Under the pieces are notes generated by a model. It did not search any database and was not told where the DNA came from. It worked only from the letters and a program-made list of their open reading frames with translations. Positions 1-34,264 of a DNA stretch of 34,264 nucleotides are shown piece by piece. A program made the translations under genes and the position numbers. Source of the stretch: Defluviitaleaceae bacterium (lineage in GTDB: Bacteria; Bacillota; Clostridia; Lachnospirales; WQUN01); the NCBI GenBank assembly GCA_009785605.1, contig WQVY01000025.1:1-34264 (forward strand). Reading direction: 5' to 3'. Each line of letters starts with the position of its first letter. Position 1 is the first letter of the stretch.

Positions 1-1880
1 ATTGTACCAGCAGAAAATTCGTCTATTAGCATGACATTGCCATTAACAACACCAAATTCGTACTTGATATCGTAAAGGTCAAGGCCTTTCTGGGCCAACT
101 CTGCAGATATCAGCTTGGTTATTTTTTGCGTGAGGTTTTTGCAGGTAGTGTAATTATCGCGGGGTATGATATTAAGGGTGGCAAGTGTGTCTTCGCTTAC
201 GGGTGGGTCTTGGCGGTTATCGTCTTTTAAGGTTGCTTCTACCAGGTAGCCAAGCTCATCGCCTTGCTTGGCGAAGGAGCCATATCTTCGCAGGAAGCTG
301 CCGTCTGCCTTGCGGCGGCATATAAACTCCACTACGCATTTTTCTGCAGCTAGTACTGTCATGGTGGCATTGGTGATATCGCTATCTATATAGTGGTTGG
401 GGATGCCCGCCGCTGTTAGCATTTCAAAAAAATGCTTCGTCAGCCGTAGCGACTCGCGACCAAGGCCATCTATGCTAAGGCCTACGGTGTTTTCGCCTGG
501 GTCAAATACACCGTCTTTGCCTGTTGCGGTGTCTTTTAGTTTTAGGGTGTATGTGCCATTTAGGTTTTCGTATACGTCCTTTGTCTTGCCTTCGTAGACA
601 AGCTTCATGGGGGGGGCCGCTTTTTTCAGGCCTTTTTTGCCTATATCGCTGCGGTAGTATAAGTTGTCGCATTTTATATGTTGTATTTGCTTGTATAGCT
701 CGTCTCGTGCGGCGGCTAGTGTTTCGGCTTTCTTTACCACAAACAACACCCGGCCGCCATTGGTAGTGTAACTGTTTTGGTCCCGCGCTGTGGCAAAGTG
801 GAATATTTGCGTGTCGTGGCTTACATCTTGAATGCCGTGTATAGGGTGGCCTTTTGTATACTGCTCTGGGTAGCCTTTGGATGCCATAACCACGCCAATT
901 ATATGGTCTTTGCTCCAGGCAACTACTGGGGGCTTGTCGGCCAGTATATCCATGATTACTGTGTACAGGTCGCTGTCCAAAAGTGGTAGTACTACTTCTG
1001 TTTCCGGGTCACCAAAGCGGGCGTTAAACTCTATTACTTTTGGGCCGCTGGGTGTGTTAATAAGACCAGCATATAGTACCCCCGTAAAAGGGCGGCCTTC
1101 TTTTACCATGGCTTCGGCGGCTTTTTGCAGGATTTCTTTTTTTGATATTTCAACTACAGCGTCACCCAACTGTGGTACTGGGGAGTACGCGCCCATGCCG
1201 CCGGTGTTTGGGCCTTCGTCGTTATCGAAAGCCCGTTTGTGGTCTTGGGCTATGGCCATGGGGTATACATTGTTGCCCTTCACGAATGCCATATAAGAAA
1301 ATTCTTCACCGTCTATAAATTCTTCTATTACCACTGTCTTGCCAGACTCACCAAAATGGGCATTGAGCATCATGTCTTTGAGTGCTGTGTCGGCTTCTTC
1401 TAGTGAGCTGGTAATTATTACACCTTTACCCTCAGCTAAGCCGTCGGCTTTTAGTACATATGGCGGTGGCTGGGTCTTGATATATGCAGAGGCGCCGGGG
1501 TAATCTGTGAATGCTTTATAAGCCGCGGTAGGGATGCCGTATTTTTGCATTAGCTCTTTGGCGAAAGATTTGCTGCCTTCTATTATTGCAGCGCTTTTTG
1601 TTGGGCCAAACACAGCTAAACCCTCGGCTGCAAAATAGTCTGCTATCCCGGCGTTGAGTATCGCCTCCGGGCCGGGTATTGTAAGAGTAATATTTTCGCT
1701 TTTAACAAAGGCCGCAAGCCCCTCAAAGTCCAGCGGGTCTATGGGGATTAGTGTTGCTACATCTTCCATGCCTGCGTTGCCGGGGGCTACATATACCTTG
1801 CTTACATTGGGCGACTGAGCCAACTTCCACGCTATTGCGTGTTCGCGGCCGCCACCGCCTACTACAAGTACCTTGTTCAT
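1..1880 (-). CDS. purDC: PurD-PurC fusion: phosphoribosylamine-glycine ligase / SAICAR synthetase (3' end outside window)
   Basis: The frame opens at ATG 1880 (MNKVLVVGGGGREHAI) and stays open for 626 codons to the window edge. Residues 1-424 are a full-length PurD (GAR synthetase, ATP-grasp): the N-terminal GGGGREHAI loop, LKADGLAEGKGV, GPNTGGMGAYSP and EFNARFGDPETE are all present. After the PurD C-terminus (SDIGKKGLKKAAPP) the frame continues without a stop into MKLVYEGKTKDVY, the normal N-terminus of PurC, whose ATG is at 608. Positions 1880 and 608 are exactly 424 codons apart. About 200 PurC residues are visible, including the IDEFSAG stretch. PurD makes GAR and PurC makes SAICAR, steps that are not consecutive in IMP synthesis. 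An AAGGAGG lies 13 nt before ATG 1880, a rather long spacing. The gene is 43 nt downstream of purH. An internal start at 608 giving free PurC cannot be excluded, but no good ribosome site is seen before it. Confidence 0.93.
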   Translation of the reverse strand, partial: MNKVLVVGGGGREHAIAWKLAQSPNVSKVYVAPGNAGMEDVATLIPIDPLDFEGLAAFVKSENITLTIPGPEAILNAGIADYFAAEGLAVFGPTKSAAIIEGSKSFAKELMQKYGIPTAAYKAFTDYPGASAYIKTQPPPYVLKADGLAEGKGVIITSSLEEADTALKDMMLNAHFGESGKTVVIEEFIDGEEFSYMAFVKGNNVYPMAIAQDHKRAFDNDEGPNTGGMGAYSPVPQLGDAVVEISKKEILQKAAEAMVKEGRPFTGVLYAGLINTPSGPKVIEFNARFGDPETEVVLPLLDSDLYTVIMDILADKPPVVAWSKDHIIGVVMASKGYPEQYTKGHPIHGIQDVSHDTQIFHFATARDQNSYTTNGGRVLFVVKKAETLAAARDELYKQIQHIKCDNLYYRSDIGKKGLKKAAPPMKLVYEGKTKDVYENLNGTYTLKLKDTATGKDGVFDPGENTVGLSIDGLGRESLRLTKHFFEMLTAAGIPNHYIDSDITNATMTVLAAEKCVVEFICRRKADGSFLRRYGSFAKQGDELGYLVEATLKDDNRQDPPVSEDTLATLNIIPRDNYTTCKNLTQKITKLISAELAQKGLDLYDIKYEFGVVNGNVMLIDEFSAGT

Positions 1881-1923
1881 ATCTTAATTCATGCCTCCTT
1901 CGTCGGCGGAACAAATAGGTTGG

Positions 1924-3444
1924 TTAGTGTTTGAAATGCCTCACACCGGTAAGAATCATGGCTATACCATGCTTATCACATGCATCTATAGAGTCCTGGT
2001 CACGTAGGCTGCCACCGGTTTGGATAATGCATGTCACCCCGGCCTTGGCGGCTTCTTCTACCGTGTCTGGCATTGGGAACATTGCATCAGATGCCAAAAC
2101 CGCGCCTTTGGCCCGTTCGCCTGCGCCACTAATGGCAATTTTGGCGGCACCCACGCGGTTGGTTTGGCCTGGGCCTATGCCTACGGTCATGTTGTCTTTG
2201 GCGATTAATATACCGTTGGACTTTACATATTTTATTACCGTCCATGCAAACTGTGCGGTACGCAGCTCGTCTTCGGTTGGCTTTTTCTTGGTAGGGAAGG
2301 TAAGGGTTGCATCTGCGAAGCCGTGGCGGTCTTTTTCTTGGGTTAGCAGCCCGCCGTTTATGGAAACTATGTGTTGGCCATGATTGTTTTCATCTTTTGG
2401 GGAAGCTTCTAGCTGTAGTAGGCGCAGGTTTTTCTTTTTTGTTAGGATTTTGAGCGCGGCCTCTGTGTAGCTTGGCGCTATTATTATTTCTAGGAAAATC
2501 TCGCTCATTTTTGCGGCACAATATTCGTCCACTTCCCGGTTAAATGCCACAATACCACCAAAAATAGATACCGGGTCAGCTTCGTATGCGCGGTCATAGG
2601 CTTGGGCAATGGTGTCGCCTATACCCACGCCGCAGGGGCAGTAGTGTTTTACAGCCACGACTGCCGGGGTGTCAAACTCCCGTACTAGTGCCAGTGCTGC
2701 GTCTGCATCGCCTATATTTATATAGGAAAGCTCTTTGCCGTGTAGTTTTTTTGCTGTGACAATTGAGCTTACAGGCAGCGGGTCACTATAAAGTGCAGCT
2801 TGCTGGTGAGGGTTTTCGCCGTAGCGCAGGGTTTGATTTTTTTCGTAGGTAAAAGTTAGTTTTTCGGGATATAGTTCCTTGGTAAAATACCCGGCTATTA
2901 TTGCGTCGTATGCGGCAGTGTGACGGAACGCTTTTGCCATTAGGGCTTGTTTGGTGTCAGCGGTAATTTCGCCGGTGCTAAGTTCGTTAAGGATTGTGTC
3001 GTAATCTTCTGGGTCTACAACCACGGCTACATGAGCGTGATTTTTGGCAGCGGAGCGTATCATCGCCGGGCCGCCTATGTCTATGTTTTCTACGGCTTCT
3101 TCGTATGCTACATTGGGTTTTTGGATAGTGGCCTTAAACGGGTAGAGGTTAACCACTACGATATCAATGGTACCGATAGAATGCGCCGCTATAGCTTCCA
3201 TATGAGAAGGGTTGTCGCGCATGGCCAGTATGCCGCCATGTATGGCAGGATGCAAAGTTTTGACCCGGCCGTCTAGCATCTCTGGGAAATTGGTAACATC
3301 GGAAATGTTGATTGCACCGTGTTTTTTCAACAACTCATATGTGCCACCTGTAGAGATTACCTGGTACCCATGCCGCACTAACCCAATAGCAAAATCCTCG
3401 ACACCACGCTTGTCTGATACGCTAATTAATGCTTGTTTTTTCAT
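1924..3444 (-). CDS. purH: Bifunctional AICAR formyltransferase / IMP cyclohydrolase
   Basis: PurH catalyses the last two steps of IMP synthesis in the cytoplasm: AICAR to FAICAR using 10-formyl-THF, then cyclisation to IMP. At 506 aa the length is normal. The N-terminal IMP cyclohydrolase (MGS-like) domain shows [41 protein letters not shown] and VVNLYPF. The transformylase domain shows [14 protein letters not shown] and a KH-x-x-P-C-G catalytic segment, here KHYCPCG where many bacteria have KHxNPCG; the Lys-His pair is intact. The C-terminus has the usual AFPMPD-type segment ([17 protein letters not shown]) and ends GVRHFKH. A strong AGGAGG sits about 8 nt before the ATG. It lies upstream of the purDC fusion and 57 nt downstream of the DUF4173 gene, probably one transcript. 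Confidence 0.97.
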
Positions 3445-3501
3445 TGGTTTCCTCCTAATATGCCATTTATACTCATGCTGTTGTATAGCTGCTTTAAAGT
3501 A

Positions 3502-5175
3502 TTAAAACCGCGGGCGTCTGATATAAGGTTTGTCAAAGACGAACGGGTTATCCTCCAAAAACGCTGCAATATGCCGCATGTTTATCCTTTTTATAAGGCT
3601 TCGGTTTTGCCAGGGCTCGTTTGCATAGCTGTCGTAATAGACTTGTACCCTGCGATGTATCTCCCATTGCAGGTTTACGTTATCGGTACTGCGGTATATC
3701 TCTATTAGACTGCGGGCATTGTCTGGGTTATAAAAATGGTCACGCATAGTAAAATGAAACCCACTGGCCCTATACAATATGGTGTTGAGCCTCCCCGAGA
3801 CAAACCCGGAAGCAGATACATTGGCCACAACCAAAAACACCATACCAATAATAAGATAAATCCGCATTACGTCAAATTTATCCCTAAACAGCGCCACCAG
3901 GGTAAACACGCACAAAAATACTTCCATAACCAAAAATGTCACAACCGCCATGCGTAGCGGAGTAAACCCAAAAACCTGCATATACATGTTCATACGATAA
4001 AAAGACGACGCAATAAGCACCCCAGTAAACAAGGTAAGCATCACAAGCATTAGCCTAATAACCCCGGTGCGGGCATGGTCACGGTAAACCTGAAGGAAGA
4101 AAATGATAACAGTGAAATTTATAATTGTTATAAAAAGCAACTGGAAAAATCCCTGCCTTGCATAATCCGCAAATATAATATCACCTGGCAACGTGTTAAA
4201 CCCACCCATAAAAAGATAGGCTAATTGCACATAGCAAAAAGCCAAAAATACAAGATTAAGCACCAAAAGAAAGGCCAGTGCCACAACTTTATCCAAACTA
4301 AAAGGCCTAAAACGTGCCTCGCTATGTTTCATAAAGCGTGCATTGTATACACACCCTGCAAAGAAAATGCTGGCTACAAATACAACTATGATATGCCCAA
4401 AAAACCTGGCAAGGTTAGGGTCATCATATCCAGCAAAAAAGTCCGAAATCAATGTTGCAAAAACCTGGTCGGCGCTTACCATTAGCAAGATAATAATAAA
4501 AGCTAACGGGACAGCGATACCTACGCCAATCAAAAAACGCACAGCCGGGTGGTTCTTTGTTATTTTGGTGGCTTTGCCTGTGGCTACCCACATATGTGTG
4601 CCGGCACTTATATTGCCTGGGAATACCTTAAAGGTATTACCCCAAAAAAATAGTGCCCCAAAAGGATACCTAGCACCGTGTATTGCCCCAAATACAATAA
4701 ATGCAAACAGCACCCAAGCCGCCGCCACATTTATATAAGTAAAAACAGACCGCCCAAAAACCATATTAAAACCGGCAAAAACCATAAGTGGCACAGCCCA
4801 CAAAAACGCCCTGGGGTGAGTTAACCAACCCAAACGCTTGAGTAGTGCATACAACAAGACTACAGTAGTGCCACAAAAGATAAAAAATGATAACTGCGGA
4901 TACACGCGCAAACCCGTAAAACTAAAGGTGTATAAAAGCGCCGTAATTATAGCGAATGCCGAAATAACAGGGATGCGGGAACCATCAACCTCTAATAAGT
5001 CTATGGGGTTTATTTTGGGGGGTGTCCAGTTGCCTTGGGGGATGGGGGTTGGTGTGATGCCATCCCTTGGGGTGTTGGGGATGGGTGGGCCTACTGTTTC
5101 TTCCGGCGTCACCTCTGGAACAGGTATCACAGTTTCCTTTGGGTCTTGCTTTTGGTCTTGGTCATTGATGTTCAC
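3502..5175 (-). CDS. DUF4173-family polytopic membrane protein
   Basis: I chose the GTG at 5175 (VNINDQDQ) because GAGGAGG lies about 9 nt upstream (5185-5191). The longer open frame to 5220 has no such site. The product is about 557 aa. Residues 1-70 are hydrophilic and rich in Pro, Thr, Glu and Asp. About a dozen hydrophobic membrane segments follow, then a soluble C-terminal tail of about 100 residues rich in Arg, Tyr and Asn. The segment CYVQLAYLF followed by FADYARQGFFQLLFI matches my recollection of DUF4173 proteins, which are common in Firmicutes and have no established function. A role as an envelope or transport protein is only inferred from its topology. It sits between purH and a squalene-cyclase-fold gene on the same strand. 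Confidence 0.8.
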   Translation of the reverse strand: MNINDQDQKQDPKETVIPVPEVTPEETVGPPIPNTPRDGITPTPIPQGNWTPPKINPIDLLEVDGSRIPVISAFAIITALLYTFSFTGLRVYPQLSFFIFCGTTVVLLYALLKRLGWLTHPRAFLWAVPLMVFAGFNMVFGRSVFTYINVAAAWVLFAFIVFGAIHGARYPFGALFFWGNTFKVFPGNISAGTHMWVATGKATKITKNHPAVRFLIGVGIAVPLAFIIILLMVSADQVFATLISDFFAGYDDPNLARFFGHIIVVFVASIFFAGCVYNARFMKHSEARFRPFSLDKVVALAFLLVLNLVFLAFCYVQLAYLFMGGFNTLPGDIIFADYARQGFFQLLFITIINFTVIIFFLQVYRDHARTGVIRLMLVMLTLFTGVLIASSFYRMNMYMQVFGFTPLRMAVVTFLVMEVFLCVFTLVALFRDKFDVMRIYLIIGMVFLVVANVSASGFVSGRLNTILYRASGFHFTMRDHFYNPDNARSLIEIYRSTDNVNLQWEIHRRVQVYYDSYANEPWQNRSLIKRINMRHIAAFLEDNPFVFDKPYIRRPRF

Positions 5176-5282
5176 AATTATTACCCTCCTCATGCAGTTT
5201 TGCATAAGTTTACAATGCAATGATAAAGTTATGGCAGTTAAATATTTAAGATTATATTAAGCGCCTAGGCTATGCGGCGGCT

Positions 5283-6116
5283 TTATAAATGTAAATTGCT
5301 TATAATCTCATGATATCGTGCTGTAATAATCTCGCATGGCTGGCCTTTTTTGCAGTATGTCAACTTGGACAACTTGGGCGAGACATGTTCGAGTACAAGC
5401 TGGTTGTCTACCAATTTATCCTGCAATGCCTTTAGCGCTTCCAAAAACCGTTTATCATCCTTGGCCTTGTCATAAAAAGAAAGCACATAAACATAGTTGA
5501 GCAAGTTATAACCCATCATAGGATATTCTATACGCATAAACCGGGACCCAATCCCATATTGGCATGGCCCTATGGGTTTCCTTATTACCCAGTGCTGTAA
5601 TAAAAACTCCACGGCTCTATCAAGTGCCAGTTCATTATTAAGGTACTGGCTAAAGCGGAATGCATCCAATACATTAAGGGTTGGCAGTGGGTTAGAGTAT
5701 TCCGTCTCTGGCCCGCGCCCATACGAAAACTTGTTGCAGCGCCACCCACCGTCTGTATATGGTGTGTCTAGGAAGTATAGGAATGACTTTTGCAATCTTT
5801 CATCTGCCTGATACCCCATGCGGCACAGTAAGCTTAATACATAGGCCGTATGGCATGGAAGGATACCGCCTTTGGGGTAGATTTTAAAGCGGCCATCTGG
5901 CCTCCATGTATCAAGAAACATCTCGGCTACGGCTGAAAGTATCGTGTCTGAGGGCGGCACCCCTAAATCCATCAGCATGTGTGCACAGTCATATGCCGAA
6001 AAGGGGCTGCCCTTTAGAAGCCTGCTATCCGGCGTTGTCCAATAATCTGCACCTTGGTCATGCCTAAGGGATATGATTTCTTCGATATCGTGATGGTAGA
6101 TGTTTTTAGTGGGCAT
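5283..6116 (-). CDS. Prenyltransferase/squalene-oxidase-repeat (alpha/alpha toroid) protein
   Basis: The 277-aa product has an all-helical pattern with repeats of the prenyltransferase / squalene-hopene cyclase superfamily: DGRFKIYPKGG, TDGGWRCNKFSYG and a third weaker block near the C-terminus. It has no signal peptide and no DxDD terpene-cyclase motif that I can see, so cyclase activity is not supported. Firmicutes genomes often carry such proteins, simply annotated as prenyltransferase. The frame extends to a GTG at 6125, but ATG 6116 (MPTKNIYHH) has a better-placed AGGGGTG upstream. It begins only about 11 nt after the ddh stop, so it is probably translated from the same mRNA. Substrate unknown. 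Confidence 0.75.
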   Translation of the reverse strand: MPTKNIYHHDIEEIISLRHDQGADYWTTPDSRLLKGSPFSAYDCAHMLMDLGVPPSDTILSAVAEMFLDTWRPDGRFKIYPKGGILPCHTAYVLSLLCRMGYQADERLQKSFLYFLDTPYTDGGWRCNKFSYGRGPETEYSNPLPTLNVLDAFRFSQYLNNELALDRAVEFLLQHWVIRKPIGPCQYGIGSRFMRIEYPMMGYNLLNYVYVLSFYDKAKDDKRFLEALKALQDKLVDNQLVLEHVSPKLSKLTYCKKGQPCEIITARYHEIISNLHL

Positions 6117-6127
6117 GTATTTCACCC

Positions 6128-7018
6128 CTATACCAATCTTCTTATTATTTCTTCTTTGCTGCCGTCCAGCATGTCAATGATGGGTATCTCTATCATCGTA
6201 TATGCGCCCGGGGGTTGCTTCATACTGGCTCGTGCGCTTGCTACCATGACTTGTGCTGTAAGAGCCGGGTTATTTATCCTCATGCCAAACTCAAATTGTT
6301 GGTTGTGAGCCCTGCCGGATACACCTTTGCGGACTAGGTTAACACCATGGCCTACATCTATTAGCGAGTCTATATTATTTTCGTGATACACATGTGTTTC
6401 GTCGTTTACGAAGTATGGGTCTGCTTTTATTTTTGCGGCTATATCGCCAAAATCATATCCGGCTTGCGGCTCAACATACACCAGGCGCCTATGCACACCC
6501 GTCCCAAGGGGGATGGTGATAGACAGCGCATTTTTTACCCCTTCTATGGCCTTAACAGCAACGGTATGCCCCATACTCATGCCTGGGCCAAAGTTGGTAA
6601 ATGTTTGGCCCTGTGGTGCAAAAACCTCAAACAATGCCCGCACAACAGAGTCCCCGCCAGGGTCAAACCCCACAGAAACTATAGCGCGGCTGCCGGCTTT
6701 TTTTGCGGCTATGCCCAAACGCTCGCGTAGCTCCCATATCCCAGTGTGGATGTCGTAGCTGTCTATGGTATTAATGCCATGTGCTAGGCATACCTCTGCA
6801 ACTTCAGCTATTGTACGTGAAGGTGTACATAGTATGGCAACATCCGGCTTTGTAGAAAGCTTAGTGATATCATCCACAACCGGGACGTTTACCTGTGGCT
6901 TGTTTAAGGACTGTGTGCGCATTACTACACCGCACAGTGCCATGTCCTTTGCCGCTTCTATTGCTTCTTCTACAGCTTTGCCTATATTGCCATAACCTAC
7001 TATTGCTATATTAATCAT
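6128..7018 (-). CDS. ddh: meso-diaminopimelate D-dehydrogenase
   Basis: This NADP-dependent enzyme makes meso-diaminopimelate in one step from tetrahydrodipicolinate, feeding lysine and peptidoglycan synthesis. The 296-aa product starts MINIAIVGYGNIGKAVEEA, a Rossmann dinucleotide-binding loop. It then shows ILCTPSRT, DSYDIH, SVGFDPGGDSVVRALFE, NFGPGMSMGHTVAVKAIEGV and GVHRRLVYVE, all typical of Ddh. ATG 7018 is chosen over an ATG nine codons upstream because GTGAGG lies a few bases before it. It follows the cyclase gene by 10 nt. Having ddh implies the dehydrogenase variant of the lysine pathway, at least as an option. Confidence 0.93.
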   Translation of the reverse strand: MINIAIVGYGNIGKAVEEAIEAAKDMALCGVVMRTQSLNKPQVNVPVVDDITKLSTKPDVAILCTPSRTIAEVAEVCLAHGINTIDSYDIHTGIWELRERLGIAAKKAGSRAIVSVGFDPGGDSVVRALFEVFAPQGQTFTNFGPGMSMGHTVAVKAIEGVKNALSITIPLGTGVHRRLVYVEPQAGYDFGDIAAKIKADPYFVNDETHVYHENNIDSLIDVGHGVNLVRKGVSGRAHNQQFEFGMRINNPALTAQVMVASARASMKQPPGAYTMIEIPIIDMLDGSKEEIIRRLV

Positions 7019-7028
7019 AGTAATTACC

Positions 7029-7661
7029 TCACTTTGCATGTTCATCCACTAAAATTGCACGTACCGGGCTGCCTTCCCCACCGGGGATTTTTAGCGGAAG
7101 GGCAGACAATGTATATGTGCCCTCTGGTACATTTTCTAATACCAACCCTTCCAAAATAGCTATGCCGTTGCCCAATAACGCCTTGTGCGCCGGGAAGCCT
7201 ACATTGTCATATGGGTCTATGGAAAGATAGTCTATGCCAATGGTTTTGATTTCCTTTTCCACTAGATAGTCGGCGGCTTCTGGGGTCAAGGCTATAAAAT
7301 CTTGCTTAAAAACACCTTGCCGCATATATTGGGATTGGCCTGTATCCAACAAAATAATATCGCCTGCTTGGATATCCAGCGGTACAAGGTCTGCTTTGCA
7401 AACATGGCTGCTTACATTGATACGTACAACTTTGGCCGGGCCATAAAAATAACCAAGCGGGATATCGCTACAAGTAGCGCCGCCAAGTATAAAATGAAGC
7501 GGCATGTCTGCATGTGTACCAGTGTGCGCAGAAACAGAAATATTAGAAAAATTGTAAGCATCACCATTGGCCAACTGGGACACGATGGAGATGACGGGCC
7601 TTTCTTTGCCAAAGACCGGCAAGTCGTTGGAGATTTCGGCTGTGATATCATAGATTTTCAT
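7029..7661 (-). CDS. Cyclase family / kynurenine formamidase-like metal hydrolase
   Basis: The 210-aa product belongs to the Cyclase (KynB-like) family. The hallmark HTGTHADMPLHF metal-binding segment is at about residues 45-57, followed by GDIILLDTG, GIDYLSIDPY and a C-terminal LSALPLKIPGGEGSPVRA, as in kynurenine formamidase and related amidohydrolases. No tryptophan-degradation genes are nearby, so the kynurenine substrate is not supported by context and another N-formyl or lactam-like substrate is possible. An AAGGAGG stands about 7 nt before the ATG. Its 5' end overlaps the 3' end of purN by 14 nt, pointing to translational coupling. Confidence 0.88.
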   Translation of the reverse strand: MKIYDITAEISNDLPVFGKERPVISIVSQLANGDAYNFSNISVSAHTGTHADMPLHFILGGATCSDIPLGYFYGPAKVVRINVSSHVCKADLVPLDIQAGDIILLDTGQSQYMRQGVFKQDFIALTPEAADYLVEKEIKTIGIDYLSIDPYDNVGFPAHKALLGNGIAILEGLVLENVPEGTYTLSALPLKIPGGEGSPVRAILVDEHAK

Positions 7662-8232
7662 TGTGTGCCTCCTTAAACAAATCTACTAAAACGTTTACAT
7701 ACAACTCGTGCTCTACCTTGTGCACCTTTTCTTCAAGGGTTTCTAGGGTATCGTCTGGCAATATTTCAACCCGGCGCTGCGAAATAATAGGCCCGGTATC
7801 TACACCTTCATCTATATAATGCACCGTGACACCTGTATAACTTGCGCCGCTGCTAAAAGCCGCATTTATTGCATCCATGCCAGGGAAATCCGGAAGCATA
7901 GACGGGTGAATATTTATGATTTTGCCGCTATACGCACCCAATAGCGTCTTGCCAATGATACGCATATAGCCGGCCAATACAATAAACTCTACTCCTGCGT
8001 CCTTGAGTGCGGCCAAAATATGCCCTTCGTGGGCGGCGCGGTTGGCAAAATCCTTAGAGTTACACACAAATACAGGAACACCAAGCCGCTTTGCTCGCAA
8101 TATGACCATTGCCTCGGGCTTGTCGCATACAAGCAACGAGACCTTTGCGTTTATTTTACCGCTTATAGCCGCAGTAGCGACCGCTTCGAAGTTGGAACCG
8201 CTGCCTGACGCAAAAATAGCTATGTTCTTCAC
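7648..8232 (-). CDS. purN: Phosphoribosylglycinamide formyltransferase
   Basis: PurN transfers a formyl group from 10-formyl-THF to GAR, the third step of purine synthesis. The 194-aa product has the family N-terminus IAIFASGSGSNFEA, the catalytic NIHPSMLPDFPGMDA (Asn and His), and VTVHYIDEGVDTGPII carrying the catalytic Asp. Translation starts at a GTG (8232) with GGAGTG about 6 nt upstream. Its end overlaps the cyclase gene. With purH and purDC downstream it covers four of the later purine steps, although unrelated genes lie between. Confidence 0.96.
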   Translation of the reverse strand: MKNIAIFASGSGSNFEAVATAAISGKINAKVSLLVCDKPEAMVILRAKRLGVPVFVCNSKDFANRAAHEGHILAALKDAGVEFIVLAGYMRIIGKTLLGAYSGKIINIHPSMLPDFPGMDAINAAFSSGASYTGVTVHYIDEGVDTGPIISQRRVEILPDDTLETLEEKVHKVEHELYVNVLVDLFKEAHNENL

Positions 8233-8280
8233 TGTTTCACTCCTGTTCTATTATCACACATACAAGCCTTGTGCTGTAGT

Positions 8281-8778
8281 TTATAGTTTTAATATTTCGT
8301 TGGTGATAAATTGCCGGTACTCCTTTGGCCTGTAGCTCATGCCTGATATATGGGCCAACATTTCTGCTTTAGATACAAACTTTGCCCCGATAACTTCACT
8401 GTGGCCAAGGCATAACTCGCTTATTGCGGCATTTGTTTTTGCAATGTATACATCCACAATATGAGGATAATGCTCCCATACCATCCTCACTGCAAATATA
8501 ATGTCGCCTTGTACATACAAGCCAATTTCCTCTGCAATGCCCCTGACTGCTGCCTCCTTTGAGGTTTCGCCAGCTATTACATGCTCTAATACCACGTCCC
8601 ACCCGCCGGGCAAAAAGGTCTTGTCATATGACCGCTGTTGTAATAAGAACTCTAAAGTAGCATTGTATATGTAAATATGCACACCAAGATAAAATTGGCC
8701 ATCTTGTAGCTGTGTACCCCTTGTGGCTGTAAAGCCGGTTGGCTTACCGTTCTTGTCCAGGATATCAAATAGCTCCAT
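8281..8778 (-). CDS. Nudix hydrolase-like protein with degenerate Nudix box
   Basis: The 165-aa product resembles the isopentenyl-diphosphate-isomerase-like branch of Nudix proteins: MELFDILDKNGKPTGF, an LQQRSYDKTFLPGGWD strand-loop, then the Nudix helix. The box reads EHVIAGETSKEAAVRGIAEEIGL. Relative to G-x5-E-x7-R-E-U-x-E-E-x-G-U, the first Gly is Glu and the Glu after Arg is Gly, while the terminal EExG is kept. Activity may be altered. ATG 8778 is preferred over an ATG 13 codons upstream because AAAGGAGG is correctly placed before it. It is the first gene of the leftward group and is divergent from the cupin gene. Confidence 0.88.
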   Translation of the reverse strand: MELFDILDKNGKPTGFTATRGTQLQDGQFYLGVHIYIYNATLEFLLQQRSYDKTFLPGGWDVVLEHVIAGETSKEAAVRGIAEEIGLYVQGDIIFAVRMVWEHYPHIVDVYIAKTNAAISELCLGHSEVIGAKFVSKAEMLAHISGMSYRPKEYRQFITNEILKL

Positions 8779-9009
8779 GATGGCCTCCTTTGAAATTAGT
8801 ATAGATGTTGTACGCAAAAATTGTATCAGTATTATTTATGTCACACAAGCTGCTAGTACATATACAAGTAAAACACATGCAACACAGTGGGCCATGCTAC
8901 ATATTATATACAAAAAGGGCCTGCAAAGTATCCAGGAAATTGCATTCGCATCCAAAGGCCCCAACCTAGCGGTTTCATACCGAAACGCATATGTCATAGG
9001 AGGCAAGTC

Positions 9010-9597
9010 ATGTTTAGAAACATTTTAAACCACCGACACTCTAATCGTCGGCCTCACCCACGGCCCCACCCCCACCCACGGCCCCATCCGCACCCACAGC
9101 CAACTCCGCGGCCCCACCCACATCCACACCCTCACCCACCGCGCCCAGCCCCACCTATACCCCCACCACCGCCACGCCCACCAAGGCCACGCGACCATGG
9201 GCCACAACCACATGTTATAGATATCAACAAGGCCACACTACAAAACAATACCTACCGCACGGCCCTGTGGACTGGTCATCACTTGCAGCTAACCGTAATG
9301 TGCATACAGCCTGGCGAAGACATTGGCCTAGAAGTACACCCAGATACAGACCAATTTATACGTATAGAAGAAGGCCAAGGCATGGTGCAAATGGGCCCAT
9401 CCAGAAGAAACCTTGACTACCGCCAACCGGTATTCAACGACTTTGCGGTTTTTGTACCCGCTGGGACATGGCATAATATAACAAATATAGGGCGCACACC
9501 AATGAGAGTATATACAATTTACGCACCACCCCATCACCCCCACGGGACAGTACACGCTACAAAAGCCATAGCAGAACAAATGGAAAGTCATCACTAG
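9010..9597 (+). CDS. Cupin-domain protein with His/Pro-rich N-terminal tract
   Basis: The start is ATG 9010 with ATAGGAGG just upstream; a longer frame to 8887 has no ribosome site. The 195-aa protein begins MFRNILNHRHSNRR, then has about 55 residues made almost entirely of Pro, His and Arg (roughly residues 15-70, many Pro-His dipeptides and a run of Pro). The rest is a single cupin barrel: motif 1 GEDIGLEVHPDTDQFIRIEEG and motif 2 FVPAGTWHNITNIG, which provide likely metal ligands, with a His-rich C-terminus (APPHHPHG and a final SHH). The relatives I recall are small mannose-6-phosphate-isomerase-like cupins of unknown substrate. Its position directly upstream of spoIIR suggests, but does not prove, a sporulation or spore-surface role. 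Confidence 0.87.
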   Translation: MFRNILNHRHSNRRPHPRPHPHPRPHPHPQPTPRPHPHPHPHPPRPAPPIPPPPPRPPRPRDHGPQPHVIDINKATLQNNTYRTALWTGHHLQLTVMCIQPGEDIGLEVHPDTDQFIRIEEGQGMVQMGPSRRNLDYRQPVFNDFAVFVPAGTWHNITNIGRTPMRVYTIYAPPHHPHGTVHATKAIAEQMESHH

Positions 9598-9705
9598 TCC
9601 TAGTCCTAGTCTTAGTTTCTATTACGATGCATTAGTTGTATATAACCTCGCCATACTGGCAAGAATCCCATTATATTTTTTGGATTCGCAATAGGAGGCG
9701 AAATA

Positions 9706-10401
9706 ATGTACAAACTACGTATCTTAAAAGAAACAAAAATCCTAGCCATAAGCCTAGCAATAGGCCTGGCACTTGCAATAAGCGCAGCGGCATACACATA
9801 TGTATACTCTGCAACAACGCAGCGCGACATTGCCGAAAATGTAATCCGTTTTCATGTACTGGCCCATAGCGACGAGTATGTGGACCAAGTAATCAAAGAC
9901 ATAGTGCGCAAGGAGGTACTGGCAGAGTTTGAGTATCTGCTTAACTCGACAAGCAATGTTAAAGAATCACGTCAGCTACTTCAAGCAGAGCTACCGTCTA
10001 TTCAGGCCCATGCGCAAGCAGTGGTGCATAAGCTGGGCTTTGACTACCAGGTAAACGCGCGTATAGACAAGACATTTTTCCCAACCCAAGTGTATGGCGA
10101 GCTGTCATTTCCGCCCGGTGTATACGAGGCGCTGCAGATATCAATAGGTGACGGTATAGGCAGAAACTGGTGGTGCCTAATGTTTCCACCACTTTGCTTT
10201 GTGGATATGACCGGTACAGAAACCGGCCGCCAACAGCTTGCCGACACCGTAAGCGACGAATCCTTTAGGCTACTAACCCATCAAGAACAAGACGCAAACC
10301 CAACCATGGAAGTACGCTTTAGGATAGTAGAATGGTGGCAAAACAGAAGAAACACAAACCACCCAACATCGCCCCATCCCGGCCAGATTATGAGCCGGTA
10401 A
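9706..10401 (+). CDS. spoIIR: Stage II sporulation protein R
   Basis: SpoIIR is the secreted forespore signal that triggers the SpoIIGA protease to process pro-sigma-E in the mother cell. The 231-aa product has an N-terminal hydrophobic export segment (residues 13-35). It then shows the family landmarks ENVIRFHVLAHSDEYVDQVIKD, TFFPTQVYGELSFPPGVYEAL and IGRNWWCLMFPPLCFVD. The C-terminal 45 residues are polar and variable. An AGGAGG stands about 7 nt before the ATG. It ends at the terminator at 10411. It is the strongest single sign that this organism forms endospores. Confidence 0.95.
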   Translation: MYKLRILKETKILAISLAIGLALAISAAAYTYVYSATTQRDIAENVIRFHVLAHSDEYVDQVIKDIVRKEVLAEFEYLLNSTSNVKESRQLLQAELPSIQAHAQAVVHKLGFDYQVNARIDKTFFPTQVYGELSFPPGVYEALQISIGDGIGRNWWCLMFPPLCFVDMTGTETGRQQLADTVSDESFRLLTHQEQDANPTMEVRFRIVEWWQNRRNTNHPTSPHPGQIMSR

Positions 10402-10410
10402 ACGCTATAA

Positions 10411-10447
10411 AAAAACAGCCTTTTCTTTAAAAGAAAGGGCTGTTTTT
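10411..10447. terminator. Bidirectional Rho-independent terminator
   Basis: AAAAACAGCC (10411-10420) pairs with GGCTGTTTTT (10438-10447), and the inside TTTTCTTT / AAAGAAAG stretch extends the helix. The stem is flanked by A-runs on the left and T-runs on the right, so it can stop both spoIIR and the converging DUF4129 gene. Confidence 0.9.
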
Positions 10448-10484
10448 GCTATATAGATAAATCTTAGAAACTGTATTCAACTTC

Positions 10485-11678
10485 TTAATCCCTGCCGTAC
10501 CTGACTTTTTCATACCTGATTGTTAGCTCGCCAATATCTTCCTTATGATGGATTTTCTCTGCTATTTGGTCAGGGGTATCGTGGGGCATAACTTGCACGC
10601 CACGTTTTATATGACTTTTTACTTTTTTTATATAAGCACGCCTAACCGGGTGCCTAACCAAGCGTCTAAAGCGTGGTATAAGGTTGCTAAAGCCGCTCAT
10701 TGTTATCTTTTCGTTGCTTATGCTGTATGTTTGTTCTTTCAAAACACGGATAGGTTTTTCTCTTTTTTCAAATTTATGCGAAAATTTCATGTACAGGTAA
10801 ACCAGTAATATGATTACGCCAATTGCGGCCAAAACAATTTCGATTGTATATCCTTCTCGTGGCGTAACCATAAATGCATCATGGATTTCTTCCAATGTCA
10901 ACAAGTCCGGAGGCTCTGACCCATCGTCTGTCATGCCAAACGGGGGGTTCCAGTTAATGTGTGAAAATAACCAAACAAAAAAAGTACCAATGATGGCAAC
11001 TATCATAAACAAAACCCAAAACACCCTGCCTGTTGCAACCATTAGCAATGCACCTATGGGGGTAAAAACAGCAACAGCACCACCTACAGCTAGCACTACA
11101 GCAAAAACTAACAATAATTTGATGTTATTGGCAATTAAGCTGCCAACATGTCGCCTGCTATGATGCCCATTAACCACCAGGTTAAAATCCAAATTGGTTA
11201 TATGAACATGGATTACAACAGCCAAAAAAATTAGCAAGGTAGAAACATGATAATACACAGTTGTAACAGTACTGCCACTATCATTGATTGTTAGCAAACC
11301 AAAAAACGCCAGATTAACAAATATGCCAAAAAAAACTACCCCAAACGGCAACTTCCATTGGTCTTTAAACTTAGTTGTAATAGAGTACATAACCGATACA
11401 GCAATAAACCCAACAATAATAACACGCGTATGAATTTCAATGTCAGGTATTAGCGAAATGGCGATAATAATCACATGCGAAAACAAGAAAAGAACCCTAC
11501 TTTTAGATATAACAAAGCGCAATAAAGACAATAGTGAAAACGGCACCACCAGCAAGAGGTATATCACCGATATATTGCCTACTGTCGTCTGATAGAGATA
11601 TACAACAACAGCAAAAATAAACAAAAACGCTACCAAGTCAACAAGAAGTGCCTTTATAATCCCACGCTTAGCCGTCAC
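10485..11678 (-). CDS. Membrane protein with C-terminal DUF4129-like domain
   Basis: The 397-aa product has about eight hydrophobic segments over residues 1-240, a loop, another segment near residue 285-305, and a soluble C-terminal domain. That domain (RRAYIKKVKSHI, then HDTPDQIAEKI and LTIRYEKVRYG) matches the DUF4129 end found in TgpA-like proteins. The transglutaminase domain that usually lies between membrane part and DUF4129 is absent. It starts at a GTG (11678) inside the end of the DUF58 gene (GTGA overlap), with GGAGGTGAT as ribosome site. MoxR, DUF58 and DUF4129 proteins recur together and are thought to act in envelope or surface-protein assembly; the exact job is unknown. Confidence 0.82.
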   Translation of the reverse strand: MTAKRGIIKALLVDLVAFLFIFAVVVYLYQTTVGNISVIYLLLVVPFSLLSLLRFVISKSRVLFLFSHVIIIAISLIPDIEIHTRVIIVGFIAVSVMYSITTKFKDQWKLPFGVVFFGIFVNLAFFGLLTINDSGSTVTTVYYHVSTLLIFLAVVIHVHITNLDFNLVVNGHHSRRHVGSLIANNIKLLLVFAVVLAVGGAVAVFTPIGALLMVATGRVFWVLFMIVAIIGTFFVWLFSHINWNPPFGMTDDGSEPPDLLTLEEIHDAFMVTPREGYTIEIVLAAIGVIILLVYLYMKFSHKFEKREKPIRVLKEQTYSISNEKITMSGFSNLIPRFRRLVRHPVRRAYIKKVKSHIKRGVQVMPHDTPDQIAEKIHHKEDIGELTIRYEKVRYGRD

Positions 11679-12832
11679 ACTATCACCTCCAAAGTGCTTA
11701 TATGCTCTGTTTCTAATAAATTATTGTCAATCCCAATCCCGGTCTCGCTGTTGTAAGGGATAACCATAAAACCAGACCCGCCTCTGTCGCGTAGCCCTTC
11801 AAACGAATCCAGTAAATCATTTTTGTGATATGCAGAAATAATTAAATATACAGCTTCGTAATCCATAATACTGTTGATATATTCTGACATAGGCGTTACT
11901 TTGAATGTAAGGTCTATACGTGCTAGGGCTTCGTAGATGGCGTATAAATGCGATGTGGATGCGCCTCCACGCAGGTTAACCAGCCCACCCCCGCCCCTGG
12001 TGGCTAAGTCTAGGTCCTGGCCGTTGGTTGTAAACGCTACATTTACATTGTCGTTGATATAATGCCCGGCAACAGAGGCTGCTAGGCGAATAGAATGCTC
12101 GAATAGTTCCCGGTCTGGGTAAGTGGTATAAGACTCTAGATTAAGAATGACATGTAGCCGCTTTGAAGAAATAGGCGCGTGTATATTGACCATCAACTGC
12201 TGGGCAATAGCTGTGGCTTTGAAATTAACGGTATGGGCCGGGTCTGTAGGTTGGTATTCGCGTATGCCTCTAAACTCAAATGGGTCTGGGTTTATTAGCT
12301 GATGCGAAAGTAGCTCTGCATCCATCCTCTTATACAGTACTTCTAGCTCGGATGCGTCTATTATTTTGGGGAAAACCACTAACCTGTTAACTGACCTAAA
12401 ATCTTTAGAAAACTGCTTAGAATGCATGAGATTAGTAGCTGTAAGGGTCACCCTTTTGAAACGATATATCCCACGTCTGCTACATACAAAAGCAACCCTG
12501 CGGCGCACACTTTGAAACATCATCACAGAAAATAACTCGTTTTGACTTTTACCGTCACTGTCATGCTTGCTTTTTGTGGGTATATCAGCGGATGTATCTT
12601 CATCTAAAAAGATAAGGTTTCTTGACATATGAAAACTAAGAAACAACCACGGAAGTGGCAGGAACTTGCGGTTGGTTATATCTTGTGTCAGGTATATCTG
12701 TTCACCTTCAAACGCTTCTTTTGCAGAGAATTTTATGTTTACCGTAAGCCCTCTATCCCAAAACTTTTTGAATAAGTAACCTTGTAAAGCTATTAGCGCA
12801 AAAATAAATAACCCCATGTAGATGATGGTCAT
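11675..12832 (-). CDS. DUF58 domain protein
   Basis: The 385-aa product has one N-terminal hydrophobic anchor (MTIIYMGLFIFALIALQGYLF), a beta-rich middle, and the DUF58 signature FEFRGIREYQPTDPAHTVNFKA at about residues 190-212. A von-Willebrand-A-like C-terminal domain follows. ATG 12832 is preferred over ATG 12838 because GGAGGGG would be too close to the first. It lies between moxR and the DUF4129 gene and overlaps the latter by 4 nt. DUF58 proteins accompany MoxR ATPases and are presumed to be their clients or partners. Confidence 0.92.
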   Translation of the reverse strand: MTIIYMGLFIFALIALQGYLFKKFWDRGLTVNIKFSAKEAFEGEQIYLTQDITNRKFLPLPWLFLSFHMSRNLIFLDEDTSADIPTKSKHDSDGKSQNELFSVMMFQSVRRRVAFVCSRRGIYRFKRVTLTATNLMHSKQFSKDFRSVNRLVVFPKIIDASELEVLYKRMDAELLSHQLINPDPFEFRGIREYQPTDPAHTVNFKATAIAQQLMVNIHAPISSKRLHVILNLESYTTYPDRELFEHSIRLAASVAGHYINDNVNVAFTTNGQDLDLATRGGGGLVNLRGGASTSHLYAIYEALARIDLTFKVTPMSEYINSIMDYEAVYLIISAYHKNDLLDSFEGLRDRGGSGFMVIPYNSETGIGIDNNLLETEHISTLEVIV

Positions 12833-12865
12833 AAACATACCCCTCCTTCATACATATGGGTTGGA

Positions 12866-13813
<948 letters not shown>

Positions 13814-13878
13814 TGTATCCTCCCGGTTTTAAATAATTAACCCTGAAAGTATCAAATCTTAACAGGCATGTCAAGCAT

Positions 13879-14877
13879 TTAGAACACCAGCATCAAGATA
13901 ATCGCGGTCAAGTTTAAACACGCACTTACTAGTACTATAAGCGCCATGGCATAGGGCGGCTTAAGCCCTGCCTTGACCAGCCTAAAATGGATATGGGTGA
14001 TGTTGCTGGTTGTGTCTGGTTTGTGAGCTGGCTGCCTTGCTAGTAGCCGCCTAACAACAACCAACACACTATCAAAAATGGGCACACCCATAGCCAATAT
14101 TGGTATCATCACAGATATTACCGTGGCTTGCTTAAATGCCCCGTGTAGGGAAATGGCCGCAAGCAAATACCCCAGCAAATAAGCGCCAGAGTCCCCCATA
14201 AATACCTTGGCGGGCGGGAGGTTGTGCCGCAAAAATCCGGTAATTACGCCCACAAACAGCACAGCCATGAAAGCAGAATCTGACTGGTTCATGGTAACGG
14301 CTACTATAAATAGCGTACAGCCAGACAGCATAGCAAGTGACCCTGCAAGCCCGTCTAGCCCGTCCATAAAATTAAACACAGTAACCAAGCCCACAAACCA
14401 AAGTACAGTTATTACAAATTGCAGCCCGATATGAAAGTATACATAGTTGTCTGTAAACGGATTCATAAAACCTGTGAAGCGTATGCCGGCGGCAAAGGCC
14501 AGCACTGCCGCCAATATGTGTATCATCAGTCGTGGCCATACGGGAAAATCGCGCCCACGGGTTTTAGAAAAATCGTCTATTAGCCCTATGCCTACAATCA
14601 TGGTTGCGCCGGGGATTAGCGCCCATAGCCCGGTTGTGTCCATTGAGCCGCGTACCATGTTGGGTAAAACAACCGGCCCTACCGCCACAAAAAGAATAAA
14701 ACCCACAGCGAAAGCAATAAACATCACCAGGCCCCCTGCCATTGGCACGGGGAAGGTATGCTTTTTACGTTCTGTGGGTTTGTCTGTAAAGTCTAATTTT
14801 GCGGCTAGTTTTGAGAAAAGCGGCATTAGTAGTAATACCGTTGTAAATGCCATTATAAAGGCTACTGCGTATATCAT
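13879..14877 (-). CDS. UDP-HexNAc:undecaprenyl-phosphate HexNAc-1-P transferase (TagO/WecA/MraY superfamily)
   Basis: The 332-aa, roughly eleven-segment membrane enzyme is of the polyprenyl-phosphate N-acetylhexosamine-1-phosphate transferase superfamily. It shows FTDKPTERKKHTFPVPMAGG, the catalytic FNFMDGLDGLAGS (Asp residues), FMGDSGAYLLGYLLA, and the cytoplasmic HIHFRLVKAGL loop that corresponds to the HIHHRLL of TagO/WecA. TagO-like proteins start wall teichoic acid or other cell-surface glycans by loading GlcNAc-1-P on undecaprenyl phosphate. It is closer to TagO/WecA than to MraY by the His loop. It lies 46 nt downstream of murG. Confidence 0.9.
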   Translation of the reverse strand: MIYAVAFIMAFTTVLLLMPLFSKLAAKLDFTDKPTERKKHTFPVPMAGGLVMFIAFAVGFILFVAVGPVVLPNMVRGSMDTTGLWALIPGATMIVGIGLIDDFSKTRGRDFPVWPRLMIHILAAVLAFAAGIRFTGFMNPFTDNYVYFHIGLQFVITVLWFVGLVTVFNFMDGLDGLAGSLAMLSGCTLFIVAVTMNQSDSAFMAVLFVGVITGFLRHNLPPAKVFMGDSGAYLLGYLLAAISLHGAFKQATVISVMIPILAMGVPIFDSVLVVVRRLLARQPAHKPDTTSNITHIHFRLVKAGLKPPYAMALIVLVSACLNLTAIILMLVF

Positions 14878-14923
14878 ATGAACCGCACATCCTTTTTCGT
14901 TTGTATAAAGGCATTAATATGCC

Positions 14924-15988
14924 TTATGGGAGGTTGTTGCGTAGTACATCCATGATTTGTGTAATGCCATCTGCTTGCTTTAGGGCGTTCATGTTGGCTA
15001 TAAATATTTCCCGTTCATTATAAAGCAATTCCAGGTCATTTAGCAAACGTTCTGGTGTCATATTGCTTTCGGGTAATATCCGCGAAAACCCTTGAAGCGC
15101 GAATGACTCGGCGTTAAGGATTTGGTCGCCCCGGCTGGCCTCCTTGGTTAGCGGGATTAGCAAGTTGGGCATTTTTAGGGCCAAAAGCTCAAACAATGTG
15201 TTTGCCCCGGCTCTGGAGATAACTACGTCTGCCAGTGCAAATAAGTCGGCTAGGCCTTCTTGTACATATTCGAACTCCGCATAGTCTGGTGAGTTTATAC
15301 CGGAGAGGTTTCCTTTCCCGCACAAATGTATGATTTTGAATTTAGGGGTGAGCATGGGCAACGCTTCCCGTACACAGGCGTTGATTGCGGCTGCGCCTTG
15401 GCTGCCGCCTGTTATCATTATTACTGGTTTATCGCTTGTTGTGGGCCAGTTGCATAGTTTTAGGCCTTTTTGCTTGTTGCCGGCAAGCAACTCTTGCCGG
15501 ATGGGGGTGCCGGTTAATACGCTCTTACGTTCGGGTAGGTGTGTTAGTGTTTCCGGGAAACTGACGCATATCTTGTTAACAAATGGCTGCGAAAGCCGGT
15601 TTGCAAGCCCCGGTGTTATGTCTGATTCATGTGTTATGCTTGGCACCCGCAGTATCCTTGCGGCCACCAGTACCGGCACAGTAACAAATCCGCCCTTAGA
15701 AAAAATAATATCTGGTTTTATTCGCCTTATCACGCCTATTGCGTCGCCTAGGCCCTTAATTACACGAAAAATGTCTGTAATATTCTTTAAATTCACATAC
15801 CGTCGTAGTTTGCCGGCAGATATGGCGTGATAGGGTATACCTGCGGCTTTTACCAGGTCACACTCTAAGCCGTTTTTGCTTCCTATATAATGCACCTCGA
15901 AACCTTCAGCCTTCAAAGCCGGTAATAATGCCAAGTTGGGGGTAACATGTCCGGCTGTTCCCCCGCCGGTAAGAATAATTTTTTTCAT
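14924..15988 (-). CDS. murG: Undecaprenyldiphospho-muramoylpentapeptide beta-N-acetylglucosaminyltransferase
   Basis: MurG adds GlcNAc to lipid I to make lipid II on the inner membrane face. The 354-aa product shows GGGTAGHVTPNLAL, FSKGGFVTVPVLVAARI, THESDITPGLANR, TGTPIRQELL, ITGGSQGAAAINACV and RAGANTLFELLALKMPNLLIPL, the GT28 signatures, at normal length. The HESD segment replaces the HEQN of proteobacterial MurG, as in many Firmicutes paralogues. It is not in a dcw cluster here, so a second murG elsewhere is possible. A promoter is visible just upstream (see 16011-16039). Confidence 0.94.
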   Translation of the reverse strand: MKKIILTGGGTAGHVTPNLALLPALKAEGFEVHYIGSKNGLECDLVKAAGIPYHAISAGKLRRYVNLKNITDIFRVIKGLGDAIGVIRRIKPDIIFSKGGFVTVPVLVAARILRVPSITHESDITPGLANRLSQPFVNKICVSFPETLTHLPERKSVLTGTPIRQELLAGNKQKGLKLCNWPTTSDKPVIMITGGSQGAAAINACVREALPMLTPKFKIIHLCGKGNLSGINSPDYAEFEYVQEGLADLFALADVVISRAGANTLFELLALKMPNLLIPLTKEASRGDQILNAESFALQGFSRILPESNMTPERLLNDLELLYNEREIFIANMNALKQADGITQIMDVLRNNLP

Positions 15989-16010
15989 TTTTCACCCGTT
16001 TTGAGTTTTT

Positions 16011-16040
16011 ATTATACTTTTACAGATGGCCTGTTATAAT
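16011..16040. promoter_or_regulatory. Interlocked divergent sigma-A-type promoters for murG and the 16088 operon
   Basis: Plus strand: TTATAC (16012-16017), 17-nt spacer, TATAAT (16035-16040). Minus strand: TTATAA (complement of 16034-16039), 17-nt spacer, TATAAT (complement of 16011-16016). Each -10 box overlaps the other promoter's -35 box. The -10 boxes are perfect and the -35 boxes are weak. Confidence 0.6.
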
Positions 16041-16087
16041 ATTATCATTAAATCTATGCATCCTGGCAAGGGAAGGTACCTTGACCT

Positions 16088-17656
16088 ATGAAAAAGTTAA
16101 TTGCCTGTTGTTTGCTCATATTATTGGTTGCGGCGTGCGGGCGAGGGCCCGTGCCGGATAATGGCTATCCGGAGTATACACCTGCCCCACAATATGAAGA
16201 AGACGACTATACAAATCAAGAGCCGGCACATGTTGATGCCCCAGGCTTTGACCGTTTTGACCATTATGACATAAGCCTTACCATTGACCCGGCCACACGT
16301 ACCGTGACAAATGGCATGTCACGTATCAGGTTTACAAACCGCACAGGCGACGATTTAAGCGAGATCGTGCTGCGGGTTCCTTTGAATGTCTTTAACGAGA
16401 GTGCGCGGCACTCTTTTAATGAGTTTGAGGAAAGTGTTTTCCGCCATGGGCGGGATTATGGATATATGGATATCCAATATGTGACCGTAGACAACGAAGA
16501 TTTAAACTTCGAGCTCGACGGTACTGTTTTGCTATTGCACTTGGATATGCCACTGGCCCCGGAAGCAACTGTGCAGCTTGTGTTGCAGTACAGCGCATAC
16601 ATCCCCATGATAGCCCACCGCGTGGGTGCTAACCAGCAGGCTATGTGGTTTGGGATGCTACTGCCTATGCTGGCTGTATATGGCGATGATGGGTGGCTTA
16701 CCAATGAGTTGTACCCGGCCGGCGACCCATTTGTGCTAGAGATGGCCAATTTTATCGTGGAAATAACAACCCCGGCAGATTACATAGTTGCTGGTACTGG
16801 CATAAAAACCGGCGAGATACCAGTAGAAGATACCGATACCCGCGTTACAACATTTGTGGCCAATAATACCAGGGATTTTGCATTTGCCATATCCCCGCAC
16901 TTCCAGCAAGAATGGATAAGTACCGAAAGCGGGGATATCCACCTATATTATTTCACAGAAGACCTGCCGGTAGACACGATTTTGGAAATAGCCAGGCTAA
17001 GTATGGATTATTTCTCGTATAGGATACGACATTACCCGTTTGACCATATTCGTATCATAGAAACGGATATGTATAGGGATGTGATGACGTTTTCTAATGT
17101 GATATTTATTGATACATCAGCCCTTACAGAACCTAACCATGAAGCGCTGACCCGTGCGCTTGGCCACCAGTGGTTTTTTAATGTTGTGGGGAGTGACCCT
17201 GTGGCAGAGTCGTGGCTGGATAAGGGGCTAATACGGTATCTTACCGCGCGGCTTATTAATAACCGGCCGGCTTTGCTTTTGACTTATATGAATAATATAT
17301 ATGCGGGTGTTTCTGCCCGCGAAGATTTATATCTTTCCAACGGATTAGGGGCTTTCGAAAACTGGCAAGACTACTACAAGACCCATCATGTCAAGGGGAT
17401 GCTAATGTTTAACGCACTTAGCAACCACATGAGTGATGACATGTTTTGGGAGCTTATACGCCAGTATTTCCAGACGTTTTATTTCCGCATAGCAACCGGG
17501 GCAGATTTTATTAACTTGGCCGAAGAAATATACGGCAATAGCCTTGCAAGCTTTTTTGACGAGTGGTTTATAGGCGGGGCAGTGCCACTACTGCCAGACA
17601 GGCAAAGACTAGACACTCACGCGACAGAACATGTAGAGGATGAAGAACGCCAATGA
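16088..17656 (+). CDS. M1-peptidase-like lipoprotein, predicted catalytically inactive
   Basis: The 522-aa protein has a lipoprotein signal (MKKLIACCLLILLVAACG; lipobox VAAC). A Tyr/Glu/Pro-rich linker of about 40 residues follows, then a beta-domain with DHYDISLTIDPATRTV and a gluzincin-like domain as in M1 aminopeptidases. The motif expected as HExxH followed 18 residues later by Glu reads RALGHQWFFNVVG ... ESWLDKGL. The first His is Arg, the catalytic Glu is Ala and the third zinc ligand Glu is Lys; only the second His remains. It is therefore probably a non-enzymatic surface protein. It overlaps the carboxypeptidase gene by 4 nt (ATGA) and heads a six-gene operon. The fold assignment is fairly sure; the function is unknown. 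Confidence 0.85.
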   Translation: MKKLIACCLLILLVAACGRGPVPDNGYPEYTPAPQYEEDDYTNQEPAHVDAPGFDRFDHYDISLTIDPATRTVTNGMSRIRFTNRTGDDLSEIVLRVPLNVFNESARHSFNEFEESVFRHGRDYGYMDIQYVTVDNEDLNFELDGTVLLLHLDMPLAPEATVQLVLQYSAYIPMIAHRVGANQQAMWFGMLLPMLAVYGDDGWLTNELYPAGDPFVLEMANFIVEITTPADYIVAGTGIKTGEIPVEDTDTRVTTFVANNTRDFAFAISPHFQQEWISTESGDIHLYYFTEDLPVDTILEIARLSMDYFSYRIRHYPFDHIRIIETDMYRDVMTFSNVIFIDTSALTEPNHEALTRALGHQWFFNVVGSDPVAESWLDKGLIRYLTARLINNRPALLLTYMNNIYAGVSAREDLYLSNGLGAFENWQDYYKTHHVKGMLMFNALSNHMSDDMFWELIRQYFQTFYFRIATGADFINLAEEIYGNSLASFFDEWFIGGAVPLLPDRQRLDTHATEHVEDEERQ

Positions 17657-18648
17657 GAAAAAGATATCGTGAACCGGTTTTCTCCGGTGGTTTTACCGCA
17701 TTGTTGCTTGTGATTATACTTGTGGGATGCGGTGTTATTTTTTTTGTGTTAATGGGTGATGGTTTTAGAGATGGCATTGCATCTCTAAGGGCACCATATA
17801 ATTATGGCAGTGAAACGGGCAGTAATGAAGACTATGTACCCAACCAAGATACATTTGAAGGCAATGCAAGCATTGATGAAAATCAGGAGCAAGATAACAA
17901 TATGGGTGATACTTATATAAGCAATGACACAACAGTAGATGACGATATCTATGATAATGAAATTGCTTATAACGATTATGACAGCGCGGACACAACCCCC
18001 GGTACTGGACTAGCGACCAATAATACCGGTGATATTGTGTTGCTAACAGAAGTGGAAAATACTTTGCTGCCATGGTATTTGAAGCTGGTAAACCGGTACA
18101 ACTCCCTTGATTATTATTTTTATCCACAGCTTGCATATCTTGGTGTGGGTGGTGGGCATAGGTTTGATGCACGAGCTTATAGGGCGCTGCTTAATATGTT
18201 AGAGTCTGCCAGGGAATATGGGCTCAACCCTGTTGTTGTGTCTTCTTTTAGGTCTGTTTCGCGGCAGACGTACCTTTTTAACCGGCAAGTACAGCGTCAT
18301 ATAGACGCCGGATATAGCGCAGATGATGCCTTCGAAGCCGCAAGGCGTGTTGTTGCGTATCCTGGTACTAGCGAGCATAATCTTGGGCTTGCAGTGGATA
18401 TTGTCTCCAGCAGTTATACTAGCCTTACAGCTTACCAGGCATATACGCCTGAAGGGATATGGCTTGCGGCCAACAGTTATAGGTATGGTTTTGTACTGCG
18501 GTACCCGTATTATCAGCAGCATATAACAAATATTATTTTCGAGCCGTGGCATTTTAGGTATGTAGGGGTTGCGGCAGCTACAGAAATGTTTGAACGTGGG
18601 TTGGTACTGGAGGAGTATGTTAGCGAAAGGTTGGCTCAGTCCCAATGA
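17653..18648 (+). CDS. Membrane-anchored D-alanyl-D-alanine carboxypeptidase, M15B/VanY-like
   Basis: The 331-aa product starts with an N-terminal membrane segment (residues 12-35). An acidic, Asn/Asp/Tyr-rich linker follows (about 45-120), then an M15 zinc peptidase domain: VVVSSFRSVSRQTYLF, PGTSEHNLGLAVDIV (His and Asp ligands) and FEPWHFRYVG (Glu and His). This is the VanY/DacB pattern, which trims the terminal D-Ala of peptidoglycan pentapeptides outside the membrane. The start codon overlaps the preceding stop and its own stop overlaps the ABC ATPase start. No vanA/vanH-type ligase genes are nearby, so this is housekeeping wall remodelling rather than glycopeptide resistance. Confidence 0.93.
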   Translation: MRKRYREPVFSGGFTALLLVIILVGCGVIFFVLMGDGFRDGIASLRAPYNYGSETGSNEDYVPNQDTFEGNASIDENQEQDNNMGDTYISNDTTVDDDIYDNEIAYNDYDSADTTPGTGLATNNTGDIVLLTEVENTLLPWYLKLVNRYNSLDYYFYPQLAYLGVGGGHRFDARAYRALLNMLESAREYGLNPVVVSSFRSVSRQTYLFNRQVQRHIDAGYSADDAFEAARRVVAYPGTSEHNLGLAVDIVSSSYTSLTAYQAYTPEGIWLAANSYRYGFVLRYPYYQQHITNIIFEPWHFRYVGVAAATEMFERGLVLEEYVSERLAQSQ

Positions 18649-19448
18649 TTACCTTGAAAAACATTAACAAGACCTTCCGCATAGCCAAGCGGAAGGCTGG
18701 CTTTGGCAGCGCCGTTAAGGCGCTTTTTTCGCGTGAGTACGAGTATGTACATGCGCTGCGGGATGTAAGTTTTACTGTGTCTGATGGCGAGATGGTAGGC
18801 TATATCGGCCCCAACGGTGCCGGTAAGAGTACAACCATAAAAATAATGTGTGGTGTGCTTACACCGGAAATAGACGGTGGTACATGCGAAATAAACGGGC
18901 GCATACCATGGAAAAACCGTGTAGCACATGTGCGTGAGATAGGTGTAGTTTTTGGCCAGCGGAGCCAACTGTGGTGGGACGTACCGGTTATAGACAGCTT
19001 TGAGCTGATACGCGACATATACAAAACAGACGCAGCTACATACAAGCGTAACCTTAATGAGCTGGTAGAGTTGCTAGAATTGTCTGAAATTATAAAAACC
19101 CCGGCACGAAGTTTGAGCCTTGGCCAGCGTATGCGCTGCGAAATTGTAGCATCACTTTTACACAGCCCCAAAATTTTGTTTTTGGACGAGCCTACTATTG
19201 GGTTGGATGCGGTTTCTAAACTGGCAGTGCGGCAGTTTATCAAGAAGCTAAATGCCGAGCACAAGACCACAGTCTTACTAACAACCCACGATATGCAAGA
19301 CATAGAAGCGCTAACACAGAGGATAATCCTAATAGGCAAGGGGCAGATACTAATGGACGGAAGCCTTGCAGAGTTAAAGAAAAAATCCCCAACAGGGGCC
19401 AATGCAGAAGAAATGGTAGCGGCATTGTACAAGGAGTATGAAATATAA
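18645..19448 (+). CDS. ABC-2-type exporter ATP-binding protein
   Basis: The 267-aa ATPase shows Walker A (GPNGAGKSTTIKIM), Q-loop (GVVFGQRSQLWWDVP), signature (LSLGQRMRCEI), Walker B (ILFLDEPTIGLDAV) and switch His (LLTTHDMQDIE). The FGQRSQLWWD sequence is typical of ATPases paired with ABC2_membrane_6 (formerly DUF990) permeases, two of which follow after the HAD gene. It is coupled to the carboxypeptidase gene by ATGA overlap and shows no separate ribosome site. The exported substrate is unknown. Confidence 0.95.
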   Translation: MITLKNINKTFRIAKRKAGFGSAVKALFSREYEYVHALRDVSFTVSDGEMVGYIGPNGAGKSTTIKIMCGVLTPEIDGGTCEINGRIPWKNRVAHVREIGVVFGQRSQLWWDVPVIDSFELIRDIYKTDAATYKRNLNELVELLELSEIIKTPARSLSLGQRMRCEIVASLLHSPKILFLDEPTIGLDAVSKLAVRQFIKKLNAEHKTTVLLTTHDMQDIEALTQRIILIGKGQILMDGSLAELKKKSPTGANAEEMVAALYKEYEI

Positions 19449-20222
19449 ATGCACAAAGACATTAAAATGGTTGTCACAGACTTAGATAGTACACTGCTTA
19501 GAGGAGATAAGACAATATCTGCCTATACAGTAGATATATTGCGCCGTTTGCGCGATATGGGGGTAAAGCTTGTATTTGCCACGGCACGGCCAAGGCGTAC
19601 GGTTGTACAATTTTTGGGGGATTTTGCTACAGATGCGCTAATTGTGCACAATGGCGCAGTTGTTTATGTAGGTGATAAAGTGCATAGCCACCACGGCATA
19701 GCGTCGGATGTCAAAAGCCAAATACTACAAACTATAAGCCTGGATTACCCAGCGGTGACACTGTCTGTAGAAATAGAGGACTTAAACTACTCAAACTTTG
19801 ATATGAAACTTGTGTGGGCATACGACGATGGAGTAATGTGCGACTTTGCGGACCTCCCCAACAAGCCAGCGGACAAGATAACAATAGGCGTGTCCTGCCA
19901 CGAAGATATTGCAAAGTTTTCTTCATATTTGCCGGATGATTTATACATACAAATGTGTGACGGCAGGTTGGGCCTGGTCATGCACAAAAATGCTACTAAG
20001 TGGGCGGCCATACAAGATGTTGCCGCATATTTTGGCATTGCAACCACCCAAGCCGTTGCTTTTGGCGATGATTATAACGATATAACCATGCTAAAGGGGT
20101 GCGGGGTTGGCGTTGCCGTAGCCAATGCACTAGACGAAGTAAAGGCCGCCGCCAACTATATATGTGCCTCCAACGAAGATGATGGTGTGGCTAAGTGGCT
20201 GGACTCAAACCTACTGCGATGA
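19449..20222 (+). CDS. Cof-type HAD-superfamily phosphatase
   Basis: The 257-aa product has HAD motif I VVTDLDSTLLRG (nucleophile Asp and acid Asp), motif II LVFATARP, motif III Lys in MHKNATKWAAI and motif IV AFGDDYNDITML. It has the large C2 cap insertion of Cof/YbiV-type sugar-phosphate and flavin-phosphate phosphatases. Its ATG directly abuts the ABC ATPase stop (TAAATG), with AGGAG about 13 nt upstream. It interrupts the ATPase from its two permeases, which is unusual. Substrate unknown. Confidence 0.93.
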   Translation: MHKDIKMVVTDLDSTLLRGDKTISAYTVDILRRLRDMGVKLVFATARPRRTVVQFLGDFATDALIVHNGAVVYVGDKVHSHHGIASDVKSQILQTISLDYPAVTLSVEIEDLNYSNFDMKLVWAYDDGVMCDFADLPNKPADKITIGVSCHEDIAKFSSYLPDDLYIQMCDGRLGLVMHKNATKWAAIQDVAAYFGIATTQAVAFGDDYNDITMLKGCGVGVAVANALDEVKAAANYICASNEDDGVAKWLDSNLLR

Positions 20223-20297
20223 GGGTGTTGTCATAGGTAACAAACTCACCGGTTTTGATGATACCGATAAAGGTTTTTGGGAAGGGAGTCTAACCGC

Positions 20298-21125
20298 ATG
20301 GGTAGCATCCTGGCAATTAATATAAAACCCTACCTCGCGCTGTTTCGCATACGTTTTACTAACAGCTTGCAGTACCGCGCAGCGGCGTTTGCCGGGCTTG
20401 TAACGCAGTTTTCGTTTGGGTTTATGTTTATCTTGGCCTTTGCTGCGTTCTACCGCACAAACCCAGATGCCTTCCCTATGACATTTCAGCAGACAGTGTC
20501 TTACATATGGCTGCAACAGGCCTTTCTTGCGCTGTTTTTTTTGTGGTTTTATGAAAATAGCATATTCGAGTCCATAGAAAGCGGCTCTATTGCATATGAG
20601 ATGGTGCGGCCTATGGATTTATATAGCCGCTGGTATAGCGTGACAGCCGCAAACCGTATTTCGCGCACGGTATTGCGCTGTGCGCCTTTGCTTGTGGTGG
20701 CACTTTTATTGCCGCACCCATATAGGCTGGTAATACCCGGCGATATTGTGCAGCTTGGGTTGTTTTTTCTTAGTATGGTACTGTCTCTTGGGGTGGTGCT
20801 TTCGCTTTCTATGCTTGTCTATATATCGGCGTTTTATACGGTTAATGGGGCAGGTACGCGGCTAATTATTGCGGTTATGTCTGACTTTTTGTCTGGTGGT
20901 ATTATTCCTATACCGTTTTTCCCTGGTACTGTAAGGCTTGTTGTGGAGCTGTTGCCTTTTGGCTCTATGCAAAATATGCCGCTGCTTATTTTTAGTGGGC
21001 ATATATATGGTGTGGCGGCTTTACGTGGTATTGGCTTGCAAATATTCTGGATTGTGGTGCTTATTATTATTGGGCGGCTTTGGATGAGCCGGGCACTTAA
21101 GCGGGTAATAACGCAAGGGGGTTGA
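20298..21125 (+). CDS. ABC-2 exporter permease (ABC2_membrane_6 type), first subunit
   Basis: The 275-aa, roughly six-segment membrane protein carries the family pattern FRIRFTNSLQYRAAAFAGL near the N-terminus, ESIESGSIAYEMVRPMDLY after the second segment, and GGIIPIPFFPG near the fifth. A TTG 21 nt upstream extends the frame, but GGGAAGGGAG sits just before ATG 20298. A 75-nt spacer separates it from the HAD gene. It presumably pairs with the next permease and the ATPase at 18645. Confidence 0.9.
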   Translation: MGSILAINIKPYLALFRIRFTNSLQYRAAAFAGLVTQFSFGFMFILAFAAFYRTNPDAFPMTFQQTVSYIWLQQAFLALFFLWFYENSIFESIESGSIAYEMVRPMDLYSRWYSVTAANRISRTVLRCAPLLVVALLLPHPYRLVIPGDIVQLGLFFLSMVLSLGVVLSLSMLVYISAFYTVNGAGTRLIIAVMSDFLSGGIIPIPFFPGTVRLVVELLPFGSMQNMPLLIFSGHIYGVAALRGIGLQIFWIVVLIIIGRLWMSRALKRVITQGG

Positions 21126-21129
21126 TGCG

Positions 21130-21906
21130 ATGAAATTGTATGCTAAGTTTTTCATGATGCATATAAAAAGCCAGATGCAGTACAAGACCTCATTTGCCTT
21201 TACCTTTGTTGGGCAGTTTTTTGTGGCGTTTACTGTGTTTTTGGGTGTCTATTTTCTTTTTTTGCGTTTTGATGCTGTGGACGATTTTACATATCAGGAA
21301 GTGCTTATTTGTTTTGCGGTGATATTGCTTGCCTTTTCTCTTGCGGAGATGATTGGCCGGGGGTTTGACCGGTTTCCTATGCTCTTGGGTAACGGTATGT
21401 TTGACAGGGCACTTGTGCGGCCGCGCAATATAGTGTTTCAGGTATTGGCTGGTACGATAGAGTTTACACGGCTTGGCCGCGCTTTGCAGGCTATTGTGGT
21501 TTTTGCATACATTATCCCCACCAGTGGCATAGTATGGACATGGGATAAAATCCTAACATTGTGCTTGATGGTTGTATGCGGCAGTTTGTTGTTTTTTGGG
21601 CTTTTTCTTATATATGCGGCGTTTTCGTTTTTTACGGTAGAAGGCCTGGAGTTTATGAATATCTTTACAGATGGCGGGCGCGAGCATGGCCGGCTGCCTT
21701 TTTCTGTGTACGGCGACAATGTGCTTAGGTTTTTGACATTTGTGATACCGCTGGCGTTAGTACAATACTACCCGCTGCTATACTTGTTGGGGCGGGAGGA
21801 GAGTATGTTTTATGCTTTTACCCCTGTAATATCGCTGCTATTTTTGCTGCCATGCTATGCATTATTTAGGTTGGGGCTGAGCAGATATAAATCTACTGGG
21901 TCATAA
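21130..21906 (+). CDS. ABC-2 exporter permease (ABC2_membrane_6 type), second subunit
   Basis: The 258-aa membrane protein is homologous in layout to the preceding gene: MMHIKSQMQYKTSFAFTFVG, DRFPMLLGNGMFDRALVRPRN (the equivalent of the YEMVRP segment) and a C-terminal LPCYALFRLGLSRYKSTGS. It has about six membrane segments. It begins 4 nt after the previous stop. The ATPase plus two unequal permeases form a complete exporter of this type. Confidence 0.9.
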   Translation: MKLYAKFFMMHIKSQMQYKTSFAFTFVGQFFVAFTVFLGVYFLFLRFDAVDDFTYQEVLICFAVILLAFSLAEMIGRGFDRFPMLLGNGMFDRALVRPRNIVFQVLAGTIEFTRLGRALQAIVVFAYIIPTSGIVWTWDKILTLCLMVVCGSLLFFGLFLIYAAFSFFTVEGLEFMNIFTDGGREHGRLPFSVYGDNVLRFLTFVIPLALVQYYPLLYLLGREESMFYAFTPVISLLFLLPCYALFRLGLSRYKSTGS

Positions 21907-21958
21907 TTTCGGAAGAAGTCTAATTATGTTAAAATAACGCATCAAAAGGAGGGCGTAC

Positions 21959-23722
21959 ATGAAAACGAGATATATCATGTTGTTGCTGATACTTACCGGT
22001 ACACTATTTAATACCGCTTGCAGCAACAAACCCACAGAAATATTGGAAGCACCACTGGCACACGGCGCTTTAGTTACATGTTTGACAGACACTGACTTGT
22101 CGGACACTGACAATGCAAGCACAAGCGAGCCAGATGACACTGATACATTGGCAGCTTTCCCCACCATACACATCACATCAGAGCTGGACCCGTTTGTCCA
22201 AGAACGGGAGCTGTGGCACGATGGCACAATCACACTAGGCGGTGCCGGTATATTCGACTTTGATGAGGTAGATGCCAGGATACGTGGGCGTGGTAACTCT
22301 ACATGGTGGAACGGCCAAGACAAAAGGCCTTTGCGCTTCCGATTCAGACAGGCCAGGCCCATGATATCGGATTACGATGCGCGAGATTGGATTTTGCTGG
22401 CCAACCAGTTTGATAGGTCGTTACTGCGCAACTACACGGTATTAAACCTGGGTGCTGCGTTAAGCGGATTGGGTTTTACACCCGTGCCACATCATGTACA
22501 CCTGTATGTCAACAGCGAATACATGGGTGTATATCTCCTAACAGACGAAAGAAACGTAGGCACTGGGCGGATGCAGCTACAATGGAACGAAGACCCGGCT
22601 ATAAGCGACTACTTCCTGGAGCTGGATGCCCGTGCACACCTTACCGGCATACTAGACGAAACATATATTGACGTAAACGGCCTACTATATGACCTGCGCT
22701 GGCCGGATGACTTGAGTCCGCAGCATGTAGACTATGTAAGGGATTACCTGGCCGCAGTAAGCCATGCCATACGCACTCAAAGTTTTGACGATATACTGGC
22801 ATTAATAGACTTAGACTCCTTCGTAGATTTTTATATTGTTCAGGAGTTTACTAAAGATGTAGACGCAAGGGATTTAAGTACATTCATGTATATAACAGGC
22901 ACCGGACATGAGCGTAGGCTTTTTATGGGCCCAATATGGGATTTTGACCTTGCGATGGGCAACTCTGCATACCAGCCGCTTGGGTATGGGCCAGAGGGGT
23001 TGTATGTGGCGGTATTCAACTACTGGTATAGGTACCTCATGAGTAGGCCAGAGTTTTTTAGCGCTGTACAAACCAGATGGAACGAAATACGTGACGTAGA
23101 AATCCCCCAAGCAATAGAGCATACCCTGGCCACAGCCATCCGCTACCAAAGCGAGTTTGAGCGTAACTTCGAGCGCCACCCGGCCGTCATGGGGCGGCAG
23201 CAGATGCCAACCCCCCGCGAGATATTAGAAATTGATTATTTCATGGGACATGTAAACCATTTAGTAAACTGGCTCGAAGCCCGCGCAGCCTGGATGGATG
23301 ACTTCTTTAACGACAGGCTACCGGATTTTGACCATATGTGGGCATTGGTAGAATACCAAGAAAGTACCACCCCAATTAGCATAGCCGTGAATGGTGAAAT
23401 ACACGAAACCAACATCTCACCCATAAGCATGCATAATAGGATCATGATTGCCCTAGAAGAACTAGAAGCTATATTTGGCATAGAAATAGAATATGATATA
23501 ACGCCAACGGGCAATATTGCCATGCAGCATGGCAATATTTCTATCACGCATCAAGCCGGGGACCTATATATTATGGTAAACGGCGAAAGAATAGATTTTA
23601 CAATGCCAACCGCGATACTAATAAGGGGCCATATTTTTGTACCACTGCGCGTGTTTGCGGAGGCTCTTGGGCATGACCTGGGCTGGGATGGCTCTACTCG
23701 TACTGTAAAAATAGAAATTTAA
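21959..23722 (+). CDS. CotH-family protein with C-terminal copper-amine-oxidase-N-like domain
   Basis: CotH proteins are secretory-type atypical kinases that phosphorylate spore-coat proteins in Bacillus. The 587-aa product has an export signal with a weak lipobox (NTAC). It then shows the CotH landmarks IRGRGNSTW, KRPLRFRF, DWILLANQFDRSLLRN, GVYLLTDERN, YFLELDARA (ExD) and GPIWDFDLAMGN (metal-binding DFD). After about residue 480 there is a separate domain with IAVNGE, IDFTMPTAILIRGHIFVPLRVFAEALGH and WDGSTRTVKIEI, the copper amine oxidase N-terminal (stalk-like) domain common on Firmicutes surface proteins. AAAAGGAGG lies about 6 nt before the ATG. It follows the exporter by 52 nt. Together with spoIIR it suggests a spore-surface or cell-surface phosphorylation role, by inference only. 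Confidence 0.9.
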   Translation: MKTRYIMLLLILTGTLFNTACSNKPTEILEAPLAHGALVTCLTDTDLSDTDNASTSEPDDTDTLAAFPTIHITSELDPFVQERELWHDGTITLGGAGIFDFDEVDARIRGRGNSTWWNGQDKRPLRFRFRQARPMISDYDARDWILLANQFDRSLLRNYTVLNLGAALSGLGFTPVPHHVHLYVNSEYMGVYLLTDERNVGTGRMQLQWNEDPAISDYFLELDARAHLTGILDETYIDVNGLLYDLRWPDDLSPQHVDYVRDYLAAVSHAIRTQSFDDILALIDLDSFVDFYIVQEFTKDVDARDLSTFMYITGTGHERRLFMGPIWDFDLAMGNSAYQPLGYGPEGLYVAVFNYWYRYLMSRPEFFSAVQTRWNEIRDVEIPQAIEHTLATAIRYQSEFERNFERHPAVMGRQQMPTPREILEIDYFMGHVNHLVNWLEARAAWMDDFFNDRLPDFDHMWALVEYQESTTPISIAVNGEIHETNISPISMHNRIMIALEELEAIFGIEIEYDITPTGNIAMQHGNISITHQAGDLYIMVNGERIDFTMPTAILIRGHIFVPLRVFAEALGHDLGWDGSTRTVKIEI

Positions 23723-23734
23723 CCATAATAATAT

Positions 23735-23789
23735 GGGACTGTGTATAAACAACGCCCCCTTTATCGGGGAATTGTTTATGCACAGTCCC
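23735..23789. repeat. 55-nt near-perfect palindrome between cotH-like gene and N-acetyltransferase gene
   Basis: GGGACTGTG (23735-23743) pairs with CACAGTCCC (23781-23789). The next TATAAACAA pairs with TTGTTTATG (one G-T), and CCCC pairs with GGGG around a TTTATC loop, giving about 22 base pairs. No T-run follows, so it is not a standard terminator. It ends 16 nt before the next start codon. Confidence 0.75.
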
Positions 23790-23805
23790 TGGATAGGGTA
23801 TAGCA

Positions 23806-24564
23806 ATGAACCGGATTACTACATATTTGCGGCGTATCAGATACCACGGTACGCCTCGTGCCGACTTTACCACCTTGTATGATTTGCAGCGCCTACATTT
23901 ACATGCCGTCCCGTACGAGAATTTGGACATCATGCGGGGCGTGCCGCTATCCCTTACTATTGAAGATTTGTACGACAAAATCGTGCTGTGCCGCCGGGGT
24001 GGATATTGTTTTGAATTAAACGCGTTGTTCGCATGGCTTCTTAGGAGCTTGGGCTTTGCCGTTACAGACTGCATGGCCCGCTTCTTGCGCGACGAAACAC
24101 AAATACCAATGCGGCGGCACAGGGTGCTAATGGTTGCGTGTGCTGGTAGCGAGTATTTGTGTGATGTTGGGGTAGGGGGTGTAGTGCCAAGGAAGCCGCT
24201 GCCCCTAACAATAGGCAAAGTAAGCGAGCAAAACGGAGAAAAATATATACTAGAAAAGGACGACTTCCTGGGGACAGTCTTACTTGAGTGGCGTTACGAT
24301 TCCTGGCGCAAGGTATATGCATTTACACATGAGCCCCAGCTAGAGCAAGATTTTACCGCTATATCATATTATTGCGAGGCGCATCCTGATTCGTTTTTTA
24401 AGACACAAGACATGATACATATTTTCACAGAAGACGGCCGTAAATCTGTTGCCGGTAGAGAAGTGCGGATTTTTAACGCCGATGGGGTAAAGGTCCATAA
24501 ACCCGTTACAGAAGCAGCTTATCATGAGTTGCTAAAAATACATTTTGGGATAGTACTGGTCTAA
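23806..24564 (+). CDS. Arylamine N-acetyltransferase family protein
   Basis: The 252-aa product shows the NAT catalytic triad context: RRGGYCFELNALF (Cys), RRHRVLMV (His) and YLCDVGVGG (Asp). The usual N-terminal pattern LQRLHLHAVPYENLDI is also present. NATs move an acetyl or larger acyl group from CoA to arylamines or hydrazines; a related fold also serves in amide synthesis. Length is normal. The ribosome site (GGATAGGG) is modest and lies immediately after the palindrome at 23735. No pathway partners are adjacent. Confidence 0.92.
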   Translation: MNRITTYLRRIRYHGTPRADFTTLYDLQRLHLHAVPYENLDIMRGVPLSLTIEDLYDKIVLCRRGGYCFELNALFAWLLRSLGFAVTDCMARFLRDETQIPMRRHRVLMVACAGSEYLCDVGVGGVVPRKPLPLTIGKVSEQNGEKYILEKDDFLGTVLLEWRYDSWRKVYAFTHEPQLEQDFTAISYYCEAHPDSFFKTQDMIHIFTEDGRKSVAGREVRIFNADGVKVHKPVTEAAYHELLKIHFGIVLV

Positions 24565-24785
24565 ATCAGCGTGCGGAATATTCGCACACATAACATTGCC
24601 ATAAATTTAATATTTCGTTTTCATCATAAAAAAACTAATATAGGCAGCAAAACCATCGCAAAAAACCGTTAACCGAAACACTCATTGCACAAAAAATCCC
24701 CATACATACCCTGCAATACGTCGTATAACCCACATAAAATCATATATCAAGCGCAAGCGCTTTCATCCCCTGCCATAAAAATACA

Positions 24786-24808
24786 TACTGCTAAGCAGTT
24801 ATTTTTTT
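24786..24808 (+). terminator. Weak Rho-independent terminator
   Basis: ACTGC-TAA-GCAGT stem (24787-24799) is followed by a T-rich run (TTATTTTTTT). The stem is only five pairs long. It would end the transcript from the N-acetyltransferase gene. Confidence 0.55.
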
Positions 24809-24843
24809 GTTGATTTGACCCTGTGTAGTGGAATATTTTTTTA

Positions 24844-24870
24844 TTGACGCTACCACACCAGCAATATAAT
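24844..24870 (+). promoter_or_regulatory. Candidate promoter of the 1872-aa surface protein gene
   Basis: TTGACG (24844-24849), 15-nt spacer, TATAAT (24865-24870). The spacer is short of the usual 17. The predicted leader is about 60 nt. Confidence 0.5.
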
Positions 24871-24936
24871 CTTTAGTAGCAACATATATCCTGTAGTAAT
24901 TTCCATGCTTTGACTACATATAAGAGGAGATGACCT

Positions 24937-27900
24937 ATGTATACAAATGTCCGCCGGGCTAAGTCGCGCTGGGCGCGTACTAAGTACATTAGAAATATTT
25001 TAATTGTCATGGTGTTTTTGGCTGTAATTACAGTGGCCGGCGTTTTTGGTAGTAATAATACAGCCACAGACGATCATGCATTTGATAAAGAGCTTGGCTT
25101 TGATACGGAGCTTTATTTTGGCATGACTATTTTAAGAGGGTGGCCAATAAGAAGTATATTGCCGCTTAACCCTGAACTTACGGGCTATAGTTTTTCCCAC
25201 TGGTCTAGCACTCCAGATGGGGGGGCGTTTGACTTTTCTACACCTATTTTAGACGAAATGACTTTCTATGCCGTGTGGGATGGGGGAAATAGCGCTGCAA
25301 GTTATGTTTCTTATGGCGTATATTATGGATATGACACCTACAACCATGTGGTTAATAATTTTGGTTTTGTTGCGTATAGCTACGATGCCGGATATTACTA
25401 CCCAGCATACAACCACTATGCGTATTATCATAGCGCCCCCACCTATGACTACTACAACGCGCATGACTATCCTGGGCACGGACCTGCATATGAACATTAT
25501 GCATATCACTATGATGCTCCTGTTAATGCTCATGACGCTGTATATTATTCTCCTGCATACGAACACGGCGCGTATTATAATGACGCTCCTACCTATGAAT
25601 ACTTTGCTGCAAACGATTATCCTACATATGAGCACTATGTAAATAACGACGATACTCATATCTATATCAATGAGAACGACAAGATTTTTGTAAGGTTTAA
25701 CTGGAACCATGCGAATCACATGGAGATACGTGCACAAGAAGCAGCCGAAGCGATAAGAATCTATGAGGAGCGAATACACTTAAACATTGCACCCGTCAAT
25801 GCTAATGCCTTTGCCGCAGCAGAGGAATATAGTTCACATGCACCATATGAAGAAGCGCAGATGCCAGAAATAGAAATGTTTGGCGGCTATATACCTATTA
25901 TGCCGCTTAATGCCACAGTAAGCGATATAGGTAATTTAAGGTCACAAATAGCCAGTAGAGGCGGTAACAATACCCCATGGACGATTTTTTTGAACTGGGG
26001 GACGGTGACTACTACAACAGAGGAAGCAATTTTGGTACCGAATGGTGCAAATGTCATATTGCAAAGTGTAGGCGCTGCAAGGCCTATTTGGCATCAACAC
26101 TATCCGGGCTCGCTGTCGCAGTTTGGTGATGAGGTACGGCATGAAAGGCATTTTAGAATACAGATGGGGGGGACATTGACTATCGGCAACATACAACTTA
26201 GCCGGGCAAGTCAGGATCCTTCTACTACTGGCGGCGGTATACGTGTGTATGGCGGCGGCCGCTTGTATGTTAGTCACAGTGGTGCTTTATTTCAAAATAA
26301 CCGCGCAATACAAGGCGGTGCAATTGAGGTCAGTGCCGGTGGCAGAGCAACAATAAGAGGCGGAACATTTACTGGCAACGTAGCTATCGGTTCCGGCCAG
26401 GCTAGCGGCGGTGCCATACGTGTGGCTGGTACCATTGGTGGAGATAACAATGGCTACTTAGCTTTTACTCGACAATACCCGACACATATTTACGATAACC
26501 ACCAAACAGCAAGTTCCGGCGGTGGTGTTACAGCCATCCTTAATGCGACACTAATTATAAGCGGAGACCAACCTTTATATATTACCGATAATACGGCCTT
26601 CACCAATGCCGGTGGGCTGATAGCAGCCGGTCACCTTCATATTTCCGGAAGCGGCCCAATTATCATAAGAGACAATATTGCAAACGACAACGCCGGTGGT
26701 ATGCAGTTTTCGGGCCCAGTCGGCCAGTTGGGTTTTGTGTATATTTCACCCCTAACGCCAATAGATATTTCAAGAAACACTGCCATAAACGGCAATGGCG
26801 GCGGCCTTACTGCTTCTAGAGGGGGTTCGGGCTTAGATGAAAATATCAATACCCTGCGGTTGAGTGCAAATGTTACTATTACAGGCAATATTGCTGGTAA
26901 TAGTGGAGGTGGGATATACCTATCTGTTGGAGACATTGAGTTAAACAACACTACTATTACAGGCAACACCGCAGGTATAAATGGCGGCGGTATAAGCATG
27001 ATTGGTGGGAACATTACGTCAAACGGTGCTACCATACATTCAAACAGGGCAAGTGTTGCCGTTGGCGCTCCCACGACAGCAAACACCGGCGGCGGTGGGG
27101 TTAGTGTTGAAGGTGCTAACAGCATCTTTACAATGAACTCAGGTACAATTGGTCACCCAGATACCACAGCCATTAACGCATTTAGCAACCGCGCCATAAG
27201 GGGTGCCGGGGTGCGTATTATAAACGGAACGTTTAATTTTAACGGAGGCAGTATTTTATATAACGTGACAACCAATGTCGAAGGCGGGACAGTGGCACTA
27301 ACAGACGGCCGTGGCGGTGGCGTGTTTGTTAGTAACACCGGCAACTTTAATATGAGCGGCGCAGCAGCTACCGAAAGGCTCATAAGAAACAACGCAGCAG
27401 ACCTTGGCGGTGGGGTTTATATACGCGCCGGTAACTTAAGAATAGAAAATGCAAATGCACATGTACAGGCTAACACGGTAACAGCTGCGGCTTCCGGTGC
27501 GGGTGTTCATCAGGTTGGCGGCACAGTAACAATGTCGGCCGGTAGTATCCGCAATCACAATGCCCAAGGCACAGCAGAGGGCTTGGGGCTCAGTTATGGC
27601 AGTGGTGTGGACATGCGCGGCGGCACGTTTAATATGTCTGGCGGGGCCATAACAAGCAACCGTACAGGAGTAGCAAACATGCCAGGCGGTGTAAATGTTG
27701 AAGCTACGGCTATATTTAATATGAGGGGAAACAGTACCATAGGCGGCTCGGCCGAACATATGTGGAACCAAGGCACAACAGGTGGCGGCGTGCGTGTGGC
27801 CACCGCAGGTGACCTTGTTATTCCTCCTATTTTAAACATCCCTGGCGGTGCCTTTAACATGGAAAATGACATTGGTGAAGGCGGTACCAGAACCATCAGC

Positions 27901-30555
27901 CATAACCGGGCAACTGTTTCTGGTGGCGGTGTACACGTTGCTACTACCGGCAGGTTTTTTATGCGGGGCACGGCAGGTACTTCCATTATTAGTCATAATG
28001 AAGCCGCCGGTGTAGGGGCAACTGATGGCGGCGGCGGGGTATATGTAAATGACAGCTCATCATTTGTAATGGAGACAGGTTCGATCTACAACAACCTGGC
28101 CACCCGTGGCGGAGGCGTTCGCGTACAAAGCGACGCAACCTTTAATATGTCAGGCACAGGCACAACAATCCGCAACAACCATGCAACCAATGGCGGCGGC
28201 GGGGTATATGTGGCCACCAATGCCACAACCGGCACTACCGGCTTCCATATGCAATCGGGCACTATTTATATAGAAGCCAACACAGTTGGCAATGACAGCG
28301 GCAACGGTATCCATCAAGCAAGCGGGCAAACAACTATGGCCGCAGGTACTATACGTAGGCACAACGCCACAGGCGGGCGCACTGCCCCTTATGGTACCGG
28401 CACACCCTTTGGCACAGATGGCGGAGCAAGAAACAACGGCAGTGCAGTGGCCATACGCGGCGGTATCTTTACGATGAGCGGCGGATACATGACCAGCAAC
28501 CGCACACAACTTGCCGGTGCGGCCGTTATAAACGGTGCGGCTGTTACCGCAATAGATACAGGCTCTACATTTATCATGACCGGCGGCACCATCGGCGGTG
28601 AAGGCAACCTTGGCAACGACGGTGTAAACGGTGCCGTACTTGGACGCGGCGATAGCATTATTGACATATCCGGTGGCTTGCTTACAGGCAATAGCTCCAC
28701 CCATGCCGGAGGTGCAATTCATATTAACAATAGTCTACTAACAATCTCTGGCACTACAATTATAGAAAATAACCGGGCTGACATCGGCGGCGGCGGTGTG
28801 TGGATACAATCCGGTGGTGCTTTCTACATGCACGGCGGCACGATACGCAATAACCGCTACGACCTTTCGGGCGGGCCTGTGGCCGCTGGCGGCGGCGTGT
28901 ATGTTGGGTGGTCTGGCTCGCCGTCTACTTTTACCATGACAGGCGGCACAATAGGCGCCCCCCGTGGTTGCGACGATAATTGTGAAGACCATGTTAATCC
29001 TTTAAACTGCGTGCCTGATTTGGGCAACCGCGCAGTAAGCGGCGGTGGGGTTTTTGTAAACAACGGGTCTAGCTTTTACATGCAAGACTACACCCCAAGT
29101 GGCGGCGGCGCAGCAATCCCCGGCACAGGCCTAATAATAGGCAATTCAACTACAACCGGCTCTGGTGGTGGCGTGATGGTCACAGGAGCGGACAGCTCGT
29201 TTGATATGTCTGCCGGGACAATAGAATATAATCTGGCACCCGGGCCAACTTCTGTTGGTGGAGGTGTTGCTGTTCTTACTGATGCAACTATGGATATGTC
29301 TGGCGGGACAATTGAGTACAACAGGGCCGTCCATGGCGGTGGTATCGGCACGTTCAGCAACTCGTATTTAACCATGTCCGGTGGCACCATCCGCGATAAC
29401 ACAGCCCTTCATGGTGGCGGTATTGAGGTAAACGGCGGCATGACTCTAACCATGTCCGGCGGTTACATTTACAATAACACAGCAACCGGCAACGGCGGCG
29501 GCGTATGGGTCATCACCGAGAATGCAAATAATTCTAGTTTCATCATGCACAGTGGCACAATAGGTGGCCCACGCGGCTGCCCAAGCAACTGCGCTGTCCA
29601 TGCTAATTCAGAAGACTGCGACCCTGACCAAGGCAACCGCGCCATAAACGGCGGTGGTGTCTGGGTTGGTAATGCTGCAAACTTCAACATCCATGGCGGC
29701 GGTGTAAAACGTATCACAGGCAATAATGCTAATTATGGCGGCGGTGTATATCTTGAATGGCAAAGCACTACAAGCAGAGGCCAAATGCGTATGCAAACAG
29801 GTTCATCTGGCCTACACATAACCAACAACACAGCCGCTTTTGACGGCGGTGGTATATTTACAGAAAACCGCCCCAACCCATATGTAAACCCCGTACCGCT
29901 GACATACTATCAAAACCTTACGTTGATAGGTGTTAACTTTAGCAACAATACAGCGTCGACATGGGAGACACCACCATCTAACGCGCTGGCCATTATCCCA
30001 TCAACGGCGTTTGCTACACCCGTAAGTATAAGTACCCACCCATTAAACAACTACGATATCAACTACGGCAACCCAGGTATCGTGTTTGAGTTTACAAAGA
30101 CAAATAACATACTCGCCCCTGAAACAGGTACACCGGTACAGGGTGCTGTGTTCCAGCTTTTTTCATGGGACACTGCAAGTGATTCATGGGTAGAGTCCGG
30201 TGCGCAGGTGACTAGTGGCGCGAATGGTTTGGTGACACTTAACCTCTCCGTAACTGGGCAATATCGTTTAGTTGAGGTTATTCCGCCCCCTGGGTTTATG
30301 CCGTTATTTGGTTACTGGCTGGCATCTATAAATAGTGTTACGCATGTGGTTACGTTTACACCTGTTAATGCGAATCCACCATTCGAATATTATGATGGTA
30401 ATTGGTATGTAGGTAATATGCCAGAGTTCCAACTGCCGCTTGCAGGAGGGGTGGGCCGCAACGGGTTCTTCTTCACGGGCTCTGTATGTATCATTGTAGG
30501 GCTTGGGGTTGTAATGTACCTATATGTAAAATCGAAAAAGAAACTGTACTCATAA
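24937..30555 (+). CDS. Giant exported surface protein: Tyr-rich repeats, Gly-rich beta-helix, SpaA-like domain, LPLAGG anchor
   Basis: The protein has 1872 aa. Residues 22-38 form an N-terminal membrane/export segment. Residues 48-118 resemble one List-Bact/InlB-type repeat (TELYFGMTI ... FYAVWDGG). Residues 119-248 are about one-quarter Tyr, with imperfect repeats of PAYEHYAYxxDAPTYEYY type. From about 410 to 1690 there are dozens of short beta-helix rungs (GGGVYV, ITGNTA, FNMSGG) like polymorphic-membrane-protein and adhesin repeats. Residues from about 1714 form a SpaA/Cna-B-like domain (GAVFQLFSWD ... YRLVEVIPPPGFMP). LPLAGG at 1833-1838, a membrane segment and KSKKKLYS end the protein, like a sortase substrate with Ala in place of Thr. 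AGAGGAG precedes the ATG. It is a likely adhesin or matrix protein; no enzyme domain is seen. Confidence 0.93.
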   Translation: MYTNVRRAKSRWARTKYIRNILIVMVFLAVITVAGVFGSNNTATDDHAFDKELGFDTELYFGMTILRGWPIRSILPLNPELTGYSFSHWSSTPDGGAFDFSTPILDEMTFYAVWDGGNSAASYVSYGVYYGYDTYNHVVNNFGFVAYSYDAGYYYPAYNHYAYYHSAPTYDYYNAHDYPGHGPAYEHYAYHYDAPVNAHDAVYYSPAYEHGAYYNDAPTYEYFAANDYPTYEHYVNNDDTHIYINENDKIFVRFNWNHANHMEIRAQEAAEAIRIYEERIHLNIAPVNANAFAAAEEYSSHAPYEEAQMPEIEMFGGYIPIMPLNATVSDIGNLRSQIASRGGNNTPWTIFLNWGTVTTTTEEAILVPNGANVILQSVGAARPIWHQHYPGSLSQFGDEVRHERHFRIQMGGTLTIGNIQLSRASQDPSTTGGGIRVYGGGRLYVSHSGALFQNNRAIQGGAIEVSAGGRATIRGGTFTGNVAIGSGQASGGAIRVAGTIGGDNNGYLAFTRQYPTHIYDNHQTASSGGGVTAILNATLIISGDQPLYITDNTAFTNAGGLIAAGHLHISGSGPIIIRDNIANDNAGGMQFSGPVGQLGFVYISPLTPIDISRNTAINGNGGGLTASRGGSGLDENINTLRLSANVTITGNIAGNSGGGIYLSVGDIELNNTTITGNTAGINGGGISMIGGNITSNGATIHSNRASVAVGAPTTANTGGGGVSVEGANSIFTMNSGTIGHPDTTAINAFSNRAIRGAGVRIINGTFNFNGGSILYNVTTNVEGGTVALTDGRGGGVFVSNTGNFNMSGAAATERLIRNNAADLGGGVYIRAGNLRIENANAHVQANTVTAAASGAGVHQVGGTVTMSAGSIRNHNAQGTAEGLGLSYGSGVDMRGGTFNMSGGAITSNRTGVANMPGGVNVEATAIFNMRGNSTIGGSAEHMWNQGTTGGGVRVATAGDLVIPPILNIPGGAFNMENDIGEGGTRTISHNRATVSGGGVHVATTGRFFMRGTAGTSIISHNEAAGVGATDGGGGVYVNDSSSFVMETGSIYNNLATRGGGVRVQSDATFNMSGTGTTIRNNHATNGGGGVYVATNATTGTTGFHMQSGTIYIEANTVGNDSGNGIHQASGQTTMAAGTIRRHNATGGRTAPYGTGTPFGTDGGARNNGSAVAIRGGIFTMSGGYMTSNRTQLAGAAVINGAAVTAIDTGSTFIMTGGTIGGEGNLGNDGVNGAVLGRGDSIIDISGGLLTGNSSTHAGGAIHINNSLLTISGTTIIENNRADIGGGGVWIQSGGAFYMHGGTIRNNRYDLSGGPVAAGGGVYVGWSGSPSTFTMTGGTIGAPRGCDDNCEDHVNPLNCVPDLGNRAVSGGGVFVNNGSSFYMQDYTPSGGGAAIPGTGLIIGNSTTTGSGGGVMVTGADSSFDMSAGTIEYNLAPGPTSVGGGVAVLTDATMDMSGGTIEYNRAVHGGGIGTFSNSYLTMSGGTIRDNTALHGGGIEVNGGMTLTMSGGYIYNNTATGNGGGVWVITENANNSSFIMHSGTIGGPRGCPSNCAVHANSEDCDPDQGNRAINGGGVWVGNAANFNIHGGGVKRITGNNANYGGGVYLEWQSTTSRGQMRMQTGSSGLHITNNTAAFDGGGIFTENRPNPYVNPVPLTYYQNLTLIGVNFSNNTASTWETPPSNALAIIPSTAFATPVSISTHPLNNYDINYGNPGIVFEFTKTNNILAPETGTPVQGAVFQLFSWDTASDSWVESGAQVTSGANGLVTLNLSVTGQYRLVEVIPPPGFMPLFGYWLASINSVTHVVTFTPVNANPPFEYYDGNWYVGNMPEFQLPLAGGVGRNGFFFTGSVCIIVGLGVVMYLYVKSKKKLYS

Positions 30556-30788
30556 GATGTAATTGGCTTTATAGGTTTATTTTAATACCGACATAACTTA
30601 AACAGTCCAGCCTGTCACCCGTTGCCCTGAAAGAGAAAAGCGTTGAAGCAGCTGCTATCTTCGGCTCAGGCTGGACTGGGTATACCATAAGATGGTGAAA
30701 GCCATAGCGATATCGCTTTTGGCCCAATCATCAAAACTGCCGACTTGTAGTCCCATATCAATTATGCTTCACTCAACTCTACCAATGA
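30556..30788. other. Intergenic region with structured element, no gene seen
   Basis: It lies between the giant gene stop and the tRNA terminator. It holds the 30603-30678 inverted-repeat element and a short palindrome (AGCGATATCGCT). I see no open frame with a ribosome site. Confidence 0.6.
30603..30678 (+). repeat. Structured element, copy 1
   Basis: A perfect 12-bp stem, CAGTCCAGCCTG (30603-30614) with CAGGCTGGACTG (30667-30678), encloses a loop. The loop contains AAAAGCGTTG (30636-30645) and GCTAT..TCGGCTC, sequences that recur in copy 2 at 31441. It could be a small RNA, a cis-acting RNA or a miniature mobile element. The strand is assigned from copy 2. Confidence 0.6.
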
Positions 30789-30826
30789 CAAACCCCCTGT
30801 AAACATAGTGTTTACAGGGGGTTTGT
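30788..30826. terminator. Terminator of the tRNA operon, 18-bp perfect stem
   Basis: ACAAACCCCCTGTAAACA (30788-30805), a TAG loop and TGTTTACAGGGGGTTTGT (30809-30826) form an uninterrupted hairpin directly downstream (minus strand) of tRNA-Gly. The classical long U-tract is weak, but the stem is very stable and may also insulate against reading from the left. Confidence 0.8.
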
Positions 30827-30829
30827 TTA

Positions 30830-30901
30830 AGCGCGAAACCAGATTCGAACTGGCGACCCTCGCCTTGGCAAGGCGATGCTCTACCACTGAGCCATTCGCG
30901 C
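30830..30901 (-). tRNA. tRNA-Gly (anticodon GCC)
   Basis: Cloverleaf: acceptor GCGCGAA/TTCGCGC, D-arm GCTC-AGTGGTA-GAGC, anticodon arm TCGCC-TTGCCAA-GGCGA, T-arm GCCAG-TTCGAAT-CTGGT. The discriminator is U and CCA is not encoded. It is the third and last tRNA of the operon. Confidence 0.95.
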
Positions 30902-30939
30902 GTATAAAATTGTCACAAGCCGCTAAAGCATCGTATGAT

Positions 30940-31010
30940 AGCGGGTGGCGGGAATCGAACCCGCGTATCAAGCTTGGAAGGCTTGTGTTCTACCATTGAA
31001 CTACACCCGC
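30940..31010 (-). tRNA. tRNA-Gly (anticodon TCC)
   Basis: Cloverleaf: acceptor GCGGGTG/CACCCGC, D-arm GTTC-AATGGTA-GAAC, anticodon arm CAAGC-CTTCCAA-GCTTG, T-arm GCGGG-TTCGATT-CCCGC. The discriminator is U and CCA is not encoded. It is the middle tRNA of the operon. Confidence 0.95.
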
Positions 31011-31034
31011 GCAATCCTATAAAGAAAGCGGCAA

Positions 31035-31107
31035 TGCCCAGGGGCGGAATTGAACCGTCGACACATGGATTTTCAGTCCATTGCTCTACCAACTGAGCTA
31101 CCTGGGC
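31035..31107 (-). tRNA. tRNA-Phe (anticodon GAA)
   Basis: Cloverleaf: acceptor GCCCAGG/CCTGGGC, D-arm GCTC-AGTTGGTA-GAGC, anticodon arm ATGGA-CTGAAAA-TCCAT, T-arm GACGG-TTCAATT-CCGCC with one A-C mismatch. The discriminator is A and CCA is not encoded. It is first in the operon, about 25 nt after the promoter. Confidence 0.95.
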
Positions 31108-31132
31108 ACAGAAAGCGGATGAGACGAACGCA

Positions 31133-31161
31133 ATTATAAACCAATGAATGGAATGCGTCAA
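31133..31161 (-). promoter_or_regulatory. Promoter of the tRNA-Phe/Gly/Gly operon
   Basis: On the minus strand TTGACG (31156-31161), an exact 17-nt spacer and TATAAT (31133-31138) lie just upstream of tRNA-Phe. This is nearly a consensus sigma-A promoter. Confidence 0.85.
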
Positions 31162-31364
31162 GCATTTACGCCACTTACATTAAATACCATGTGCTGTGGT
31201 TGCCATATAAGCTGGCAAACCCGTTGGATGTATTTCCCGGCACATCAAGATACAAGCTGCTGGCGCAACATATGTGATATGTGATAGCGTAAAATACTGC
31301 ATTTAGGCACGTGTCGAATGTGGTTGATGAAATGTTTCCGTTATACTACAAATATATGTACACG
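31162..31364. other. Intergenic stretch between tRNA promoter and surface-gene promoter
   Basis: About 200 nt of AT-rich sequence between two divergent promoters. I see no gene or conserved structure in it. Confidence 0.5.
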
Positions 31365-31392
31365 TTGACATTTATGAAAGATTCGTCATAAT
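31365..31392 (+). promoter_or_regulatory. Promoter of the second giant surface protein gene
   Basis: TTGACA (31365-31370, perfect), 16-nt spacer, CATAAT (31387-31392). It predicts a leader of nearly 200 nt before ATG 31596, which includes the structured element at 31441-31536. Confidence 0.7.
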
Positions 31393-31440
31393 TAGATACA
31401 GTTGTCTTGCACTAATGTTTTTTCCTATTCGACATATTAT

Positions 31441-31536
31441 ATAGCGAATTAATTTGAAACAGTCCAACTTGTTGCCTAAAAGCGTTGCGACGCTATTATC
31501 GGCTCTGGCGGACCTGTTTCTCGTTTAATTCGCTAT
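31441..31536 (+). promoter_or_regulatory. Structured leader element, copy 2
   Basis: A 12-bp outer stem ATAGCGAATTAA (31441-31452) / TTAATTCGCTAT (31525-31536) is followed by a short internal loop. The inner stem is GAAACAG-TCC (31456-31465) / GGA-C-CTGTTTC (31510-31520), and an inner hairpin GCGT-TGCG-ACGC sits within. AAAAGCGTTG (31478-31487), GCTAT and TCGGCTC are shared with copy 1 at 30603. It lies between promoter and start codon, so a cis-regulatory RNA is plausible. No known riboswitch consensus is recognised. Confidence 0.6.
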
Positions 31537-31595
31537 TATGCACATATAGCAATATTGGAAATACCTGCAAGCATGCAATGAGAGGATGAGCTGTT

Positions 31596-34264
31596 ATGAA
31601 AGTGCGGTTAACAAATTTAAAAGTAGTGCTTAATGATGGGATACGCATATTTGCTTTACTAATGGTTTTGGCGGCCACGGCAACATTTGCAGTTTTGGCG
31701 CTTGATAACATTAGCGAATATGAAGACTATAACAGTGCATTCTACGACTTCTATGTCCAAGGAAATGCCATACATATCGAAGAAGTTTACAGTTACGACA
31801 ATGATACGGTATCCCCATACACATATTATTACAGCTATGGTAGCAACGACGTGCCAGGGTACTCTTATGATGCAACGTATTACCATATGCCACATGGATA
31901 TGAATGGCACAGTTATGACTATTCCCCAGAAAACGATTTTGTTGACTATTGGCCAGATTATGGTGACCATCCTACATATGTAGATTATGACTATGATTAC
32001 ACACACACAGGCAACAACCAAAACGAGTACATGCAGGGCGATATTTATACAATGGGTAATACACCAGTATATGAAGAAATTATGCCGCTTGGTGCCGGGC
32101 GGACAGTTACGTTTAATGGTAACCCCATACCTATGCCGGCTGGGCACGAATCTTTTCAGACAGGCCCCAATGGGGACCTTGCAAGCCACCCTGCATTTGG
32201 TGGGATGCCGCTTCTTCCAATTTATATTGGGCGACAGTTTATGTGGTGGAGCCTTTACCCAAGCGGGCTTGACGCAAATGGCGACCCTTGTGTTGTTTCG
32301 TATTCGCAGACATTTGGCCCGCACACATATGTCCCACATGATATGACTGTGTATGCGGTGTGGGGTGACCCAATTGTTTTTGTTGGAAATACAACCACAC
32401 TCCCCATGAGTGGTGAATATTTTGATGTACAAGATAATCCCAATTATTTCGATAACCGTTTTGTCCCCCGTGGTTGGACGCTCAACCAAACTATAGCCTT
32501 TGGTGCACCTGTTGTACCCCCAAACAACCCGAGTCGGCAACACAATATATTTTGGGGTTGGTACAGTATACCTATCAGCAGTGATAACCTGGAATATCCG
32601 GCCCCTTTCCCTGCTGTTGCTGTAGATGGTGACACCGTCATAACCGGCAACACTAGAGCATATGCACGTTGGCGGCTTAACACTCACTTGGTAATGTTTG
32701 ATATGAACCACGACAATGCCGTTTTGGCTGTAGGCGAAGCCGCAAGGCCAAACCGCCTATACCGCTGGGCGCTTCATGGGAGAAGTATTGCTGACTCTGG
32801 CCTAGGTGGCGACGCTACTTTTGGCGAGGGGGGAATTGTAGGCATACCCATTTCGATGGACGGCTCACCTTGGAACTTCCCCATTTCTATCCCCAATGCC
32901 ATAGAACGGCAAAATAACTTGCGCCCATGGGTGCCCAACTATCCGTTTGGCCACCCAAATCACATTCCGCGTTCAAGTACGGATTTTAGAACACCATACC
33001 CAAGTGAGGAGTTTGTACGAGGGACTGCCGGTGGGCTTATTAACGCATACGCCGGTACAATGTGGCCACGTTCTGCACCGGCCGTAGAAATGGAATCGGG
33101 GACGCGTGGCCGGTGGACACCGCCATTTGGGGCAACAACCGGAAGCAATGCTTCCGAACGGAACAGATATACACTAGAAGGCTGGTGGACAACACCATAC
33201 GGCTGGAGAAATAACACGCCTGGCAACATCGTAAGCCAGCGTTTTGCCCCTGCCGGCCGCGCCAACACTCACATCTCCAACAACTATCACCCAGACGCAT
33301 TACATGCCGAACATGCAAGGCCAGCTGGTTTCCCCTTTGGCCTTGCAAGAACTGTGCCCGATTCACCATACGGTGCCGGACATCCGGAGCATATAAACAA
33401 TCCCCCAACAGGCATTGTTACTGAGGATATGACTGTATATGCAAACTGGGTATATAGGGTCACATTTCACTTAAATACTGCATCCAACCAGGGCCAATCA
33501 CATGGCGTTCAAGGGTTTTCTTTGGAAGGGACTACTGGTTTTAACCCAAACCTAAGCAACTTCACCAACTACCGTGATATCCTCCCGCACCTGCCAGATC
33601 CACAAAGGACCATTGGCCAAAGTGGGCAGCGTGTGCGTGCCACCCCAGGTGGGGGATTTTCCGCTCACGAGCCTGTTATTGCGGGATTCCCGCCAAATCC
33701 AACCCGGCCCGGCCATTTCTTTAACGGCTGGTGGGACAGGCCTATAAACCCAAGAAGGAACGACCACGCAGCTACTTGCCCACAATGCGATACAATGGAA
33801 GACTACCCTGTCAACCACCATAATGACGCGGTAAGGATCACCGCCGATATGCAAATAGACGGCAGTTTCACGGCATATGCCCACTGGACATTTCCTAGTG
33901 CGGATGACTATGTATATGTTATTTTCCATCTTAACCCTAGGTGCAATGTAACCGGTACTATTGGGGCTGTCGCAACCGAACCTGCCGATGAAGGCAAGCG
34001 CGGTTATGCATACTGGCCCACACACCGCCCATATTTTGCTTATCAAAACGATCATCAACGCTTCTTTTTGAGCCACCGGAGTATTGGAGTACCGGGTACG
34101 CTAAATCATGTGCCCGGGCCTGTAAACCTTCCAGGGACACACACAACTATATTGGAACGGAACCATAGATACACCACTACTCACCATAACTTAGAGTTTG
34201 CCAATGTTGCGTACGAAGACCGTTACGCCCCAAGCATAATACGGCAACGCACATGGAATACCCC
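31596..34264 (+). CDS. Giant exported surface protein: Tyr-rich region and List-Bact/InlB-type repeats (3' end outside window)
   Basis: ATG 31596 with GAGAGGATG upstream opens a frame that stays open for 889 codons to the right edge. Residues 15-37 are an export/membrane segment. Residues 40-160 are roughly a quarter Tyr with many Asp, His and Ser (e.g. SPYTYYYSYG, YVDYDYDYTHTG). The rest is a chain of List-Bact/InlB B-type units, each ending in the family pattern GW-x-n-Y-A-x-W: MTVYAVW, IFWGWYS ... AYARW, LEGWWTTPYG ... MTVYANW, FFNGWWDRPI ... FTAYAHW, and a further unit beginning YVYVIFHLNP. Such repeats occur in secreted, often sortase-anchored, proteins. The C-terminus is missing, so anchoring is unknown. 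It shares the anchor plus Tyr-rich layout with the 1872-aa protein. Confidence 0.88.
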   Translation, partial: MKVRLTNLKVVLNDGIRIFALLMVLAATATFAVLALDNISEYEDYNSAFYDFYVQGNAIHIEEVYSYDNDTVSPYTYYYSYGSNDVPGYSYDATYYHMPHGYEWHSYDYSPENDFVDYWPDYGDHPTYVDYDYDYTHTGNNQNEYMQGDIYTMGNTPVYEEIMPLGAGRTVTFNGNPIPMPAGHESFQTGPNGDLASHPAFGGMPLLPIYIGRQFMWWSLYPSGLDANGDPCVVSYSQTFGPHTYVPHDMTVYAVWGDPIVFVGNTTTLPMSGEYFDVQDNPNYFDNRFVPRGWTLNQTIAFGAPVVPPNNPSRQHNIFWGWYSIPISSDNLEYPAPFPAVAVDGDTVITGNTRAYARWRLNTHLVMFDMNHDNAVLAVGEAARPNRLYRWALHGRSIADSGLGGDATFGEGGIVGIPISMDGSPWNFPISIPNAIERQNNLRPWVPNYPFGHPNHIPRSSTDFRTPYPSEEFVRGTAGGLINAYAGTMWPRSAPAVEMESGTRGRWTPPFGATTGSNASERNRYTLEGWWTTPYGWRNNTPGNIVSQRFAPAGRANTHISNNYHPDALHAEHARPAGFPFGLARTVPDSPYGAGHPEHINNPPTGIVTEDMTVYANWVYRVTFHLNTASNQGQSHGVQGFSLEGTTGFNPNLSNFTNYRDILPHLPDPQRTIGQSGQRVRATPGGGFSAHEPVIAGFPPNPTRPGHFFNGWWDRPINPRRNDHAATCPQCDTMEDYPVNHHNDAVRITADMQIDGSFTAYAHWTFPSADDYVYVIFHLNPRCNVTGTIGAVATEPADEGKRGYAYWPTHRPYFAYQNDHQRFFLSHRSIGVPGTLNHVPGPVNLPGTHTTILERNHRYTTTHHNLEFANVAYEDRYAPSIIRQRTWNT

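Follow-up and report, generated by a model that had tools for sequence, protein, structure and literature searches.

Two neighboring giant genes, here called A and B, encode what appear to be genus-specific, sortase-anchored, fibrillar-adhesin-like proteins with a disordered, tyrosine-rich tip that would stick to substrates or to itself, an interpretation to which we give about an even chance of being right. Both genes lie on contig C25, which was analyzed as a single stretch of 34,264 bases (the window). The contig belongs to genome G000 of an uncultured, probably gut-dwelling bacterium (134 contigs, 2.62 Mb, 90% complete), which was compared with two congeners, G001 and G002, the three genomes representing three species of one genus. 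An initial annotation of the window had described the two products as giant surface proteins with a common N-terminal layout, made up of an export segment, a region rich in Tyr and List-Bact-type material. This observation is largely real, with the corrections given below.

Architecture and cell-wall anchoring of A and B

Translation of the window indicates that both open reading frames are real: A spans 24937-30555 (1872 aa), and B runs from 31596 up to the end of the contig. The features within and between them are as follows.

24937..25047, + strand: A signal peptide region, aa 1-37 (...VAGVFG), from translation, hydrophobic core and paralog alignment
25159..25275, + strand: A half List-Bact (PF09479) unit ahead of the Tyr-rich block, 22.5 bits, under the curated cut-off of 27
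25303..25638, + strand: A Tyr-rich block, aa 123-234, with 33 Tyr in 112 residues (29%) and neither Lys nor Arg
25969..30036, + strand: A beta-helix-type body with GGG and MSGG..I..N.A repeats, the probable stalk, from sequence
30085..30432, + strand: A SpaA (PF17802) domain, 25.3 bits in Pfam at a cut-off of 23.1, with candidate triad K1721-E1780-N1827
30433..30555, + strand: A cell-wall sorting signal LPLAGG, TM helix and KSKKK tail, from sequence
30830..31108, - strand: tRNA-Gly(gcc), tRNA-Gly(tcc) and tRNA-Phe(gaa), between A and B and outside the system
31596..31706, + strand: B signal peptide region, aa 1-37 (...ATFAVLA), from translation and paralog alignment
31719..32072, + strand: B Tyr-rich block, aa 42-159, with 27 Tyr in 118 residues (23%) and neither Lys nor Arg
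32079..34264, + strand: B List-Bact-type repeat chain, broken off at the contig end, 18.4 bits, under the cut-off

The first 101 bases of contig C87 are exactly the final 101 bases of the window, and the C87 frame extends B to 2036 aa, adding two SpaA domains followed by a sorting signal. Giant repeat genes cross contig ends in the window (34164-34264) and in C13, C52, C69, C75, C87, C89 and C103, and such proteins are therefore probably undercounted in MAGs. A and B are neighbors, as the description of two adjacent surface proteins had it, but the 1.04 kb gap between them holds three tRNA genes on the opposite strand, which rules out a common operon. A 16-base sequence, AAACAGTCCAGCCTGT, occurs in copies that are 88% alike at 30600-30615 after A and at 31457-31472 ahead of B. 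At other loci, XRE-like regulators of about 430 aa (L066, L069 and L070) adjoin giant genes, and at others (L067 and L072) an upstream pair of genes for about 150 aa and 136 aa resembles by eye LytTR and DUF3021 genes, several giant genes in all having such neighbors. These regulator neighbors suggest that expression of the giant genes is switched.

Each product starts, as originally noted, with an export segment, a hydrophobic stretch behind a basic n-region that is conserved among paralogs and ends in VFG in A and in VLA in B. Its designation as an anchor needs revision: the most plausible reading of the segment is a signal peptide, and the anchor is C-terminal, with an LPxTG-like motif, TM helix and basic tail present in A (LPLAGG-TM-KSKKK), in the joined B (LPLTGG-TM-RKHK) and in the paralogs. 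This sorting signal rules out an N-terminal membrane anchor as the main one. Its Pfam family PF00746 passes E 0.01 in only one of 18 members. Since the anchor is C-terminal, the Tyr-rich block comes to lie at the free end of the protein, where we infer from the order of the elements that it forms an exposed outer tip.

The block itself was correctly recognized in both proteins. In the richest 100-residue stretch, A has 30 Tyr and B has 24; given that Tyr makes up 4.6% of residues overall, the binomial p-values are ~1e-16 and ~2e-11, respectively. List-Bact material follows the block in B as had been claimed, whereas in A a half unit precedes the block and the beta-helix-type body comes after it. 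The downstream modules differ between the two proteins in the way first described, with GGG/MSGG repeats of beta-helix type in A and a List-Bact-type chain in B. For the body of A, the beta-helix reading draws on paralogs that match PF13229 and PF02415 (one member each), while the strand pattern appears only in a low-confidence AlphaFold2 model, the single-sequence prediction of A residues 1-1195 having a pLDDT of 34, which is too poor. Residues 33-241 of A form neither strands nor helices in the low-confidence model, which is weak evidence.

The isopeptide triad of SpaA domains consists of Lys, Glu and Asn or Asp (PMC12617251). By motif and position, candidate Lys-Glu-Asn triads are found in the A domain and in both B domains (K1668-E1753-N1822 and K1831-E1928-N1986), and an isopeptide bond is probably formed within them. 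The SpaA domain of A has a weak sequence match to PDB 2ww8. AlphaFold2 modeling of the domain from three sequences gave a pLDDT of 50, again too poor, and a Foldseek search with this model returned nothing at E < 0.001 and weak adhesin-like matches only.

Sortase matches number nine in G000, eight in G001 and nine in G002, and one to three in each of four genomes from other genera of the family. The nearest NCBIfam class for the G000 sortases is class C in six cases and class B in two, some of them under the cut-off. All three species also have class C-type sortase relatives without the catalytic Cys, with TLLTP, TLVTT or TLLAY at this site (L031, 1325-2041, minus strand; L032, 6990-7769, minus strand; L111, L112, L131 and L132). 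The Cys of TLxTC is missing from the class C-type copies that adjoin LPLTGG genes on C21 and C89, and the C21 copy lacks the catalytic His too. The Cys-less copies are possible conserved pseudosortases.

Distribution and drift of the tyrosine-rich block

The initial annotation had suggested a search of related genomes for the same N-terminal layout, and such proteins were found, which removes the objection that A and B might have no counterparts. The shared, rare module has at least 27 members with 13 or more Tyr per 100 residues in the three species of the genus (eight in G000, seven in G001 and 12 in G002), a lower bound obtained from chosen stretches of these genomes. Besides A and B, the G000 members include proteins on C32 (1906 aa, LPLSGG) and C16 (~2020 aa, LPLTGG), two in tandem on C21 (2298 and ~2580 aa, LPLTGG) and one on C103 that is cut at the contig end. 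The LPxTGG genes of G000 were sought by motif as well as by List-Bact matches, and a block is present in each of the six whose N-terminus is intact (A, B joined to C87, C32, C16 and the two on C21). Across the loci read, the block is present in 18 of 18 intact LPxTGG proteins, while among 42 other exported proteins, seven have 12 or more Tyr in 100 residues (Fisher p = 5e-10, which is optimistic because many loci were picked for a Tyr hit). The idea that a shared module implies common handling is thus borne out to the extent that the sortase signal goes with the block.

Members vary widely in other respects. Among those read out from profile matches, lengths reach 4648 aa. One related protein of 3920 aa (L074) has the block together with a different membrane-type tail, an LPxTGG signal being undetected in it, and so counts against a strict tie between block and sortase anchor. 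In another (L155; G002 contig C40, 1827-13943; 4039 aa), the tip consists of ~13 copies of N-Y-Y-Y-x-R and reaches 46 Tyr per 100 residues. On contig C2 of G000, a 147-aa secreted protein without an anchor (L027, 7196-7639, minus strand) has 26 Tyr per 100 residues, and a hairpin-like sequence follows its stop codon; it is possibly a soluble partner of the tips.

Three profiles were used for searches at greater distance: A3 covers the signal peptide and Tyr block, A6 was built from 14 rows, and A8 represents the A-type order of signal peptide, half List-Bact unit and Tyr block. A3 gave six reported matches in G001 and eight in G002. It matched nothing in 34 further genomes from the family, and among 24 genomes at the level of the order it hit a single pilin-like protein. 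A8 added eight further strong matches in G001 and G002. With A6, a sample of 398 genomes of the phylum yielded only G000 at E 1e-4, and a sample of 391 genomes of the class yielded G000 and four others at E 1e-3. Frames read at three of these four (G100, G132 and G344) had no Tyr block, and at the fourth (G194, L099) a long frame was not seen on the matched strand. A profile match in G048 was rejected as a Tyr-tip protein. A contig search with B led to one named congener, G002 contig C45 (WQVF01000045.1), and viral contigs searched with B contained no relative. The block models respond to composition and to the signal peptide, and so are no proof that the blocks share an ancestor; the family looks both genus-wide and genus-specific by these searches.

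On average, the blocks contain 23.8% Tyr, 10.9% Asp, 8.5% Glu (Asp and Glu together 19.4%), 5.4% His and 1.1% Lys plus Arg, with Tyr grouped in clusters of two to three. Block length varies from roughly 20 to more than 200 aa, with indels and repeats. FoldIndex was negative for all 16 blocks tested, and the block is probably disordered or floppy. Between B and its ortholog on G002 contig C45, the bodies are 85-93% identical while the block is 47% identical with large indels, yet its Tyr content is still 23-25%. Pooled over three diverged pairs, Tyr positions were kept in 44 of 68 cases versus 85 of 197 for other positions (p = 0.003); single pairs are not significant, and for B and its ortholog a one-sided p of 0.002 becomes 0.16 in a symmetric count. 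Low-complexity blocks can grow by repeat slippage, so part of this retention may be mutational. The L155 tip of Tyr and Arg repeats identifies Tyr, not acid, as the constant.

Possible roles of the tip in an alkaline gut

In the model that we favor, the proteins would be exported and lose their signal peptide, and a sortase would link the C-terminal LPxTGG signal to the wall. The SpaA domains would adjoin the wall, probably locked by the Lys-Glu-Asn isopeptide bond, and a stalk of beta-helix or List-Bact repeats would reach outward, its free N-terminus bearing the flexible, Tyr-rich, mostly acidic and almost Lys-free block. In an alkaline gut, this tip would act through many weak Tyr contacts with particles, polysaccharide, lignin or humic aromatics, or with other tips. 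Such contacts seem most likely because the sequence drifts while ~24% Tyr stays, and in one case has become (NYYYxR)n. Disordered regions rich in Tyr are well known from animal materials and eukaryotic condensates, where they provide stickiness or sites for cross-linking. Fibrillar adhesins of Firmicutes usually have their adhesive parts at the N-terminus, opposite a C-terminal sortase anchor (PMC8286594). A known adhesive Pfam domain was found in none of the 18 members scanned, and for this reason A and B are filed as fibrillar-adhesin-like only. A more far-reaching version, tentative and on balance doubtful, is that dozens of giant wall proteins with interchangeable stalks make up a matrix in which the tips condense with one another, with the small secreted Tyr-rich partner or with humic aromatics, tuned by phenolate formation. 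Should the tips prove to bind or to condense, they would explain bacterial attachment in a habitat that is among the most alkaline in biology, and would be a source of sticky sequences that are genetically simple.

The habitat is best documented for G002, whose contig C45 belongs to the Defluviitaleaceae MAG Emb289P1bin126. Emb289 denotes Embiratermes neotenicus, a termite that feeds on humus. In the study concerned, 79% of Defluviitaleaceae MAGs were from the P1 gut compartment, which it calls highly alkaline (PMC7024585); for soil feeders, P1 has been described as both highly alkaline and anaerobic (PMC10018900). The habitat of G000 would be similar.

Lysine is scarce in these proteins. The mature parts of the 19 first-compiled members contain 76 Lys in total (~0.2%), compared with 4.9% Arg in the bodies, and about 20 of the 76 lie at the first strand of SpaA by our own reading (15 by a strict pattern), the position of the triad Lys. 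A and B have three and five Lys in their mature parts, none of them in a pilin motif recognizable by eye. In the window, Lys content is mostly ~4-8% for cytosolic proteins and 0.6-1.1% for exported ones (for example 16088-18648 and 21959-23722); exported proteins of all three genomes and of sister genera mostly have 0-1% Lys at ~3-7% Arg. Large Lys-poor surface proteins also occur in sister genera (G003, G009, G012, G013, G015, G016, G028 and G034), where the Tyr block is absent apart from one weaker exception (G028 L087, 16 Tyr per 100 residues), and normal Lys was seen in G005, G008, G011, G017 and G018. Depletion of Lys is thus a trait separate from the Tyr block. It could be used to learn how proteins adapt to high pH, and, with the remaining Lys enriched at SpaA isopeptide sites, it offers a clean means of picking out functional lysines.

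The main rival explanation, which we judge unlikely, is an alkaline surface layer, in which the tips form a polyanionic brush that gains charge near pH 10-11 and buffers or repels hydroxide. Asp and Glu are charged at all pH values, Tyr turns into phenolate near pH 10-11, and teichuronopeptide and SlpA are thought to buffer or repel hydroxide in alkaliphilic Bacillus. The origin of a congener in a gut compartment called highly alkaline fits this explanation, as do the nearly Lys-free exported proteins of the genus, with Arg at 3-7%, and the calculated charge of the blocks, which goes from -9 to -33 at pH 7 to -23 to -75 at pH 11. Alkaliphily has been linked to acidic surface proteins low in Lys and Arg, and to acidic wall polymers (PMC5938343). 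However, sister genera that are equally Lys-depleted manage without the block, one weaker exception aside, which indicates that alkaline life does not need it; plain Asp and Glu would make a simpler polyanion, and the L155 tip is built of Arg and Tyr instead of acid. Together, the block-less genera and the L155 repeats disfavor a surface layer as the sole role. That the block is a passive spacer, a flexible N-terminal extension left by compositional drift and slippage, is quite unlikely: its variable length, indels and repeats would be expected, and moderately Tyr-rich stretches do occur elsewhere among the exported proteins of the genus, but ~24% Tyr is kept over three species and many paralogs, the association with LPxTGG is strong, and Tyr is retained above other residues in diverged pairs.

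Two further explanations involve chemistry on the Tyr side chains. Tyr-linked glycans are known from the S-layers of some Bacillota, and the dense Tyr-Asp clusters and the drift with kept Tyr would agree with O-glycans or other groups on the block, as in an S-layer glycoprotein. We consider this improbable, as a glycosylation gene was not recognized beside the genes read and a fixed motif around Tyr is absent. Oxidative cross-linking, raised in the initial annotation and here taken as dityrosine bonds that join neighboring tips into one matrix, would make use of the Tyr clusters where there is almost no Lys for other cross-links, and the anchorless C2 protein could be a partner. Neither Cu-oxidase (PF07731) nor DyP peroxidase (PF04261) was detected in the three congeneric genomes, with positive controls; for tyrosinase (PF00264), both the search of these genomes and its control came back empty. 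The niche of the relative, P1, is described as anaerobic (PMC10018900). Since these two enzymes were not found and P1 is described as anaerobic, cross-linking of this kind is disfavored and judged improbable, and we retain a sticky tip acting through weak contacts as the preferred reading.

Comparison with known systems

CshA is a fibrillar adhesin whose disordered N-terminal tip catches fibronectin. Fibrillar adhesins and fibrillar-adhesin-like proteins resemble A and B in length, signal peptide, repeat stalk, SpaA (listed among their stalk domains), C-terminal sortase anchor and variable N-terminal tip (PMC8286594). In contrast to them, the tip here is of Tyr-rich low complexity, the stalk is mostly beta-helix or List-Bact, and Lys is nearly lacking. 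Internalins and other List-Bact/InlB_B (PF09479) proteins have the repeats seen in B-like members (five of 18 scanned), but LRRs were not found, A contains just a single half unit, and internalins are not known to have a Tyr block; membership among the internalins was rejected, with no LRR family in the Pfam scans. SpaA/CnaB pilus and adhesin proteins (PDB 2ww8) likewise have a Lys-Glu-Asn SpaA domain ahead of the sorting signal, and class C-type sortases are present in the genome, yet the pilin-type Lys motif was not recognized. Pilus-type polymerization via body Lys looks unlikely because Lys is almost absent outside SpaA.

Among alkaliphile surface polymers, SlpA of Bacillus pseudofirmus is also an acidic, Lys-poor surface protein (PMC5938343), differing in anchoring and domains, whereas the present proteins keep Arg and add the Tyr-rich tip. 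Tyr-rich cross-linked proteins such as those of the Eimeria oocyst wall and resilin-like materials share the density of Tyr, but the proteins described here are bacterial and wall-anchored, with no laccase or DyP peroxidase found and a probably anaerobic setting. Our literature search did not turn up a large family of bacterial wall proteins in which a Tyr-rich disordered region forms the usual tip. The parts are known individually (SpaA, List-Bact, LPxTG and beta-helix), and what looks new is a Tyr-rich tip carried genus-wide on different stalks.
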